From Salinisphaera sp. Q1T1-3 (GTDB taxonomy: Bacteria; Pseudomonadota; Gammaproteobacteria; Nevskiales; Salinisphaeraceae): a DNA stretch of 64,000 bases. The position numbers and the translations under genes are program-made. The notes beneath the pieces were generated by a model. That model saw only the letters and a list, made by a program, of their open reading frames with translations, was not told the DNA's origin and did not search any database. Below are positions 1-64,000 of the stretch, one piece after another (within the stretch, counting starts at the first letter, position 1; each line of letters opens with the position of its first letter). The stretch spans positions 124,001-188,000 of the forward strand of contig NZ_QZWD01000004.1 in assembly GCF_003602005.1 (NCBI RefSeq). The letters are read 5' to 3'.

Positions 1-498
1 CTCGGCGATCGTTGACAGCATCGATAGCACGGGGACCGGCACCTGCGCGCCGACATAGAACCAGGTCAGAAGCGGCGTCGCGATGATCGAGACCAGTGTC
101 GACAGACTGGTGATCGTGATCGACAGGGCGACATCACCGCCGGCGAGAAACGTGATGACGTTCGAGGCCGTGCCGCCGGCCACGCTGCCGACCAGCACCA
201 GCCCGAGCATCAGTTCACGCGACAGGCCGAGCCCGTGCGCGATCAGGAACGCAGCCAGCGGCATCAACAGATACTGGAGCGCCAACCCGAGTCCCACGAC
301 CGGCCAGCGCGCTACCGCGCGCGAAAAGTCATACAGCCGTAGTGTCAAACCCATGCCGAACATGATGAGCACGAGAAACGGCACGATCAGGGGCTTGCCC
401 GGCGCGAACACGTCGGGCCGCAGATAACCGAGCACCGCCAGGGCCAGAGCCCACAACGGGAATGCGAGGGCGATGCGTGCCGTACCAGGCGGCCTCAT
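1..498 (-). CDS. BASS-family sodium-dependent symporter, C-terminus outside window
   Basis: The reading frame runs off the left edge of the window, so the first 166 codons are visible. It is almost wholly hydrophobic, with several membrane segments. It contains the glycine-rich stretch GSVAGGTASNVITFLAGGD and a following Ser/Thr-rich helix (ALSITITSLSTL), which are hallmarks of the bile acid:sodium symporter (BASS) family of inner-membrane transporters. The start ATG at 498 overlaps the Maf stop as ATGA, so it is probably translationally coupled as the last visible gene of a patatin-maf-BASS operon. The family assignment is firm; the substrate (pantoate, pyruvate, bile-acid-like or other organic acid) cannot be told. 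Confidence 0.85.
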   Translation of the reverse strand, partial: MRPPGTARIALAFPLWALALAVLGYLRPDVFAPGKPLIVPFLVLIMFGMGLTLRLYDFSRAVARWPVVGLGLALQYLLMPLAAFLIAHGLGLSRELMLGLVLVGSVAGGTASNVITFLAGGDVALSITITSLSTLVSIIATPLLTWFYVGAQVPVPVLSMLSTIAE

Positions 499-1103
499 CG
501 AGCGATCCCGTCGATGCCGGCCATGCCCAGCGCATCGAGACCGGTCGCACGCAGCATCGCCGCCGTTTCGTAGATCGGCAGCCCCATGACCGCGGAATAA
601 CTTCCCGACAGATGAACCACGAACTGACCGCCGAGCCCCTGGATGGCATAGGCACCGGCCGCACCGGCCGGCTCGCCGCTGGTCCAGTAAGCCACGATCG
701 CCGCCTCGGACAGCCGGTCGAGCGTCACCTGACTGACCACCACGCGGACATCGAGCCCGCCCCCCGGTGCGACGACGGCGATGCCGGTCAGCACACGGTG
801 CGTGGTGCCCGACAGGGCACCCAGCATGCGCTGGGCGTCAGCCAGATCGCGTGGCTTGCCAAACGCCGCGGCGCCGTGGGCCACCACGGTATCCGAGCCG
901 ATGATACGAGCCCGGGGATAGGCCGCCGAGACCGCCTCGGCCTTCGTGCGGGCCAGCCGCTCGGCCAGCGCATCGGGCGTCTCGTCGACACGCGGGGTTT
1001 CATCGATATCCGCCGGCACCGCAGTGAACGCCAGCCCGAGCTGTTCGAGCAGGCGGGCGCGCTGGGGCGAGGCCGAGGCCAGAATGAGTTCCGGTGCGAT
1101 CAT
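495..1103 (-). CDS. maf: Maf-family nucleotide pyrophosphatase
   Basis: The 202-residue product begins MIAPELILASASPQRARLLE, the Maf signature (SxSPRR-type phosphate-binding loop). It is followed by DETP near residue 39, KAEAV near 55 and a GSDTVV segment near 68 carrying the catalytic Asp. Maf proteins are cytoplasmic house-cleaning enzymes that hydrolyse non-canonical or modified nucleoside triphosphates to monophosphates. Length matches the family. The gene overlaps its neighbours by four bases on both sides (ATGA), so it sits in the middle of a tight minus-strand operon. Which Maf subfamily it belongs to (YhdE dTTP/UTP type or YceF m7GTP type) is uncertain. Confidence 0.93.
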   Translation of the reverse strand: MIAPELILASASPQRARLLEQLGLAFTAVPADIDETPRVDETPDALAERLARTKAEAVSAAYPRARIIGSDTVVAHGAAAFGKPRDLADAQRMLGALSGTTHRVLTGIAVVAPGGGLDVRVVVSQVTLDRLSEAAIVAYWTSGEPAGAAGAYAIQGLGGQFVVHLSGSYSAVMGLPIYETAAMLRATGLDALGMAGIDGIAR

Positions 1104-2179
1104 AGCGGTTCCAGATGGTCGACCAGGGCATCGCGGGCGACGAGATTAAAAAACGCATCCCGCATTCGGGCGCCAGCGGTCATGGCCTGATGCCAAACCC
1201 GATGGCGGGCCGCATCGTCGCCGGCATAACGATAGAAATCGCCCCGCTCCGGCACGCGACCGGCGACCATCGCCTGTCGCATCGCCGGCCCCGGGCCGAT
1301 CATCAACGTATGGTCGGCAAAGCGTGGCCGCTGGCGCCAGGGCAGCTGCTTGTCGAACCAGCCCGGCACCAGCGTGGTGTTGAAATGCGGCATGAGCACG
1401 ATCGGCGCGGCTGCATCCCGCGGGACCAGCGGCTGATCGATGTGATAATCAACCAAACCGCCGTCGCGATAGGCCCCGCGGGGTGCGCCCTGCGGATCAC
1501 GGACGGGCCGCATGATGAAGGGCACGTTGCCACTGGCGAACAGGGCATCGAACAGGTTCGCCTCGGACAAGGCCACGGTGCGCGACGGCACGCCGTCGTC
1601 CGCCAGCGCGATCCGGCCGGCGTCTCGCGCGAAGATCACCCGTTCGTAGAACGCGCCGAGCAGCCGTCGGGAGACGGTGTTGCCGGCGATCGTGGCGGCG
1701 GTGGCCGCCGCGAGTGCGGCCCGGTTCTCCGCCCCGGTCGGCCCGCGCGAACGTACGGTGAGCACGTGCAGGTCGAACGGCGAGGTTTCGAGCACGCCGC
1801 ATCGCACTTCGGGCGTCAGCGCAGCCGAGAGAATATCGGCCAGCGTGTCGGTGATGCAGGCCGCATCGGGCTTTTCAGGATACGACTGGCCGATGTAAGC
1901 CTCGGCCAATGCGGCCAGGGCACTGGCCGGATCATGCGGATGACAGGCCGCGGCCCCCGCCCAGGCGCCGATCGAGGAGCCCACGATCGGCAGCCCGGAT
2001 CGGCCGGCCAGCCATTCGCCGAACAGCGTCTGGTGAAATGCCGTGATCGCCAGCCAGCGTGGGCCGCCGGCCGCAGCCGCCACGGCCCCGACACGCGCCG
2101 GTGTCAACGGCCCTTCGGCCAGCGCCGCAGCGGCCGCCGGCCCGGCCTTGAGCGTCAGCCAGCCGGCGTTATCGGCCAC
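1100..2179 (-). CDS. Patatin-like phospholipase family protein
   Basis: This 359-residue protein has the parts of a patatin catalytic dyad: a glycine-rich oxyanion segment (AAAAGGPRW, about residues 35-42), a nucleophile elbow GSSIG with Ser69, and a DGG motif (YRDGGLVDYH) with Asp239. No signal peptide is seen, so a cytoplasmic or peripheral acyl-ester hydrolase is likely. It lies 32 bases downstream of pyk on the same strand and overlaps maf by four bases. Substrate is unknown. The motif order supports the family clearly, although flanking sequence is not close to well-studied RssA-type patatins. Confidence 0.8.
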   Translation of the reverse strand: MADNAGWLTLKAGPAAAAALAEGPLTPARVGAVAAAAGGPRWLAITAFHQTLFGEWLAGRSGLPIVGSSIGAWAGAAACHPHDPASALAALAEAYIGQSYPEKPDAACITDTLADILSAALTPEVRCGVLETSPFDLHVLTVRSRGPTGAENRAALAAATAATIAGNTVSRRLLGAFYERVIFARDAGRIALADDGVPSRTVALSEANLFDALFASGNVPFIMRPVRDPQGAPRGAYRDGGLVDYHIDQPLVPRDAAAPIVLMPHFNTTLVPGWFDKQLPWRQRPRFADHTLMIGPGPAMRQAMVAGRVPERGDFYRYAGDDAARHRVWHQAMTAGARMRDAFFNLVARDALVDHLEPL

Positions 2180-2211
2180 GTCGTGCCTGCCAGTCGCCCC
2201 ACCCGGATGCG

Positions 2212-3633
2212 TTATTCGACCGTGACGATCTTCATTGCATTCGTGCCGCCGGCGCCGGTGAAATCGCCCTTGGTCACGAGCACACGATGCCCGGCGGCGA
2301 TATCGCCGGTTTCCTTGAGCCGCATGATCGCTTCGTTGATCGGCCGCGAACCGTCGAGCTCACTCGGCTTGAAGGCGACCGGATAGACGTTGCGGCACAT
2401 CGCCAGATAATTCTCGGTGCGCGGATACTGGGTCAGCGCGAAGATCGGGATGTTGGCATCCTGTCGCGACATCAGCATGGCCGTGGTGCCGGACTCGGTC
2501 AGCGCGACGATGGCATCGGCATGCATGTTGCGCGCGGTATACGACGTGGCCATGGCGATGGCTTCGTCGGTACGACGGAAGTGCGAGGACAGACCGGCGG
2601 TCTGGCGTTCGCGGGTGGCCTCCCGCTCGGCCCCGAGACAGATCCGGCTCATGGCTTCCACGGTGGCAACCGGATACTTGCCGACCGCGGATTCGGCCGA
2701 GAGCATCACGGCGTCGGTGCCGTCGAGCGTGGCGTTGGCCACGTCCAGCACTTCGGCACGCGTGGGCACCGGATTCTCGATCATCGATTCCATCATCTGC
2801 GTCGCGGTGATGACCAGACGGTTCATCTCGCGGGCCTGGGCGATGATGCGCTTCTGAACGCCCGGCAGCTCCGGATCGCCGATCTCGACGCCGAGGTCGC
2901 CACGCGCGACCATCACCACATCCGAGGCGGCGATGATCTCGTCCAGCGCATCGATCGCCTCGGCGCGCTCGATCTTCGCGCACAGCCGCGCGTTGCCGCC
3001 CGCCTCGGTCAGCATTCGGCGAGCCTGGTGCATGTCCGAGGCACCGCGCACGAACGACACGGCCAGGAAGTCGACTTCCATTTCCGCGGCCAGCTTGATG
3101 TGGCCGAAGTCCTGTTCGGTCAGGCCGCCGGCCGACAGACCGCCACCGCGCAGATTCACGCCCTTGCGACCGGACAATGTGCCGCCGACTTCGACTTCCG
3201 TGACGATCTTCGTGTCGGTGACTTCGGTGACCTTGAGGGCGATCGCCCCGTCGTTGACCATCAGCTGGCTGCCGGGCTTCACATCGGCCAGCAGTGGCTT
3301 GTAGTAGATGGCGACCGCATCGGCCGTACCGGCATCGGCGGCCATCTCGGTATCCAGCGTGAAGGCCTGGCCGTTCTGCAGCTCGACCTTGCCGTCCGCG
3401 AACGATTCGATCCGGATCTTCGGCCCCTGCAGATCGGCGAGCACGCCCACCGACTTGCCGAGCGCCGCGGCCGTTTCCCGTACCGTGGCAACACGCTTGC
3501 GATGGGCATCGGCATCTCCGTGGGAGAAATTGATGCGCACCACATTGACCCCGGCCTGGATCAAGCGTTTGAGGACATCCGGGCTATCACTGGCCGGCCC
3601 GAGCGTGGCGAGGATCTTGGTTTTTCTTTGCAT
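2212..3633 (-). CDS. pyk: Pyruvate kinase
   Basis: The 473-residue enzyme converts phosphoenolpyruvate and ADP to pyruvate and ATP, the last step of glycolysis and of the Entner-Doudoroff route. It opens MQRKTKILATLGPASDSPD. It contains the substrate and metal motifs ARGDLGVEIG and VITATQMMESMIENPVPTRAE and the C-terminal allosteric domain. I place the start at 3633 because the KTKIxxTLGPAS block is the family N-terminus; a longer frame reaching 3756 has no family sequence. A LacI-type regulator and KDG kinase are divergent from it, and a palindrome at 3674-3694 lies between, so joint control by sugar acids is plausible. Confidence 0.97.
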   Translation of the reverse strand: MQRKTKILATLGPASDSPDVLKRLIQAGVNVVRINFSHGDADAHRKRVATVRETAAALGKSVGVLADLQGPKIRIESFADGKVELQNGQAFTLDTEMAADAGTADAVAIYYKPLLADVKPGSQLMVNDGAIALKVTEVTDTKIVTEVEVGGTLSGRKGVNLRGGGLSAGGLTEQDFGHIKLAAEMEVDFLAVSFVRGASDMHQARRMLTEAGGNARLCAKIERAEAIDALDEIIAASDVVMVARGDLGVEIGDPELPGVQKRIIAQAREMNRLVITATQMMESMIENPVPTRAEVLDVANATLDGTDAVMLSAESAVGKYPVATVEAMSRICLGAEREATRERQTAGLSSHFRRTDEAIAMATSYTARNMHADAIVALTESGTTAMLMSRQDANIPIFALTQYPRTENYLAMCRNVYPVAFKPSELDGSRPINEAIMRLKETGDIAAGHRVLVTKGDFTGAGGTNAMKIVTVE

Positions 3634-3673
3634 GAACGAGATGCTAGCACTTTGTTTCGGAGCGTGGCAGAGG

Positions 3674-3694
3674 CCCTGGAAAACGATTCCAGGG
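3674..3694. promoter_or_regulatory. Candidate LacI-family operator 1
   Basis: Perfect 8-bp arms CCCTGGAA and TTCCAGGG flank the five-base centre AACGA. The arrangement resembles LacI/GalR-type half-sites around a central CG. It sits 40 bases upstream of pyk and 128 bases upstream of the divergent lacI-type gene. Function is inferred from position and symmetry only. Confidence 0.45.
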
Positions 3695-3791
3695 GCCGGC
3701 CCGGCCATTCGTCGGGCGCAACGTTCGCCACGGTACACCGTTTGTCGTATGGTCAATCGTCGCCAGAACGGCGACCCTTGCAGAGCGATTT

Positions 3792-3809
3792 GCTGAAACC
3801 GTTCCCAGC
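3792..3809. promoter_or_regulatory. Candidate LacI-family operator 2
   Basis: The sequence GCTGAAACCGTTCCCAGC has GCTG/CAGC ends, A/T-rich inner arms and a central CCG, close to the TGAAACCGGTTTCA style of site used by LacI-family sugar-acid repressors. It ends 12 bases before the proposed TTG start of the regulator, so binding there would block its own transcription or translation. This is an inference. Confidence 0.4.
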
Positions 3810-3821
3810 TCGGGGCGCGCC

Positions 3822-4877
3822 TTGTCGGAAATATCCTCCCAATCGAAACGGCCGAGCAGTGCCGGTCGACGTCCGACGATTCGCGACGTCGCCGCCGATG
3901 CCGGGGTGTCCAAGACCAGCGTATCGCGTTATTTCGGCGTCGAGCGCGAGCGCCTCTCGCCGGAGCTCAAGGCGCGCATCACTGCCTCGGTGGAACGGCT
4001 CGGCTTTTCCCCGGACCGGATCGCGGCCAGTCTGCGGGGCGGTCGCACGCGCCTGATCGCCGCCCTCGTGGCCGATCTGCGCAATCCCTACAGCGTGGCG
4101 CTCATCCGTGCCGCGGAGCTGGCCTGTGCCGATGCCGGCTATTCGCTGCTGATCTGCAACACCGACAACGACCCGGCAATCGAGCGACGCCAGCTCGATG
4201 CGCTGTCCGGCTACAGCGTCGAGGGCCTGATCGTGAACACGGCCTCGGGCGATGCCAGCGCCCTGGCCGATATGGGGCGTGACGGCCTGCCGATCGTACT
4301 CGTCGACCGTCTCATCGAGGGGCTCGACTGCGACGTCGTCGGCCTGGACGACCAGCAGGCGGTCGCCGATGCCATCGGACATCTCGTGGAACAGGGTTAC
4401 GACGATCTGACACTGATCAGTGAGCCCACCGGCGCAATCAGTCCGCGTGTCTCGCGTGTGGCCGCCTTCAGCGCCGAATGCGAGGCCCGCGGCGTGACCG
4501 CGCGCGTCCATCAGCTCGATGCCGACGACGCACCCGCCTTCGATGCAGTGATCGCCGACCGGTTGCGTGCCGCCGACGCCGGCGCCCGGCCGGCCGTGAT
4601 CTGTGCCAACGGCGTGATCACGCTGTCGGTCTGTCGTGCGTTGAGCCGGGCCGGCGGCGATGTCTTCGACCGACTCGGCCTGCTCGGCATCGACGAACTC
4701 GACTGGTGCGCGCTCGTCGGCCCGGGTATCTCGACGCTGGCCCAGCCGGTCGATGCGATCGGCCGACAGGCGGTGCGTATCCTGCTCGGCCGCATCAGCG
4801 GCCAGCTCGCACCGACCACCGGCGAGAAGCGGCTGGCCGGCGCCCTCGTGCAACGCGGCTCGACCATGGCCGGATGA
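3822..4877 (+). CDS. LacI/GalR-family transcriptional regulator
   Basis: The 351-residue protein has an N-terminal helix-turn-helix (PTIRDVAADAGVSKTSVSRY, about residues 18-37), the hinge region and a periplasmic-binding-protein-like effector domain (LIAALVADLRNPYSVALIRA onward). The proposed start is a TTG; the in-frame upstream codons offer no ATG, and HTH placement supports this start. Its stop overlaps the ATG of the kinase gene by four bases, so the two are co-expressed. The pairing with a PfkB-type ketodeoxygluconate kinase suggests it senses a gluconate or ketogluconate metabolite. It is probably autoregulated through the palindromes at 3674 and 3792. Confidence 0.92.
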   Translation: MSEISSQSKRPSSAGRRPTIRDVAADAGVSKTSVSRYFGVERERLSPELKARITASVERLGFSPDRIAASLRGGRTRLIAALVADLRNPYSVALIRAAELACADAGYSLLICNTDNDPAIERRQLDALSGYSVEGLIVNTASGDASALADMGRDGLPIVLVDRLIEGLDCDVVGLDDQQAVADAIGHLVEQGYDDLTLISEPTGAISPRVSRVAAFSAECEARGVTARVHQLDADDAPAFDAVIADRLRAADAGARPAVICANGVITLSVCRALSRAGGDVFDRLGLLGIDELDWCALVGPGISTLAQPVDAIGRQAVRILLGRISGQLAPTTGEKRLAGALVQRGSTMAG

Positions 4878-5866
4878 CGGCCGCTTCCCGCGGCATCGAT
4901 GTCGTCACGTTCGGCGAATGCATGGTGCTGTTCCGGGCCGAATCGCCCGGCGCCCTCGCCTCGGCCGACCGATTCACGCGCAGCATCGCCGGCGCCGAGA
5001 GCAACGTCGCGATCGGCCTGGCGCGGCTCGGGCTCCGGGTGGGCTGGTACAGTCGCGTGGGCGACGATCTGTTCGGACGCCAGATCCTCGGCGCGCTCGA
5101 GGCCGAGGGCATCGACTGCAGCGGTATCGCAATCGATGCCGAACGGCCCACCGGTTTTCAGATCAAGGGCCGTCGTGACGACGGCGGAGACCCGGAAGTC
5201 GCCTATTTCCGCGCGGGCTCGGCGGCCAGCCAACTGTCGCGCGCCGATCTGTCGTCCGAACATCTGCCCCGGACGCGTCATCTACACGTCACCGGCATCC
5301 CGCCGGCACTCGGCGCGGCCGCACGCGATCTGTGTCGCCATGCCATGGCGGTCGTACGAGAGGCCGGCGGCACGATTTCCTTCGACCCCAATCTGCGACC
5401 GACACTCTGGTCGAGTCGGACCGATATGATCGCGCAGATCAATGCGCTGGCGGCCGAGGCCGACTGGTTCATGCCCGGCCTGGCCGAAGCCGAGACACTC
5501 ACCGGGCTGTCCGAGCCCGAGGCGATCGCCGATCATTATCTGCGGGCCGGCATTCGGGAAGTGGCGATCAAGACCGGGGCGACCGGGGCTTACTGGGCCA
5601 CCCGCAGCGCATGCGGCCGGGCTGCCCCGATCCGGCTGGGCCGGGTCGTGGATACCGTGGGCGCCGGCGACGGTTTCGCCGTCGGATACCTGAGCGCGCG
5701 TCTGGAAGGGCTATCCGTTGCCGCGGCCTGTGCGCGCGGCAACCGCCTTGGTGCCCGGGTGTGCGGCCACCCGGGCGATTTCGAGGGGCTGCCGCATCGC
5801 GCCACTCTGTTATCGGAGGCCGGCAGCACGGAAACCCGGGTCGATACGCGCTCCGGGACCGCCTGA
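4874..5866 (+). CDS. kdgK: PfkB-family sugar kinase, probable 2-keto-3-deoxygluconate kinase
   Basis: The 330-residue ribokinase-fold protein shows the N-terminal substrate segment (VVTFGECMVLF and AGAESNVAIGLARLG), the FDPNLRPTLW motif in the centre and the catalytic/anion-hole motif DTVGAGDGFAVGYL near residue 260. FDPNLRPxLW and GAESNVA are typical of KDG kinases, which make KDPG for the Entner-Doudoroff pathway. The gene starts inside the stop of the LacI-type regulator (ATGA overlap). A membrane glucose dehydrogenase elsewhere in the window (33699-36158) would supply gluconate upstream of the same route. 2-ketogluconate kinase or 5-dehydro-2-deoxygluconokinase activity cannot be excluded. 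Confidence 0.85.
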   Translation: MTAASRGIDVVTFGECMVLFRAESPGALASADRFTRSIAGAESNVAIGLARLGLRVGWYSRVGDDLFGRQILGALEAEGIDCSGIAIDAERPTGFQIKGRRDDGGDPEVAYFRAGSAASQLSRADLSSEHLPRTRHLHVTGIPPALGAAARDLCRHAMAVVREAGGTISFDPNLRPTLWSSRTDMIAQINALAAEADWFMPGLAEAETLTGLSEPEAIADHYLRAGIREVAIKTGATGAYWATRSACGRAAPIRLGRVVDTVGAGDGFAVGYLSARLEGLSVAAACARGNRLGARVCGHPGDFEGLPHRATLLSEAGSTETRVDTRSGTA

Positions 5867-5948
5867 TACCGCGCTGATCCGCCGCCAGCGGCCGCCCAGC
5901 CCTGGCTCCGATGCCCCAACAGCCGGGGCGCATCGTATCGTCGTCGCG

Positions 5949-6380
5949 TCAGTCTGTGCCCGCGATCTCGTCGAGATTCGTCACAAACGCCCGTTGTCGG
6001 GCATCCGCCGGGTTCACGAAGACCACATCGTCGGGCGCCCGGCGCGGTGTGTCCAACGTGACGAAGACCGCCGGATGGGCCGTGATCTGTTCAATGGCGT
6101 GCACGGTTTCGCGCTTGAACGTGACCATCTGCCCCGGCGTGATGGTACGCGGCGCCGCGTCACCGATCCGGAAGACGACTTCACCGGAATACAGATAGAG
6201 ATGCTCGTCACAGTTGATGTGATAGTGCGCCGGCAACGGATGATAGATGCGAAACACGCGGGCGCTGGCCTCGGGCGAATCGGTGAGATACGTATCGACG
6301 AGAATCGTGTCGGACTGATCGGGAAAACGCGTCGCGATATCGGCCACATCATGAAAGGCGAAACGGTCGTTGTCGGTCAT
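5949..6380 (-). CDS. Small cupin-domain protein
   Basis: The 143-residue protein carries one cupin fold. Metal-binding motif 1 reads HYHINCDEHLYLYSGE (about residues 52-67) with two His and a Glu, followed by the PGQMVTFKRETVHAIEQ strand that supplies the last His. No signal peptide is present. Small single-domain cupins act as metal-dependent enzymes or sugar/ligand sensors, and nothing here fixes the substrate. It is transcribed toward kdgK and away from the small gene at 6433, so it is probably monocistronic. Confidence 0.7.
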   Translation of the reverse strand: MTDNDRFAFHDVADIATRFPDQSDTILVDTYLTDSPEASARVFRIYHPLPAHYHINCDEHLYLYSGEVVFRIGDAAPRTITPGQMVTFKRETVHAIEQITAHPAVFVTLDTPRRAPDDVVFVNPADARQRAFVTNLDEIAGTD

Positions 6381-6432
6381 GCCGATCTCGATTGCATAAT
6401 GGAAGTCACCGCTCTAACCCAAGGCGTCGGCC

Positions 6433-6771
6433 ATGCGCAAGTCCTATCCCACCACGCCGGACGGACGCTACTTCGTCGCCAAGAATCGGCTCTGGCGGTG
6501 CACCGACCCGCGGCTGGACGAGACCACGCGTCGCGACTGGGTCAGCGAGCTCATGTCGGCGCGCCGTGCTGTGCGCGATGCCGGGGACGAAGCACAGACA
6601 CATGCTGCCCGGGCGCGCGTGCAGACTGCCAAGACGGCACTCGGCGAACGCGGCCCGGTCTGGTGGGACGACGATGCGCCCGATGAAACCGGCTGCGCAC
6701 CGGCCAATACCCGTTACGCGGCGTGGTGGCGTTCATTGGCGCCAGCGGATCGTGCCAGCGGTCAGGACTGA
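6433..6771 (+). CDS. Conserved hypothetical protein
   Basis: This is a 112-residue soluble, charged protein. The N-terminal block (TTPDGRYFVAKNRLWRCTDP, then LDETTRRDWVSELMSARRAV) resembles a short family of uncharacterised proteobacterial proteins that I recognise only by pattern. There are no membrane segments and no signal peptide. Its last ten bases overlap the convergent AI-2E-family gene. The ATG is 53 bases from the divergent cupin start. Function is unknown. Confidence 0.65.
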   Translation: MRKSYPTTPDGRYFVAKNRLWRCTDPRLDETTRRDWVSELMSARRAVRDAGDEAQTHAARARVQTAKTALGERGPVWWDDDAPDETGCAPANTRYAAWWRSLAPADRASGQD

Positions 6772-7928
6772 TTGTCGGCCCTGGCTTGCGACTCGGCTTC
6801 CGCTTCGATTTCAGCCTCGGCCTGCGGGCTCTCGGCGTGTCGCTCGGACAGAAAATCGCCGAGCGGGTTCAGCCCGTCGATGTGCTCGCAGAAGGTGCGT
6901 ACCGCCACCAGCACCGGTACCGCGACGATCATCCCGATCACCGACCAGAGCCAGGCCCAGAACGACACCGCCACGAAGACCACGACGGTATTGAGCCGTA
7001 GATTGCGACCGACGAAATACGGGGTCGCGAACTGGCCCTCGATCACGGTGATCACCAGGTAGACCGCGGCCGCGATGCCGGCCCAACCCAGCCAGTCGAA
7101 ATCCACCGCCGCGATGGCCGCAACCAGCACGATGCCCGCGAATGGGCCGAGATAGGGCACGAAATTCAGAATGAACGTGACCAGACCGATCAGGGCCGGG
7201 TCCGGCAGTCCCAGCAGGCTCATGGCCAGCCCCACCGCCACACCGACCCCGGCATTGATCAGGGTGATCGTCATCAGATAACGCGAGAGCTTGCGCTCGA
7301 TCGCGAAGGCGATACGTATGGCACGTCGCTTGTCCGAAAACCGCGAGAACACGTGGACGAGCTTTTCGTAGAACATGTCGCCGGAGGCGAGCAGGAACAG
7401 CAACAACACGAACGTGAACACCAGCTGCGCGACGATGCTCGGCGCCAGCATCATCGCGCTCGCTGCCATGGAGCGACCATTGCCCTCACCGGTCGGCGCC
7501 GCGGGCGGCGTCTCGTCGGACTGCCCGGTCATGCGCGAGATGTGGCGATCGATCTCGATCAGGCCGTTGAAGGACTGCGACACGCGCGTGACCTTCTGCT
7601 GGATCTGGCGCTCGATCTTCGGTGCGGCATCGACCCATTCGCTGGCCGGGACGATGAGCGCCGACATCAGGCCGACCACGAGCATGATCAGCAGCGTGAC
7701 GATCACCACGGCCGACAGGGCCGAGGGCACGCCGCGTCGATCGAAGACCCGGCGGATGGGTGCGAAGACCATCGACAGCAGAAATGCCATGAGTACCGGC
7801 ACCAGAAATTCCTTGGCCAGACTCAGTACCGCGACCGCCGCGAACAGAAACAATCCGATCACGGACCACGTCGCGACACGCGCGAGTGTCGGCGACGGCC
7901 CCGGATCACGGGAAGAAGAATCGGACAC
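6762..7928 (-). CDS. AI-2E family (PerM/YdiK-type) membrane transporter
   Basis: The 388-residue integral membrane protein has two N-terminal helices (residues about 15-60), a soluble middle region and a C-terminal bundle of about five helices. The conserved stretches LISNFxPYxGP-like (FILNFVPYLGPFAGIV) and VEGQFATPYFVGRNLRLNTVVVF are diagnostic of the AI-2 exporter superfamily (TqsA/PerM/YdiK). Members export autoinducer-2 or act in ion-linked transport; the substrate here is unknown. The C-terminal tail is acidic (QAEAEIEAEAESQARADNQS), a feature of soluble tails in salt-adapted bacteria. Confidence 0.88.
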   Translation of the reverse strand: MSDSSSRDPGPSPTLARVATWSVIGLFLFAAVAVLSLAKEFLVPVLMAFLLSMVFAPIRRVFDRRGVPSALSAVVIVTLLIMLVVGLMSALIVPASEWVDAAPKIERQIQQKVTRVSQSFNGLIEIDRHISRMTGQSDETPPAAPTGEGNGRSMAASAMMLAPSIVAQLVFTFVLLLFLLASGDMFYEKLVHVFSRFSDKRRAIRIAFAIERKLSRYLMTITLINAGVGVAVGLAMSLLGLPDPALIGLVTFILNFVPYLGPFAGIVLVAAIAAVDFDWLGWAGIAAAVYLVITVIEGQFATPYFVGRNLRLNTVVVFVAVSFWAWLWSVIGMIVAVPVLVAVRTFCEHIDGLNPLGDFLSERHAESPQAEAEIEAEAESQARADNQS

Positions 7929-8038
7929 GCCAGACCTCAGCTCGGATCAGAACGGCGCCGGCGCGGCGCGCCGGTCGTCAATCCGTCGAGCATAGAGCCT
8001 TTCGAGGCCCGACACACGCCGGTCGGGCCCCCTATTGA

Positions 8039-9166
8039 TCACGAGCCGCTATCGTGCGTGTCCGCTATCGGCGCCGGCTTGCGTGCGTTCGGCGTCGGCG
8101 CTTTCATCAGGTCGATAAACGTTCGGTCGAAAGCCGGTCGGTCGAGGGTCATCTGTACAGTGGCCGCCGGCCCGTGATGCCTCGGCACCGTCTCGTCCGT
8201 CCAGGCCAGCGTGTTGCCGTAGTTCGGGCCGTGGCTCATGTCGGCATCGAGATACAGCCTGCGGGTCTGGGTGACCAGATCCGGATGCAGCCACGCCAGG
8301 GCCGCGATCTCGTCCCACATGTAATAGCGCTCGGTATCGAACGCAGCCAGATAACGCGCAGCCGGTTCGTCCGATCGGGCGATCGCAGCCTGCATGTCGT
8401 CCGTGTAACGGCTTTGCAGTGAAATATCGACCGGCGTGACCGTGATCTTCTTCCAGGGCGCGGTCAGAACGACGTGTGCGGCCTCGGGGTCGAACCAGAT
8501 ATTGAACTCATGGGTCGGCGACGTGGAGAACTCCGGATCGTCGGTGACCGGCGAGATCGAACCGCCCATGAATACGAGCTGCCTGGCCGTCTCGGCGAAC
8601 GTCGGGTCGATCCGTTGCGCCAGCGCCAGATTGGTCAAGGGGCCCGCGGCGAAAACCGTCACCTGCCCGGGATGCGCATGGACGGCATCGATCAGGAAAT
8701 GCGCGGCATCGACTTTGGCCGGCGTGATCGTCGGCCGGCCTTCCGGCATCTCCTGCTGCGCGTTGGGATCGGCCGGATAGTCGTCCGGGTGCTTGCCGTC
8801 GCCGCCCCAGGCGCCAAGCCAGGCCAGCTGGCCATAGAACGCCTGATTGGCCAGCGTTTCATCGCGGCTGCGTACCAACGGGTGCACCGCACCCTCGTGG
8901 ACCGGGATATCACGCCGCCCCAGATACTCGAGCAGGCGCAGCGTGTGTGCGGTCTCGGCCTTCATCCACGCATTTCCGGTGACCATGGCAATACCGAGCA
9001 CCTTCACCTTCGGTGATTGCACCAGCGCCATGATCGCGCGCTCGTTCGAACCGCCCGGCCCGGAGCCGTCCTGATCGATCACGACCAGCCGAGACGGCGA
9101 TGCCGCCATGACCGAGGCACTCAGGCAGCATAGAAGGCCTGCCAATCCCAACCCCCAACGTTTCAT
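8039..9166 (-). CDS. Exported nucleoside hydrolase-like protein
   Basis: The 375-residue protein begins with a signal peptide (MKRWGLGLAGLLCCLSASVM then AA), so it acts in the periplasm. The inosine-uridine nucleoside N-ribohydrolase fold is shown by VLGIAMVTGNAW, VFAAGPLTNLALA and the VFMGGSI block. The start at 9166 is preceded by a good GGGAGAG ribosome site; an adjacent ATG at 9169 is equally possible. The N-terminal Asp cluster is unusual: it reads DQDGSGPGGSN, where typical family members have DTDxGxDDA. Some calcium-binding aspartates are therefore replaced. It may be a divergent hydrolase subfamily; catalytic activity is not assured. Confidence 0.82.
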   Translation of the reverse strand: MKRWGLGLAGLLCCLSASVMAASPSRLVVIDQDGSGPGGSNERAIMALVQSPKVKVLGIAMVTGNAWMKAETAHTLRLLEYLGRRDIPVHEGAVHPLVRSRDETLANQAFYGQLAWLGAWGGDGKHPDDYPADPNAQQEMPEGRPTITPAKVDAAHFLIDAVHAHPGQVTVFAAGPLTNLALAQRIDPTFAETARQLVFMGGSISPVTDDPEFSTSPTHEFNIWFDPEAAHVVLTAPWKKITVTPVDISLQSRYTDDMQAAIARSDEPAARYLAAFDTERYYMWDEIAALAWLHPDLVTQTRRLYLDADMSHGPNYGNTLAWTDETVPRHHGPAATVQMTLDRPAFDRTFIDLMKAPTPNARKPAPIADTHDSGS

Positions 9167-9427
9167 CATCTCTCCCTGGATACGGTAGGCCCGCAGTCTG
9201 TCGGGCTTACGCAGCGTGTCATCGCCCTTCTCGCGATCCCCCCATAGCCTGCATGAATCACACCGTTCATGCGCGTTTGGCGCACCGAACGACGGCGACC
9301 TGCGATACCGGGGCACGGGCGACAACAGGCTCGTCGACACAGACGACTGAGCCGGAAAGACAAATTCTTGCGTGAGTGCCTGCAAACCGCAGGCGCCAAC
9401 AGGCGATGCTTGCAATGTAACCGATAT

Positions 9428-9451
9428 GGTGTATTACTTAACTACAACACC
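9428..9451 (+). promoter_or_regulatory. Candidate YtrA-type (GntR) operator
   Basis: An imperfect palindrome begins GGTGTATTAC and ends CTACAACACC, with a four-base centre. GTGTA...ACAC arms are the known signature of operators for YtrA-subfamily GntR repressors. The site lies 17 bases before the ATG of the split first gene and about 680 bases before the YtrA-type regulator gene itself. It would autoregulate the operon. The 306-bp insertion at 9494 now separates it from the rest of the operon. Confidence 0.55.
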
Positions 9452-9467
9452 ACATGACCAATCAGGC

Positions 9468-10092
9468 ATGACAATGACGACACGACGCGCTAGGGTCTGT
9501 TTATGTTTCGTGCGAGTCCGCGCCCAGTGCGCCCTGAAATTGACGATGGGCGGCAAGACGAGGCGTCGCAGGCATAGCGTGTCATGCTGCGCCAGCGGGC
9601 TACAACGCTGGATTGCCGTCGTGTTTTTGATTTCGGGGCGCCTGTCCCTTTGGGTTGGGCCGCCCATGAAAAATCGACGATGGGCGCCCGGCGGCGTTGC
9701 GAGTCTGGATCGTGGCACGCCACGATCGGCGACTCGCGCCTTGCCGGACACACGGCGATCTCTCGACGAAAAGGCGCTCGCACGAAACATCAACAGGCCC
9801 TAGATTAAAACGCGATGTTGCATTCATCGTTCTGGCACTGGGCGCACCGGTCCTGGCGGTCGCAGCCAGCCCGCAACCGGACAGACACGGGCTTGTAGGC
9901 TTCGAGCACGGCATCCCGGTCTTCGTGCTGCCGAGCGTGACGGTAACGCCCGAGACCCTGCCCGAAACGCCGAAGACGCCCCGGGTGGCCGGGACCGACA
10001 CATCACACGATCGCTCCCTGTCGCGCAGGCTCGATGCCACAGGAGACGACCCGACGAGCGACTATCACGCCATGCGCGTGGTCGAGCGATGA
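9468..10092 (+). pseudogene. Small exported protein gene split by an inverted-repeat element
   Basis: Removing the element 9494-9799 and one copy of its flanking CTAG joins 9468-9493 exactly in frame to 9804-10092. The restored 104-codon gene begins MTMTTRRARLKRD, continues into a hydrophobic signal-peptide core (VAFIVLALGAPVLAVAA) and ends with a Pro/Thr-rich then charged mature part. It would be the first gene of the YtrA-regulator/ABC operon, just behind the candidate operator. The downstream part remains open through the element to a TTG at 9697, so a fusion peptide could still be made. I do not recognise the family. Confidence 0.75.
9494..9799 (+). mobile_element. Family A inverted-repeat element, full-length copy (MITE-like)
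   Basis: This 306-bp non-coding element has 23-bp terminal inverted repeats matching at 21 positions (left GGTCTGTTTATGTTTCGT..., right end reads GGCCTGTTGATGTTTCGT on the other strand). It is flanked by a perfect CTAG duplication at 9490-9493 and 9800-9803. It contains no transposase. CTAG fits the YTAR target of many IS5-group elements, so mobilisation by such a transposase is an inference. Its left half is shared with the repeats at 44705 and 57514, and its right half with those at 16428 and 61500. Confidence 0.8.
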
Positions 10093-10125
10093 GTCGGGCC
10101 AAGCCGTCAATCAATACAGGGCACC

Positions 10126-10485
10126 ATGGCCGAAACCTGGACCGACAAAGCCCCGATCTATCGACAGCTACGGGATCGCATCGTGGCCATGATCCTCGAT
10201 GGGCGCCTGGACGAGGGCGAGGCCTTGCCCTCGGTGCGCCAGGTCGCCGCGGACTATCAGATCAACCCGTTGACGGTGACGCGCGGGTATCAATCACTGA
10301 TGGACGACGAGCTCGTGGAAAAACGACGCGGACTCGGTTCTTTCGTGCGGCCGGGGGCGCGCGAGCGGCTGCGCCGGCTCGAACGCGAACGATTCCTGGC
10401 CGAGGAATGGCCGGCGCTGCGTGCCCGACTGGACCGGCTCGATCTCGATCTCGCCACGCTCATGCAGGCCTCCGATGACGACTGA
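10126..10485 (+). CDS. GntR-family transcriptional regulator, YtrA subfamily
   Basis: The 119-residue protein is a winged helix-turn-helix (PIYRQLRDRIVAMILDGRLD, ALPSVRQVAADYQINPLTVTRGYQSL) with only a short C-terminal helix pair and no large effector domain, which defines the YtrA subfamily. These repressors usually control an adjacent ABC exporter, and this gene overlaps the ATPase gene by 11 bases. Its presumed operator is at 9428-9451 upstream of the split first gene. YtrA regulons in other bacteria respond to cell-envelope stress or peptide antibiotics; the signal here is not known. Confidence 0.92.
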   Translation: MAETWTDKAPIYRQLRDRIVAMILDGRLDEGEALPSVRQVAADYQINPLTVTRGYQSLMDDELVEKRRGLGSFVRPGARERLRRLERERFLAEEWPALRARLDRLDLDLATLMQASDDD

Positions 10486-11371
10486 ATTTGACGAAACGAC
10501 GGCCGCCGCACCCAGCCCGATCATCCAGGCCCGCAACCTGTCGCGACGCTACGCCGACAAGCAGGCCCTCGACGACGTGAACCTGACCGTCTCCGCCGGC
10601 CGTATCGTGGGCCTGATCGGCCCCAACGGCGCCGGCAAGACGACGCTGCTCAACGCGCTGCTCGGCCTGACCGGTTTTTCGGGCACGCTATCCGTGCTCG
10701 GACATGATCCACGGCGCGCGCGTGATGCCCTGATGCGCGAGGTCTCCTTCATCGCCGACGTGGCCACCCTGCCCGGCTGGCTACGCGTGGCCGATGCCCT
10801 CACGCTGGTCGAGAAACTGCATCCGCGCTTCGATCGCGCGCGCTGCGAGGCCTTTCTCGCCCGCTCCGATCTGCCGCCGACCAAACGGATACGCCAGCTT
10901 TCGAAGGGCATGGTCGCGCAGCTGCATCTGGCGCTCGTGATGGCAATCGACTCGCGTCTGCTGGTGCTCGACGAGCCGACGCTCGGACTCGACCTGCTGT
11001 TCCGTCGCCAGTTCTACGAAAATCTGATCGGCGATTATTTCGACGCGGAACGCACGATCGTCGTCACGACCCATCAAGTCGAGGAGATCGAACACATCCT
11101 TACCGATGTCGTGTTCATCCGCGACGGCCGCATCGTGCTCGACATGTCGATGGCGGCCCTGGACTCACGGTTCGTCGAGCTGCGCTGCAATCCGGACACG
11201 CTGGCAGCCGCCCGCGCGCTCGGCCCGCGGGCCGAGCGGCGCATGCTCGGTGCCCACGCGTTGATCTTCGACCTCCAGGCCGGGGTGGATCGCGATGCAC
11301 TGGCCGACATCGGCGCATTGCACACGCCCACGCTGGCCGATCTGTTCACTGCCGTCATGAGTAGCCCATGA
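10475..11371 (+). CDS. ABC transporter ATP-binding protein
   Basis: The 298-residue ATPase has a Walker A GPNGAGKTTLLNALLG (about residues 50-65), a signature variant QLSKGMVAQLHLALVMA, Walker B LLVLDEPTLGLD and the switch His in TTHQVEEIEHI. LSKGM in place of LSGGQ is common in the type V/YtrB-like exporters associated with YtrA regulators. The ATG at 10475 lies inside the regulator gene, and the stop overlaps the permease ATG (ATGA), which implies coupled translation. It energises the permease encoded next. Confidence 0.94.
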   Translation: MTTEFDETTAAAPSPIIQARNLSRRYADKQALDDVNLTVSAGRIVGLIGPNGAGKTTLLNALLGLTGFSGTLSVLGHDPRRARDALMREVSFIADVATLPGWLRVADALTLVEKLHPRFDRARCEAFLARSDLPPTKRIRQLSKGMVAQLHLALVMAIDSRLLVLDEPTLGLDLLFRRQFYENLIGDYFDAERTIVVTTHQVEEIEHILTDVVFIRDGRIVLDMSMAALDSRFVELRCNPDTLAAARALGPRAERRMLGAHALIFDLQAGVDRDALADIGALHTPTLADLFTAVMSSP

Positions 11372-12327
11372 AGACCGCTCTACACAACGTTGTCTGGCTT
11401 TTGTGGCGCGAATTCCTGGAACACCGGCGGCTGGTGACCAGCGGATTCTGGCTCGCCGTCCTGATGGCTGCTCTGAATCTCGTGTTCGTTCTGGTCAGTG
11501 TGTTGGGCGGGAGCGCCGACTTGCCGCTGAGCGGCAATGCCTATCAGGTTCAGATCGAGACCGGCGATCGCAGTGTCCTGGACCATCTATCGCTGTCCCT
11601 GCAGAAACTCGGCGCGGCCGACCTCGCCGACGTCAGCCAGGCACTCGCCATCCTCGGCTATGCGATCGGGCTATTGTTCGCGATCGCTTTCGGCGCGGTC
11701 ATCGTCTCCTACGGGTTGTCCTGTCTGTACGACGAGCGCCGCGATCGCAGCGTGTTGTTCTGGAAATCCCTACCGGTCAGCGATACCCAGACGATCGGCG
11801 CCAAGTTCATATTCGGCCTCGTCGTACTGTTGCCGGCATGGACGCTGGCGACGTTGCTGGCGATCTGGCTCTCGATTGGCGTATATGCCGCGACCACGCC
11901 GTTTCTCGGCGGCCCCGTCGGCGCGCTGCTGGCCGACACCCATCTTCTCGCCATCAGCGTGCTCGTGCTCGCCGCCCTGCCGATCTACCTGCTGAGTCTC
12001 GCGCCCGCGGTTGCCTGGCTGATGCTGTGTTCGACAGTCGGGGGCCGTCATCGGGCACTCATGGCGTTTCTGATCCCGGCCTTCTTTGCGCTGGTCAATG
12101 CCGTCTCGGTCGCCAATCCCATGTGGCACCTGCTGATTGCACGGCTTTTTCCGATCGGCTTCGTGCGTGCGCTCAGCCGGCTGACCGACCATCACAATCT
12201 GCTCGGCGCGCTCGAAACGATCTGGCACCCCCTGATCACACCACAGCTCTGGATCGGCGTATTGATTGCGATCCTGTGCCTTCTGGCGAGCTCGCTTTAT
12301 CGGCAACGCTACGCGGAGCTCTCGTGA
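11368..12327 (+). CDS. ABC-2 type transporter permease
   Basis: The 319-residue protein has six predicted membrane helices (around residues 20-45, 95-120, 135-165, 180-205, 220-245 and 285-305). It shows the ABC-2 exporter pattern of a large extracytoplasmic loop after helix 1 and the cytoplasmic coupling segment YDERRDRSVLFWKSLPVSD, typical of YtrC/YtrD-like permeases. With the 298-residue ATPase it would form a homodimeric exporter. Both ends overlap neighbouring genes by four bases. Substrate is unknown. Confidence 0.88.
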   Translation: MKTALHNVVWLLWREFLEHRRLVTSGFWLAVLMAALNLVFVLVSVLGGSADLPLSGNAYQVQIETGDRSVLDHLSLSLQKLGAADLADVSQALAILGYAIGLLFAIAFGAVIVSYGLSCLYDERRDRSVLFWKSLPVSDTQTIGAKFIFGLVVLLPAWTLATLLAIWLSIGVYAATTPFLGGPVGALLADTHLLAISVLVLAALPIYLLSLAPAVAWLMLCSTVGGRHRALMAFLIPAFFALVNAVSVANPMWHLLIARLFPIGFVRALSRLTDHHNLLGALETIWHPLITPQLWIGVLIAILCLLASSLYRQRYAELS

Positions 12328-13010
12328 ATACCGAATCGTTGCCCAACGCCGCCGCTCTGATGACAGCTCGTCATGCCGGGCGACACGCGACTGCCCTGGT
12401 CGGTGCACACGGCATGGCCGTCATCGGCGCCTTTCATCGCATCGCCCGTGTCGTCGGCATCCTTTCGATGATCATCGCCGGACTCATCGGACTTGTCGGG
12501 TGCAATCAAGCCGCCTCCGGAGACGACCTCATCTTCAACGATCACGGCAAGATCGTCATCGAAGGCCCGGATCGCATCAAGATCGTGCCCGACGGCGCGC
12601 CGCCAGCCCGGGTGAGCGCCGAACCGACGCTGCGGATCGACGGCCAACTCGTCGCACTCGATGGCATGCAGCGTCGCCGACTTGCCGCCTATTACCGCGC
12701 CGTTCAACAGATCCACACGCGCGGCATGGATACCGGTAAGGCCAGCTTCCATCTGGTCGGTGACATCTTCCACGATGTCAGCGCGGCCATCTACGGCAAC
12801 GACGGAGCAACATCGGCAAAGCACCACATCAAGGACGACGTCTCGGCCTTTCTCGACCAGAAGATCACGCCGGTCTGCGACGCCATGGCCGATGCGGTCG
12901 CGGCCCAGCATCGTCTGATATCGGTACTTCCAGCCTTTACCCCGTACGCGGTTTTTAGCCCCGCCGATAGCTCGCATTGTCGACAGCGTCTGCGCGCAGC
13001 ACGTCAATGA
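12324..13010 (+). CDS. DUF2884/YggN-like lipoprotein
   Basis: The reading frame starts with GTG overlapping the permease stop (GTGA), giving 228 residues. An internal ATG at 12414 gives a more normal lipoprotein signal (GILSMIIAGLIGLVGC followed by NQ). The mature part has IVIEGPDRIKIVPDGAP, then DGQLVALDGMQRRRLAAYY, and a conserved C-terminal block with CDAMADAVAAQ. This pattern resembles periplasmic YggN/DUF2884 proteins. Being the last gene of the YtrA-ABC operon suggests a partner of the exporter at the outer face of the membrane. Function is not known for the family. Confidence 0.65.
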   Translation: MNTESLPNAAALMTARHAGRHATALVGAHGMAVIGAFHRIARVVGILSMIIAGLIGLVGCNQAASGDDLIFNDHGKIVIEGPDRIKIVPDGAPPARVSAEPTLRIDGQLVALDGMQRRRLAAYYRAVQQIHTRGMDTGKASFHLVGDIFHDVSAAIYGNDGATSAKHHIKDDVSAFLDQKITPVCDAMADAVAAQHRLISVLPAFTPYAVFSPADSSHCRQRLRAARQ

Positions 13011-13311
13011 ATCAAGCGCCTGCACCAGACGCCGGTGTCCACGGGCTGACAGCGCGCCGACTGCACTGCTTGCGCGCCGCCGCCCGCGGCTGCGGCCCTG
13101 TCGAACATGAAAGACGGGCCAGGCGCCGGCCCGGTCGCGCCGCGGCGTCGTCGCCGCTTTCGAGACGCACCCGACACCCGATCAGCCACGACACCGAATC
13201 CATGCCGTGACGCCGCTTGCATTGCACCGCCCAAACACGCCATAACGTCGACATCACAAGCCGTTCGAATCACGTTGATCCACGTCATTCGCTGAAAGGG
13301 AGAATTACCGG
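13011..13311. other. Intergenic region between the ABC operon and the SYLF gene
   Basis: This region is 301 bases long. The only open frames are Arg/Pro/Ser-rich and lack a ribosome site, so I see no gene. The last 30 bases hold the AGGGAGA ribosome site for the SYLF lipoprotein. No clear terminator hairpin with a T tract is visible. Confidence 0.5.
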
Positions 13312-14043
13312 ATGTCTTTTCATTCACGATCGCTGATTGTCAGCGTGTTTTTGGGGGCGGCCACGCTGCTGGCCGGCTGTGCGACAACCCAGAATAATGC
13401 CGCGGACAGCGATACGGCCCGTTTGCAGCAACAGGCACAGCTTGCGGCCTCGGCGACAACGGTGCTGCAACAGCAGATGCTGCAACCGAGCCAGCGCCGT
13501 ATCCCGAGCGCGCTTGTGGACAAGGCCCGTTGCATCGCGGTCTTCCCGAGCGTCAAGCAGGCGGGGCTGATCTTCAGCGCCTCGCGCGGTCGCGGGCTGA
13601 TCAGCTGTCGTCAGCGCAGCGGCACCTTCAACGATGCGGCACCGGCGGTCTACACGCTTTCTGCCGCGAGTTTCGGTCTGCAGGCCGGTGCCGCTGAACG
13701 CGCCGTGGTACTGCTGTTCACGACCCAGCAGAGCACGCGCGCCGTCTATGACTCGCTCGTCAAGCTCGGCTCGCAGGTCTCGGTCTCGGCCGGGCCCAGC
13801 GGCTATGACCAGCCGATCAACAGCGCGGCGCCGATCGTGGCCTATGGCATGTCGCGGCGCGGCCTGTTCGCCGGACTGAATCTGGGCGGCGGCAAGGTGA
13901 GCTTCGACAAGGCCGCCAACACGGCCATCTACGACACCGCCGATCCGGATCCGCGCCAGATCCTGCTGGAGCGCAGCAACGCCCCGCAGTCCATGCAGGC
14001 CTACGTCGACACGCTCGAGAAATTCACGCGCGCCAACGATTGA
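13312..14043 (+). CDS. SYLF/YSC84-domain lipoprotein
   Basis: The 243-residue protein opens with a lipoprotein signal ending LLAGC (Cys23). It then has the SYLF (lipid-binding, YSC84) domain: AxCIAVFPSVKQAGLIFSASRGRGLISCR, the FGLQAG block near residue 125 and AGLNLGGGKVSFD near 188. Bacterial members are envelope lipoproteins thought to bind phospholipids; a precise role is not established. A good AGGGAGA ribosome site precedes the ATG. It is transcribed alone, convergent with the two-component system. Confidence 0.88.
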   Translation: MSFHSRSLIVSVFLGAATLLAGCATTQNNAADSDTARLQQQAQLAASATTVLQQQMLQPSQRRIPSALVDKARCIAVFPSVKQAGLIFSASRGRGLISCRQRSGTFNDAAPAVYTLSAASFGLQAGAAERAVVLLFTTQQSTRAVYDSLVKLGSQVSVSAGPSGYDQPINSAAPIVAYGMSRRGLFAGLNLGGGKVSFDKAANTAIYDTADPDPRQILLERSNAPQSMQAYVDTLEKFTRAND

Positions 14044-14152
14044 CCATCGACCGATCGCCGACGGGTCGCGGGCCGGCGTTCGCCGCACCGCGACCCCGGC
14101 CTGATCGAGCCGCCGTCCGCCCGGTTGGCTCGGCGACGATGAACAAACCGAT

Positions 14153-15532
14153 TCAGCCCGCAGGCCAGCGCACGATCACCGTGTGCCCCTGTGCATGCGT
14201 CTGGTCGAAACGGACCTCGGCCGCCTGGGCTTCGGCGACCGCGCCCACGATCGCCAGGCCGAGTCCGGCCCCCGCGGTCGTCGACGAGATCCGGCCTGCA
14301 TCACCGCGCGCGAATGGCGAAAACAAACGCGCCGGGTCACCGGCGATACCCGGGCCCCCGTCGGTGATCTCCAGAACCACGACGCCGTCGCTTTGATAGG
14401 CACAGAGCCGAACCTCGCCGCCGGCGGGTGTCGCGGCCAGCGCGTTGCGCAATAGATTGTCGATCAGGCTCTGCGTCAGACTCGAGTCGCCGCGGATCAC
14501 GGCATGCTCGTCGAGCGACTCGACGAACAGATTTTGTTGCGCTGAATCTGCGGCCGCATACCGAGCGGCGACCGTTTCACGGATGAGCGGCGCCAGCGTC
14601 AGCCGCGATGTCGTCACGCCCTGCTCGGCGGCACGGGCCAGATTCTGCAGCTGCGCGGCCAGATGATCCATGTGGTCGATGCGTTCATCGATACGATCCA
14701 GCGCCCGGCCCCGCCGCTGTCCATCGCGCGTGCGACGCGCGGCTTCGACCTGGGCACGACACCCGGCCAGCGGCGTACGCAATTCATGCCCGGCACTGGC
14801 CGCGAAAAGACGCTGTCGCGCCTGCACCCGGGCCAGGCGTGCCATCAGACGATCCACGACCGTCGCCAGCCCGGCCAGCTCGCGGGGCAGTCGCACATCG
14901 GCCCAGCCGGTCGGCGATGGCTGCTCGGGATCGATATCGGCCAACGCGCGGCGTAATCGCCGCAGCGGTGCCAGACCGTGCCAGAGCGACACCAGCCCGA
15001 GCAGCGCGATCACCGGCAACAGCCAGAGCAGCCCGCGCTCGAGACGCCCGCCGATCTGTTCGGCTCGCGCGGCCGTGACCGTCGCACGCAGCGCCACCTG
15101 AACGATGATGTCCCGATCCGGCATCGCCGGTCGCGAAAGCACGCGCCAGTGCTGTCCGTCGAAACGGCGATCGCCATAGCCCGACCCGGCCGCGGGCAGC
15201 CCGTCCGGGAAATCCGCACTCTGGACCAAGACATGGCCCTGGCTATCGCGCAGCGCGAATGCCGGTGCCCGATCAGCCGAGGCCAGGGCCGTCGCAGGCG
15301 GCTCGATGGGGGCGATGACCGGGCTTGCCTGCCGATCGACGCGATCCAGCAGACCGTGACTGGCACGGGCGACGGTCATGGCAACCCGCTGCAGTCGGGC
15401 ATCGATATCGGCCTTGGCCGCATCCCCGGCTTCATGCCGGGCGCCGAACCAGAGACTGGCCCAGACCACGAGCAGCATCGCGCTCAACACGAGCGCCACG
15501 CGGCCGTGCAGGCTGGGCGCGCCGCGTATCAT
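14153..15532 (-). CDS. Two-component sensor histidine kinase
   Basis: The 459-residue inner-membrane kinase has two transmembrane helices (about residues 10-28 and 168-186) framing a periplasmic sensor loop of about 140 residues. A HAMP-like linker follows, then the phosphoacceptor motif HELRTPL (His249) and the ATP-binding domain (N box NLLRNALAA, G1 DGGPGIAGD, G2 GLGLAIVGAV). The arrangement matches QseC/PmrB-type OmpR-partner kinases. The start codon overlaps the response-regulator stop, so both are co-translated. The signal is unknown. Confidence 0.93.
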   Translation of the reverse strand: MIRGAPSLHGRVALVLSAMLLVVWASLWFGARHEAGDAAKADIDARLQRVAMTVARASHGLLDRVDRQASPVIAPIEPPATALASADRAPAFALRDSQGHVLVQSADFPDGLPAAGSGYGDRRFDGQHWRVLSRPAMPDRDIIVQVALRATVTAARAEQIGGRLERGLLWLLPVIALLGLVSLWHGLAPLRRLRRALADIDPEQPSPTGWADVRLPRELAGLATVVDRLMARLARVQARQRLFAASAGHELRTPLAGCRAQVEAARRTRDGQRRGRALDRIDERIDHMDHLAAQLQNLARAAEQGVTTSRLTLAPLIRETVAARYAAADSAQQNLFVESLDEHAVIRGDSSLTQSLIDNLLRNALAATPAGGEVRLCAYQSDGVVVLEITDGGPGIAGDPARLFSPFARGDAGRISSTTAGAGLGLAIVGAVAEAQAAEVRFDQTHAQGHTVIVRWPAG

Positions 15533-16185
15533 GTCGCGATCCGGTAACCGACGTTGCGCACGGTCGTGATGCTGGCGGCGCCGAGTTTCTGGCGCAATCG
15601 ATGGATCAATACTTCGAGACTGTTGCTTTCGGGCCCGTCGGACCAGCCGTAAAGCAGTGCCTCAAGACGTTCACGCGTGACCGGATCGCCGGCATGCTCG
15701 ACCAGCGCCTGCAGGACCACGAACTCGTAGGCCGAAAGCGTCAGGCGCTGGGTGCCCTGCCAGGCCGCGCGGCGGGCCACCGACAGCGTCAGCGCGCCGC
15801 AGGACAGCGTCTCGTCGATCCGCCCGACGCCGCGTCGGACCAGGGCACGAAGCCGGGCCTCGATCTCGGTCACACGTGCCGGTTTGACCACGTAATCATC
15901 GGCCCCGGCATCGAGCAGGGCTACGCAGTCGCGGCTGGTTTCGTGGGCCGTAAGTACCAGCACCGGCGTCGTCACGCCGGCGCGGCGCCAGTGCGAGAGC
16001 ACCTGTTCGCCGTCCAGCCCCGGCAGCGCCAGATCGAGGATCGCAGCATCGAAGACATCGGCATCGAAGGCGTGCGCCGCGCTCGTGCCGTGGTCGAGCC
16101 AGTCCACGCGGTGACCATCCAGACCGAGCGTCTCGGTCAACCCTTCACCGAGTGTGTCGTCATCCTCGATCAGCAATATCCGCAT
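15529..16185 (-). CDS. OmpR/PhoB-family response regulator
   Basis: The 218-residue protein begins MRILLIEDDDTLGEGL. It has the phosphoacceptor Asp51 (AAILDLALPG), the conserved Lys101 (VVKP) and a C-terminal winged-helix DNA-binding domain (LSAYEFVVLQALVEHAGDPV, then SLEVLIHRLRQKLG and VRNVGYRI). I start it at 16185, where the receiver domain begins; the longer frame to 16341 adds unrelated sequence. It is the first gene of the pair and overlaps the sensor kinase by four bases. Two repeat elements lie in its upstream region (16374-16544). Confidence 0.95.
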   Translation of the reverse strand: MRILLIEDDDTLGEGLTETLGLDGHRVDWLDHGTSAAHAFDADVFDAAILDLALPGLDGEQVLSHWRRAGVTTPVLVLTAHETSRDCVALLDAGADDYVVKPARVTEIEARLRALVRRGVGRIDETLSCGALTLSVARRAAWQGTQRLTLSAYEFVVLQALVEHAGDPVTRERLEALLYGWSDGPESNSLEVLIHRLRQKLGAASITTVRNVGYRIAT

Positions 16186-16373
16186 TGCGTTCCCGGGCCG
16201 CCCCAACCTCAATCGAGCATGTGCCTGTCGGCCGGCGTCAACATCGCCGCGGACCGTGCACGCCGCCAAACCGCGCCCCGTCTGCCCGACCGATGATCCG
16301 GCAGGCGAGCCATGCCCGCCAACGAGCGAATCAAGGTGCACACCCGATGCCGAGCGCGCAAGTGTCGAGACGA

Positions 16374-16423
16374 CCGGTCTCGGCCGCTGGCCCTTCGGGT
16401 TATCTATCTTGTGACGACACGCC
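16374..16423 (-). repeat. Family B inverted-repeat element, one-ended remnant
   Basis: Read on the minus strand, this segment starts GGCGTGTCGTCACAAGATA and continues to CCGAAGGGCCAGCGGCC. It closely matches the left end and interior of the complete family B element at 46237. The other end is not found. Its outer end touches CTAC, which is also the outer flank of the family A element that begins at 16428. Confidence 0.6.
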
Positions 16424-16427
16424 CTAC

Positions 16428-16544
16428 GGCCTGTTGATGTTTCGTTCGAGCGCCTTTCGTCGAGAGACCGCAGTGTGTCCTGCAGTGCGCGAGTCTTGAT
16501 CGCGGCGTGCCACGATCAAGACTCGCACGAAACCTCAACAGGTC
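16428..16544 (+). mobile_element. Family A inverted-repeat element, short copy
   Basis: This is a 117-bp element with both termini: the left reads GGCCTGTTGATGTTTCGTTC, and the right end reads GACCTGTTGAGGTTTCGTGC on the other strand. Flanks are CTAC and CTAA, consistent with YTAR-type targets but not an exact duplication. The left portion matches the right half of the full-length copy at 9494, so it looks like an internal-deletion derivative. It lies 90 bases upstream of the EF-hand gene and could affect its promoter. Confidence 0.7.
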
Positions 16545-16634
16545 CTAAGATTCGGTTAAGAAAAGATGCCCACGGTCGTTCGTGTCGGGCGAGGTTCTCG
16601 TCCGCTTTCGAATACACGACTCGGAGCAACGACC

Positions 16635-17000
16635 ATGATCAAGAAACTCGCCATCGCCGGGGCCCTGGCTTTCACGGCGACCACCGCCTTCAGTGCCGCG
16701 TTCGCCGACATGGACAGCAACAATGACGGCAAGGTCACCAAGGACGAATACTTCGGGACGGTTGCCGACTGGGGCACATACAAGGATTGGGATACCAACG
16801 GCGACGGCCTGATCGAGGCCAGCGAATTCGACGCCGGGCCGTTCGAGGGCAGCTATACCTACTGGGACTACAACAACGACGGCTATCTGGACTCCTACGA
16901 AGTCTACGACGGCCTGTATGCGACCTACGATGCCAACGATGACGGCTACTGGGAAAACGGCGAATGGCACGATTTCGACGATGCCGGCCTGTGGGACTGA
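16635..17000 (+). CDS. Exported EF-hand calcium-binding protein
   Basis: The 121-residue protein has a signal peptide (MIKKLAIAGALAFTATTAFS, cleavage after AAFA). The very acidic mature part is almost entirely EF-hand loops: DMDSNNDGKVTKDE, DWDTNGDGLIEASE, DYNNDGYLDSYE and DANDDGYWENGE. Four calcium-binding loops in about 95 residues suggest a periplasmic or secreted calcium buffer or sensor. The start at 16635 is supported by a GGAG ribosome site; the longer frame from 16566 has no signal at its N-terminus. A strong terminator follows at 17032. Confidence 0.9.
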   Translation: MIKKLAIAGALAFTATTAFSAAFADMDSNNDGKVTKDEYFGTVADWGTYKDWDTNGDGLIEASEFDAGPFEGSYTYWDYNNDGYLDSYEVYDGLYATYDANDDGYWENGEWHDFDDAGLWD

Positions 17001-17031
17001 CCCCCGTGGGTTGAAGCTCGATTGACCCGAG

Positions 17032-17064
17032 ACGCCGGCCTCAAGACGATGCCGGCGTTTTTTT
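17032..17064 (+). terminator. Rho-independent terminator after the EF-hand gene
   Basis: The 8-bp stem ACGCCGGC/GCCGGCGT with an 11-base loop is followed directly by seven T residues, 31 bases after the stop codon. It also faces the convergent nadA gene end. Confidence 0.9.
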
Positions 17065-17084
17065 GTGCCCGCGCCCGTCTCGGC

Positions 17085-18053
17085 TCAGCCGATGGCGAGC
17101 ATGCGATCGATCGGCCGCCGGGCCGCCTCGGCCATGGCCGGATCGACGCGGACTTCGTACTGGTCGTGCGCCAGCGCGTCGCGCAGCTTGGTCAGCGTGG
17201 TCATCTTCATGTATTCACAGACCGAGGCTTCGCTGGCCGGGTGGAAGGTCTTGCCCGGATTCTCCTTGCGCATGCGATGCAGGATGCCGGTCTCGGTGGC
17301 CACCACGAACTCCTGGGCCTCGGAGGCCTGTGCCCGTGTCAGCATGCCGCTGGTCGAGTGGATCCGGGCATCCTTGCAGTCGAAGCTCATCGCCGAATTC
17401 ATCATGCAGGCGGTCGAGCAACCACATTCCGGATGAATGAGGACTTCGGCATCCGGATACTCGCGCTGCTTGGCCGCGAGGTTCATGTCGCCGATCTTCT
17501 CGTGCACGTGACAGGCGCCCGGCCAGATCTCCAGCTTGCGCCCGGTCTTCATTTCCACATAGGTCCCCAGGAACCGGTCGGGCAGGAACAGGATCTTCTC
17601 GTCGGCCGGGATCGCGTTGACGACATCCACCGCGTTGGAGGATGTCACGCAATAGTCCGACTCGGCCTTGATGGCGGCCGAGGTGTTCACGTAGGAAACG
17701 ACCGTGGCCCCCGGATGCTCGGCCTTCCAGGCCACGAGCTGGGCGTGGGTGATGGACTCGGCCAGCGAACAGCCAGCCTCCAGATCAGGGATCAGCACGG
17801 TCTTGTCCTGGGCGATGATCGAGGCCGTCTCGGCCATGAAATGCACGCCACAGAACACGATCACGTCGGCCTCGGTCGTTGCGGCCTGGCGCGACAGGCC
17901 GAGCGAGTCGCCGAGATAATCGGCGATGTCCTGAATTTCCGGGCGCTCGTAGTTGTGCGCCAGGATGACCGCGTTCTTGGTCGCCTTGAGCCGACGAATC
18001 TCGTCGACGAGCGCGTCTTGTGCCTGCATCGTCTCTGCCCTCGCTGAGCGCAT
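17085..18053 (-). CDS. nadA: Quinolinate synthase A
   Basis: The 322-residue cytoplasmic [4Fe-4S] enzyme condenses iminoaspartate (made by NadB) with dihydroxyacetone phosphate to quinolinate. It has three pseudo-repeated domains. The expected cluster cysteines are at 95 (EAGCSLAES), 181 (PGACHVHE) and 279 (VCEYM), with spacing like E. coli NadA. An additional CGCSTAC motif lies near 210-216. The start at 18053 could instead be the ATG at 18029. It is the last gene of a nadB-nadC-nadA cluster, so the whole aspartate-to-nicotinate mononucleotide branch is encoded together. Confidence 0.97.
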   Translation of the reverse strand: MRSARAETMQAQDALVDEIRRLKATKNAVILAHNYERPEIQDIADYLGDSLGLSRQAATTEADVIVFCGVHFMAETASIIAQDKTVLIPDLEAGCSLAESITHAQLVAWKAEHPGATVVSYVNTSAAIKAESDYCVTSSNAVDVVNAIPADEKILFLPDRFLGTYVEMKTGRKLEIWPGACHVHEKIGDMNLAAKQREYPDAEVLIHPECGCSTACMMNSAMSFDCKDARIHSTSGMLTRAQASEAQEFVVATETGILHRMRKENPGKTFHPASEASVCEYMKMTTLTKLRDALAHDQYEVRVDPAMAEAARRPIDRMLAIG

Positions 18054-18068
18054 CGTCGCCCGATGTCC

Positions 18069-18929
18069 CTAGAGACGATCGACGCGCTGGCTGATGTCGA
18101 AGGCGATGACCGAATGGGTCAGCGCCCCGATCGAAATGAAATCCACCCCCGTGGCCGCGATTTCGGTGATCGTGGCCATCGAGACATTGCCGGAAGCCTC
18201 GAGCCGGGCCCGACCGGCGGTGTGACGCACGGCCTCCTGCATCGCCTCGGGTGTCATGTTATCCAGCATGATGAAGTCGCAGTCAGCCGCCAGGGCCGAC
18301 TCGAGTTCGGCCATCGAAGTGACCTCGACCTCGACGCCGATCTCGGGCGACTGATTTCGCACGGCCGCCACCGCCGGCGCGATACCGCCGGCCGCGGCGA
18401 TGTGGTTGTCCTTGATCATCGCCAGATCGTGGAGCCCGAAGCGATGATTGGTGCCCCCACCGATGGCGACCGCGGCCTTGTCGAGATCACGCAGGCCCGG
18501 GACGGTCTTGCGCGTATCCAGAATGCGTGCAGGAAAATCGGCAATGGCATCGACATAGCCGCGCGTGGCGGTCGCGATGCCCGACATCCGCTGGGCGATG
18601 TTCAAGGCCAGGCGTTCACCGGTGAGCACGGCTCGGGCGGCGCCCGAAAACGCCACGAGTTCGTCGCCGGCCGCGACATGCTGGCCGTCGGCCACGCACG
18701 GCTGCCAGTCCAGATCGGGATCGAGATACGCCAGGACCGCCCGGGCTTCGGCCAGGCCCGCAACCACGCCCTCGGCCTTCGCGATCCAGCGCGCCGCCAC
18801 GCCCCGATCCGCCCCGATGACGGCATCGGTCGTGATATCACCGGGACCGACGTCCTCGGCCAACCAGGCCGCGATACGGGCATCATCGAGCGTTGTCTTG
18901 CGTTGATCGATCACGGCGACCTGCTTCAA
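18069..18929 (-). CDS. nadC: Nicotinate-nucleotide pyrophosphorylase (carboxylating)
   Basis: The 286-residue enzyme transfers phosphoribosyl to quinolinate with decarboxylation, giving nicotinate mononucleotide. Visible motifs include EDVGPGDITTDA near the N-terminus, ILDTRKTVPGLRDLDKAAVAIGGGTNHRFGL in pieces around residues 135-168, MIKDNHI and the VEVEVTSMAELESAL strand. FISIGALTHS at the C-terminus completes the barrel. It sits 44 bases after nadB and 15 before nadA on the same strand. Confidence 0.97.
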   Translation of the reverse strand: MKQVAVIDQRKTTLDDARIAAWLAEDVGPGDITTDAVIGADRGVAARWIAKAEGVVAGLAEARAVLAYLDPDLDWQPCVADGQHVAAGDELVAFSGAARAVLTGERLALNIAQRMSGIATATRGYVDAIADFPARILDTRKTVPGLRDLDKAAVAIGGGTNHRFGLHDLAMIKDNHIAAAGGIAPAVAAVRNQSPEIGVEVEVTSMAELESALAADCDFIMLDNMTPEAMQEAVRHTAGRARLEASGNVSMATITEIAATGVDFISIGALTHSVIAFDISQRVDRL

Positions 18930-18973
18930 GAAGAATCCGGAAAGCGACGAAACGGCCGGATACTATGCACCGG

Positions 18974-20503
18974 TCAGAAGGTCGCTGCCAGCGCATCGCG
19001 CCGGACATGCACGCCAATACTTTCAGTACGGGCCAGGGCCGCCCGGACGATGCACCCGGCCAGCGCCGCGCTGCCCCGATCATGCCAGTCGAAATATTCG
19101 GCCTCGGCCGCGCCGTCATCGGCCCAGCCGACCGCGCCGGCTGCCAGCTCGGCCTGTGCGCGCTGCAGCCCGTCGGCGTCACGTTCCAAGCCGACGTCGC
19201 GCATCAAAAGCGCGCCGCGCGCCGCCCGACGTGCGCGGGCCGTCGACTCGCGCGACACGCACCGACGCATTCCGGCGCCGACTTCGGGCGGCGCGATCGC
19301 GCCGCCCAGCCGCTCGGCCGCGTGAGAAACCGCCCGAGCCGCAAAGACCAGACACTCCAGCAATGAATTGCTGGCCAGTCGATTGGCACCGTGAACGCCT
19401 GTACAGGCGGCTTCGCCGGCCGCATAGAGACCGCGGATGCCGGTCGCGCCGTCTTCGTCCGTGGCGATGCCGCCGATGCAATAGTGCGCGGCCGGGGCGA
19501 CCGGGATCGGTTCGCGCGCGATGTCGATACCGGCCGCGGCCACGCGTGCCAGCAGGCCGCCGAATCCGGCCGCCAGCATGGCACGATCCAGATGCCGCAG
19601 ATCCAGGCCGACCCACGGCCGACCATCGATCGCACAGCGTTGATGGATGGCCGCCGCCACGGCATCGCGCGGCGCCAGCTCTGCCCCCGGCGCGTCCGCC
19701 AGAAACCGCGTTCCCTGCGCATCGACCAGCGTGGCACCGGCACCGCGCAGGGCTTCGGTCAAAAGGAACGTCGTCCCGTCCGGACTGTAGAACGCGGTTG
19801 GATGAAACTGGACGAATTCCAGCCCGGTTAGCCGCGCACCGGCCGCCGCCGCGAGCGTCAGCCCCGCGCCTGTCGCTCCGGGCGGGTTGGTGCTGCGCGA
19901 GAACAATCCGGCATAGCCACCCGTGGCGATGAGCGTGGCCGAGGCCGCGACGGTCATATCGCCAGCATCGTGACAATGAACCTGTGCGCCGACGACACGG
20001 CTGTCGTCGACACTGTGGATCAACCGGTGCACGAAGCCGTGCTCGATGACCCGAAGCCGGGGATACCCGGCCAGCCGGGCGACCAGAAACTCGCTCAGCG
20101 CCCGCCCGGTCGCCGCGCCGTCGGCGTGTAACACGCGATGTCGCGAGTGCCCGCCCTCCAGTCCGCGCCGCGGCTGTCCGTCTGCATCGCGATCAAAGGG
20201 CATGCCGGCTTCGATCAGTTCGGCGACGTGGGTCGCCCCCTCACGTGCCAGAATCGCGACGCGTTCGGCATCGCACCGACCACGGCCGGCGGCCAGCGTG
20301 TCGGCGATATGGGAGTCGATGTCGTCATCCGGCGTCGTGACGGCTGCGATCCCGCCCTGGGCCCAGTAACTCGAACCGGAACGCAGTACGCCCTCGGTGA
20401 CCAGGACCACACGCAATCCGGCGCGCGCCGCACGCCAGGCCGCGAACAGGCCGGCCGCGCCGCTGCCGATGACCAGCAGATCGTTGTCGTCGATACGTTG
20501 CAT
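18974..20503 (-). CDS. nadB: L-aspartate oxidase
   Basis: The 509-residue flavoprotein oxidises L-aspartate to iminoaspartate, the first step of de novo NAD synthesis. It begins MQRIDDNDLLVIGSGAAGLF (FAD-binding GxGxxG). It has the succinate dehydrogenase/fumarate reductase-like core (GGHSRHRVLHADGAATGRAL, LEFVQFHPTAF) and the C-terminal GLYAAGEAACTGVHGANRLASNSLLE block. The start at 20503 is set by the FAD motif; the frame reaching 20581 adds unrelated residues. It heads the nadB-nadC-nadA operon. I saw no clear NrtR or NadR operator upstream. Confidence 0.97.
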   Translation of the reverse strand: MQRIDDNDLLVIGSGAAGLFAAWRAARAGLRVVLVTEGVLRSGSSYWAQGGIAAVTTPDDDIDSHIADTLAAGRGRCDAERVAILAREGATHVAELIEAGMPFDRDADGQPRRGLEGGHSRHRVLHADGAATGRALSEFLVARLAGYPRLRVIEHGFVHRLIHSVDDSRVVGAQVHCHDAGDMTVAASATLIATGGYAGLFSRSTNPPGATGAGLTLAAAAGARLTGLEFVQFHPTAFYSPDGTTFLLTEALRGAGATLVDAQGTRFLADAPGAELAPRDAVAAAIHQRCAIDGRPWVGLDLRHLDRAMLAAGFGGLLARVAAAGIDIAREPIPVAPAAHYCIGGIATDEDGATGIRGLYAAGEAACTGVHGANRLASNSLLECLVFAARAVSHAAERLGGAIAPPEVGAGMRRCVSRESTARARRAARGALLMRDVGLERDADGLQRAQAELAAGAVGWADDGAAEAEYFDWHDRGSAALAGCIVRAALARTESIGVHVRRDALAATF

Positions 20504-20700
20504 CGTGTCTTCTTTACAGATCGGAGCGGCGACCGGCGTCGCAAGAAATCGAGTGCCGTGCCGAGCGGCCAAGCCGACCATGTCACGGCCGGCGTTGGCG
20601 ATGGTCTCACATCGATTCGAACCGTCGCCGACACACCGTGACGGTCACGCCCGGCCAGGGCGCCAGCGGTCGTCGGCCACTATCGTTATCCGCCGACACA

Positions 20701-22224
20701 TCAGCGCACGCGACAGGTCGCATCGGCGGCCCCGATGCCGGCCCGCCGATCCCGATCGGCCGCGAACGCGGCCAGACCATCACCGAGCAGACGACGCAGG
20801 CCGGCCAGCTGGTCGGCATCGGGCAGAACGCGCCCGTTCATCATGCGCACGCCGAATCGCACAAAGAGATTGTCCAGAAAATCGCCCTGTCCGCTGGCCT
20901 GCAGCCGATTGCCATCGTCGCGATCGGTGACCGAGAGTGCCACACGGGCCCCCTGGCCGCCGTCGCTGGCCACGAGCCGCGCCATGAACCGATTGGCGAA
21001 GCTGGCCATGTCGGCGGGCATGATCGCATCGAGCATGCCCGCCGGGATGATGCCGAATGCACGGCCGCTGACCCGGGTCTGGGGTACATCAGTGATCCGA
21101 CCGACGAACCGGGCGCCATTGGCATCGCGCGAAAATCGCCAGTGGGTGACGAGATCGTTCATGTGCACGGTCAGCCCGTAGGCATGCATCGCGGTATCGA
21201 GCCGTGTCTCGAACCGACCGCTGCGCGGATCGGCGCCGAGGGCGGCGGCAGCCACCGGCTGGCCGTTCACACTCGGCACGAGATGACCGTCGGCATCGAT
21301 CCAGGCATCCAGCGTGATGCGCCGGGCCCCGCTGTCCACCGTGTAACGCAGCCACTGGCCGGCCGCGCTCCGCACGGTCAGCTGCGCGGTCATCAGATCG
21401 CCGATCCGGTCGAGATAATCCGCAACCGCCGGATAATGCGCGCGCAGCCCGGCCTTGGAAAACGCCGCGTCGTAGTGCAGATGATGCAGACCGGGCGGGC
21501 TTGTGTCGCCGTCGGTCAGCGACTCGATCCGTCCGATGCCGGCAAACCATTGCCAGGTGGCCGGCAGCCCGTACCAGAGCTGGGCCATCAATGGCCGGTC
21601 GGCCTTGTCGAGCGTGCTGAAGGCAGCATGTGCGGCCTGCTGGGTGTCGCCCGGTGCGCTGACGGTCGCCGGTGCGGCCGTGCGCAACAGCCCTTTGGCA
21701 AACGCCTGGGCGACACCCGGCCAGCCGATCGGGCCGATGTTGGCATCCAGTGCGCCGGACAGCGTGAACCCGTCACCTGCATCGGCATCGCCGGCCGGGC
21801 GCGCGGCGATGCGGGTCCGGGAATCGCCGGTGTCGGCAAGCGATGTGGTGCGCGCGTCGGCCACCGAGATCACGTAGGCGTTGTCGGTGGCGTGGCTGGC
21901 GAAGGTCGCGGCACGCCAGGGCCCGTCGGTTTCCGGCAGCGCCTTGTAGAAGGCCGACAGATCGTAGTCGCGCAGTCCCTGCCAGAGCCGGGATCGCAGC
22001 GCCGCCGCCTTCGCATCGGGCGCGCTGTGCGCGGCGATCAGGCGTTCGAGGGCCACCAGCGAATCCAGGCGGCGCAGTGCGGCATCGGCCGGAGGGCCGC
22101 CGGCCAGTTCGACGAAAGGCTGCCATTGATCAACCACGAGCGCCGGGGCGCAACCATCCGACGGCGCCGCGTGCGCGAGACCGCCCGTCGCTGCCCATAG
22201 CAGCGCGAGTGCTGCGATCCGCAT
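20701..22224 (-). CDS. Exported protein of unknown function
   Basis: The 507-residue product starts with a signal peptide (MRIAALALLWAATGGLAHA before APSDG), so it acts in the periplasm or beyond. The mature protein is soluble with many beta-prone segments and two cysteines, one near each end (SDGCAP and ATCRVR), that could form a disulphide closing the chain. I do not recognise a family. It lies upstream of nadB on the same strand, separated by about 200 bases, and is divergent from the MATE pump gene. The start at 22224 was preferred over 22242 because the signal peptide begins there. Confidence 0.7.
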   Translation of the reverse strand: MRIAALALLWAATGGLAHAAPSDGCAPALVVDQWQPFVELAGGPPADAALRRLDSLVALERLIAAHSAPDAKAAALRSRLWQGLRDYDLSAFYKALPETDGPWRAATFASHATDNAYVISVADARTTSLADTGDSRTRIAARPAGDADAGDGFTLSGALDANIGPIGWPGVAQAFAKGLLRTAAPATVSAPGDTQQAAHAAFSTLDKADRPLMAQLWYGLPATWQWFAGIGRIESLTDGDTSPPGLHHLHYDAAFSKAGLRAHYPAVADYLDRIGDLMTAQLTVRSAAGQWLRYTVDSGARRITLDAWIDADGHLVPSVNGQPVAAAALGADPRSGRFETRLDTAMHAYGLTVHMNDLVTHWRFSRDANGARFVGRITDVPQTRVSGRAFGIIPAGMLDAIMPADMASFANRFMARLVASDGGQGARVALSVTDRDDGNRLQASGQGDFLDNLFVRFGVRMMNGRVLPDADQLAGLRRLLGDGLAAFAADRDRRAGIGAADATCRVR

Positions 22225-22369
22225 TGTCGACGATGACGCCAAACCGTCTTCCCGTGAGCCGTTCTGCCCGGTACCGCGACTTTACCCGATCACCGCGTGC
22301 GGCGCCCGCGTCTCGACGAAGCGGTCGCGCTGGGCCAGACTACGGCGCCGATATCGTGGTCCTGTTGTC

Positions 22370-23800
22370 ATGTCTGTCGCCCGCCGTCTTCGGTTATCCC
22401 GTATCGAGGCACGACGCCTGGCCCATCTGGCGGCCCCCATCCTCGGGGCACAGCTGGCCCAGATCGGCATGGGGACACTGGACATCGCCATGTCCGGGCA
22501 CGTGAATGCCGCGACATTGGCGGCGGTTTCCGTGGGCTCCAGTATCTGGCTGCCGGCCCTGATCTTCATCATCGGGACGTTGATGGGGCTGACTCCGATC
22601 GTGGCGCAGGCCGTCGGCGCACGCGACTACCGGGCCATCCGTCCGGCCCTGCATCAGGCGCTGTGGGTTGCTTTCGGACTCGGTTTGATCCTGGCCGTCG
22701 GCCTGTACCGGCTGGCCGATGCGCTGCTCGGCCATCTGGACGTGCCCGCTGATGTCGCCGCGCTGGCCGCGCGCTATCTCCAGGCCGTGGCCTTCGGCCT
22801 GCCGGCCATTGCCGGCTACGAGACCCTGCGCTTCTATTCCGACGGCCTCGGCCATACGCGTGCCTCGCTGCTGTTCGCGCTGCTCGGACTGGCCGTCAAC
22901 GCCGTGGCCAACACCGTGCTCATCTTCGGCGGCGATGGACTGGCGGTGATCTTCGGCCCGCATCTGCCGGCCGCGCTCGCGCGGCTGCCCGCGCTCGGCG
23001 CCACCGGCTGCGGTCTGGCCACGGCGATCTCGATGTGGAGCATGCTCGTCGGCCTGTTCCTCTATTCCCGCCGCGCGCGCGCCTACGGCCTGGCGCGTAT
23101 CGGCCGGCCTTTCTCGGCCCCCTCGGCACGGATGATCGGCGAGCAGTTGCGCATCGGCCTGCCGATCGGCGTGTCGATCTTCGCCGAGGTCTCGCTTTTC
23201 ACGGCGATCACCCTACTGCTCGCCCGCTACGGCGAGGTCGTGGTCTCGGCCCATACCGTGGCCCTGAATTTCTCGTCGGTGCTGTTCATGATCCCGTTGT
23301 CGCTGGGATTGGCGCTGACGGTCCGCGTCGGGCAGGCCCGCGGGCGCGGCAAGTATCGCCATGCCCGCTTCGTGGCTTATAACGGCCTCGCCGTGGGTCT
23401 GGCGCTGGCCCTCGTGATCGATGCGATCCTGGTCTTCGGCGGGCCGTATGCCGTGGGCTGGTATTCGGACAATCTCGCGGTCCAGCGCCTGGCAATCAAT
23501 CTGTTGCTTGTGGCCACCGTGTTCCAGTTCTCCGATGCGGCCCAGGTCACCCTGTCGGGCGCGCTACGCGGCTACAAGGACACCCGCACCGTCATGTGGG
23601 TGACGGTCTTTGCCTATTGGGTCGTCGGACTGGGCACCGGCCATGTGCTCGGCCGAGGCCTGGGCACCAGCGGGCCCGGCCTTGGCGTGTACGGCTACTG
23701 GATCGGCCTGATCGCCGGCCTGTCGGCCGCCGCGGTGCTTCTGGCCTGGCGACTGCGCGCGGTCACACGCGGCCCGCGCGTCCGGGCGATTCAGGTCTGA
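22370..23800 (+). CDS. MATE-family multidrug/cation efflux transporter
   Basis: The 476-residue protein has about 12 membrane segments in two related halves. It opens with LAAPILGAQLAQIGMGTLDI and AATLAAVSVGSSIWLPALI, the NorM-type MATE signature, and has the matching second-half segment EQLRIGLPIGVSIFAEVSLF. NorM pumps export cationic drugs or metabolites in exchange for Na+ or H+. Length is typical. It is divergent from the exported unknown at 22224 and is followed by a lipoprotein gene 84 bases downstream. Confidence 0.92.
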   Translation: MSVARRLRLSRIEARRLAHLAAPILGAQLAQIGMGTLDIAMSGHVNAATLAAVSVGSSIWLPALIFIIGTLMGLTPIVAQAVGARDYRAIRPALHQALWVAFGLGLILAVGLYRLADALLGHLDVPADVAALAARYLQAVAFGLPAIAGYETLRFYSDGLGHTRASLLFALLGLAVNAVANTVLIFGGDGLAVIFGPHLPAALARLPALGATGCGLATAISMWSMLVGLFLYSRRARAYGLARIGRPFSAPSARMIGEQLRIGLPIGVSIFAEVSLFTAITLLLARYGEVVVSAHTVALNFSSVLFMIPLSLGLALTVRVGQARGRGKYRHARFVAYNGLAVGLALALVIDAILVFGGPYAVGWYSDNLAVQRLAINLLLVATVFQFSDAAQVTLSGALRGYKDTRTVMWVTVFAYWVVGLGTGHVLGRGLGTSGPGLGVYGYWIGLIAGLSAAAVLLAWRLRAVTRGPRVRAIQV

Positions 23801-23884
23801 GCGGCACCGTCCATTCGCCACGGGCACCGCGCTGCGTAGCGCACTGGTAGATTGGGCGTCTGCTTCCGTCGCTTCGATCGCGCC

Positions 23885-24670
23885 ATGCCCTTGCCCGTCC
23901 AGACTTTGACCTGCCTGTCGAGACGTCTCGCATGGAGCGCGCTCGGGATCAGCGCGCTCCTCGCCGGCTGTGCCAGCGCCCCCGGCCCGGCCGGTACACC
24001 GGCGCGCTCGGCGGCCGGCGCCACGACCACGGCGGCCGATCCGGGCGCCTGGATCGGTCGCTGGCAGGGCACCGGCGCGCGCCGGCTGGATATACATTCC
24101 CTGCCGGGCGACGGCAGCGGGTATCAGCTGGTCTTTCGCAATGATCAGGGCGTGCGCGTCACCCACAACGCCACGGCCAGCGGCGGCCGTCTGTTCTACG
24201 AAGGCGGCGGGCAGAAAATGTCCCTGCGGCCCGGCACGGGCGCGGAGACGGCCATGCCGGCACTGCAATCGCTGTCGCAGTGTCTGATCACCGTGCCCGG
24301 CCACACCGGCTATTGTCGTCGTGCCGACACGGCCGATGCGCTGGCCCTGCAGCACGGCGCGTTCGTCAACGTCCGCCAGGAATGTGGCGAGGCGGCGCCG
24401 GCCGATGTGCTGTTCTTCGACGGCCGGCATTTGTCCGATCCGGCACAGCCGACCTGCCAGAGCCGCGTGGTATCGCAGCAGGGCATGGTATTCGGCCTGG
24501 CCGACAGCTGCATGCCGGCCTCCGGAACGGCCAACGGCTTCAATGTCACCGTCAGCACGCCGGATTCGACACATGTCGCCGTTACGCCGGTCGGCGCGTC
24601 GACGACGCTGTACCGATACTGTGCAACCGGCCTGCTGGCGCCGGGTCTGCAGCAATTGGCGCCGCGCTGA
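23885..24670 (+). CDS. Lipoprotein of unknown function
   Basis: The 261-residue protein has a lipoprotein signal peptide ending ALLAGC (followed by ASAPG), a Pro/Ala/Thr-rich linker, then a globular domain starting at WIGRWQGTGARRLDI that resembles small ligand-binding beta-barrel domains. Six cysteines in the C-terminal half could pair. I do not recognise the family. The start at 23885 places the basic n-region just before the hydrophobic stretch; a longer frame to 23852 adds residues without signal-peptide character. It may be co-transcribed with the MATE gene. Confidence 0.65.
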   Translation: MPLPVQTLTCLSRRLAWSALGISALLAGCASAPGPAGTPARSAAGATTTAADPGAWIGRWQGTGARRLDIHSLPGDGSGYQLVFRNDQGVRVTHNATASGGRLFYEGGGQKMSLRPGTGAETAMPALQSLSQCLITVPGHTGYCRRADTADALALQHGAFVNVRQECGEAAPADVLFFDGRHLSDPAQPTCQSRVVSQQGMVFGLADSCMPASGTANGFNVTVSTPDSTHVAVTPVGASTTLYRYCATGLLAPGLQQLAPR

Positions 24671-24677
24671 GCAGGTC

Positions 24678-25610
24678 TCAGAGCGCGGGCAGCTCAGCCT
24701 CGATCGCCGCGCGTCGCGGCTCGTACTGCGGCGGCAGGCACAGTGCCTCGCCCAGCGACTCGACCGGCTCATCGACGGCAAAGCCCGGCGCGTCGGTGGC
24801 GATCTCGAACAGCACGCCGCCCGGCTCACGGAAATAGACCGATTCGAAGTACTGCCGATCGATGACCGGCGTGGGCGCCAGGCCGGCCTGAGCTGCGGCA
24901 TCAGCCAGGGCGTTCTGGTGCTCGGTATCGGCGGCCCGGAAGGCGATGTGATGGACCGAGCCCCGGCCGCTGTCGGCGGCCGGCCCGTCCGCGTTCTCGT
25001 GCAAGTCCACGCGCGAGCGCGGCCCGTGGCTGCGCAACGCCTCGAAGCGGGCGATCCCGTCATCGCTGCGACGGCTGCGATACCCCAGCACATCGGTGAG
25101 CACACGCGCCGTGGCAACCGGATCGGCGCTGGCCACATCGATGCCGTCGAATGCGCCGAGAAGCGCATGCGCGGGCACATCGGTGGCCGTGGCGGGCGCC
25201 GGATCGAAACCGCCGGCCACGCCAGCCAGCGCAAAGGCGAAACCGTCCGGGTCGACCGCATGCAGACGCGGCTCGCCGAAACGGCTCGTCTTCGTGACGT
25301 CGAGTCCGGCCTCGCGCAGTCGCTGATGCCAGAAACCCAGGGCTTCGGCCGAGACGCGCCAGGCGAGTCGCCGAGCCTGGCCGACCCCATCGCGACCGGC
25401 AGCCGCCTGCGGGAACGGGAAGAACGTCAGCGCCGTTCCCGGCTGTCCGTGGCGATCCCCGTAATACAGATGATAGGTGCCGGGATCGTCGAAGTTCACG
25501 GTCTTCTTGACCAGGCGCAGACCCAGTGTCTCGGTATAGAAACGACGATTGATCCGCGGCTCGCCGCTGATGACGGTGACGTGATGCAGGCCGGGCGTGG
25601 GCTGTGTCAT
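24678..25610 (-). CDS. Ring-cleaving dioxygenase (VOC/glyoxalase superfamily)
   Basis: The 310-residue protein has two vicinal-oxygen-chelate modules: GLHHVTVISGEPRINRRFYT at the N-terminus with metal His, and GSVHHIAFRAADTEHQNALA followed by YFESVYFREPGGVLFEIATD with the second His and the Glu. The LVKKTVNFDDPGTYHLYYGD block is typical of the MhqO/LinE-like ring-cleaving dioxygenases that open hydroquinones. In other bacteria such enzymes are induced by quinone stress. The start at 25610 gives the family N-terminus. It is convergent with the lipoprotein gene, with seven bases between stops. Confidence 0.85.
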   Translation of the reverse strand: MTQPTPGLHHVTVISGEPRINRRFYTETLGLRLVKKTVNFDDPGTYHLYYGDRHGQPGTALTFFPFPQAAAGRDGVGQARRLAWRVSAEALGFWHQRLREAGLDVTKTSRFGEPRLHAVDPDGFAFALAGVAGGFDPAPATATDVPAHALLGAFDGIDVASADPVATARVLTDVLGYRSRRSDDGIARFEALRSHGPRSRVDLHENADGPAADSGRGSVHHIAFRAADTEHQNALADAAAQAGLAPTPVIDRQYFESVYFREPGGVLFEIATDAPGFAVDEPVESLGEALCLPPQYEPRRAAIEAELPAL

Positions 25611-25796
25611 GACGAAAGACGCCTTTGATGACCGCAAATGGGACGGATCAGCATATCGCGTCCAGCCGTGCCGTGATCAATGCCGATTCTCTCGGCGTTC
25701 AGTCGCGGGCCGGCTCGGCGCCCCAGCCGCCGGCCCGCCGGGTCGCGATCAGCGCCATCGGACCGAGCGCGGGACGACGAGACACTCACGACCGCC

Positions 25797-27299
25797 TCAT
25801 CCGTCGGTGCCGGTGGCCTCACCCGCTTCGTTGTCGTCGGGATGATGCGGCGTCTCGAGCGCGGGACTGGCCGCATCCTCGGTTCGGATATCGCCGTCGA
25901 ACACCCCATCGATGCGATTGAGTCCGTCCAGAGCGGCCGTGCGATAAGCCTCGGCCATCGTCGGATAGTTGAACGTGGTACTCACGAAATAATCGATGGT
26001 ATTGGCTGTGCCTGTCTGGCTCATGATCGCCTGGCCGATATGCACGATCTCCGAGGCCTGATCGCCGAAACAGTGGATACCCAGCAGCTCGTGGGTGACC
26101 GGGTCGAACAGCAGCTTGAGCATGCCCACCGTGTCGCCGGTGATCTGGGCCCGGGCGGTTTCCTTGAACAGGGCCTGGCCGACTTCGTAAGGCCGCTTGG
26201 CCTCAGTGAGCTCGCGCTCGGTCGGGCCCAGCGAGCTGATCTCGGGAATGGTGTAGATGCCCGTGGGCACATCGTCGACCCAGCGGAAGCCGTTGACGGA
26301 CAGTGCATCGGCACTGGCCGAGCGCCCCTGGCCATAGGCCGCACTCGCCAGACTCGGAATGCCGATGGCATCGCCCACGGCGTGAATATGCGGTTTGGCG
26401 GTGCGATACCGGTCGTCGACGGCCAGCTGGCCACGGCCGTTGGGCTCCAGGCCGAGCACGTCCAGGCCCATGTCGTCGGTGTTGCCGGTACGTCCGTTGG
26501 CCCAGAGCAGCGCGTCCGCGCGCACTTTCTTCCCGGATTTCAGATACAGCGTCACCCCGTCGTCGTCCGGCGCGATACGCTCGTATTCCTCGTTGTGACG
26601 GATCAGCACGCCGTAGGTCAGGCGCAGGTGATAGGACAGCGCATCGCTGATCTCGTCGTCCAGAAACTCGAGCAGTCGCTCGCGGCTGTTGATGAGCTGA
26701 ACACGCACGCCGATGCCGGAAAAGATCGAGGCGTACTCGCTGCCGATCACCCCGGCCCCGTAAATGATCATCGAACGCGGCGTGAAGCCGGGTTCGAGGA
26801 TGGTATCGGAGTTGAACACCCGCGGATGCGAGAAATCCACGTCCGGCGGCTCGTACGGCCGCGATCCGGTCGCGATCACCGCCTGCTCGAAGCTGATGGT
26901 GTCCGTGGTGCCATTGTCGTGCGTGACACTCAGCCGATGCTCGTCGATGAAGCGGGCGTGGCCGGTCAACACATCGATGCCGTTGCGGGCATAGAAACTG
27001 GTCCGCATGTGAACCTGCTGGCCCACGACCCGATGCAGGCGCTCGAGCAGCCAGGTCAACGGCGCGTCGGGCGTGCCCAGGTCGTGGAGCACGCGCGAGG
27101 ATTGCACCGCCAGCAGTTGCTTGACGGCCTGACGCAGCGCCTTGGACGGGATGGTGCCGCGATGGGTGCAGTTGCCGCCCACATCGGCCTGACGCTCGAC
27201 CACGGCCACGCGGCGGCCGTGCTTGGCGGCATTGAGCGCCGCGCTCTCGCCCGACGGCCCGGTGCCGATGACGACCAGATCGTATCGCATCTCGGTCAT
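25797..27299 (-). CDS. sthA: Soluble pyridine nucleotide transhydrogenase
   Basis: The 500-residue cytoplasmic flavoprotein exchanges hydride between NADPH and NAD+. It has the FAD-binding [18 protein letters not shown], the NAD(P)-binding [13 protein letters not shown] and the C-terminal dimerisation domain. At the disulphide position typical of the lipoamide dehydrogenase family it reads [13 protein letters not shown], with one Cys replaced by Thr, exactly as in SthA. An extra acidic tail of about 30 residues follows the usual end. In a glucose-oxidising, Entner-Doudoroff organism it would rebalance NADPH. Confidence 0.95.
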
Positions 27300-27492
27300 G
27301 AAGCATTTCCCAACAAAGTTCGTGATCGCATTCTGTCACGTCGGGCGTGTCCGTCACGTATCCGGCATACGCGCCGTCGGCCGGGCCGGTTGCGACGGCC
27401 ACGTGCAGCACGCGCCGACCGGGCGGGCTCGTATGCGATCGCGACAAGCCCTACCCTGTGGCCACGGCAATCCAATCAGCACGAATCACGCC

Positions 27493-28068
27493 ATGGCGGA
27501 TAATCCGAACCCCGACGGCAAGGGCCAGACGCCGGTCCTGTCCGTGCTCAACGACGCCCGCGCCACGCCCGTCCCGGTACCGGCCAAACAGATCGACCAG
27601 GTCACGACCGAGCTGTTCACCTCACTCTTCGTGCTGGAGTCGGAGTTCAACTTCAAGCCGGTGCCCGGCAAGCCCTATTATATCTATCGCGACGGCGAGC
27701 GCTTCTGGATGGGCATCACGTCCCCGGCGATGATGAGCGAGGCAGTCGGCGGGCGCTTTATCGGCACCGCGGTGCTGCAGGCCGATCTGACGTGGACGCT
27801 CACGCTGGCCGATGCGGTCGCGGATGACCCGGCCTTCATGCAGTGGCTGTCGGACAAGCGCGCCGCTTTCGAAAAACGGCTCGGCGAAGCCGAGACCGTC
27901 GACGATGTGCTGCCGGTCTACGAATCGCGATTTTCGTTCTATCGTCGCGCCTCGGCCTTCGGCGTCGCGCATTCGTTGTCGCGCTCGATGAGTGCGTCCG
28001 GCATCAGCGGACTATCCTACGACGAGGCCCGCGGGCTGCTGTGCAACGACCCGTCGGCGCCCGACTGA
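27493..28068 (+). CDS. DUF2452-like conserved protein
   Basis: The 191-residue soluble protein starts MADNPNPDGKGQTPVLSVLN, a pattern I associate with the DUF2452 family (NPNPxGKGxxPVL). The middle has PYYIYRDGERFWMGITSP and TAVLQADLTWTLTL, and the C-terminus ends in a helical region. No signal peptide or membrane segments are present. The start at 27493 is favoured because the conserved block begins there; upstream in-frame sequence is Arg/Gly-rich. It is divergent from sthA. No function is known. Confidence 0.75.
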   Translation: MADNPNPDGKGQTPVLSVLNDARATPVPVPAKQIDQVTTELFTSLFVLESEFNFKPVPGKPYYIYRDGERFWMGITSPAMMSEAVGGRFIGTAVLQADLTWTLTLADAVADDPAFMQWLSDKRAAFEKRLGEAETVDDVLPVYESRFSFYRRASAFGVAHSLSRSMSASGISGLSYDEARGLLCNDPSAPD

Positions 28069-28138
28069 GCGGGGCCGTCTCACGCCGACCGCGGATGCGT
28101 GCCATGATAGACCCACGATCGACCGACCCACGCTGACG

Positions 28139-28750
28139 ATGCCGTCCGACCCTTCGCGCTTTCTCCCCGGCCTCGCGCTCGCCCTCGTGCTTCTGGCCGC
28201 CGGGTTGCCCTCGACCGCGGCCGCGCTCCAGATCACGACGGACTGGCACGAGGAACCGCACGCCGATCCCCAGGGCCAGCTCGCTGCGCCCGTGCTGGCC
28301 GCCGCCGTGCGCAACGACGATCACATCTACGAACTGCATCTGATCTGCGGCACCGATCAGTACAACGGCAACGACGACAGCGCGCGCATGGCGGGGCCGG
28401 TGCTGGAACTGGCCGTGTCGAGCTTCAACGGCGACGAATCGCATGCCGCCTACGGCGGCGATGCCGATACACCGTACAAGGCCCGGCTGGCATTCGGCCG
28501 GATGTCGCCGGTCACCCAGCCGTTTCGTCGCGACGGTTATCCCAACGTCATTTCCGTGGCCTTCGGTGCCGATACGCCGCTGGCCGGCAAACCGGCCGCC
28601 CAGCGCCTGGCAACAGCGGCCCGGGCCGGCCAGTCGATCACGATCGGCGGCCTGATCGGCCACGAGACCGTGCGTCTGCCGATCTCCACCGAAAATGACC
28701 GCGTCGCCGCTTTTCTGAAGGCCTGCCCGCTCACACGCGCGGCGCGTTAG
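28139..28750 (+). CDS. Exported protein of unknown function
   Basis: The 203-residue protein has a signal peptide (FLPGLALALVLLAAGLP then STAAA) and a beta-rich mature part of about 170 residues with two cysteines (LICGTD and KACPLT). I do not recognise the family. It follows the DUF2452-like gene by 70 bases on the same strand. Its stop overlaps the convergent aroG stop by four bases, so there is no room for a terminator between them. Confidence 0.65.
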   Translation: MPSDPSRFLPGLALALVLLAAGLPSTAAALQITTDWHEEPHADPQGQLAAPVLAAAVRNDDHIYELHLICGTDQYNGNDDSARMAGPVLELAVSSFNGDESHAAYGGDADTPYKARLAFGRMSPVTQPFRRDGYPNVISVAFGADTPLAGKPAAQRLATAARAGQSITIGGLIGHETVRLPISTENDRVAAFLKACPLTRAAR

Positions 28751-29823
28751 CCGCCGTCGCGGTTGCCGCCGAGCGCCGCTGCCGTCTCGCGCAGTGTTGC
28801 CTCGGTGTCGTCCCAGCCAAGGCAGTCGTCGGTGACCGACTGCCCGTAGGCGAGCTCTCCGCCGAGTGATTGCTTGCCGGCGGCCAGATTGGACTCGAGC
28901 ATCACACCGACCACGCCGGACTCGCCGCTCTGCCGACGTGCCACGAGATCGGCCAGGACCGCCGGCTGGCGTGCGGCCTGCTTGCCACTGTTGCCGTGGC
29001 TGCAATCAACGACGACGCGTGGGTTCTGGCCGGCGATGGTCAGCCGCTCGACCGCCGCGGCCACCGCGCCGGCATCATAGTTCGGGCCGGACCGGCCACC
29101 GCGCAGAATGAGATGCGTATCCGGGTTGCCGGGCGTGGCCACCGCCGCCGGCGCGCCCGTCGTGGCGTCGATGCCGAAATAGCACTGCGGGCTTGCGGCC
29201 GCGGCCATGGCATCGCAGGCCGAGCCGATCTCGCCCTCGGTCCCGTTCTTGAACCCGACGGCCAGATCGAGCCCGGACATGCGCTCGCGATGGGTCTGGG
29301 ATTCCGTGGTCCGGGCGCCGATGGCCGCCCAGGCCAGCGTGTCCTCGAGATAATCGGCCGCGATCGGGGTGAGCAGCTCGGTGGCGATCGGCAGACCGAG
29401 ATCGGCCAGCTCGATCAACAGCTCGCGCGAGACCGCCAGGCCACGGGCCAGATCATTGACCCCGTCGAGGTCCGGGTCGTGCAGCAGCCCCTTCCAGCCG
29501 ATGGTCGTGCGCGGCTTTTCCACATAGACCCGCATCACGATGAGCAGTTCGTCGGACAGTTCATCGGCCAGGCGCGCGAGGCGGCGACCATAGTCCAGTG
29601 CGGCCTGCGGATCGTGCACCGAGCACGGGCCGACAACGACCATCAGACGCGGGTCGTCGCCACGCAGCACGGCCCGGATCGCCTCGCGCTGGGCCGCGAT
29701 ACGGGCACGCGTCATCGCCCCGATCGGCAGACGCTCGGCCAGCGCCGCCGGGCTTGGCAACGGCGTCGCGCCCGTCCGGCCAGCGGTTTCGGCACTATTC
29801 AGTGTGGCTACACGGGCAGTCAT
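28747..29823 (-). CDS. aroG: 3-deoxy-7-phosphoheptulonate (DAHP) synthase, class I
   Basis: The 358-residue enzyme condenses phosphoenolpyruvate and erythrose 4-phosphate to DAHP, committing carbon to aromatic amino acids. Active-site motifs are LMVVVGPCSVHDPQAALDYG, VYVEKPRTTIGWKGL, VGFKNGTEG, LILRGGRSGPNYDA and VVDCSHGNSGKQ. The start at 29823 (MTARVATLNSAETAG) was chosen because the frame above it has no family sequence. The 250-base upstream region contains an aromatic leader peptide and a terminator (29976-30113), so expression is probably attenuated by charged aromatic tRNAs. Which amino acid inhibits the enzyme allosterically cannot be read. Confidence 0.97.
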   Translation of the reverse strand: MTARVATLNSAETAGRTGATPLPSPAALAERLPIGAMTRARIAAQREAIRAVLRGDDPRLMVVVGPCSVHDPQAALDYGRRLARLADELSDELLIVMRVYVEKPRTTIGWKGLLHDPDLDGVNDLARGLAVSRELLIELADLGLPIATELLTPIAADYLEDTLAWAAIGARTTESQTHRERMSGLDLAVGFKNGTEGEIGSACDAMAAAASPQCYFGIDATTGAPAAVATPGNPDTHLILRGGRSGPNYDAGAVAAAVERLTIAGQNPRVVVDCSHGNSGKQAARQPAVLADLVARRQSGESGVVGVMLESNLAAGKQSLGGELAYGQSVTDDCLGWDDTEATLRETAAALGGNRDGG

Positions 29824-29975
29824 GGCGCGCTCCGGTTGCGGCCGTCGCACGGACGGCGAGGCTATGGGTGGGCCAGCAGTTCGGGCTCGGACGGCCGAGC
29901 CGATCACCTGCGCCGGGCGGCGCCGTTGTCGCAAGGATGGACATCGATTCAATTCCTGTGTCGTCTGTTTCGGAT

Positions 29976-30014
29976 CCAAAAAGAAAACCCCGGCCGGGAA
30001 GACCGGCCGGGGTT
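29976..30014 (-). terminator. Attenuator terminator hairpin
   Basis: On the minus strand a perfect 12-bp stem (AACCCCGGCCGG/CCGGCCGGGGTT) with a five-base loop is followed by TTTTCTTTTT. It lies about 160 bases before the aroG start. Since it is also 180 bases after the mnmC stop, it would end mnmC transcripts as well. Confidence 0.92.
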
Positions 30015-30068
30015 GGATCAGACAACACGATCGGCAGGCTTCCCGAGGGACGCCTGCCGGGTATCGGT

Positions 30069-30113
30069 TCAGGCGCCTGGAGGGCTAAACCAATACCCGT
30101 AAAACTTGACCAC
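30069..30113 (-). CDS. Aromatic leader peptide of aroG
   Basis: This 14-codon frame reads MVKFYGYWFSPPGA from a GTG start, then TGA. Five of the codons are aromatic (TTT, TAC, TAT, TGG, TTT) within seven positions. It lies between the mnmC stop (30193) and the attenuator hairpins, the expected place for a leader peptide. No strong ribosome site is seen before the GTG and no in-frame ATG exists nearby, so the exact start is the weakest part. The aromatic cluster in front of a DAHP synthase gene is very unlikely to be chance. Confidence 0.75.
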   Translation of the reverse strand: MVKFYGYWFSPPGA

Positions 30114-30192
30114 GCACGACGACGCATCGCGAGCCGTGAGGCACGCTGCGATGGCCGGTGATGGCGTGTGTTCGATCAGCATGGACGTTACG

Positions 30193-32190
30193 CTACGCCA
30201 TGTCCTGATCCGGCGCAACACGGCCGCGGATGATCTGGCGGATCAGCCAGCGCCCCGGGTGCAACGCCTCGACGAGATCGCCGGCCACCGGCTGCGGGGC
30301 ACCGGTGAGCGCCGAGGCCAGCATCTCGGCCGCCAGCGGTGCCCGCAGCATGCCGTGCGAACCGTGCGCGAGGGATACCGAAAGCCCCGGCCACAGCGCA
30401 CCGGCCGTGGTGACCGGCTGTGTGGCATCGTGACCGAGCGCGGCATAGTCCGAACACCATCGCGCGCGATCGGGCACACCGCCGACCAGCGGCAGGCGGT
30501 CATGGCTCGTGCAGCGCCAGCTTGCCCGGCCACGCACATCCGCGACGGCAATCGCCGCGGCCAGGTCCGGAAGCAATGCACCGATCAGACCGCGATTGGC
30601 TTCATGCTCGGCGTCATGAACGACGAGATCGGCCGCACGTGGCTCATAGGTGGCGCCAACGCTCTGGCGCCCGCCCCGTGCCGGCAGCACATAGCCCCTG
30701 TCGCAGACCACACACGCCGGCGACGCATCGTTGCCGGCCCCGGCCAGCGCGAAGTGCGAGGCCTGCCCCCGTACCCGGCCGAGCGGCGGCAGATCGGGAC
30801 ACAGCATCGCCGCCGCTCCGGCATTGGCCAGCACGACATGATCGAACACGGCCCAGCCGCCGGCGTCGTCGACGACAGCCCAGCCCGCCTCGTGACGGGA
30901 CAGCGCCGTGACGTGATGGTCGCGCCATGTCACGCCGGACCGTTGCACAAGCCAGGCGCACAGGGCCGCCGGCCGGACACTGGCGCCACCGGGGAAATAC
31001 AGACCACCCCGGACATCCGATGCGAGCCGGGTGCCCGCAAGCTTGGCGGCCGTCGCGGCGTCCACACCATGTACCACGGACCTGGGCAGGCCCAGGCCCG
31101 CGAGCATCCGGGCCTGGCGATCCACCTCGTCGCGGCTGCGGGCCAGCTGCAGCAGACCGCAGTCCTGCCAGAGCGTGCGCTCGGGATCATGATCGGCAAG
31201 CCAGCGTGTCGCATAGGCGAGCGCGGCCAGATCAAAGCGCGTACGCACGGTGGGCTCGACCGCGAGCCGCGGGCTCAAGGCTGCGTCGCGATTACCCGAT
31301 GCCCCGCCGCCCGGCCCGGCGGCGTCGTAGATCGTCACCTCGCGCCCACGACGGGCCAGGGCATCGGCCACGGTCGTGCCGGCAATCCCGGCGCCAATCA
31401 CGGCGATACGACCGTGCGGCGGTACTGCCGACGGCTGGCTGTACCACGGCCGCGCATCGCCAGCGCGCCCGGTCGCCTGGCCCTCGAAGCGGCCGGTCAG
31501 CATGTGGCGCTTGCGCGCGAAGCCCGGTCGCCGCGTCCAGACGAACCCGGCCGCCGTGAGCGCATCACGCAGCCCCCGGGCCGCACTGTAGGTTGCCATC
31601 GTCGTACCGGGGCGGCTGCGCGCGGCCAGGGCCTGACACAACGCGGGCGACCACATGGCCGGATTGCGCGCCGGGGCGAACCCGTCCAGAAACCAGGCAT
31701 CGACCTGTCCCTCGAAGGCGGCCAGCCCTGCCTCGGCCTCGCCGAGGTACAGATCAAGCGTCACGCGCGGCGCCAGTGCCAGCCGGTGCATACCCTGCAC
31801 CGGCGCCGGCCAGAGGCTTGCCAGTCGTTCGATCTGCACGGTCAACGTCGGCCAGCGGGCTACCAGACGACGCAGATCGGCAGCACGCAACGGATGGCGC
31901 TCGACCGAGAACAGATGCAGACGGGCACGCGGTGGCGCCTGCGTCTCGAACAGCGCCCAGGTCGCCAGCATGTTGCGCCCCGCGCCGAAACCGGTTTCCC
32001 CGACCACGAAGACCTGTGATGCGGCGAGACCGGCCAGCCGTGCCGACAGGTCGTTTCCGTCCAGAAAAACGTGCCGGCTCTCGTCGAGGCCGCCTTCGCG
32101 CGCGCAGTAGACGTCATCGTAGTCGGGCGCATGCATGCCGTCCTCGCGATGGACGACCCGCGCATACGCCAGGCCCAGCGGCATGCTCAT
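30193..32190 (-). CDS. mnmC: tRNA 5-methylaminomethyl-2-thiouridine biosynthesis bifunctional protein
   Basis: The 665-residue protein fuses two activities for the wobble uridine of tRNAs for Lys, Glu and Gln. The N-terminal methyltransferase domain (residues about 1-235) has the VFVVGETGFGAGRNMLATW SAM-binding motif and DAWFLDGFAPARNPAMW. The C-terminal FAD oxidase domain starts at IAVIGAGIAGTTVADALARRG (about residue 263) and removes the carboxymethyl group of cmnm5U. Length and order match E. coli MnmC. It is transcribed after the zinc-ribbon gene, 49 bases downstream. Confidence 0.96.
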   Translation of the reverse strand: MSMPLGLAYARVVHREDGMHAPDYDDVYCAREGGLDESRHVFLDGNDLSARLAGLAASQVFVVGETGFGAGRNMLATWALFETQAPPRARLHLFSVERHPLRAADLRRLVARWPTLTVQIERLASLWPAPVQGMHRLALAPRVTLDLYLGEAEAGLAAFEGQVDAWFLDGFAPARNPAMWSPALCQALAARSRPGTTMATYSAARGLRDALTAAGFVWTRRPGFARKRHMLTGRFEGQATGRAGDARPWYSQPSAVPPHGRIAVIGAGIAGTTVADALARRGREVTIYDAAGPGGGASGNRDAALSPRLAVEPTVRTRFDLAALAYATRWLADHDPERTLWQDCGLLQLARSRDEVDRQARMLAGLGLPRSVVHGVDAATAAKLAGTRLASDVRGGLYFPGGASVRPAALCAWLVQRSGVTWRDHHVTALSRHEAGWAVVDDAGGWAVFDHVVLANAGAAAMLCPDLPPLGRVRGQASHFALAGAGNDASPACVVCDRGYVLPARGGRQSVGATYEPRAADLVVHDAEHEANRGLIGALLPDLAAAIAVADVRGRASWRCTSHDRLPLVGGVPDRARWCSDYAALGHDATQPVTTAGALWPGLSVSLAHGSHGMLRAPLAAEMLASALTGAPQPVAGDLVEALHPGRWLIRQIIRGRVAPDQDMA

Positions 32191-32239
32191 CGGTGCCTGG
32201 CCGCAGCGGCGTCACCCCCGGGCCACCGCGCGACCGCGT

Positions 32240-32500
32240 CTACGGGTTCTGGCTGTTGCCGCTGTCGGCTGCCGCCTTGCTGCCCGTATCCTGCGGCGCT
32301 TCGTAGCGGTCGCCCGATATGTATTTGCTCGCCGAGACCACGGCCAGTATCACCACGATCACGACCACCAGGCCGATGGCGATCCGGGTGCGTTTGGTGT
32401 CGCTGGCCAGTCGCCGGCCACAACTGTCGCAGCGGGACAGGCCGCGCGTGACGGGTTCGTTGCAATGCTCGCAGAAACGGGTTTCGATGGGTTTGGCCAT
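32240..32500 (-). CDS. Small zinc-ribbon membrane protein
   Basis: The 86-residue protein has an N-terminal four-cysteine zinc ribbon (FCEHCNEP and RCDSCGRR), a single membrane helix (IAIGLVVVIVVILAVVSA, about residues 41-58) and a short polar tail. This gives a cytoplasmic zinc ribbon anchored in the inner membrane. The ATG is preceded by a good AGGAG. It lies 49 bases upstream of mnmC on the same strand and may be its first operon gene. Function is unknown. Confidence 0.75.
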   Translation of the reverse strand: MAKPIETRFCEHCNEPVTRGLSRCDSCGRRLASDTKRTRIAIGLVVVIVVILAVVSASKYISGDRYEAPQDTGSKAAADSGNSQNP

Positions 32501-32773
32501 GATGACTCCTCTGTCTCGCCTGCGATACCGGCATGTGCCCCTGACATATGCCCTGTCCGGCCATCGCGATGGATCTTGTGGTTTGTTGTAACGCCCTGAA
32601 CGACGACCACACGGGCCCTCGCCGCGGCTTGCCGGGCGTGGCGGTCAACGATCGGCATGTCGCTCGCTTCGGACACTACGCAAAAGCGATGGCGATGGAT
32701 CCACGCCTGGCCCATGCTGTGTTCCGAAATCAGACAATACGTGGAAATACCCCCGATCCGCGAGCGTGACCGC

Positions 32774-33187
32774 ATGACCGATATCGCCCCCGCCCGCAGT
32801 CGCCTGGTGCGCTGGCTCTATCGAGGCCTCGCCGGCCTGTTCATCGGCCTGGCCGCGGCGGGCGTCGTGCTGCCCGTCTTGCCGACTACCCCGTTTCTGA
32901 TCGTGGCGGCCTGGGCGGCCGGAAAATCGTCGCCGGCGCTGCGCGAACGGCTGCGCCAGCATCCGCGCTACGGGCCGGCCCTGCGCCGCTGGCAAGACCA
33001 CGGCGCGATTTCGCGCCGCGCCAAGATCGCGGCGATCAGTCTCATGACGCTGAGCTGGGCCCTGTTGTGGTTCACGATCAACCGTACCGGCGTGATCATC
33101 GCGGTCGGCATCATGATGGCCATGGTCGCGGTGTTCATCGCCTCCCGGCCGGAGGGTCGCCGACGGTCGACCGGAACGCGGAACTGA
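32774..33187 (+). CDS. YbaN/DUF454-family inner membrane protein
   Basis: The 137-residue protein has an N-terminal helix (LAGLFIGLAAAGVVLPVLPTTPFLI) containing the VLPxLPTTPF signature of the DUF454/YbaN family, a central amphipathic region (LRQHPRYGPALRRWQDHGAI) and two closely spaced C-terminal helices. The ATG at 32774 was chosen because family homology starts just after it. It is divergent from the zinc-ribbon gene. Function of the family is not established. Confidence 0.9.
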   Translation: MTDIAPARSRLVRWLYRGLAGLFIGLAAAGVVLPVLPTTPFLIVAAWAAGKSSPALRERLRQHPRYGPALRRWQDHGAISRRAKIAAISLMTLSWALLWFTINRTGVIIAVGIMMAMVAVFIASRPEGRRRSTGTRN

Positions 33188-33401
33188 AGGCTCGTCGGTC
33201 TCCGGCTTTGGCATGCCCGGCCGGCCGGGGCCGATATTGCAGCGCCGATCCGGAATCGAGTCTTGTGAACCCGGTATGAAAATAGATGATTTTCCGCGTT
33301 GATAACGCGCGTGTGCGAAAGCACGCGCGCCACGGCAAACGGCCGTGAAACCATTGAAAATAAAAGTTGGGCAGGTGCCGGCTTTTCTTTCGATGGCGTT
33401 G

Positions 33402-33428
33402 AAAACAGCTGACGTCGTCAGCTGTTTT
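33402..33428. repeat. 27-bp perfect palindrome with T/A tails
   Basis: The arms AAAACAGCTGACG and CGTCAGCTGTTTT are exact over 13 bases with one central T. It is A-tailed on one side and T-tailed on the other, so it could act as a bidirectional terminator between ybaN and gcd, or as a protein-binding site. It carries two CAGCTG hexamers. Confidence 0.6.
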
Positions 33429-33652
33429 GGTGCCGGATTAATAACAGGCCCTCAATAAGGCGGCTGATGTCGCCCGCGCGCTGTTGTCGAGCCTCCGCCG
33501 TGTGTGCGGCAAGGCTCGCAACGCCGCCGGACAGGCTTGGCAGCCCCCGGACACGGGCCGGAAGCGCCGGCCGAAAATGGCCCGCTCACGAGCCGGTCTC
33601 GGTCAACCGCGTCGGTGATACAGACCGTACAGCCCACCCTCGCCAACCCGAC

Positions 33653-33686
33653 GAAAAACGGCCGTGGCGGTCGGGCCGCCACGGCC
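33653..33686 (-). terminator. Rho-independent terminator of gcd
   Basis: On the minus strand an 11-bp perfect stem (GGCCGTGGCGG/CCGCCACGGCC) with a five-base loop is followed by GTTTTTCG. It lies 13 bases after the gcd stop codon. Confidence 0.9.
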
Positions 33687-33698
33687 GCAGCCGATCGA

Positions 33699-36158
33699 TC
33701 AGGGCTTGCTGTCGTCGGGCAGTTTGTAGGCGATGACGTAATCGCCGAACTTGGTGCCGAACGTGCCGTGCCCGCCGGCAACCACGACCACATATTGCTG
33801 GCCGTTGACGCTGTAGGTCATGGGCGTGGCGTTACCACCGGCCGGCAGACGGGCCTGCCAGAGTTTGTCGCCGTTGTGGACGTTATAGGCCCGCAGATAA
33901 TAATCCAGCGTGCCGGACTCGAAGGCCACGCCGCCAGCCGTGGTGATCGGCCCGCCCAGCGCCGGCACGCCGACCGGCAGCGGTACCGGCACGATCGGCG
34001 TCTGGTCACGGGCGGTGCCGTTCGGGTGACGCCAGGCGATCTTGCGTGTCTGCAGATCGATACCGGCCACATCACCCCAGGACGGGGCCTGGCATGGGAG
34101 CGCGAGCGGCGAGAGCAGCGGCCCGATCTTGACCGCGTACGGGGCGCCGGTGTTCGGCTGCAGGCCGCCGTTCTCCGAATCGGCCTTTTCCATCGAACGC
34201 GCTTTCTCGGCAGGCACGAGCTGGAGCACGAAGGCCAGGTACTTCGGCACGGCGAACAGGCTCTGGTCGGCCGGATTGATGGCCACACCACCCCAGTTCA
34301 TGACGCCGACGTTGCCCGGGTACGAGATCGAGCCCTGCAGGGACGGTGGCGTGTACTGACCCTCGTATCGCAGGCTGTTGAAACGGATACGACACATCAT
34401 CTGGTCGATCGGGCTCGCGCCCCACATGTCGGCACCGGTCAGCTGCGGCGGCACCAGATTGAGCTCGGAGTGCGGCTGCGTCGGTGCGGCGTGATCGCCG
34501 TCGACCGTGCCCTGCGGCGCCGCCTGCTCGTGAATCGGGACGACCGGCTTACCCGTGACACGGTTGAAGACATACAGCTGGCCCTGCTTGGTCGGCTGAA
34601 TGACGACCGGCTGCATGCCCGACTCGGTGGTCAGGTCGGTCAGCTGCGGCTGGGCCGGCGGATCCATGTCCCACAGGTCGTGATGGGTGAGCTGCTGATG
34701 CCAGGCCATCTGGCCGGTATCCACGTGCAGCGCGACCAGCGAGGAGCTGAGCTTTTCCGTGGCGGCGCTGCGATTGCCGCCGAACTGGTCCGGCGGCGCA
34801 TTGCCGAGCGGTAGATAGATCAGCTTGTTCTTGTGGTCAACGCTCATCGGCGCCCAGACGTTGGGCGAGTTGCGCACATAGTGCGCATCCGGGGCGATGG
34901 GCTTGGTTTCCTCGGGGTTGCCCGAGTCCCAGTTCCAGACCAGCTTGCCGGTGTGCACGTCATAGGCCCGTACCACACCGGACGGCTCGTTGGTCGAGCT
35001 GTTGTCGGTCACATGGCCGCCGATGATCACGAGACCGTCGGCCACGATGGGCGGCGAGGTCGAGTAGTACCCCCCCGGCTTGAACGGGCGCTGGTTGGCA
35101 GCCAGATCGACCGAACCGTCGTTGCCGAAATCGGCACAGCGCTGGCCGGTGTCGGCGTTCAGTGCGATCAGACGCGCATCCGCGGTCGGCAGAAAGATCC
35201 GACGTGGGCATTGATTCGTGGCCGGCGCGTCCTGGGTGTTCTGCGGATCGGCAACCGGGGTGGCCGTGGCCTGCGTGTCGGCGTCGGCCGACTGGCCGGC
35301 GTTGCCGACCTCGGCATAAGCCACGCCACGACAGGTCATGTGCGGCCAGCCGGAGAAATTCTTCGCGCCTTCCTGCGACAGATTCGTGTTGTAGTGCCAC
35401 TTCGTCTTGCCGGTGGCCGGGTCGAGCGCCAGCACCTGGCTGTGCGGCGTACACACGTAAAGCGTGTCGTTGACCTTGAGCGGCGTGTCCTCGTCGGTGA
35501 TCTCGGCCGGATGATTCGGGCCCGGCAGGTCGCCGGTACGGATCTTCCAGGCGACCTTGAGCTGATCGACGTTACCGGTCGTGATGTCGTCGAGGCTCGA
35601 GTAATGCGTGCCGGCATCCGTGCCGCCGTAGGACGGCCAGTCGGCATCGGCCGCATAGGCCGGATCGACGGGATGATCACGTTCGGGAATGCTGCCGGTG
35701 ATCGTTGTCGGCGCCGGCACGAACTGGCTGACGAGCGCCAGGCCGAACGCGGCGATCACGCCAACCAAAAGCACGGGCGTACCCATGCCGTTACCGTGAC
35801 CCGAACCGCGGGCCGCCAGAGGCCGACGCAGCCAGGGCAGCAGCATGACGAGCCCGATCACGGCGAACAACGCCAGACGCGGCACGAGATCCCACCATGA
35901 CAGGCCGACTTCATAGATCGACCACACGATCGAAGCCAGTAGAAACAGCCCATAAAGCCAGAGCCCGGCCGAACGGGCGGCAATGAGCAGAACGCCGTCG
36001 ATCACCAGGACGATACCGGCGATCAGGTAATACCAGGAGCCACCGACGCCGACGAGCTTGAAGCCGCCAATCGCCAGCGCCAGTCCGATGACGAGAATGA
36101 GGATTCCGACGATCGCCGGAAACAGTCTGGAAGGTGATCGATTTATTGAGTTCGGCAT
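33699..36158 (-). CDS. gcd: Membrane-bound PQQ-dependent glucose dehydrogenase
   Basis: The 819-residue enzyme oxidises glucose (or other aldoses) to gluconolactone in the periplasm and feeds electrons to ubiquinone. Five N-terminal membrane helices (residues about 10-150) anchor an eight-bladed PQQ beta-propeller. Characteristic segments are DWPSYGGTDAGTHYSSLDDI, HMTCRGVAYAE, PTADARLIALNADTG, MDPPAQPQLTDL and the C-terminal GGHGTFGTKFGDYVIAYKLP. The start at 36158 has an AGGTCAGGG ribosome site; the longer frame to 36239 adds a Cys-rich stretch unlike the family. It would supply gluconate for the kdgK/pyk route. A terminator follows. Confidence 0.95.
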   Translation of the reverse strand: MPNSINRSPSRLFPAIVGILILVIGLALAIGGFKLVGVGGSWYYLIAGIVLVIDGVLLIAARSAGLWLYGLFLLASIVWSIYEVGLSWWDLVPRLALFAVIGLVMLLPWLRRPLAARGSGHGNGMGTPVLLVGVIAAFGLALVSQFVPAPTTITGSIPERDHPVDPAYAADADWPSYGGTDAGTHYSSLDDITTGNVDQLKVAWKIRTGDLPGPNHPAEITDEDTPLKVNDTLYVCTPHSQVLALDPATGKTKWHYNTNLSQEGAKNFSGWPHMTCRGVAYAEVGNAGQSADADTQATATPVADPQNTQDAPATNQCPRRIFLPTADARLIALNADTGQRCADFGNDGSVDLAANQRPFKPGGYYSTSPPIVADGLVIIGGHVTDNSSTNEPSGVVRAYDVHTGKLVWNWDSGNPEETKPIAPDAHYVRNSPNVWAPMSVDHKNKLIYLPLGNAPPDQFGGNRSAATEKLSSSLVALHVDTGQMAWHQQLTHHDLWDMDPPAQPQLTDLTTESGMQPVVIQPTKQGQLYVFNRVTGKPVVPIHEQAAPQGTVDGDHAAPTQPHSELNLVPPQLTGADMWGASPIDQMMCRIRFNSLRYEGQYTPPSLQGSISYPGNVGVMNWGGVAINPADQSLFAVPKYLAFVLQLVPAEKARSMEKADSENGGLQPNTGAPYAVKIGPLLSPLALPCQAPSWGDVAGIDLQTRKIAWRHPNGTARDQTPIVPVPLPVGVPALGGPITTAGGVAFESGTLDYYLRAYNVHNGDKLWQARLPAGGNATPMTYSVNGQQYVVVVAGGHGTFGTKFGDYVIAYKLPDDSKP

Positions 36159-36297
36159 GACCCTGACCTGTGGCGCGACGCAGCAGCATCGACGCTGCCT
36201 TGCGTGATTATCACATACGACTAAAGTTGTATTATGCAAGCGTAGCAGATTCCGACGATCGCCTGCGCGCTTTTTTGGTGCAGCTTCAATCGGCGTC

Positions 36298-37215
36298 TCA
36301 GGTGATCGTTTCGCGGGCGATCCGGATGATGCGCTCGCGCAGCCAGCGATGGGCGATGTCGTGATGGTCGAGCGCCCCCCAGGCGATGCCGATCTCGAAG
36401 GCGGGCAATGTCAGCGGCGGCTCATGTACGGCCAGGCCCAGATGCCGGGCCTGATAGCGTGCGATCCGGGCCGGCAGCGCCACGATCATGTCGGACTGGG
36501 CGACGAGTTCGCGGGGCAGTTGGTAGTGCCGCGTCAGCACGCTGATCTGCCGCGACAGTCCCAGATCGGCCAGTACCTCATCGATGTGCGACAGCCCGAC
36601 CCCGGTCTGGGTGATCAGCACATGGCGCTGGGCAACGAATGTTTCCAGGGTCAGACGGCCGCCGTCGGCCAACAGCGCAGGATGATCGGCCCGGATCAAA
36701 CAGGCCAGCCGATCGGTCCACAGACGCTGCTGATGGAAATTGGCCGGCAGGCGTCCGAACTCGTTGATCAAAAAATCGGCCTCGCCGCGCTCGACCTGAT
36801 CGATGGCATCGGTGCCGGCCGACAGGATGTTGAGCGCGATATGCGGCGCCTCGCGCTCGAGCACGCCGACGATATGCGGCATCAACACCGAAGCGGCATA
36901 GTCGGTGATCAGCACGGTGAACAGCCGCTCGGCGGTCGCCGGCTCGAAGGCCCGGTTGGGAGCGAGTGCCGCTTCCATCTGGGACAGGGCGTTGCGCACC
37001 GGGCGATGCAACTGTTCGGCGCGTGCCGTCGGCTGCATCCCCTGGGCCGTGCGCACGAGGATCGGGTCACCCAGCAGCTTGCGCAGACGCTTGAGGGCAT
37101 TGCTCATCGCCGGCTGCGTGATATCCATGGCCCGGGCAGCCCGGGTCACGCTCTTTTCCCGCAACAGAGCATCGAGCATGACGAGCAGATTGAGATCGAC
37201 GTCTCGAATATTCAC
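36298..37215 (-). CDS. LysR-family transcriptional regulator
   Basis: The 305-residue protein starts from GTG with VNIRDVDLNLLVMLDALLRE. It has the helix-turn-helix SVTRAARAMDITQPAMSNALKRL and a substrate-binding domain beginning near residue 93 (ERLFTVLITDYAASVLMPHI). The NIRDVDLNLL opening is typical of the NodD/LeuO-like subgroup and supports the GTG start over an ATG at 37275. It is divergent from the CynX-like transporter, with about 100 bases between, so it may control that gene; its effector is unknown. Confidence 0.9.
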   Translation of the reverse strand: MNIRDVDLNLLVMLDALLREKSVTRAARAMDITQPAMSNALKRLRKLLGDPILVRTAQGMQPTARAEQLHRPVRNALSQMEAALAPNRAFEPATAERLFTVLITDYAASVLMPHIVGVLEREAPHIALNILSAGTDAIDQVERGEADFLINEFGRLPANFHQQRLWTDRLACLIRADHPALLADGGRLTLETFVAQRHVLITQTGVGLSHIDEVLADLGLSRQISVLTRHYQLPRELVAQSDMIVALPARIARYQARHLGLAVHEPPLTLPAFEIGIAWGALDHHDIAHRWLRERIIRIARETIT

Positions 37216-37316
37216 GCCATGAATATAGCCGAAGCCCTCGGGCGACCCAATGCCGGCTGGTGCCATCCTCGCCACTGCCCCAGAATAGTGCGCCTGCTCG
37301 CAAGTGTTCGTGCTTC

Positions 37317-38516
37317 ATGTCTGACAAGGCCCCGGATGCGACGTTGGCACGTCGCCTGCTCACTCTCGCCGGTCTCCTCCTGGTGGCGATCAATCTGCGC
37401 CCGGCCCTGACCAGCGTCGCGCCGATCCTGGATCCGATCGGCCGCGGCCTGTCGCTGGGGGCTGCCGGGCAGAGCGTGCTCACGACGCTGCCGGTACTCT
37501 GTCTGGGCCTGGCTGCCCCGCTCGCACCACGTCTGGCCGCCCGGTTCGGCCCGGAACGCGCCGTGCTCGGGGTACTCATCGGGCTGACGGCCGCGCTCGG
37601 GCTGCGTCCGTTCCTCGGGACCTCGGGGCTGTTCGTGGGCACCGCCCTGGCCGGCGGCTGCATCGGCATCATGGGTGTGCTGCTGCCCGGACTCGTCAAA
37701 CGCGACTTCCCTACCCAGATCGGGCTGATGACCGGGCTGTACACGATGATGCTCAACCTTGGCGCGGCCGGGGCCGCGGGCGTCACCGAGCCGCTGCGGC
37801 TGGCCTTCGACCAGGCATGGCAACCGGCCCTGGCATTCTGGCTGGTGCCGGCGGTGATCGCGATCGTGGCGTGGATCGCACAGCTGCGCGGCACGGCCCG
37901 ACCGGCCCGGACCGTGCATCGCGGACACGGCGTCTATCGCAGCGCGCTGGCCTGGCAGGTCACGGTATTCATGGGGCTTCAGTCGTCGCTGGCCTACATC
38001 GTTTTCGGCTGGCTGCCGACGATGCTCGCCGACCGCGGCATGGCACCGGTTGCGGCCGGCGTGGCCCTGTCGGTATCGATCCTGCTACAGGTGAGCACGG
38101 CCCTGGCCGTGCCCTGGCTGGCCACGCGCCTCCCCCGCCAGCGCGCCGTACTGGTCGGCGTGGTATTGGTCACGCTGTGTGGGCTGGCCGGCTGTTTCTA
38201 TGCCCCGCTGGGCTGGGTATGGGTCTCGGTCGTGGTGCTGGGACTCGGTCAGGGCGGCAGTTTCGCCATGGCGCTGACGCTGCTGGCCCTGCGTGCCCCG
38301 GATGCCGCGTCGGCGGCCGAGCTGTCAGGCATGGCCCAGGGCGTGGGTTATGTCATGGCAGCACTCGGCCCGTTCGCGGTCGGCCTCATCCATGATCTCG
38401 CCGGTGGCTGGGGGCCGGTCGGCATCCTTCTGGCACTGATCGGCGCAGGCGCGATGCTGGCCGGTCTAGGTGCCGGTCGTGATCGCCAGCTCGGCGATCG
38501 GCCGGCCGGTCGTTGA
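37317..38516 (+). CDS. Major facilitator transporter, CynX/NimT-like
   Basis: The 399-residue protein has 12 membrane segments. It opens with LLTLAGLLLVAINLRPALTSVAPI, the INLRPALTSVxP motif of the CynX/NimT (cyanate/nitroimidazole) MFS group, and has GIMGVLLPGLVKRDFPTQIGLMTGLYTM in its middle. The substrate is unknown; family members move cyanate, 2-nitroimidazole or similar small anions. The stop overlaps the lipase ATG as ATGA, which suggests co-translation. The divergent LysR gene is a likely regulator. Confidence 0.88.
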   Translation: MSDKAPDATLARRLLTLAGLLLVAINLRPALTSVAPILDPIGRGLSLGAAGQSVLTTLPVLCLGLAAPLAPRLAARFGPERAVLGVLIGLTAALGLRPFLGTSGLFVGTALAGGCIGIMGVLLPGLVKRDFPTQIGLMTGLYTMMLNLGAAGAAGVTEPLRLAFDQAWQPALAFWLVPAVIAIVAWIAQLRGTARPARTVHRGHGVYRSALAWQVTVFMGLQSSLAYIVFGWLPTMLADRGMAPVAAGVALSVSILLQVSTALAVPWLATRLPRQRAVLVGVVLVTLCGLAGCFYAPLGWVWVSVVVLGLGQGGSFAMALTLLALRAPDAASAAELSGMAQGVGYVMAALGPFAVGLIHDLAGGWGPVGILLALIGAGAMLAGLGAGRDRQLGDRPAGR

Positions 38517-39868
38517 CTCCGCGCCTGCCGGCCCGCTGGCGCCCGCCGGGCGGTGTACTAGCCGCGCTGGCGGCACTCGTCGCACTGGGCGGCTGCGTAC
38601 ACGGCGCGTTACCGGACGCGGCCGTGCCGTCGCCAACCATCACGCCGGGCCTTGCGATCGCGTATCCGGCCGGGCGCACACCGCTGATCGAGGCGGCCGA
38701 GACGGCCTTTCGTCGTCAGCCGACCCGGGCGCGGCTCGAATCGCTGCCGCCCGGTGCACTGATCCGGTATCGGCCGATCGCCGCACGGGCTTATCGTCTC
38801 AGCCATGTCCAGGCCGGCGCCTGGCAGTTCGTGTACCGGAGCACGGATGCCCACGGTACCCCGGTGGCCGATACGGCCACGCTATTGATCCCGCCCGCGC
38901 CCGCGCATCGGCTGGTCGCCTATCAGGTCGCCTACGACGCCCTGAACCGGCGCTGTGCGCCGTCCCGAGAGATCCTCAACGGCACGATGATCGAGCAATG
39001 GTTCGTCAGCAAGGCGCTCGCCCGGGGATGGCCGGTGCTGCTCACCGATCACGAAGGACCGGATCTGGCTTATCTGGCCGGGCACAACGCCGCCCATGCG
39101 GTGCTTGATGGTATCCGCGCCGCGCGGACCTTCATGCCCGGGCTGCTCGATGCCGTCGATACGCGTATCGGTCTCTGGGGCTATTCCGGCGGCGCATTCG
39201 CCAGCCTCTGGGCGGCCCAGCAGGCCGCCCGCCAGGATGACGACCTGCTGATCGCCGGCGTGGCGGCCGGCGGGCCGCCAGCGGATCTGCTGGCCTCGGC
39301 CCGACACATCGACGGCAGTGGGTTCGCCGGCGTGTACTTTCAAGCGGTTCTGGGCCTGGCAAGGGCCCATCCGGAGATCGACCTGGATACGCTACTCAAC
39401 GACCGCGGCCGGACCATGCGCGCCCGTCTGTCGCAGAGCTGTCTCGGCCAGGAGCTGGCCGGCGTACGCGATCCGCTGCTATCCGGCTACAGCTTCAAGC
39501 ACATGCACGATTACACGACGGTCGACGATCTGCTGACGGTACCGGCCGTCCGGCGCGTGGCGAGCGCCAACCGGCTCGGCGAGCAGCCGCTGGCCGTACC
39601 GCTGTATTACTACCAGGGCTGGTTCGACCCGCTCACGCCGCGCGATCAGGCACGTGCCCTGGCACGACGCTACTGCGCTCACGGGACCGCCGTTCGGTTC
39701 GACTGGGCCCTCGGCGGTCATCTGTTGCCGGCGATATCGCACGCCGACAAAGCACTGGCCTTTCTCGCCGCACGATTCGCGGATCGGCCGGTCGACGACG
39801 GCTGTGCGGCTATCCTGTCGCGTTGGTCGCCGACGACGGGAACACACGCCGGCCCGAATCGACGCTGA
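38513..39868 (+). CDS. Secretory-lipase-family lipoprotein
   Basis: The 451-residue protein begins with a lipoprotein signal ending ALGGC (Cys28). The alpha/beta-hydrolase core shows YQVAYDAL, LLTDHEGPDLAYLAGHNAAH and a nucleophile elbow GYSGG (Ser225), with a candidate Asp in YQGWFDPLTP and a His in LGGHLLP. This order matches the secretory lipase (LIP) family, best known from fungi and actinobacteria. It would act on esters at the outer or periplasmic membrane surface. It overlaps the MFS transporter gene by four bases. Confidence 0.82.
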   Translation: MTPRLPARWRPPGGVLAALAALVALGGCVHGALPDAAVPSPTITPGLAIAYPAGRTPLIEAAETAFRRQPTRARLESLPPGALIRYRPIAARAYRLSHVQAGAWQFVYRSTDAHGTPVADTATLLIPPAPAHRLVAYQVAYDALNRRCAPSREILNGTMIEQWFVSKALARGWPVLLTDHEGPDLAYLAGHNAAHAVLDGIRAARTFMPGLLDAVDTRIGLWGYSGGAFASLWAAQQAARQDDDLLIAGVAAGGPPADLLASARHIDGSGFAGVYFQAVLGLARAHPEIDLDTLLNDRGRTMRARLSQSCLGQELAGVRDPLLSGYSFKHMHDYTTVDDLLTVPAVRRVASANRLGEQPLAVPLYYYQGWFDPLTPRDQARALARRYCAHGTAVRFDWALGGHLLPAISHADKALAFLAARFADRPVDDGCAAILSRWSPTTGTHAGPNRR

Positions 39869-39933
39869 GCCCGCGTCGCCGCGGTCACGTCATCCTGCGA
39901 CGCTGTGGCCGCTACGCCCGGTTGTTGACACAT

Positions 39934-40743
39934 TCACCACGCGTCACGACGCACGGTCGGCACGTCACGCCAACCGGTCTCGGGTGCGGCGGCATCGGCG
40001 CGCCAGGTCCAGACCGTGTCGTCGTCGAGCGCGGCCACCGACAATCCACCGTCGGCCATGAATACGCCAGTATCCAGCCAACGCGTATTGGCCGCGGCAA
40101 GCGGATACGGCATCGGTGTGTGGCCATGATAGACCCGGTCGATACCGCTCACCCACGGCACCTCGACATCCGGGCTCGGGCCACGCAGGGCCCGCATCAC
40201 CGTATAGGCCGCATCTCGCGACCACAGCGCCTCGGCAACGGTCTCCGCCTCATCGGCTGCCAGTCGCGCGGACAGCCGCGTCCAGTCGCCGCCGGGCACG
40301 CCGGCATGAACGAGCCCGACGACAGACCCCGTCGCGGTCTTGAGCGTCAACGCGATCGGCAGCGCCGCGGCCAGCGCCCGCAGCGCGGCGGCGGTCTCTC
40401 TCGATAGCCGTCGTGCCCAGGCCCCGCCGTTGGTCTGCCACAGGGACACGGCCTGCCCGCGCCGACGCCGGCCGTCGGCCGTCAGGGCGTCCAGCATCAT
40501 CTGTTCGTGGTTGCCACGAATGCCGTAGACCCAGGACTCGGCCGACAGACGCAGTGCGTCTTCGCTGTCCGGCCCGCGGTCGATGAAATCGCCGAGCGCG
40601 AACAGCCGGTCACATTCGGTATCGAAGTCGATCCAGCGCAGTAGCTGGCGCAGACGCCGGGCGTGGCCATGCACATCGCCGACGACATAATCGCGACCGT
40701 GACGATTGGGCTCGACATGCCGCATGGTCTCGTATTTGGTCAT
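39934..40743 (-). CDS. Calcineurin-like metallophosphatase (PrpA/ApaH-like)
   Basis: The 269-residue cytoplasmic protein carries the dinuclear metal motifs in order: DVHGH (in YVVGDVHGHARRLRQLL), GDFIDRGPDS, GNHE (in YGIRGNHEQMM), and late His residues at LVHAGV and YHGHTPMP. This is the bacterial serine/threonine phosphatase or Ap4A hydrolase type. The start could be the ATG at 40743 or the one six codons later. It is convergent with the lipase gene, and the small zinc-ribbon gene lies just upstream on the same strand. Confidence 0.88.
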   Translation of the reverse strand: MTKYETMRHVEPNRHGRDYVVGDVHGHARRLRQLLRWIDFDTECDRLFALGDFIDRGPDSEDALRLSAESWVYGIRGNHEQMMLDALTADGRRRRGQAVSLWQTNGGAWARRLSRETAAALRALAAALPIALTLKTATGSVVGLVHAGVPGGDWTRLSARLAADEAETVAEALWSRDAAYTVMRALRGPSPDVEVPWVSGIDRVYHGHTPMPYPLAAANTRWLDTGVFMADGGLSVAALDDDTVWTWRADAAAPETGWRDVPTVRRDAW

Positions 40744-40791
40744 ACCGACAGTTTCGCACGGCGAACCAGCCCGTGAGGCATCGCCGATTCA

Positions 40792-40938
40792 TCATGTCTG
40801 CTCGGCGCCGCCGGGCTCGAAGCGATGATGACAATCAATGCATACCAGACGATTCGGTCGCCGGAACAGGCGCCTGAGCCAACCGCGCTTGAGCGGGGCG
40901 ACGCCGTAGCTTTGACAAACCGGACAGCGTTCTCGCAT
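40792..40938 (-). CDS. 48-residue zinc-ribbon protein
   Basis: A short frame with an excellent TAGGAG ribosome site encodes a basic protein starting MRERCPVCQSYGV, with a second knuckle VCIDCHHRFEP. The CPxC...CxxC spacing predicts one zinc ion. The middle is Arg-rich (KRGWLRRLFRRPNR), suggesting nucleic-acid or membrane-surface binding. Its start follows a small upstream frame whose TAG stop (40951-40953) overlaps the ribosome site. The phosphatase gene is 49 bases downstream on the same strand. No function is known to me. Confidence 0.65.
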   Translation of the reverse strand: MRERCPVCQSYGVAPLKRGWLRRLFRRPNRLVCIDCHHRFEPGGAEQT

Positions 40939-41438
40939 GTCAGTGATCTCCTAGCGATTGACGATCACCCAGCTGTCGATAGAACACAGCCCGAGCACGA
41001 CAAGCCGACCGCGGCCGCTGGGCGGATCACGGTCAGTCATGATCGAAAATCCCATCGGCGATCCCCGCGTGACAAGGCGCACTCGATTCAATCGCGCAAC
41101 GCCGAATCGCGCACGCAGCGCTCGTGATCGCTCAGAATGCTGACAATACATGCCTTACGACCATCGTCTAAGACCAAGGCATGCGGCAGCGCAGTCGCGA
41201 TTCGGCACGAGCACACGCCGATATCGCCGCATTTCGCGCGCAAGACAGTGCGCTGTATAGCGCGCGCCGGCCAGACGACAGCGCGTCATCGGCCGGCCTT
41301 GGCGGCGGCGCGTCCGTGCGGGGCGCTGTCGGCCGTCAATCGCCCGACCCCGGGGCGTCCAGGGCTTGGGCCGGGTCGGCGCGAACCATCGGCGTGCGTC
41401 ACCGGCCCGACCGGGATCCAGCTCAAAACCGCACCCGC
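40939..41438. other. 500-base intergenic region
   Basis: No gene is well supported here. A small minus-strand frame ending at 40951 (last residues IDSWVIVNR) runs into the ribosome site of the 48-residue zinc-ribbon gene and could be a 29- to 34-codon coupled peptide. An inverted repeat CATGCCTT/AAGGCATG lies at about 41151-41184 but has no T tract. Other open frames are Arg/Ser-rich shadows. Confidence 0.45.
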
Positions 41439-42482
41439 TCAGTTCACCGGCCCACCTTCGGAATCCAGGCTGCATTCAGCCAGTCCGGCATCGCTGTCGC
41501 AGCGGATCTTTTTCAACAGATGCTGCATGCGATGGCTGTACCAGTCCGCCTGCCCCAGTTTGACGCGTACGTTGCGAAACAGCTCGCGATACTTCGTACT
41601 GCGCTCGTCGTTGATCCGAACCCAGTATTGGTCCGGAATCTGTTTCTCGGCGCCGGTCACGCGCGAGAGCGTGGCATCGAACATGTTGTCGAAGACCCAC
41701 TGTCGGGATTTTTCGCCGTAGCCTTCGGGGAACCGGTCCTTGTGGATCAGCATCTGGCCCGAGAGCATGCCGAGCACGAAATCGGCGATGCCGCCATCCT
41801 GACCGAGCCCCTTGTAGAGTTCGAGCGCGTTATAGGCAAATGCCGGCGCATAGGCGAGGTCGACGCTGCCGTTATTGAACATGGGGCCGAAGGAGGCGAT
41901 CGTGGCGCCTACCGGTGACGCACCGGCGATCCGGGCCAGCGTCGAGGCCTGCTTGTCGTACGACAGCACGGCGACCTTCTTGCCCGCGATATTGTCGATA
42001 CTGCGCAACAGTTTTCTGTCACGCGAGAACAGGAATGCCTTGCCGAGCGGCACCACGCCGGCGACTTCATAATCGCCGTCCTGCATGTACGGCGATGCCT
42101 TGGGCGAGGACATCACCCGGATGGCAGTACGTTCCTGGTCGTAGTTCTGCAGGCCGCCCGCCATGTCGAGGCTGCCGGCGAACTTGACGAAATGGATGGC
42201 CCGGACGCCGGTCATGGCTGCCATGTCGCACTTGCCGGCCTTGAAATCCGACGCCGCCACTCCTTCATCGGTATAGGCTCGAGGCTCGAGCTTGAGGCCC
42301 CAGGCGCGAGCCTGGACGACATAATCCTGGAGTGCCTGGTAGATGAACCCGTTGGCACCGATCGGGTCGTAGACACAGAAAGAACGAGTTTCGGTCTGGG
42401 CCGCGGCCGGCGGTATCACGCCGCCGAACAGCCCGGCCGCGCCGGCCAGCGCCACGCCGAACATGGCAGTCCTGAACTTCAT
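41439..42482 (-). CDS. Periplasmic putative solute-binding protein (DUF6091/AdeT-like)
   Basis: The 347-residue protein has a signal peptide (KFRTAMFGVALAGAAGLFGG, cleaved after AAA near residue 28). The mature domain has FCVYDPIGANGFIYQALQDY, YTDEGVAASDFKAGKCDMAA and MFNNGSVDLAYAPAFAYNALE in order. It resembles the putative solute-binding proteins annotated as DUF6091 or AdeT-like, related to TAXI-type receptors. It has three cysteines, two near the C-terminus. No transporter membrane subunit is adjacent, so its partner is unknown. It is divergent from the LprI-like gene. Confidence 0.78.
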   Translation of the reverse strand: MKFRTAMFGVALAGAAGLFGGVIPPAAAQTETRSFCVYDPIGANGFIYQALQDYVVQARAWGLKLEPRAYTDEGVAASDFKAGKCDMAAMTGVRAIHFVKFAGSLDMAGGLQNYDQERTAIRVMSSPKASPYMQDGDYEVAGVVPLGKAFLFSRDRKLLRSIDNIAGKKVAVLSYDKQASTLARIAGASPVGATIASFGPMFNNGSVDLAYAPAFAYNALELYKGLGQDGGIADFVLGMLSGQMLIHKDRFPEGYGEKSRQWVFDNMFDATLSRVTGAEKQIPDQYWVRINDERSTKYRELFRNVRVKLGQADWYSHRMQHLLKKIRCDSDAGLAECSLDSEGGPVN

Positions 42483-42696
42483 AGGCTCCTCCTCGGATGG
42501 ATCGCGCGATCAGTCGCCGCATCCGACGGCCATGGGCCCGTCAAGCGTCGAGACGATCGTCGTTTGGAAAATATTTCTTTTCGATAACGAGCGACAAGCC
42601 GACTTTCGTCAAAGACGCACACCGCCCCGGCCGCGCGTGGACAACCTCGCGCGGCAAGGCCAGACTCCCCGGACAGTCGTATTGCCGTGTCCTGTC

Positions 42697-44070
42697 ATGT
42701 CCGTTTGCCGTCGTCCTCGCCTCCCTGCTGCCTTCGTCTTGCTGGCCCTGTTCCTGTCGACGACGCCAGCCTGGGCCGTGGATTGCGGCGATACCGCGCG
42801 CCAGCCGGTCATTCAGAAGATTTGTGCCGACAAGACGCTGCGTGATCTCGATAACCGCGTCGGGCATCTTGCGCGGCAATACGCCCGACATACCGAAACA
42901 CCGAATGCCAGCCGTACCCGCGACCAGGCCAACTGGCAGGCCGAGACGCTCGCGGCCGGCTGGCAGGCGATCGCCACCGATCAGCCCCTGGCCCCCACGC
43001 TTGCAGCACGGTTTCGCGAGCGCATCGCCTATCTGTCATCGCGCATGCGTGACGGGGGCACCGATACGCCGGCCCATCGTCTGGCAACGGCCCTGGCCTC
43101 GGGCGATGGGCGGAGTATCCGCGCGCTCGACGGCCTGGCCCGAGCCGATGACATCAAGCTCGCGCCACAGGGCAAGACGAACCGATATGACAGCCCGGCG
43201 GCGGCATTCGCCGCGCTCGACGCCAAGCCGAGCCCCGCACTGCGCCAGGCCAGCACAGCGCGTTTTGCCGATGGATCGCTCGCGCTGCAGTGGTTGCCCG
43301 GCGCCCGGATCGGCGTGCTGTTTCAACAACAGGGCACAGCCCATTGCTTCAGCGGCCAGTGGTTTCGCGTCGATGAGAGTGGCCGGGCCCAGACGCTGGC
43401 CGCACCGCCAGGACTATCACTCGATGGACCGGACAGCTGCGGCATACATGTCGCGATCGCACGCATCGCCGGCAAACCGGCCGCATTGCGTATCGACTCG
43501 CCGGATATCGACCAGGACACGATCACGCTCCAGACGCTGAACGACGACGCCTGGCAAACGCCGCACCGGATCATCGTGCGCTACGACCATCGCCTGGGCG
43601 AGCCGCGCGTCGTGCATCGCCAGGACAGCGGCGCTGCCTTCTGGCGCAAGCTGGCCCTGCCGATGGTCCAGGCTTTCGACCGGCATCCCGCGCCCGGCTT
43701 TACCGCACCGGCCCTGTCGCCGGCCGATGCCGATCGCATCAGCGACCTCCGGACGAAGGTCGAGGCCGCTGCCAAGGGCGCGTCGTATCCGCCGGCCCCG
43801 TTGACCGATCAGGACACGGACGGGCCGCTCGCGCCCTACAACGCTTTCGGCGAAACCGCGGTGTATTTCCCGCTTGCCGCCCGCGGCAACTGGCTACTCG
43901 GGCGGATCGGGCACGGACACTGGGGCTGGCGTAGCGGCAACGGCTGGCTGGTCGGTTTCTGGACACTGGATGCCGATGGCAACCCGGTACCGCTGGCCAG
44001 CCTCTATGTGCCACGCGAGCGCGAGAGGGTTCTGGGCACGGCCGTAATCGACGGACCGTCGACGGATTGA
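42697..44070 (+). CDS. Exported protein with LprI-like N-terminal domain
   Basis: The 457-residue protein has a signal peptide (RLPAAFVLLALFLSTTPAWA). It is followed directly by an LprI-type domain (DCGDTARQPVIQKICADKTL, then LDNRVGHLARQYA and a Gln-Trp helix), which in other bacteria includes lysozyme-inhibitor-like lipoproteins. The remaining 350 residues are a beta-rich region I do not recognise, with a Trp/Gly-rich end (GHGHWGWRSGNGWLVGFWTL). The start at 42697 was chosen by the signal peptide. It probably acts in the periplasm. Confidence 0.7.
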   Translation: MSVCRRPRLPAAFVLLALFLSTTPAWAVDCGDTARQPVIQKICADKTLRDLDNRVGHLARQYARHTETPNASRTRDQANWQAETLAAGWQAIATDQPLAPTLAARFRERIAYLSSRMRDGGTDTPAHRLATALASGDGRSIRALDGLARADDIKLAPQGKTNRYDSPAAAFAALDAKPSPALRQASTARFADGSLALQWLPGARIGVLFQQQGTAHCFSGQWFRVDESGRAQTLAAPPGLSLDGPDSCGIHVAIARIAGKPAALRIDSPDIDQDTITLQTLNDDAWQTPHRIIVRYDHRLGEPRVVHRQDSGAAFWRKLALPMVQAFDRHPAPGFTAPALSPADADRISDLRTKVEAAAKGASYPPAPLTDQDTDGPLAPYNAFGETAVYFPLAARGNWLLGRIGHGHWGWRSGNGWLVGFWTLDADGNPVPLASLYVPRERERVLGTAVIDGPSTD

Positions 44071-44124
44071 ACAGCGCCCGCGCCACGTATCGCCCCGTTC
44101 AAGGCCTGTGGCGGGCCCGGCGGA

Positions 44125-44673
44125 CTACCTGCGCGTGTCGACGAAGGTCAGGCGTGCGGCGTCCTTGGCGATATGCTCGGCCGCGATCATGCGGCCGTGG
44201 CAGACGCCATAGACACCGGGCGCTGCGATCCGGGCGGCCATGATCGCCTGGGCCACATTCTGGCGGGCATCACTTTCAGCCACACGATAGGGACGCATCG
44301 CCCCGGTCAGCACCACGGGCACGCGGTGCGGCGAGAGCCCCCGGGCCAGCACCCGGGCCGTATCGGGCAGCGTATCGGTGCCGTGCGTGACGATGACGGC
44401 ATCGGCAGCGTCGGCGTCGATGATCTCGCGGGCCGCCTCGAGGATCTGCCGGCGGTCGTCATCGTCCATGTCGAGCGAATCACAGGCCATGACCCGCGAG
44501 ACCTGAATCGCGATATCCGGATGCCATAACGTATCGAGCAGGTCTTCGATGACCGGCACGTCGAGGGTCAATGCCCCGGCGTGCGCATCGTAGGTCTTTT
44601 CGATGGTGCCGCCGGTCGCCAGCAGTGTCAGGCGAAACAGGGCATTCGACTGCGATATCTCGGCCACGGCCAC
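44125..44673 (-). CDS. Short asparaginase-domain protein
   Basis: The 182-residue protein matches only the N-terminal catalytic domain of L-asparaginases: LLATGGTIEKTYD with the first catalytic Thr, DSLDMDDDDR, VIVTHGTDTLPDTA with the second Thr-Asp pair, and PVVLTGAMRPY with the Lys replaced by Arg. Normal asparaginases are about 330 residues. Short single-domain forms of 160-180 residues occur in other gammaproteobacteria, so this is probably complete and not truncated. No signal peptide is seen. A family A element begins 32 bases upstream of its start (44705). Confidence 0.8.
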   Translation of the reverse strand: MAVAEISQSNALFRLTLLATGGTIEKTYDAHAGALTLDVPVIEDLLDTLWHPDIAIQVSRVMACDSLDMDDDDRRQILEAAREIIDADAADAVIVTHGTDTLPDTARVLARGLSPHRVPVVLTGAMRPYRVAESDARQNVAQAIMAARIAAPGVYGVCHGRMIAAEHIAKDAARLTFVDTRR

Positions 44674-44704
44674 TCTCGATCGAACAAACGAGTCCGGATT
44701 CTAG

Positions 44705-44862
44705 GGCGTGTTGAGGTTTCGTGCGAGTCCGCGCCAAGTGCTGTTGTGCGGCAAGACGAGGCGTAGCACGCATCGCGTGTCATTATGCGCCAGCGTGCTA
44801 GAACGCCGGATTGCCGTCGTGTTTTTGATCTTGGGGCGCTTGTCCCTTTGGGTTGGGCCGCA
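44705..44862 (+). mobile_element. Family A inverted-repeat element, one-ended copy
   Basis: Starting after CTAG (44701-44704), the sequence GGCGTGTTGAGGTTTCGT and the next 140 bases match the left half of the full-length copy at 9494, including the GTTGGGCCG block. The right terminal repeat is not found downstream. It lies between the divergent asparaginase and membrane-protein genes. An internal pair TAGCACGC/GCGTGCTA could form a hairpin. Confidence 0.7.
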
Positions 44863-45104
44863 AAGCGCGAGTCGCCCCAGGGCGGCCATCGTCGATTGAT
44901 GACGGCCCGAGCTTTCCGGACAAGTGCTGTTTCCTACGCCCCCTGTCGATCGACGACGCGAACAGAGCGCGGTGTCGTGTCAGGGTGTGGCGCAGGCGCG
45001 GCTCGGTCGGCGCGCGTGTGCCGGCGCGGCCAGACAAACGTGTAATACTTGGCCGCCATGTCGGGCGTTGCCCGTTCTTTTTCGACGCATACGCCTTACC
45101 TGCC

Positions 45105-46199
45105 ATGTCAGCCACGATATCGCCCGCCATCGATCATCGCCGGCCAAGCCGGGCCGAACGCCTGTGCTGGTGGCTCGCCTTGATCTTCGTGGCCGTATTT
45201 TTGACCGCCTTGCAGATCACCATCACCGCACCCTACGGCTTGACCTCGCTCAAGCTGCTGGCGAACTTTCAAGCAGTCGAGCCGTTCCAGCATCGGGCGC
45301 TGATTCCCATCTGCGTTGCTGCGATCGAGCGGCTGGCACCGCTGGATCATCGGCTGGCCTTCGCGCTGACCGAGGTCGTGACCTGGGTCGCGCTGGGCGT
45401 GCTAGCCGAGCGTGCACTGGCCATATTCGGAGTGACGCACCACGCCGCGCTGCGCGGCGTACTGGCCCTGACGCTGCTGCCGCCGATGGCCATGGTCACG
45501 CTGATTCCGGACCTGCATGTCTGGCCGATATTGGCCCGCGCCGATGGGCTCTGGGATCTCGGCGACTGGGGCGTCCGTACGCTGTATTACTATCCCTACG
45601 ATCTACCGGCCGCGGCCTTCACGCTCGCGCTGCTGCTAACGCTGACACGCATCGCCGACCGCATCACCGGGCCGCGTCTGATCGGGTTGGCGTTGTTGTT
45701 CGCAGTGGCCACCCTCAATCGCGAGACGACGCTCTTCATACTCCCCATGGCAGCCTGTCTGTTCATGCGGCATCAACACCGCCGTGCGCTGTTCGGAGTG
45801 GTCGCCGGCCTGGCGGTGCTGTTCGTGGCCGTGCAGTGGCCGCTGCACTGGTGGTTTTCCGATCAGCCCAATCCCCACGGCCATCTCGGGGCGACACAGT
45901 ACGAGTGGCACCTTGGCGAGAACTGGCATTACCTGTCACAGCCGATCTATCTGATCACCGAGCTGGTGCGGTTTCTCGGCGGGCTGTGGCTGCCCATGAT
46001 CCTGTGGTGGCGGTTCGTGGATGCACGACTGCGCGCCGCGGTCCTCGGTTTCGTGCCGTTGCTCGTGCTGGTCGGCCTGCTTATCGGCCGGGTCCCGGAA
46101 CATCGTATCTTCCTGGAAGCGGTACCGCTGGTCTGGCTGGCCGCCATCCAGGCGGCCAGCCAGCGTTTCCGACCGATCTGCCCGGCACACGAGGCCTGA
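45105..46199 (+). CDS. Multi-spanning membrane protein of unknown function
   Basis: The 364-residue protein has about nine hydrophobic helices (first at residues 22-42). Charged or aromatic loops include IPDLHVWPILARADG and DLGDWGVRTLYYYPYDLP, and LNRETTLFIL sits in a central helix. The NRET motif and the overall pattern resemble polyprenyl-sugar-dependent glycosyltransferase-like membrane proteins, but I cannot name the family. The start at 45105 precedes the first helix; the frame upstream runs into the family A element. It is convergent with the dihydroxyacetone kinase gene across a family B element. Confidence 0.7.
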   Translation: MSATISPAIDHRRPSRAERLCWWLALIFVAVFLTALQITITAPYGLTSLKLLANFQAVEPFQHRALIPICVAAIERLAPLDHRLAFALTEVVTWVALGVLAERALAIFGVTHHAALRGVLALTLLPPMAMVTLIPDLHVWPILARADGLWDLGDWGVRTLYYYPYDLPAAAFTLALLLTLTRIADRITGPRLIGLALLFAVATLNRETTLFILPMAACLFMRHQHRRALFGVVAGLAVLFVAVQWPLHWWFSDQPNPHGHLGATQYEWHLGENWHYLSQPIYLITELVRFLGGLWLPMILWWRFVDARLRAAVLGFVPLLVLVGLLIGRVPEHRIFLEAVPLVWLAAIQAASQRFRPICPAHEA

Positions 46200-46236
46200 A
46201 GCCCGGGGCGGCGCAGCCGGCCGATCTCGTCGCTAG

Positions 46237-46393
46237 GGCCTGTCGTCACGAGATCGGTAGGAGCAATCCGAAGGGCCAGCGGCCACGCAACGACAGTCCG
46301 GCGTTATCGCGCGCTCATCTGGCTCGGCCACGCCAGGCTCACGATGCCCTGTCTTGTCGCCGCCGGGCCCGGTCTATCTCGTGACGACAGGCC
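46237..46393 (+). mobile_element. Family B inverted-repeat element, complete copy
   Basis: This is a 157-bp non-coding element with perfect 18-bp terminal inverted repeats (GGCCTGTCGTCACGAGAT and its complement ATCTCGTGACGACAGGCC). Flanks are CTAG on the left and CCAG on the right. It has no coding capacity. Its right end lies inside the dihydroxyacetone kinase reading frame and provides that gene's stop. A remnant of the same family is at 16374-16423. Confidence 0.8.
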
Positions 46394-48011
46394 CCAGAGC
46401 CTCGAACACGCGTGCCACGGCCTCGGCGCCCGGGTCCTTGACGCCGGCAAGCGCCTCGTCACGAACATAGGCGGCTCGACCGGCGCCGGCGTGGCCCATA
46501 TCGGCCGTGGCATCGGCCCCGCGACGCGCCGCTGCCGCGGCATCGGCTATAGAGCCGGCCGACAACGCCTCGGCCGCCGGCATCAGGGCATCGAGCATGG
46601 TGCGATCACCGGGGGCCGCTCCGCCGTATGCCTGCATGCGCGCAATGCCGCGCGTCAGGGCTTCGCCGAGCGTGGCGCCGTCGGCAAGGCCGGCCGCTGT
46701 CGCGGTGAACAGGATCGACAACAACACGCCGGACGAGCCGCCCATGTCATAGGCCAGCAGATCCCCGATTTCCTCCGCCAGAAGCGCGCTATCGCCGGTC
46801 GACAGGCGATCCGCGTCAAGCGCGCGACACACTGCCTGTGCGCCACGATCGAACGCGGTGCCGGTATCGCCGTCGCCGGCCGCCGCATCCAGATCGTCGA
46901 GATCGTGTCGGGCCGCCGATAGCGCGCACGTGGCCGCACGCAGCCGGTCGGCGACCTGCGCATCACGCGGGCCCGTGCCGGATTGACGATCACGGCTTTC
47001 GATCGGTGCGAATGTCTCGGGCGTTGCAATATGTGCTGCACCGGGCCAGCCGATCGCGGCGGTCTCGCTGAACAGCGCGGCCGCCACGGTTTCGTCGCTC
47101 GGCAGGAGCGTGATCGAGAAACCGTGCATGTTCATCGACGTCATCAACGGCGACGGCCGGATCGCGATACGGGCCTGATCGGCCGGCAACTGTGTCAGCA
47201 CCTCGTTGGTGAGCACGCCCATCTCCTGGGTCGAGCAGCCGCCCAGATTGTTGATGAGCACCGCCCATTGTGCGTCGCCGCCATGTCGTTGCCGGGCTTC
47301 GGCAAGCAGCGGCTCGAGTGCCAGCCGAACGGCCTCGCGGGCATCGCTCGGGTCGACCTCGGACACACCGGGTTCGTTGTGAATCCCCAGCCCGAGCTCC
47401 GCGGCGCGCGGCTCGCGCGCCGCGCCGGGTAGTGTGGCACTGGACAACGACAGACCGATCGAGACCAGGGCCTGGCTGACGCTCTCGGCCTGCTCGGCCA
47501 CGGTGTCGAGATCCGCACCGGCGGCCGCGGCATGGCCGGCGATCTTGTGGACCAGCACCGTACCGGCCAGGCCACGTGCGGCGACATCGTCCGGTAGCGA
47601 CACATCGTCGGCGATGATCACACTGCGTACACGATACCCCTCGCGGCTCGCGCGCTCGGCCGCGAGACCGAAATTCAGCCGATCGCCGGTGTAGTTCTTG
47701 ATGACCAGCAGACAGCCGGCCGGACCGGTGACTTCGCGAATCGCGGCCAGCACCGCCTCGACACTCGGCGAGGTGAACAGATCGCCGGCGATTGCGGCCG
47801 CGAGCATGCCATGGCCGACCAGTCCGGCGTGGGATGGTTCATGGCCGGCGCCGCCGCCGGAGATGACGGCCACACGCTGGCCGTCGAACTCGCGATCGAC
47901 GACCAGGCGCATGCCGGAATCCCGGTCGCTGATGCGAACCGGCGCGATGCGTGCCAGACCGGAGAGACCGTCGTCGACGACGTCATCGGCTGCGTTGAAG
48001 AAGAAATCCAA
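46374..48011 (-). CDS. Fused dihydroxyacetone kinase (DhaK-DhaL type)
   Basis: The 545-residue protein joins a DhaK domain (VAVISGGGAGHEPSHAGLVG and VIKNYTGDRLNFGLA, residues about 1-325) and a DhaL domain (DLDDLDAAAGDGDTGTAFDRG and DMGGSSGVLLSILFTA, residues about 360-545). It phosphorylates dihydroxyacetone or related triose/tetrose substrates with ATP. The metal site reads GDGDTG where DhaL usually has GDGDHG. The last six codons (GPVVTR) and the stop come from the end of the family B element, so the original C-terminus has been replaced. The fold is probably intact. Confidence 0.88.
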   Translation of the reverse strand: MDFFFNAADDVVDDGLSGLARIAPVRISDRDSGMRLVVDREFDGQRVAVISGGGAGHEPSHAGLVGHGMLAAAIAGDLFTSPSVEAVLAAIREVTGPAGCLLVIKNYTGDRLNFGLAAERASREGYRVRSVIIADDVSLPDDVAARGLAGTVLVHKIAGHAAAAGADLDTVAEQAESVSQALVSIGLSLSSATLPGAAREPRAAELGLGIHNEPGVSEVDPSDAREAVRLALEPLLAEARQRHGGDAQWAVLINNLGGCSTQEMGVLTNEVLTQLPADQARIAIRPSPLMTSMNMHGFSITLLPSDETVAAALFSETAAIGWPGAAHIATPETFAPIESRDRQSGTGPRDAQVADRLRAATCALSAARHDLDDLDAAAGDGDTGTAFDRGAQAVCRALDADRLSTGDSALLAEEIGDLLAYDMGGSSGVLLSILFTATAAGLADGATLGEALTRGIARMQAYGGAAPGDRTMLDALMPAAEALSAGSIADAAAAARRGADATADMGHAGAGRAAYVRDEALAGVKDPGAEAVARVFEALGPVVTR

Positions 48012-48037
48012 GCGACTGCCTCGATCGGTGAAACCCG

Positions 48038-48910
48038 TCAGGCCAAGTTAGCAGCCGACGTCCGGCGTGCCCAGCCGAGATTGGCCAGCAGTGCGGCCGC
48101 AATCACCAGCCCGCCGAGCGCCAGCCGAAGCACGTCCGCGTCGTGGTTCCAGATAACGAGATTGACCACCAGGCCCGCCGGGATCAGGGCATTGTTCATC
48201 ACTGCCAGCGTGCCAGTGTCGACCTGGGCGGCGCCGCGATTCCAGAGAAAATAGCCCATTCCCGAGGCCGCCAGGCCAAGCCAGACGAGCACGCCCCACT
48301 GCAGGCCATCGGCCGGCCAGCCGGCATCATTGCCGAATCCGAGAAAACCGAGAGCGGCCACCGGCCAGGCGCCGACGAAGAACCAGCCGAAGTGCGTCCC
48401 CAGCGATGCGTCCGCCGGCAGATGCGCTGCGAGGTGGCGATACCCCACCTGGCCGATAGCAAAACACAGGTTGGCCCCCTGAACCATGAAGAACCCGGCC
48501 CAGAAATGCGGGCTGACCGCTGTGTAACGGATCAGTGCAGCGCCGGCGACCGCAAGTACGGCACAGACCAGATAACGCGGCGAGAAACGACGGGCCACGA
48601 GATCGTCGATGAGCGTGATGTAGACCGGCGTGAGAATCGAGAACAGCAACACCTCTGGCACGCTCAGCCACAGGAACGACTGATAGAAGAACAGATACAT
48701 CACACCGATCTGCACGGCCCCGACCGCCGCCAGACCGAGTGCCGCACGCGCGCCCGTCGTCCGCGGCCGCAGCATCGGGACGAACAAGGCCAGCGCCAGC
48801 GTGATCCGGATGAGCACGGCACAATAGACATCCACCTGGCCGGCCAGATAGACGCCGATCAGGCTGAAGGAAAACGCCCAGAGCAGCGTCACCGCCACGA
48901 GCCATATCAT
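48038..48910 (-). CDS. EamA/DMT-family transporter
   Basis: The 290-residue protein has ten predicted membrane helices in two EamA repeats. It starts MIWLVAVTLLWAFSFSLIGV and has the LxVPEVLLFSILTPVYITLID segment in the first repeat and GLAASGMGYFLWNRGAAQVD in the second. This matches the amino acid/amine/carboxylate exporter subgroup of the drug/metabolite transporter superfamily. The start at 48910 puts the first helix at the N-terminus. It lies 26 bases upstream of the dihydroxyacetone kinase gene on the same strand, so they may be co-transcribed. Confidence 0.88.
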   Translation of the reverse strand: MIWLVAVTLLWAFSFSLIGVYLAGQVDVYCAVLIRITLALALFVPMLRPRTTGARAALGLAAVGAVQIGVMYLFFYQSFLWLSVPEVLLFSILTPVYITLIDDLVARRFSPRYLVCAVLAVAGAALIRYTAVSPHFWAGFFMVQGANLCFAIGQVGYRHLAAHLPADASLGTHFGWFFVGAWPVAALGFLGFGNDAGWPADGLQWGVLVWLGLAASGMGYFLWNRGAAQVDTGTLAVMNNALIPAGLVVNLVIWNHDADVLRLALGGLVIAAALLANLGWARRTSAANLA

Positions 48911-48995
48911 GTCGTCACCTGCATCATCGGCCGGTACCACGGGTCAAAGCGCGCCGATTATACGGACCTGGCAACGCTTGTCCGCCATCACATCG

Positions 48996-49412
48996 ATGTC
49001 CTTCGAAGCCACGCCCGGCCCGCGCTCGCCCACCGGCTGGCGCGGTCACGGCACGGCCCGGGTGTGCTGTCGGACCGACGGCGACGTTCAGCGTCTTATC
49101 GAACGCGGCCGTTTTCTGCCGAGCGGCGCCACGCGCGCCTTCGCGTTCCACAACACCTATCGCTGGGCCTTCGACGAGACGATGCTGCGCCTGGCCCACG
49201 AACGCTTCGGCGCCGAAACGCCGGTCGAACTCGTCGAACTCGTCGCCGATGGCCCGGACAGCCTCATCGCCCGGGCTGCACATGTCTGCGGCGCCGACCA
49301 TTACACCGCCCGGCTCGTGCTGGTCGCCGACGGCTTCGATCTGATCTGGTCGATCGACGGCCCGGCCAAGCAGGAACATCTGTGCTATCACTATCGCGCC
49401 GCGGGCCTGTAG
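48996..49412 (+). CDS. DUF6314-like protein
   Basis: The 138-residue protein has the C-terminal pattern CGADHYTARLVLVADGFDLIWSIDGPAKQEHLCYHY, which I associate with the DUF6314 family (lipocalin-like small proteins). The central FHNTYRWAFDETMLRLAHE fits too. An upstream in-frame ATG at 48909 would add 29 unconvincing residues and overlap the divergent EamA gene. No signal peptide is present. It is the first of a plus-strand run (DUF6314, DUF427, rhomboid). Function is unknown. Confidence 0.68.
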   Translation: MSFEATPGPRSPTGWRGHGTARVCCRTDGDVQRLIERGRFLPSGATRAFAFHNTYRWAFDETMLRLAHERFGAETPVELVELVADGPDSLIARAAHVCGADHYTARLVLVADGFDLIWSIDGPAKQEHLCYHYRAAGL

Positions 49413-49443
49413 GCTTGAGCCTTGCCCCCACGGCAGACCCGAC

Positions 49444-49797
49444 ATGCCCGAGACCGATCGCATCACCACCGAGCCACTGGCCGCCCGGGTTCGCGTGCAC
49501 TGGGACGACACGCTCATCGCCGACAGTACATCGGCCATCCGGCTTGCTGAACGTGGATATCCCGACCGTCTGTACGTACCCATGGACGATGTCGCCACCG
49601 ATGCCCTGTGCGTCTCCGATACCGTCACGAAATGCCCGTACAAGGGGCAGGCAACCTATTACCACGTCCATGTCGACGGCGACCGTCTCGACGATGCGGC
49701 CTGGTCCTATGCCAAGCCGATCGTCGACGTCGAGTCGATTGCCGGCCACGTCGCCTTCGATCACGAGGCGTTGACCATTCTCTGCGAATGCGACTGA
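49444..49797 (+). CDS. DUF427-family protein
   Basis: The 117-residue protein shows the DUF427 pattern: VRVHWDDTLIADSTSAIRLAE, then PDRLYVPMDDV, then TKCPYKGQATYYHV, and a C-terminal IAGHVAFD. The family has a small beta-fold and is widespread, often near metabolic genes, but has no assigned activity. It starts 31 bases after the DUF6314-like gene on the same strand. Confidence 0.88.
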   Translation: MPETDRITTEPLAARVRVHWDDTLIADSTSAIRLAERGYPDRLYVPMDDVATDALCVSDTVTKCPYKGQATYYHVHVDGDRLDDAAWSYAKPIVDVESIAGHVAFDHEALTILCECD

Positions 49798-49882
49798 CCG
49801 GCCGCCCCGGCCCGCGAGGCGTGCGGGCAGGCGGTGCCCCCGGTTTGTATACTGCCCTGCCCCTCGGCCGGACGACTCCAAG

Positions 49883-50485
49883 ATGCTGGTAACCGTTCTT
49901 CTGATCGCCATCACCTGTGCGGTGTCGATCACCTGTTTCTCCAACCCGACGCTGCTCGATCGGCTGCTGCTCTGGCCGCCCGCAGTCAACCGCGGCGAGT
50001 ACCAACGCCTGGTGACCAACGCCTTCGTGCACGCCGACGGCGCGCATCTGGCATTCAACATGATCACGCTGTTCTTCTTCGGCCGCGTGATGGAGCCGTT
50101 CTTCGAGCGCTATATCGGCATCGCCGGCTTCGTGATCTTCTATCTCGCGGCCGCCGTCGTATCGGTTCTGCCAAGCTATCTGTCGCACCGCAACGACTCG
50201 CGTTATCGCTCCCTGGGGGCTTCGGGTGCCGTATCGGCCGTGTTGTTCGCCTTCATTCTGCTGGCCCCCTGGTCGACGATCTATGTCTTCGTGATTCCAG
50301 TGCCCGCCATCCTCTACGGTGTCCTGTTCACCGCCTACGGCCTCTATGCCGGCCGACTCGGCCAGGATCACATCAACCACAGCGCGCATCTGTGGGGCGC
50401 CGCCTTTGGCGTGGCCTTCACGCTGGCCATGGAGCCGCGTCTTGGCGCGTTCTTCCTTCAGCGACTGATGTCGCCCGGCATGTAA
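49883..50485 (+). CDS. Rhomboid-family intramembrane serine protease
   Basis: The 200-residue protein has six membrane helices. It carries the catalytic Ser114 in GASGAVSAV, the partner His169 in HINHSAHLWGAAFG, and the oxyanion residues His50 and Asn59 in the first loop region (TNAFVHADGAHLAFNMITLF). The compact six-helix form without a cytoplasmic domain resembles minimal bacterial rhomboids. It would cut membrane proteins within or near the bilayer; targets are unknown. A small membrane-protein gene follows within three bases. Confidence 0.92.
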   Translation: MLVTVLLIAITCAVSITCFSNPTLLDRLLLWPPAVNRGEYQRLVTNAFVHADGAHLAFNMITLFFFGRVMEPFFERYIGIAGFVIFYLAAAVVSVLPSYLSHRNDSRYRSLGASGAVSAVLFAFILLAPWSTIYVFVIPVPAILYGVLFTAYGLYAGRLGQDHINHSAHLWGAAFGVAFTLAMEPRLGAFFLQRLMSPGM

Positions 50486-50487
50486 TC

Positions 50488-50706
50488 GTGCTGCGGTTTT
50501 TCTTCTGGGCCGGTCTGCTCGTCGTGATCGGGCTCGTGGTACGCGAGCGCTACCGACGCGTGCGACGTCGACTGCGCGGCGAACCGGAACCACAACAACA
50601 GGGCCCGCGCACCGTGACGTTGGTGCTGATCGCGATCGGCGTCGTCTACGGCCTGCTGATCGGCTATCGCCTGCTGACCATGGGCCCGAACGGGCTTTTC
50701 TCTTGA
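50488..50706 (+). CDS. Small two-helix membrane protein
   Basis: The 72-residue frame begins with GTG two bases after the rhomboid stop. It has an N-terminal helix (RFFFWAGLLVVIGLVV), a highly basic linker (RERYRRVRRRLRG), and a second helix (VTLVLIAIGVVYGLLIGYRL). Tight spacing with the rhomboid gene supports co-translation. No ribosome site is obvious, as expected for a coupled start. I do not recognise the family. Confidence 0.6.
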   Translation: MLRFFFWAGLLVVIGLVVRERYRRVRRRLRGEPEPQQQGPRTVTLVLIAIGVVYGLLIGYRLLTMGPNGLFS

Positions 50707-50747
50707 GCGGCAGGCGCAAGCCGATTACCATACGCAGCCGCTGCAAC

Positions 50748-50823
50748 GCTCCCTTCGTCTAGCGGTCCAGGACGTCGCCCTCTCACGGCGAAAACAGGGG
50801 TTCGAGTCCCCTAGGGAGCGCCA
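50748..50823 (+). tRNA. tRNA-Glu, anticodon CTC
   Basis: A complete cloverleaf is visible. The 7-bp acceptor stem is GCTCCCT/AGGGAGC, the anticodon stem TCGCC/GGCGA with loop CTCTCAC (anticodon CTC at 50782-50784), and the T arm GGGGTTCGAGTCCCC. The discriminator base is G and the 3' CCA is encoded. It decodes GAG. It stands alone, not in a tRNA cluster. Confidence 0.97.
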
Positions 50824-50854
50824 TCAAAGCCGTGATCCGGCCTTGATTTTTTTT
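50824..50854 (+). terminator. Terminator after tRNA-Glu
   Basis: The stem TCAAAGCCG/CGGCCTTGA has one mismatch and a five-base loop. It is followed by eight T residues and starts directly after the encoded CCA. Confidence 0.85.
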
Positions 50855-51175
50855 GCCGCTCATCAGCGGTCGTCGCAGCAATCGATGTCTGCATGCAGCG
50901 GCTAGGCGGCACTCACCGGCCATTCGAGGCAAAGGCGATGCCGTGCGCCGGCATCCCCGCGATCTATCGGCGGCCCCACAGGCACGCGCTCGTGCTGGCT
51001 GGCCGCGTCCATCAGTGGGACTCCAAGCCCCTGTTCGCTCAGGCCCCGACGGGAGCTGTCCCGTGCCCGGAGGCAAGCGCGGGAAATTCTTGACACGCTG
51101 AATCCCACGAATCCGGGGTGTCACGACCGGAAACCGCGGGTACGCGTGGATAAGTATGGCTCCGTCGGCGTGAAC
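50855..51175. other. Non-coding region between tRNA-Glu and the TonB-receptor remnant
   Basis: About 320 bases contain no convincing gene. Short frames here are Arg/Ala-rich without ribosome sites. A small hairpin GCCGCT/AGCGGT follows the tRNA terminator. I looked for a repeat of the tRNA 3' end that would mark an integration site and found none. Confidence 0.5.
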
Positions 51176-51990
51176 TCAGAACGAAGCCCGCAGCCCAAGC
51201 GTTGCGGTGCGCGGCGCGCCGGGCTGAACCCACAGCCTAGAGTAACTATTGGCGTACCAATGCGTATCGAACGGATTGGGGAGCCTGGCAAAAGCGGTCA
51301 GATTGTCGGTGAGGCCGACTTCGCCGAAAACACGAAACAGGACATGATCCGGCAAGGTGAAATCGGTACCGGTGGCCCCCAAGCGCTCACCGACATATTG
51401 CATCCCGGCACCCGCCATGACGCCCCTGCCAAGAACGAGTAAACGTTTCTGGGCCTGGGCATTGAGCGGATGATCGGGGATGTTGATCAGCGGATCGCCC
51501 GGATTGATATCGAATGTGAAATTCGGGTCTTGCACGCTTGAGCGTGACTCGGCGTCCACATAGGCATAGCTCAGCCGGAACGCCACACGTGCCGGCAACT
51601 CGCCCGATAGATCGAGCGCCACACCGCGGCTACGCGCCTTGCCGATGGCCACGGAAAAACCGGGGTTGTTGATATCGCTGGCAAGAACGTTCTTCTTGTT
51701 CAACTGAAATACAGCGACTGTGCCGGTGATCGCGCCGCCGAGAAATGAGAGCGTCGTCCCGGCCTCGACTGATCGCGTCTCCTCCGGATCAAAGATCCTG
51801 CCCGCGACGTCGGTAACGGTATTGGCTCGAAAGCCAACGCCGTAGGCAGTGTAAATCGTCGCCGGATCGCTCAGTTCGTAGACAATGACGGCCTGTGGGC
51901 TGACCCGGCCCTTGCGACGCTCGCTGTCGACATTCGTGATCTCGTTTTCCGTGCGCAACATGAAGTCGTCGTAGCGCACGCCGACTGGCG
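51176..51990 (-). pseudogene. TonB-dependent receptor, 3' remnant
   Basis: About 270 codons match the C-terminal beta-barrel of a TonB-dependent (siderophore-type) receptor. It opens with GVRYDDF, continues TNVDSERRKGRVSPQAVIVY and YTAYGVGFRANTV, and ends NPFDTHWYANSYSRLWVQPGAPRTATLGLRASF in pieces, with the terminal Phe needed for outer-membrane insertion. A full receptor has 650-800 residues with plug and TonB box; these are absent upstream. The open frame extends to an ATG at 52081 but without family sequence or signal peptide. It sits beside the metal ABC operon and may be a decayed partner. Confidence 0.8.
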
Positions 51991-52237
51991 ACGGCGTTTC
52001 TGATCGAACCGGCAAGCCCGGTGGCCGGAACCGTGTCGACACGCTGCCGATCCCCGGGATCGGTCCAGTGTCGCGATCCATGCTCTGGCCCAGCGCTGTT
52101 CATCGCATTGGCCGGGATAGGCCTGACATTGACCTGACATGGTCACGCTGATCTGCCGAGGCGCTCGGGCATCGACGCCGCTTTCGATACCGAGCCGAGA
52201 CGCAGGTGTTGCCTGAAAACCCCGGCGCGGCGCGCTT

Positions 52238-52420
52238 TTACGGCCGGTGTGTTGCCGGTAAAACGACGTCGAGCCCGGCACCGTCGAAGACCATGCGCAC
52301 CTGCGCCTGATCCGGCCCATCGCCTATCGGCCACGAATCGACGACGGCCGCCGGACCTCTACGGGCCGCAATGACGTCGTGCCCCGCCGGAAACGCCGCC
52401 AGCCACGCCTGCCGCTCGTT
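52238..52420 (-). pseudogene. Possible start-less gene fragment overlapping sitD
   Basis: A frame different from sitD reads NERQAWLAAFPAGHDVIAAR and later VRMVFDGAGLDVVLPATHRP before a TAA. The composition (Asp, Val, Phe, Trp, few Arg/Ser) looks like real protein and not like a high-GC shadow, but there is no ATG, GTG or TTG start. The sitD tail over the same DNA is Arg/Gly-rich and unlike the family. This could be the end of a gene fused or truncated by deletion, or a frameshift in sitD. I do not recognise it. Confidence 0.3.
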
Positions 52421-53258
52421 CGCTCTTGCGACGCGCGTTCCGGCGGCTGGTCTGGAGCCGATAGACGAAGGCCACGATGAACAGGGCCGACAGGATCAAT
52501 ACCACCGTCGGCGCCGTGGCGCTGTCGATGAAGAAACTCAGGTATGCCCCGGCCAGCATAGAGAAGATGCAGACCGCCACGGCCACCGCGAGCATCGGCC
52601 CGAAGCGGCGCACCGTGAGATAGGCGATCGCCCCGGGGGTGATGACGAGGGCCACCGCCAGAATCAGGCCTACCGAGGTCAGCGTGGCCACGATGGTCAA
52701 CGACAGACAGACCAGCAGCGCATAGTGCAACACCCCGGTTTTCAGCCCCGATGCGCGAGCCTGGGCCGGGTCAAAAGACTGCAGGACGAAATCCTTCCAT
52801 TTGAGCAACAGCACGGCCGAGACCACCGCGCCGATCACTCCGGCGGTGATCAGATCCCGGGTGCCGATGCCCAGCATGTTGCCGAACAGGACATGGTCGA
52901 GATGCTCGTTGGTATGCACCCACGTATACATCACGATGCCGACCGCGAACATGCCGGAGAACACCACGCCCAGCACCGTGTCCTGTTTCACCCGGCTGTT
53001 CTGCGATAGATAGCCGGTAGCCAGCACACAAGTCATACCGGCCACGAAAGCGCCAACGATCAACGGGGCCCCGATGATCCAGGCCAGCACCACGCCAGGC
53101 AGCGTGGCATGGCTGGTGCCGTCGCCCATGAGCGCCCAGCCCTTGAGCACCAGGAAACAGGACAGCAGCGCGGTGGGCGGGCCCACGCAAAGTGCGATCC
53201 AGAACGCGTTGCGCATGAACGAGAACTGGAACGGCAGTAGCAGAGTGTCGATACTCAT
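52359..53258 (-). CDS. sitD: Metal ABC transporter permease (SitD/YfeD-like)
   Basis: The 299-residue ABC-3 type permease has eight predicted helices. Typical segments are FMRNAFWIALCVGPPTALLS, LMGDGTSHATLPGVVLAWII and VALVITPGAIAYLTVRRFG. With SitC it forms the membrane channel of an Mn2+/Fe2+ importer. The start overlaps the sitC stop (ATGA). The C-terminal 25 residues after YRLQTSRR are Arg/Gly-rich and unusual for the family; a start-less reading frame in another phase overlaps this tail. Confidence 0.9.
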   Translation of the reverse strand: MSIDTLLLPFQFSFMRNAFWIALCVGPPTALLSCFLVLKGWALMGDGTSHATLPGVVLAWIIGAPLIVGAFVAGMTCVLATGYLSQNSRVKQDTVLGVVFSGMFAVGIVMYTWVHTNEHLDHVLFGNMLGIGTRDLITAGVIGAVVSAVLLLKWKDFVLQSFDPAQARASGLKTGVLHYALLVCLSLTIVATLTSVGLILAVALVITPGAIAYLTVRRFGPMLAVAVAVCIFSMLAGAYLSFFIDSATAPTVVLILSALFIVAFVYRLQTSRRNARRKSERAAGVAGGVSGGARRHCGP

Positions 53259-54178
53259 GGTCCGGGCCCCGCCGATCGGTTTACGTTGTCGCCTATCGGG
53301 CCGCCCGTCGACGACACATCAACCGCCTGGCGATGCGCGTGCCGGGCCCTGCGCTGGCTGGCCAGCAGTCCGTGCTTGGGCGCGAAGACGAACACACCAA
53401 GAAAGATCAGCGTCTGCAGGCTGACAATGATGCCGCCGGTCGCCCCGTCCAGAAAGTAACTGACATAGGCGCCAACGAAGCTGGTCAGCGTACCGATGAC
53501 CACCGACAGCCCGATCAGCCGCGGGAACCGATCCGACAACAGATAGGCCGTCGCGCCCGGCGTGACGACCATCGCAATGACCAGAAACGCGCCGACCGTG
53601 ATCATGGCCGCCACGATCGCGGCCGACAGCAGCGCAAAGAACACCAGCTTCAAGCGTTCCGGATGCAGCCCGATCGAACGGGCATGATTTTCGTCGAAGA
53701 AGGTGACCATCAGGTCTTTCCACTTCGTCAGCAGCACCGCCAGACACACAACGCCGATGAGAGCCAGTTGCAGGGTATCGCTCGGCGTGATCGCCAGAAT
53801 ATTGCCCATGATGATGGTCTGGATGCTCACCGCCATCGGGCTGAGCGACACCATGAACAGCCCCAGGCCGAAGAAGGAAGTGAAGATGATGCCGATGATC
53901 ACATCGATCTTGAGCCCGGAACGCTCGCTCAGAAACAGCATGGCCCCGGCCGCCAATCCCCCGGCAATGAAGGCACCGACGGAAAACGGCAGGCCCAGCA
54001 TGAATGCCCCGGCCACGCCAGGCACCACCGAATGGCTCAGGGCATCGCCGATCAGCGACCAGCCCTTGAGCATCAGATAAGACGACAGGAACGCACAGAC
54101 GCCACCCACCAACGCCGACACCCACATCGCATTGCGCATGTAGCTATAGGTGAACGGCTCGACCAGGACATCGATCAT
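53255..54178 (-). CDS. sitC: Metal ABC transporter permease (SitC/YfeC-like)
   Basis: The 307-residue ABC-3 permease opens with EPFTYSYMRNAMWVSALVGG and has LMLKGWSLIGDALSHSVVPG and VIAMVVTPGATAYLLSDRFP, the standard motifs of the manganese/iron/zinc permease family. Eight helices are predicted, followed by a polar tail of about 30 residues. It overlaps sitB upstream and sitD downstream by four bases each. It is paralogous to SitD, as usual for SitC/SitD heterodimers. Confidence 0.93.
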   Translation of the reverse strand: MIDVLVEPFTYSYMRNAMWVSALVGGVCAFLSSYLMLKGWSLIGDALSHSVVPGVAGAFMLGLPFSVGAFIAGGLAAGAMLFLSERSGLKIDVIIGIIFTSFFGLGLFMVSLSPMAVSIQTIIMGNILAITPSDTLQLALIGVVCLAVLLTKWKDLMVTFFDENHARSIGLHPERLKLVFFALLSAAIVAAMITVGAFLVIAMVVTPGATAYLLSDRFPRLIGLSVVIGTLTSFVGAYVSYFLDGATGGIIVSLQTLIFLGVFVFAPKHGLLASQRRARHAHRQAVDVSSTGGPIGDNVNRSAGPGP

Positions 54179-55161
54179 GGCGCGCTCGCATGCGATGCCG
54201 AGGTCAGCGGCGCCGGCCGGCGGCTGTCGCTCGCGGCCGGGGCGTCCTCGTGAACCCAGGATCGTTCATCGTCGGTGACGATGGCCCCCTGCCGCGGGTC
54301 ATCGCGCCCATCGCCGTCCAGATTGAGATGATGCAGCACGCCGTCGAAGGCCTGCTCCAGATTCTCCCGAGTGAACGTGGTTTCGGTTGGACCGAAGGTC
54401 AGCACCGTCTTTTTCACCAATACGGTGTGGTCACAGAACGCCGGCACGCTGCCCAGGTTATGCGTGGAAACCAGCATCACCCGTCCCTCGTCGCGCAGCT
54501 CGCGTAGCAGGGCGACGATACGATCCTCGGTACCGACATCGACACCGGTGAAAGGCTCATCGAGCAGGATGACACGGCTGTTCTGGGCCAATGCACGCGC
54601 CAGGAACACCCGCTTTCGCTGCCCACCGGACAGCTCACCGATCTGGCGATGGCGGAACTCGGTCATGCCGACCCGGGCCAGAGCCTGATCGACGGCCTCG
54701 TGATCACTACGCCTGGGCCGACGAAGAAACCCCATATGGCCATAGCGGCCCATCATCACGACATCCTCGACCAGGATCGGAAAATCCCAGTCCACGTCTT
54801 CGGCCTGTGGCACATAAGCGACCATGTTCTCGCGCAGCGCCTGCCTGACGGTCCGGCCCAGCAGCCGGATATCGCCTTCGGCGAGCGGCACGAAACCCAT
54901 GATGGCCTTGAACAATGTGGACTTGCCCGCGCCGTTGACCCCCACCAGGGCAGCGATCGAGCCACGCGGAGTCGCAAAGCTGGCATCAAAGAGCGCGGTA
55001 TGGCCATTGCGATACGTCACCGTAACGTGACGTGCCACGATGCCCTCGGCCAGATCCGGACCAGCCGGGCTCGACCCGGTCGTCCCCCCCGGTGGCGCAA
55101 CCGGCGCCGATTCATTGTCGGCCGTGCCGTGTGCACCCGAGGGGGTGTTTCCCATGATCAT
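54175..55161 (-). CDS. sitB: Metal ABC transporter ATP-binding protein (SitB/YfeB-like)
   Basis: The 328-residue ATPase has Walker A GVNGAGKSTLFKAIMG, signature LSGGQRKRVFLARAL, Walker B VILLDEPFTGVD and switch His STHNLGSV. The pattern VNGAGKSTLFK and the QxEDVDWDFPILVEDVVMMGRYGHMGFLRRP-type middle (seen in parts) are characteristic of Mn/Fe-specific members. It has an N-terminal extension of about 38 polar residues and a C-terminal tail of about 50, both longer than in most homologues. Four-base overlaps on both sides tie it to the operon. Confidence 0.94.
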   Translation of the reverse strand: MIMGNTPSGAHGTADNESAPVAPPGGTTGSSPAGPDLAEGIVARHVTVTYRNGHTALFDASFATPRGSIAALVGVNGAGKSTLFKAIMGFVPLAEGDIRLLGRTVRQALRENMVAYVPQAEDVDWDFPILVEDVVMMGRYGHMGFLRRPRRSDHEAVDQALARVGMTEFRHRQIGELSGGQRKRVFLARALAQNSRVILLDEPFTGVDVGTEDRIVALLRELRDEGRVMLVSTHNLGSVPAFCDHTVLVKKTVLTFGPTETTFTRENLEQAFDGVLHHLNLDGDGRDDPRQGAIVTDDERSWVHEDAPAASDSRRPAPLTSASHASAP

Positions 55162-56066
55162 TGGCGCCCCTGGTGTAAACCGTCGGCAATGGTCTGGGCA
55201 TCCATCCGCAACAGTTCCAGATAGGTCGGCACCGGCCCGTTGCGCCGTGAGAGCGAATCGACATAGAGCACGCCGCCATAATGGGCGCCCGTCTCACGGG
55301 CAACCTGTCTGGCCGGGGAGGTATTGACCGTACTCTCACAGAACACTGCCGGGATGCCGTGCTTGCGCACCCCATCGACGACTTGGCGCACCTGCTGCGG
55401 CGTGCCGGTCTGATCGGCGTTGATCGGCCACAGGTAGAGCTCTTTCATCTTGAAATCCCGCGCCAGATAGCTGAACGCGCCCTCGCAACTCACCAACCAG
55501 CGGCGCGACTCCGGAATTCGGGCAATTCGATCCTGCAGCGGACGGATCGTGTCACGGATCTTTTTCTTGTAAGCCTCGGCGTTCGTCCGATAGTCGGCAG
55601 CGTTGTCCGGGTCCTGCCTGATTAGCGCATCGCGGATGTTGTCCACGTAAATCGTTGCCCCCTGCAATCCCATCCACGCATGCGGATTGGCCCTGCCCTC
55701 GTATTCGCCTGAGGCGATTGGAATCGGATCGACGCCGTCACTGAGCGTGGCTGATGGCACGTCACCGATGTGGGCGAGAAACTGCTGAAACCAACGCTCG
55801 AGATTGAAGCCGTTATAAAGAATGAGATCCGCATCGCTGGCCTGGACGATGTCCTGCGGCGTGGGTGAATACCCATGAATCTCGGCCCCCGGCTTGGTGA
55901 TCGAGACCACACGGGCATGATCCCCGGCCACGTTGCGGGCCATGTCCGCCAGGATCGTGAACGTAGTGGCGACCTTGAACTGGCCGTCATCACGCACACC
56001 GGCCTGACTCGTTGTCACGAGCCCCAAGGCGAACACGACAGCAACCATCAATCTTCGAACCTGCAT
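55158..56066 (-). CDS. sitA: Mn/Fe ABC transporter substrate-binding protein (SitA/YfeA-like)
   Basis: The 302-residue periplasmic receptor has a signal peptide (MVAVVFALGLVTTSQA). The metal ligands are His64 (GAEIHGYSPTP), His129 (NPHAWM), Glu195 (SCEGAFSYLA) and Asp270 (VDSLS). Glu at the third position, with EGAFSYLA, is typical of the Mn2+/Fe2+ branch (SitA, YfeA, PsaA-like); zinc receptors have His there and a His-rich loop, which is absent. It heads the sitABCD operon. A DtxR/MntR-like palindrome lies 73 bases upstream. Confidence 0.93.
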   Translation of the reverse strand: MQVRRLMVAVVFALGLVTTSQAGVRDDGQFKVATTFTILADMARNVAGDHARVVSITKPGAEIHGYSPTPQDIVQASDADLILYNGFNLERWFQQFLAHIGDVPSATLSDGVDPIPIASGEYEGRANPHAWMGLQGATIYVDNIRDALIRQDPDNAADYRTNAEAYKKKIRDTIRPLQDRIARIPESRRWLVSCEGAFSYLARDFKMKELYLWPINADQTGTPQQVRQVVDGVRKHGIPAVFCESTVNTSPARQVARETGAHYGGVLYVDSLSRRNGPVPTYLELLRMDAQTIADGLHQGRQ

Positions 56067-56138
56067 CGGTATCTCCCGGCCACGCCGTGGAAACGGTCGA
56101 CCTGCGAGCGCCGGCTATGATTTGCCCACGCCATAAAG

Positions 56139-56154
56139 TTTAGACTAGGCTAAA
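56139..56154. promoter_or_regulatory. DtxR/MntR-like metal-regulator operator
   Basis: The palindrome TTTAGACTAGGCTAAA has perfect 5-bp arms TTTAG/CTAAA around ACTAGG. It resembles the TTAGGTTAG-CTAACCTAA type site of DtxR/MntR-family iron or manganese repressors. It sits in an A/T-rich stretch between the divergent sitABCD operon and the OprB-like porin and could control both. No regulator gene is in the window. Confidence 0.6.
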
Positions 56155-56229
56155 TTTATATCTCAAAGGAAGTCAAACTGGAATATCGTGATTTCCGCTG
56201 TCGTTTACACCGAAAGAACAGGACGTCTT

Positions 56230-57513
56230 ATGCCGGGACAGCGCCCGTACATCGACACACCCGGGCCGCGAACCGATACCTCCTGGGTTCGTCACCGAAG
56301 CGCGCGTCACCACGCGGCTTTGGCCGGCGTGATCGGCGCCGCCCTGACCGCCAGTCCATCAGTGGATGCAGACGATATCGGCATCAACGGCGAAACACCG
56401 GCCGTACTGGCCGACTCAGCCCCGGCCGGTCTGCGGGACGCAGCCGCCGCGCATGGTCTGAGCTTCGATGTCACTGGCGTCGGCGATTACTCGCTCGTTC
56501 TGGACGGCGGCGCATCGCCTCGTGCAAGCGCTGCCCGTTATCTGATCGAGGCAGGCGTCACACTCGACACGGCGCGTGCCTTCGGTCTGCCGGGAGGGAA
56601 GCTTCGTGCGGCCTACGTCGGCTTTCACGGCGACAACGGCAATCTCGATACCGGCGATCTTCAGGTCTATTCCAATATCGACGAGACGCCGTTCGATGCG
56701 TTCTATGCTCTCTGGTATCGACAATCGTTGTTCAACGACCACCTGGCGCTGAAGATCGGCAAGATGGATATCAACGACGACTTCGCCTACGTCGACAACG
56801 GGCAGGGGTTCATCCACTCATCGCCCGGCTTTTCGCCGACAGTCCTGGGTTTTCCTTCTTACCCCGACCCGGCCACCGGTGTCGCTGTCTTCGCCAGCCT
56901 GCCAAGCGGCTGGTATGCCCGCGCCGGTATCTACGACGGATCGAGCCTGAACGGGCGTCGCACCGGGACCCGCGGCCCGCGCGATTTTCTGACCAACGAC
57001 GACCGATTCACGATCGGCGAAGCCGGCCTCGACTACAGGCTGGGTGATCGCACCGGACGGCTCGGCGTGGGCTATTGGCGACACGCCAGCACACTCGAGC
57101 GATTCGACGGGGGTACCGATAACGGCAGCGACGGGCTATATATCGTCTGGGATCAATCCCTCTATGCCGACCCGACCTCGACATTCGCCATTGACGGGTT
57201 TGCCCAGTACGGCCAAGCCGACGATACCGTGAGCGAGATGACATCGCACGTGGGAGCCGGCGTACAGATCACCGGGTTGTTCCAGGGCCGAGACGCGGAT
57301 GTCACGGGCTTCATGGCCAGCCGCGTCGGCCTGTCGAACGCCCCGGGTGCGGATTTCACGGCCGACCAGGAGACAGCGATCGAGGTCTTTCATGCGGTTC
57401 GCGCCACGAACTGGCTGACGATCAAGCCGGACTTCCAATACATCATCAATCCGGGCGGCATGGGTCTCGACGATGCCCGCGTTGCCACCTTGCGCGTCGA
57501 GGCGAATATTTAG
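56230..57513 (+). CDS. OprB-family porin
   Basis: The 427-residue outer-membrane beta-barrel shows OprB patterns: GVGDYSLVLDGG, LRAAYVGFHGDNGN, YALWYRQSLFNDHLALKIGKMDINDDF with the FIHSSPGFSP block, GWYARAGIYDG, and KPDFQYIINPGG near the end. The N-terminal extension before the signal-peptide core (AALAGVIGAALTASPSVDA) is long. I take the ATG at 56230; a GTG at 56188 is also open. The last residues are RVEANI with the stop inside TTAG at the edge of a family A element, where OprB proteins usually end in Phe. Being divergent from sitABCD, it may admit metal ions or chelates in place of sugars. Confidence 0.82.
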   Translation: MPGQRPYIDTPGPRTDTSWVRHRSARHHAALAGVIGAALTASPSVDADDIGINGETPAVLADSAPAGLRDAAAAHGLSFDVTGVGDYSLVLDGGASPRASAARYLIEAGVTLDTARAFGLPGGKLRAAYVGFHGDNGNLDTGDLQVYSNIDETPFDAFYALWYRQSLFNDHLALKIGKMDINDDFAYVDNGQGFIHSSPGFSPTVLGFPSYPDPATGVAVFASLPSGWYARAGIYDGSSLNGRRTGTRGPRDFLTNDDRFTIGEAGLDYRLGDRTGRLGVGYWRHASTLERFDGGTDNGSDGLYIVWDQSLYADPTSTFAIDGFAQYGQADDTVSEMTSHVGAGVQITGLFQGRDADVTGFMASRVGLSNAPGADFTADQETAIEVFHAVRATNWLTIKPDFQYIINPGGMGLDDARVATLRVEANI

Positions 57514-57658
57514 GGCCTGTTGATGTTTCGTGCGAGTCCGCGCCAAGCGCTGTTCTGCGGCAAGACGAGGCGTAGCACGCGCCGCACAGTCACGCTGCGC
57601 CAGCGTGCTAGAACGCTGTACTGCCGCAGAACAGCGCTCGTCGCTTGGGGTTGGGCCG
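57514..57658 (+). mobile_element. Family A inverted-repeat element, one-ended copy with long stem
   Basis: This copy begins directly at the porin stop codon (TTAG at 57510-57513) with GGCCTGTTGATGTTTCGTGC and matches the left half of the copy at 9494. Inside, a perfect 17-bp inverted repeat (AGCGCTGTTCTGCGGCA at 57546-57562 and its complement at 57622-57638) is extended by CCAAGC/GCTTGG. It ends at GTTGGGCCG with no right terminal repeat and lies between the convergent porin and metE genes, where its stem could help end transcription. Confidence 0.75.
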
Positions 57659-57675
57659 TCGGTTTCAGCCGTCGG

Positions 57676-59958
57676 TCAGCCGGTCTGGCTGTACCGTCCC
57701 CGCAGCCGCCTGGCCGCCTCGACCATGTTGGCCAGGGCCGGCTTGACCTCAGCCCAGCCGCGGGTCTTGAGGCCGCAGTCGGGGTTCACCCAGAGCCGGT
57801 CGATGGGCAGGACCTGGGCGGCCTTGTCGAGCAACGTGGTCATTTCATCAACCGTCGGCACGCGTGGACTGTGGATGTCGTAGACGCCCGGCCCAATCTC
57901 GTTGGGATAATCGAAGGCGACGAATGCATCCAGCAGTTCCATATGCGAGCGCGAGGTCTCGATCGAGATACAGTCAGCATCCATCGTGGCGATGGCCTCG
58001 ATGATGTCGTTGAACTCGGAATAACACATATGGGTATGGATCTGGGTGGCATCGGCTACGCCGCCGGCGGCCAGTCGGAAGGCGGCCGTGGCCCAGTCCA
58101 GATAGTCATCCCAGTCCGCCCGGCGCAGCGGCAGGCCTTCGCGGAAGGCGGCCTCGTCGCACTGGATGGCGGCCAGGCCGGCGCGCTCAAGATCGCAGAT
58201 TTCGTCGCGTATGGCCAGCGCCACCTGCCGCACGGTGGCCGAACAGGGTTGGTCATCACGCACGAAGGCCCACTGCACCATCGTGACCGGGCCTGTGAGC
58301 ATGCCTTTCATGGGTTTGTCGGTACGTGACTGGGCGTATTTCGACCATTTCACGGTCATGGCCTCCGGTCGCTGCACATCACCGTAGATAATCGGCGGTT
58401 TGACGTAGCGCGAACCGTACGACTGTACCCAGCCCAAACGCGTGAAGGCATAGCCCTCAAGCTTTTCGCCGAAGTACTCGACCATGTCGTTGCGCTCGAA
58501 TTCGCCGTGCACGAGCATGTCGAATCCCATGTTTTCCTGCAGGGTGACGGCGTCATCGATCTGGCGCTTGAGAAAGACATCGTAGTCACTGTCCGAGAGC
58601 CGGCCTTTCTTATGATCGGCCCGAGCGCGGCGGACATCTATCGTCTGCGGGAAGGAGCCGATGCTGGTGGTAGGCAGCAGGGGCAAATTCAGCTTGGCGC
58701 TTTGTTGACTGGCCCGCGCGGCGTAGCCCGATCGGCGTCGATAATCGGCGGGTGTCAAACCGCCGACGCGGCGCTTGACCAGGTCACTGTGAATGAGCTC
58801 GGAGTGGCGACGCCGATGCATGACGCGCTTGTTGTCAGCCGCGTGCATCTCATCGACCTGACCATCGGCCGCCTTGGCGAGAAACACGATCTCGCCGAGT
58901 TTTTCCTCGGCAAAGGCCAACCAGTCGAGAATGGCATGCGAGAGCCTGGTCTCGTTACGAAGCGTGACCGGACAATGCAACAGGCTGCAGGCCGGAGCGA
59001 GCTCCAGCCGGTCTGTCTCGACGCGTGCCTGACAGGCCGCCAGCGTCTCACGCGCCGCGGCAAGATCGGTCTTCCAGATGTTCCGACCGTCGACCAGACC
59101 AAGCGACAGCACGGTTTCGGGCCCGATCGTCGCCGCGATCGCCGCTGCCTCTTTGGCCCCGCGCACGGCATCGATATGCAGGCCGGCCACCGGCAGCCCG
59201 GTGAACAGCACCTGATTGTCGCGCAGCTCGCCGAAATAGCTCGCCACCATCAGGCGGATGTCCTTGACCTGCGCCAGCGCCGCATACGCGGCGTCGATCA
59301 TCTCGCACTGGGCCTCGGACAGATCGAGCGCAAAAACCGGCTCGTCGAGCTGAACCCAGTCCGCGCCCTGGGCAGCCAGTCTTTCCAGAATCTCGACATA
59401 AACCGGGATCAATCGATCGGCCAGCGATAGCTTGTCCATCCCCGAGCCATCGGCCACTTTCCCGAGTGCCAGATAAGTGGCCGGACCAATCAGCACCGGG
59501 CGAGTATGAATACCCAAGCGCTCGGCCTCGGCGAACTCGTCGAAAACCTTGCTGCCGGCCAGGGTAAAAGTGGTATCGGCCCTGAACTCAGGCACCAGAT
59601 AGTGGTAGTTGGTATCGAACCACTTGGTCATCTCGCAGGCGATGGCCGTGTCGGTGCCGCGGGCCATGGCGAAGGCCAAGTCCAGCCCGGCGTGGCCACC
59701 GTTCCAGTCGAACCGGCTGGGCACATTGCCGAGCAGGCAAGCCATGTCGAGCATGCCGTCGTAGAAGGAAAAATCGTTGGACGGGATCACGTCCAGGCCG
59801 GCGGCTTTCTGTTTGGCCCAGTTGGTACGGCGCAGCGCCGCGCCGCTGGCTCGAAGCGCATCCAGACTTGATTCGCCGGCCCAGTACGCCTCGGTCGCTT
59901 TCTTGAGTTCGCGGCGTTCCCCGATGCGCGGAAAACCCAGATTGGTGGCTTTGGCCAT
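57676..59958 (-). CDS. metE: Cobalamin-independent methionine synthase
   Basis: The 760-residue enzyme transfers a methyl group from 5-methyltetrahydropteroyl-triglutamate to homocysteine. The N-terminal barrel starts ATNLGFPRIGERRELKKATE. The catalytic C-terminal barrel has TTSIGSFPQTIDVRRARADH, the zinc ligands in HTHMCYSEF (His and Cys) and NPDCGLKTRGW (Cys), and a Glu in between. The start at 59958 is the family N-terminus; the frame to 60084 is unrelated. It is divergent from metR. The family A element lies 18 bases beyond its stop. Confidence 0.97.
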   Translation of the reverse strand: MAKATNLGFPRIGERRELKKATEAYWAGESSLDALRASGAALRRTNWAKQKAAGLDVIPSNDFSFYDGMLDMACLLGNVPSRFDWNGGHAGLDLAFAMARGTDTAIACEMTKWFDTNYHYLVPEFRADTTFTLAGSKVFDEFAEAERLGIHTRPVLIGPATYLALGKVADGSGMDKLSLADRLIPVYVEILERLAAQGADWVQLDEPVFALDLSEAQCEMIDAAYAALAQVKDIRLMVASYFGELRDNQVLFTGLPVAGLHIDAVRGAKEAAAIAATIGPETVLSLGLVDGRNIWKTDLAAARETLAACQARVETDRLELAPACSLLHCPVTLRNETRLSHAILDWLAFAEEKLGEIVFLAKAADGQVDEMHAADNKRVMHRRRHSELIHSDLVKRRVGGLTPADYRRRSGYAARASQQSAKLNLPLLPTTSIGSFPQTIDVRRARADHKKGRLSDSDYDVFLKRQIDDAVTLQENMGFDMLVHGEFERNDMVEYFGEKLEGYAFTRLGWVQSYGSRYVKPPIIYGDVQRPEAMTVKWSKYAQSRTDKPMKGMLTGPVTMVQWAFVRDDQPCSATVRQVALAIRDEICDLERAGLAAIQCDEAAFREGLPLRRADWDDYLDWATAAFRLAAGGVADATQIHTHMCYSEFNDIIEAIATMDADCISIETSRSHMELLDAFVAFDYPNEIGPGVYDIHSPRVPTVDEMTTLLDKAAQVLPIDRLWVNPDCGLKTRGWAEVKPALANMVEAARRLRGRYSQTG

Positions 59959-60066
59959 GACACGCTGTCTCGTAGTGGTGTGAACAGGACTGAGTCTGCC
60001 CCTGGCCATACATGAATAAAATCGATATTTTTGCATCGATCGTTTCATTCTCGTCATGGTTCGACG

Positions 60067-60984
60067 ATGATCGAGAGGACTCATTTGGCCATCATTCGGC
60101 AGTTATCGCGCGACGGCTCGCTTACGGCAGCAGCGCGCTCCCTGCATCTGTCACAGTCGGCGCTCAGCCATGCTGTACGGCGCCTGGAAGAGCAAATCGG
60201 AAGCGCGATCTGGCGACGCGAAGGCCGGCACGTCACGCTCACACCAGCCGGCGATCACTTGCGCGCGGCAGCCGAGCGATTGTTGCCCCAGCTCGAACGA
60301 CTGGACGATGCGCTGGTCGACCTCGCTGCCGGCGATCAGGGTGCCTTGCGGATCGGCATGGAATGCCACCCCTGTTATCGCTGGCTCTTGCGGGTGGTCG
60401 AGCCGTTTCTGGCGGCCTGGCCGCGAGTGGATCTCGACGTCATCCGGCAGTTTCAGTTCGGCGGCATGGCCGCGCTTTTCCAGCACGAGATCGACGTGCT
60501 GGTCACGCCCGACCCGATTCAGCATCGCGGCGTGGCGTTCTCGCCGGTATTCGACTATGAGCAGGTGCTGGTGATGGCCGTGAATCATCGCCTGGCCGAT
60601 CAGGCCTCGGTCACCGCGGCCGATCTGGCCGATGAAACCCTGCTGACCTATCCCGTCGAAGCAGATCGCCTGGATATATTCACCGACATGCTGCGCCCGG
60701 CCGGTGTGATGCCCCGACGCCACAAGACGCTGGAATCGACCGACATCATGCTGCAGATGGTGGCCAACGGACGGGGCCTGGCGGCCCTGCCCGGCTGGTT
60801 GGTGGCCGAGTATCAGACGCATCTGCCGCTTGCAACGGCCCGGCTGGGCGCCGGTATCGCCAAACAGATCCATCTGGGTATTCGACGCACCGATCACGAG
60901 CGGCGGTTCGTCACCGGCTTCATCGATCTGGCCCGTGGCCTGGACCGCCGACGCATCACCCGCGCCAACACAGCGCCCGACTGA
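60067..60984 (+). CDS. metR: LysR-family regulator MetR
   Basis: The 305-residue protein begins MIERTHLAIIRQLSRDGSLT, with the helix-turn-helix TAAARSLHLSQSALSHAVRRLEE and the MetR-specific co-inducer domain opening ALRIGMECHPCYRWLLRVVEPF. MetR activates metE with homocysteine as co-inducer. The metE-metR intergenic stretch (59959-60066) is A/T-rich and has an ATCGAT pair at about 60022 and 60039, with ATGAA and TTCAT outside them, but I cannot fix a consensus TGAA-N5-TTCA site. Adjacent divergent placement with metE is the classical arrangement. Confidence 0.95.
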   Translation: MIERTHLAIIRQLSRDGSLTAAARSLHLSQSALSHAVRRLEEQIGSAIWRREGRHVTLTPAGDHLRAAAERLLPQLERLDDALVDLAAGDQGALRIGMECHPCYRWLLRVVEPFLAAWPRVDLDVIRQFQFGGMAALFQHEIDVLVTPDPIQHRGVAFSPVFDYEQVLVMAVNHRLADQASVTAADLADETLLTYPVEADRLDIFTDMLRPAGVMPRRHKTLESTDIMLQMVANGRGLAALPGWLVAEYQTHLPLATARLGAGIAKQIHLGIRRTDHERRFVTGFIDLARGLDRRRITRANTAPD

Positions 60985-61713
60985 CACACCGCGGCCACAT
61001 GCGCGAAGCCGATTGATACCGAATACGCGGCATGACGCCGCGCTCGCGCAAGCGTGATATCTGCCATTCGCCCCCTGTTCGGCAAATACTCCGTGGTCCA
61101 CAGACCGGCGGGCCACGCTGAGGCAAAGCCGTGGACTCAGTATCGGCAAGGCCCCGTTTCTGGCGCCGGTCAGCCTTGCACATCGACGACGACACGATCG
61201 CGGGCCCGCGGGGGCCGGACACGGTGACCGCCATGCGTCGATGCCTATCGCGCGAGACATACACACTCGTGCCTGCCCAGCATCGCCGCCCCCTGATGAA
61301 GGATCCAGGGCGGCGCTCTGCCACGGCGTCAGCAACCGGTCATCACGTCAGACCGGCCTGGCGCGTCTCACGGCATCATCCAGCGGCTGCCTCTTGCAGA
61401 CATCGAGCACGGCGATGGCAGAGCGACAGGCCTGCCGACCGACGATCGGCTCAGAGCATGCCAAGCCGGCTTCCGGCCGAGCGGGATGAACTGGCCCAGG
61501 ACCTGTTGATGTTTCGTTCGAGCGCCTTTTCGTCGAGAGACCGCCGTGTGTCCGGCAAGGCGCGAGTCGCCGATCGCGGCGTGCCACGATCCAGACTGGC
61601 AACCCAGGGCGTCTTAACACGTCCCGCGTGCGCCGCGCCGGCCCAGCGCCCGCGGCGGGACTTGTATCATGCGCCGTCATCCCCCACTGGTGCCGCCGCT
61701 CGGCCGATCCCGC
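60985..61713. other. 729-base region without a clear gene, containing a family A element
   Basis: Open frames in both strands are Arg/Pro/Ser-rich shadows without ribosome sites. The part 61500-61604 is a family A element copy. The rest (60985-61499) shows no tRNA, terminator or recognisable protein fragment. It may hold the remains of a lost gene, but I cannot show this. Confidence 0.5.
61500..61604 (+). mobile_element. Family A inverted-repeat element, one-ended copy
   Basis: After a CCAG flank (61496-61499) the sequence GACCTGTTGATGTTTCGTTC and the next 85 bases match the right half of the full-length copy at 9494 read on its other strand, including GTGCCACGATCCAGACT. The match ends near 61604 and no second terminus is found. 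It lies about 110 bases upstream of the YrhK-like gene. Confidence 0.7.
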
Positions 61714-62526
61714 ATGCCCCATCTGATAACGCACCGGCCCCGCGTGGCCAATATCGCCACCGGCAGGCGCAGCGGCGCATCGCATCGGGCCTGGGAAACG
61801 ATCAATGCTTACTGCTACAAGCTCGGCGGCCTGCTGTTCGTCGTCGGCAGCCTGTTCTTCTTTCCGGCCCTGTCGGCCTATATATCGATCGGCGATTGGC
61901 TGTTCTTCATCGGTTCGGTCCTCTATCTGCTGGTGACCGGGCACGATCTGCTCGAGGTGCACAAGTACTGGGCACATCACCGCACGCACACGTTCGCGGA
62001 TACGATCGAACGGATCGCAGCCTGGAGCTATGTCCTGGGTACGGTCTGTTTTCTCGTCGGCAGCCTGTGTTTTCTGCCGGAGCTCGATGCGATTCCCCTG
62101 GGCAGCTGGTGTTTCATCGTCGGTTCCGGCCTGTTCATCGTGGGCGGCTTCGTCAATATCCTGCAGGTCGTCGAGGCCCCGTCGCTGATCTACATGCAAC
62201 TGTTCAACGTCACGGTCGCGATGTTCCTGATCGGCTCGGCCCTGTTCGTCGTGGCCTCGGTGCCTTATCTATGGCATTTGTCCGGCCCGAGCGGCCAGCG
62301 CATCACCGCGTTTGCCGCCGCCCAGTTCCTGGCGGCCAGTCTGTTGTTCTTCGGTGGCGGCATCGTGATCTACTACCGCAATCTCGTGCGCCACGCGCTC
62401 GAGGCCTGGTGTCACGATAATCGCCTGAGCACGATGTTCATCCGCGCGCTGCGCTCCGAAATCGAGGACAAGGGCCATTTCGTACCGCGCGAGCGCGCCG
62501 CCGACGAATCGAACAGGTCGGCGTGA
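61714..62526 (+). CDS. YrhK-like multi-helix membrane protein
   Basis: The 270-residue protein has six membrane helices arranged as three repeats of a two-helix unit with FVVGSLFFFP, FLVGSLCFLPELDAIPLGSW and LFVVASVPYLW. Each unit resembles the YrhK domain (FxxGSxxFxP...GxWxFxxGS). Conserved Tyr, Glu and His sit at the interfaces (ETINAYCYKLGG, HDLLEVHKYW). The start at 61714 omits a Pro/Arg-rich extension in the frame to 61669. Function of the domain is unknown. Confidence 0.72.
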   Translation: MPHLITHRPRVANIATGRRSGASHRAWETINAYCYKLGGLLFVVGSLFFFPALSAYISIGDWLFFIGSVLYLLVTGHDLLEVHKYWAHHRTHTFADTIERIAAWSYVLGTVCFLVGSLCFLPELDAIPLGSWCFIVGSGLFIVGGFVNILQVVEAPSLIYMQLFNVTVAMFLIGSALFVVASVPYLWHLSGPSGQRITAFAAAQFLAASLLFFGGGIVIYYRNLVRHALEAWCHDNRLSTMFIRALRSEIEDKGHFVPRERAADESNRSA

Positions 62527-62574
62527 GGCCGGCGGGCGGCGACCATTGCCGCCCCGCCGGATCGGCCGGGTTAT

Positions 62575-64000
62575 TCAATCCACCAGCACGCCGCTGATGC
62601 GCCGCAGCGTGGGCAGTTCGTCAAGCATCAACAACAGCTGGCCGGCCACGCGACGGACGGTGGCATCATCGTCTCGGGCAACGACCGTGAGCCGATCGTA
62701 GATCTCGGCCGCGCCGCGCGTATCCACGGCCCCGGTATCGTGGCGGATCAGGGCCTCGCCGCCATGTTCGAAGGCCTCGGCGACATGGGCCACACCATCG
62801 GCGAGCACCGTTGTGGCCTCGGCATCGGCCGGCAAGGCACGACGATGCGCCCCCAGCGTCGACAGATGGCCGATCAGCGTCTGGGCGCAGGCCAGCACGG
62901 TCAATGCCTCGCGACTGTCGGCACGGGCGCCGTGCGGATCGGCGAGTGCTGTGGCCACGTGTGCCGATACCGCGGCATCGGCGTTGTGGGCCGCACGCCG
63001 TGCGACCCGATAGGCCAGATCGTCCACCCGACCGCTGCCGCGATACTGCGAAAAGATGGCGCGCAGATACGTCGCATGGGCGAACAGCGCATCGGCCAAC
63101 CGATGATGCAGATCACGCTCGCGCCAGTCCGGCAACACGAGCAGCATGGCGACCGCAGCCAGCGCCCCGCCGATGATCGTATCCACCAGCCGCGGGATGA
63201 TCAGGTCGTAGCCGTTGTCGATCTGGTTGAAAGACAACAGCACCAGCACGCTGATCGCTGCCGCGGCGACGAAGTAGCGGCGGAATCGCGCGGCGAAGAA
63301 GATCACACCCGAGACGACGAGCAACAGCAGCTGGGCCTGGCTGTCGGGAAACAGCTGCATCAACGCCCAGCCACAGACCAGGCCAGCGATCGTGCCCCCC
63401 ACACGCTGGGCGAAACGACGCCGCGTGGCGCCGTAATCGGGCTGGCAGACCAGCATGGTGGTCAACAGGATCCAGTAGCCCTGCTCCGGGTGCACGGCCA
63501 GCAGCACCGCATAGCCGGCAAGCATGGCCAGCGACAGCCGCAGGGCATGACGGAACCGCGCCGAGGCCGGCGTCAGTGCTGCCCGAATGCGTTGCCAGGT
63601 CTCCAGCGGCGATGTCGGTTGCGGGTCGGCGAGCTCGGTCTCGGCGATCGCCTGCCCCGTCGGCCCGGCTTCACGCACCCGATCAACCAGCACCCCGAGG
63701 TTGTCGGCCACGCCGTCGAGGGCATGCAGCAGCTCGTTGCCCGCGGCATCGGGCTGGCTTCGTCGATGCGCGATCGCGGCATTCAGATCCGCGCGCGCCG
63801 CCGTCATGTGACCGGCATCGTCCAAGGGCGCGTCGTAGCGCAGCGCGTGTGCACGGGCACGACAGCCCTGGCCGGTGACACGCAGCAGCCGCTGGCAGCG
63901 AAACATCAGATCGCTGTGAAAGAACGATTCGGTCAGCGCCTTGTAGGGATGATGCGCCGAACTGGCCCGTTCGTGAATGTCCTGTGCCGTCAGATACAGC
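62575..64000 (-). CDS. YccS/YhfK-type FUSC-family membrane protein, N-terminus outside window
   Basis: The frame enters from the right edge and continues 474 codons to its stop at 62575, so the N-terminal membrane bundle is missing. The visible part starts LYLTAQDIHERASSAHHPYK, a stretch typical of YccS. It has a cytoplasmic domain, a second membrane bundle (LRLSLAMLAGYAVLLAVHPE, GYWILLTTMLVCQPDYGATR, and TIAGLVCGWALMQLF) and a helical C-terminal domain. FUSC proteins resemble aromatic-acid exporters such as AaeB; YccS itself has no established substrate. The family call is firm. Confidence 0.9.
   Translation of the reverse strand, partial: LYLTAQDIHERASSAHHPYKALTESFFHSDLMFRCQRLLRVTGQGCRARAHALRYDAPLDDAGHMTAARADLNAAIAHRRSQPDAAGNELLHALDGVADNLGVLVDRVREAGPTGQAIAETELADPQPTSPLETWQRIRAALTPASARFRHALRLSLAMLAGYAVLLAVHPEQGYWILLTTMLVCQPDYGATRRRFAQRVGGTIAGLVCGWALMQLFPDSQAQLLLLVVSGVIFFAARFRRYFVAAAAISVLVLLSFNQIDNGYDLIIPRLVDTIIGGALAAVAMLLVLPDWRERDLHHRLADALFAHATYLRAIFSQYRGSGRVDDLAYRVARRAAHNADAAVSAHVATALADPHGARADSREALTVLACAQTLIGHLSTLGAHRRALPADAEATTVLADGVAHVAEAFEHGGEALIRHDTGAVDTRGAAEIYDRLTVVARDDDATVRRVAGQLLLMLDELPTLRRISGVLVD

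Follow-up and report, generated by a model that had tools for sequence, protein, structure and literature searches.

A probable transcription attenuator with a mixed Phe-Tyr-Trp leader peptide ahead of a DAHP synthase gene

Leader peptides ahead of DAHP synthase genes

Aromatic amino acid synthesis begins with DAHP synthase, which acts as its gate. In the enterobacterial his, trp, and pheA operons, attenuation combines the codons of a leader peptide with competing helices and a terminator. The locus described here has a switch order that resembles that of his. It differs from all three in that its leader carries codons for three amino acids, in that a different gene lies behind it, and in that most relatives have a second open reading frame (ORF) as well.

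The closest described systems come from elsewhere. In C. glutamicum, aroF is preceded by a leader, aroR, that contains Phe-Tyr-Phe (available portions of PMC11802643, PMC7356990, and PMC4046766). To which amino acid does it answer? The excerpts disagree on Tyr: the review PMC11802643 has the leader responding to Phe and not to Tyr, whereas PMC7356990 describes control by both, which it calls translational. Compared by description, aroR is alike in being a mixed aromatic leader peptide before a DAHP synthase gene and unlike in that no Trp is named and that C. glutamicum belongs to another phylum. In Acholeplasma, the uORFC-13-1 motif before aroF consists of a predicted upstream ORF with Phe plus a terminator (PMC8632094, in the part available); by description, the ORF and the terminator before aroF are shared, but only Phe is named. 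The kind of control is therefore not new, as both of these elements precede the same gene. The element at the present locus is real and conserved, an attenuator of a familiar type made unusual by the three residues of its leader. Since the leader covers three end products and persists in three families, experiments can ask how a single switch weighs the three signals against each other.

The leader and hairpins between mnmC and aroG

The window, meaning the whole 64-kb stretch of DNA that was analysed, carries aroG on its minus strand behind the same-strand gene mnmC. The interval between them holds a leader (ORF1), hairpins, a terminator, and then a small second ORF (ORF2). The features are the following.

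30193 to 32190, minus strand: mnmC, upstream same-strand neighbour of aroG (NF002480, 612 bits), ending at 30193
30213 to 30218, minus strand: -35-like TTGCGC within the mnmC 3' end, 17 bp ahead of TAGCGT
30190 to 30195, minus strand: -10-like TAGCGT, overlapping the mnmC stop codon and ending 7 nt before the leader ATG
30069 to 30182, minus strand: leader ORF1, probably 37 codons with ATG 30182 as start; aromatic core Phe-Tyr-Gly-Tyr-Trp-Phe at 30104-30087
29987 to 30111, minus strand: match to the full length (1-119 of 119) of the Rfam model RF00627 (P15), 49.3 bits, E 7e-9
30059 to 30098, minus strand: aromatic-codon hairpin of the minimum free energy structure, codons GGGTATTGGTTTAG (30098-30085) with CTGAACCGATACCC (30072-30059), the latter at and after the stop
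30070 to 30077, minus strand: segment 1, GGCGCCTG, the final codons of the leader and part of its stop, pairing with segment 2
30049 to 30056, minus strand: segment 2, CAGGCGTC, able to pair with segment 1 or segment 3
30033 to 30045, minus strand: segment 3, CGGGAAGCCTGCC, pairing with segment 2 or with 30001-29995; its first 7 bases are the antiterminator 5' arm
29995 to 30001, minus strand: segment 4, CTTCCCG, in the terminator loop and 3' arm, the antiterminator 3' arm and partner of segment 3 in the swap test
29978 to 30014, minus strand: intrinsic terminator, 12-bp stem (30014-29986) and then the T tract TTCTTTTT, conserved and covarying
29795 to 29944, minus strand: ORF2, 49 codons, overlapping the aroG start by 29 nt, at the site where relatives have their second leader
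28747 to 29823, minus strand: aroG, DAHP synthase of 358 aa with ATG 29823 (TIGR00034, 425 bits; NF009395, 472 bits)

The initial annotation had proposed a 14-codon leader. That frame is found on the minus strand, from GTG 30113 to TGA 30069; it translates as VVKFYGYWFSPPGA, and its codons 4-9 read Phe-Tyr-Gly-Tyr-Trp-Phe. The GTG start was not kept, as the frame stays open upstream to ATG 30182, where it translates as MLIEHTPSPAIAACLTARDASSCVVKFYGYWFSPPGA. The ATG is favoured because an upstream in-frame ATG is kept in 14/14 Salinisphaeraceae loci; the 71 Halomonadaceae-type leaders tested all have an in-frame ATG as well. Judged by sequence, ORF1 probably has 37 codons.

How might such a leader be translated? 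The annotation had left both the GTG start and the lack of a ribosome site as puzzles, and the upstream ATG is the likely answer to the first. The second stands as far as the motif goes: a scan found no ribosome-site motif before ORF1 in the window, and one precedes the leader in 4/14 Salinisphaeraceae, 49/71 Halomonadaceae-type, and 51/51 Pseudomonas-like loci. The best-scoring promoter pair upstream of the first leader ATG starts with TTG in 14/14 Salinisphaeraceae loci, with a spacer of 17 in 12 of them, 16 in L006, and 18 in L012. Its -10-like box lies 7 nt from the ATG in the window (L001) and in L002, L003, L007, and L013, and 10-29 nt away in the rest of the 14; the loci with a ribosome-site motif (L008-L011) have 25-29 nt. 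With only 7 nt between box and ATG, the ORF1 transcript of the window may be leaderless, starting at about ATG 30182, which would account for the missing ribosome site; this is a likely answer that draws on a promoter-like pair known as a consensus match only.

All of the attenuator parts that had been described are present at the locus. The hairpin ten bases past the ORF1 stop is GGCAGGC/GCCTGCC (30058-30052 with 30039-30033). The 12-bp GC terminator with its T tract lies at 30014-29986, and the 7-base antiterminator complement joins CGGGAAG (30045-30039) to CTTCCCG (30001-29995), which lies across the loop and the 3' arm of the terminator. The aromatic-codon hairpin (30059-30098) is an addition, with a matching helix in the Rfam P15 model, and is likely the no-translation state. 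Folding energy of the element is 6.85 sd below that of shuffles.

Could all this be the ordinary terminator of mnmC, followed by a chance ORF and by an aroG gene with its own downstream promoter? The terminator does come directly after mnmC on the same strand. Against this, when the 378-base region 29823-30200 was shuffled 4000 times with its dinucleotides preserved, a leader with five or more aromatics within 6 codons arose in 0 of 4000 cases. Fifteen shuffles gave at least 4 in 6, and 0 of these 15 had a terminator 10-90 nt past the stop. At L126, moreover, leader and terminator precede aroG beside a different gene, which we take to be ttcA-like, and the antiterminator covaries in Halomonadaceae (see below). 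A stricter promoter scan revealed no promoter-like site between terminator and aroG, though it found none anywhere in 29500-30700. We regard the mnmC explanation as extremely unlikely.

We consider it highly probable instead that the element is a ribosome-mediated transcription attenuator controlling aroG by a his-like logic. The sequences and their comparison show the leader and how it is conserved, the terminator, and possible competing helices; from these we infer translation, stalling, folding order, the direction of the response, and the response to tRNA charging. With Phe-, Tyr-, and Trp-tRNA all charged, translation would run to the leader stop and the ribosome would cover segment 1. 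Segments 2 and 3 would then pair, the terminator would form, and transcription would stop short of aroG. Shortage of an aromatic tRNA would stall the ribosome on the Phe, Tyr, or Trp codons just upstream of segment 1 and leave that segment free. Segment 1 would then pair with 2, and segment 3, released in this way, would bind the loop and 3' arm of the terminator, allowing transcription of aroG. With no translation at all, the aromatic codons would pair with the bases past the stop, 2:3 would pair, and the terminator would form. The spacing can be read from the loci: about 9-13 nt separate the start of the Phe codon in the YWF motif from segment 1, and L002, L003, and L013 have extra aromatic codons beyond YWF. 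A ribosome stalled at the Tyr codon would spare segment 1, which would be hidden under a ribosome that had reached the stop.

Conservation and competing helices in three families

How widely is the arrangement kept? In the genus and family of the window, 61 genomes were searched, all of which have some DAHP synthase. A close aroG orthologue (at least 61% identity) occurs in 14 of the 61, the window's genome included, and aroG is preceded in 14/14 by a terminator and, before that, by an in-frame leader that starts with ATG and has its aromatic residues clustered, for example as YFYGYWFSR. The Halomonadaceae-type set consists of the best 80 of 562 relatives minus L046 and L047, which repeat contigs already covered. 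Nearly all of the resulting 78 loci belong to named Halomonadaceae genera, and one comes from Gammaproteobacteria bacterium MFB021. By script, 71 of these 78 have leader and terminator, and five further loci under the script thresholds (L066, L077, L080, L094, and L119) show both by eye. As L076 and L095 are cut off upstream, the testable loci number 76, and among these, drawn from the best 80 of 562 relatives, the leader is found in 76/76. Pooling Salinisphaeraceae and Halomonadaceae-type loci, the script count is 85/92, with 2 of the 7 misses cut off upstream. Pseudomonas-like loci have the leader in 52/52 cases (51 by script, L172 on re-examination), a count that is less independent than those of the other two sets because the loci were picked by RNA-family match. 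In 51/51 of them a terminator stands behind the leader, and a DAHP synthase gene lies at most 400 nt from the leader stop.

Do the residues themselves persist? Phe, Tyr, and Trp all occur within the last 20 leader codons in 14/14 Salinisphaeraceae, 70/71 Halomonadaceae-type, and 51/51 Pseudomonas-like leaders. This comparison across relatives supports the original proposal, that a mixed Phe-Tyr-Trp leader would control a terminator before DAHP synthase. At the loci examined outside these sets the leader was not found. Four more distant relatives of the enzyme from other families (L215-L218, 49-54% identical) have no such leader, only a chance ORF at L217, and 16 loci from other families of the order have none either, with two chance ORFs. 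In the 500 nt upstream of a paralogous DAHP synthase (47-50% identical), scanned at 15 genus and family loci, there was no aromatic leader; the scan gave only a chance 11-codon ORF at L038, and L039 offered just 97 nt. Three genomes of the same genus or family (G001, G015, and G016) have matches to this paralogue alone.

Codon choice bears on a further reading, that the leader is a general sensor of slow translation and not specific to aromatic tRNA. In the last 20 leader codons, Phe is TTT 246 times and TTC 46 times (246/292); in the aroG bodies of Salinisphaeraceae and Halomonadaceae-type loci, the corresponding numbers are 35 and 201 (35/236). These genes seldom use TTT, which may slow ribosomes regardless of the amino acid. 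Tyr is TAT in 247/326 cases in the leaders and in 181/499 in the aroG bodies. Yet the aromatic residues are kept while the Tyr codons switch between TAT and TAC, and we judge the general sensor very unlikely compared with a leader that answers to aromatic tRNA.

The competing helices of the proposed aromatic-tRNA switch can be followed in the alignments. For Halomonadaceae, 42 sequences were chosen for diversity out of the 78 loci. Helices 1:2 and 3:4 pair in 92.7% of cells, with 7/16 pairs changed on both sides; 0/500 shuffles equalled this, and slid versions pair in 33-53%. The alternative structure, 2:3 plus terminator, was likewise equalled by 0/500 shuffles (slid versions, 32-63%). Segments 1 and 2 change together, as GGTGTGCC with GGCACACC, GGCGTGCC with GGCACGCC, and GGGGTGCC with GGCACCCC, and so do segments 3 and 4, as GGGTTGCC with GGCAACCC and GGGCTGCC with GGCAGCCC. 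In an alignment-free swap test on Halomonadaceae-type loci, a locus's own segments beat swapped ones in 61/71 cases for 1:2 and in 57/71 for 3:4.

Within Salinisphaeraceae the picture is mixed. The swap test favours the locus's own 3:4 in 14/14 loci and its own 1:2 in 3/14. Helix 1:2 is paired in 99% of cells among 13 sequences and shows no covariation because its segments are nearly invariant; 1:2 plus 3:4 on this alignment is not above shuffles (101/500). The aromatic-codon hairpin is paired in 76.5% of cells, with 3/11 pairs changed on both sides. Together with 2:3 and the terminator, it exceeds all shuffles in paired cells, double-change cells, and covariation score, and does not do so in the number of double-changed pairs (83/500) or in pair types (330/500). 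In Pseudomonas-like loci, where the segments hardly vary, the means for own and for swapped segments are nearly the same (1:2, 19.0 versus 19.2; 3:4, 15.8 versus 15.7), with own above swapped in 27/39 for 1:2 and 30/39 for 3:4. The conservation of paired segments that the initial annotation had proposed as a check is borne out by covarying competing helices in Halomonadaceae. At the level of aligned sequences, a mutually exclusive antiterminator is backed by covariation in Halomonadaceae, with mixed evidence within Salinisphaeraceae.

Energies point to how such a switch would have to work. Modelled over distinct sequences, the antiterminator gains with a stalled ribosome, compared with one at the stop, in 9/14 Salinisphaeraceae, 57/69 Halomonadaceae-type, and 28/38 Pseudomonas-like cases; the model is flat or runs the wrong way in 5/14 Salinisphaeraceae. 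For the window it gives 11.7 kcal/mol (stalled) versus 18.4 kcal/mol (at stop), a gain of 6.7 kcal/mol. The terminator is favoured on average in every group and state, and also in 13/14 of the Salinisphaeraceae stalled states. The switch must therefore be kinetic, acting during transcription.

The P15 RNA family and a second open reading frame

As listed above, the entire P15 model of Rfam aligns to the element, which shares its core, hairpins, and terminator. Its 49.3 bits lie below the gathering cut-off of 70 bits, and the standard Rfam scan reported a tRNA only; it is for this reason called a likely P15 homologue and not filed as a member. That tRNA, at 50748-50820 on the plus strand, is the sole Rfam match over its cut-off in the window. 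Another genome of the same genus, G002, scores 69.8 bits. A permissive Rfam scan of six Halomonadaceae loci also matched RF00627 (best 45.2 bits, E 4.2e-6). Among 274 genomes drawn evenly from the class, 5 had P15 at an E value of at most 0.001, the window's genome being one of them. Matches occur in 53/56 genomes in the genus of one genome, G221, and in 113/148 of its family, 110/148 being over the cut-off; this family, the source of the 52 Pseudomonas-like loci, is presumed to be Pseudomonadaceae because of its P15 score. Our own RNA model, R1, matched 57/369 genomes of the class at E 1e-4, and matches weaker than about 1e-8 were taken as plain terminators. The six best genomes belong to Salinisphaeraceae, a Pseudomonas-like family (f165), and a Halomonas-like family (f175). 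Some Rfam matches were set aside. A P15 match in G075 (L130) was taken as chance, there being no aromatic ORF, and P37 (RF01678) was dropped, with weak matches in two Halomonadaceae loci and none in 4 genomes or control genomes. No T-box was among the 9 Rfam matches up to E 1 in 29700-30400, and neither T-box nor riboswitch appeared among the window matches.

If the window element is attenuator-like, what is P15? Rfam scan output types it as a gene and names no leader ORF. P. aeruginosa PA1750 is, we assume, the gene behind P15. The same gene is termed a shikimate biosynthesis protein in the available part of PMC4263517, and P15 is named among the small RNAs detected by Livny et al. (PMC2375449, in the portion available). 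P15 might accordingly be a free-standing, trans-acting small RNA whose aromatic codons are incidental, and both the Rfam type and that detection favour this. However, three families keep the frame, the ATG, and the aromatic residues ahead of the same gene, and a terminated leader would itself register as a small RNA. We find the trans-acting explanation improbable to a high degree and P15 likely better read as a ribosome-mediated attenuator, the element described here being its likely identity. On this reading, an RNA family that is listed as a small RNA of Pseudomonas acquires a probable function. By analogy with peTrpL of Sinorhizobium, a leader peptide with a reported trans role (PMC7298713, as far as its excerpt goes), an additional trans role for the leader may exist. 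The accessible text of the open-licence literature held no account of attenuation at PA1750, of a Pseudomonas DAHP synthase leader peptide, or of P15 as an attenuator.

Past the terminator lies ORF2, which, together with a potential pseudoknot, would form a further layer before aroG; in relatives it is usually rich in aromatic residues. It is present in 68/78 Halomonadaceae-type loci (L048-L125; from the best 80 of 562 relatives), where it has about 40-60 codons and contains WRF. It stops at or close to the start of aroG, in most of these loci with a run rich in Tyr ahead of that end. The loci without it are L053, L057, L070, L073, L083, L087, L101, and L107, plus the cut L076 and L095. The WRF codons are TGG CGA TTT in 68/68 cases, although selection was on the residues WRF and not on the codons. 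Pseudomonas-like loci have ORF2 in 49/51 by script, and in 51/51 when the similar Tyr-rich ORFs read at L150 and L179 are included (L172 stands outside this count). Is the frame real? The sequence TGGCGATTTA is in frame with an ATG behind a ribosome-site motif in 71/73 Salinisphaeraceae and Halomonadaceae-type and 49/49 Pseudomonas-like cases; the other two frames qualify in 5 and 1 of 73 and in 0 and 0 of 49.

The ORF2 region continues downstream into CGGTCGG...GCCACC-T-CCGACCG...GGTGGC, a potential H-type pseudoknot. In an alignment of 54 sequences, five of them Pseudomonas-like, that left out L077 and L090 (Kushneria, with differing repeats) and near-identical sequences, 97.9% of cells pair and 5/13 pairs are changed on both sides; 0/500 shuffles equalled this, and slid versions pair in 26-50%. 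The potential pseudoknot occurs in most Halomonadaceae-type and ten Pseudomonas-like loci. The latter (L161-L164, L167-L171, and L174) have in common pseudoknot-type repeats (RSGQ.AASDRS..GG), and the ORF2 of the remaining Pseudomonas-like loci is without the SDR motif.

What might ORF2 do? Our guess is a second check, at the level of translation. Two leader peptides also precede ermB, in translational attenuation (PMC8274638, as excerpted); relatives with ORF1 and ORF2 resemble it in that number, but ermB is induced by drugs and senses no amino acid. Three other ideas were set aside. We do not claim that the ORF2 segment CACCTCCG sequesters the ribosome site of aroG, because this is possible at some loci and not at others. 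Fusion of ORF2 to aroG by frameshifting was rejected, as their frame relation varies by species, and a candidate ORF2 in a reduced genome (L217) was rejected as well, its Tyr-rich start being in frame with aroG and the N terminus of AroG itself. A wider reading, which we hold tentatively and with slightly more doubt than conviction, is that aroG is guarded by two serial aromatic leader peptides, the ORF1 transcription attenuator and, past the terminator, an aromatic-rich ORF2 that ends near the aroG start, in many species through a conserved pseudoknot, and that acts as a translational check on aromatic tRNA supply. The set would span Pseudomonadaceae, Halomonadaceae, and Salinisphaeraceae, the terminated ORF1 RNA would be the catalogued small RNA P15, and the window's lineage would have kept ORF1 and let ORF2 decay. 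No description of a second ORF with a potential pseudoknot was found in the available text of the open-licence literature.

In the window, the position of ORF2 is kept and the aromatic cluster of its relatives is absent; the ORF has no NCBIfam match. Across Salinisphaeraceae its place is kept in 14/14 loci, with that of L008 frame-shifted, and TGGCGATTTA occurs only in L004, L005, and L009. The aroG matches at L008 (in G002) and L011 (in G006) contain in-frame stops, one TAA in the former and one TGA plus one TAG in the latter; these stops and the shifted ORF2 of L008 may reflect decay, sequencing error, or alignment ends.
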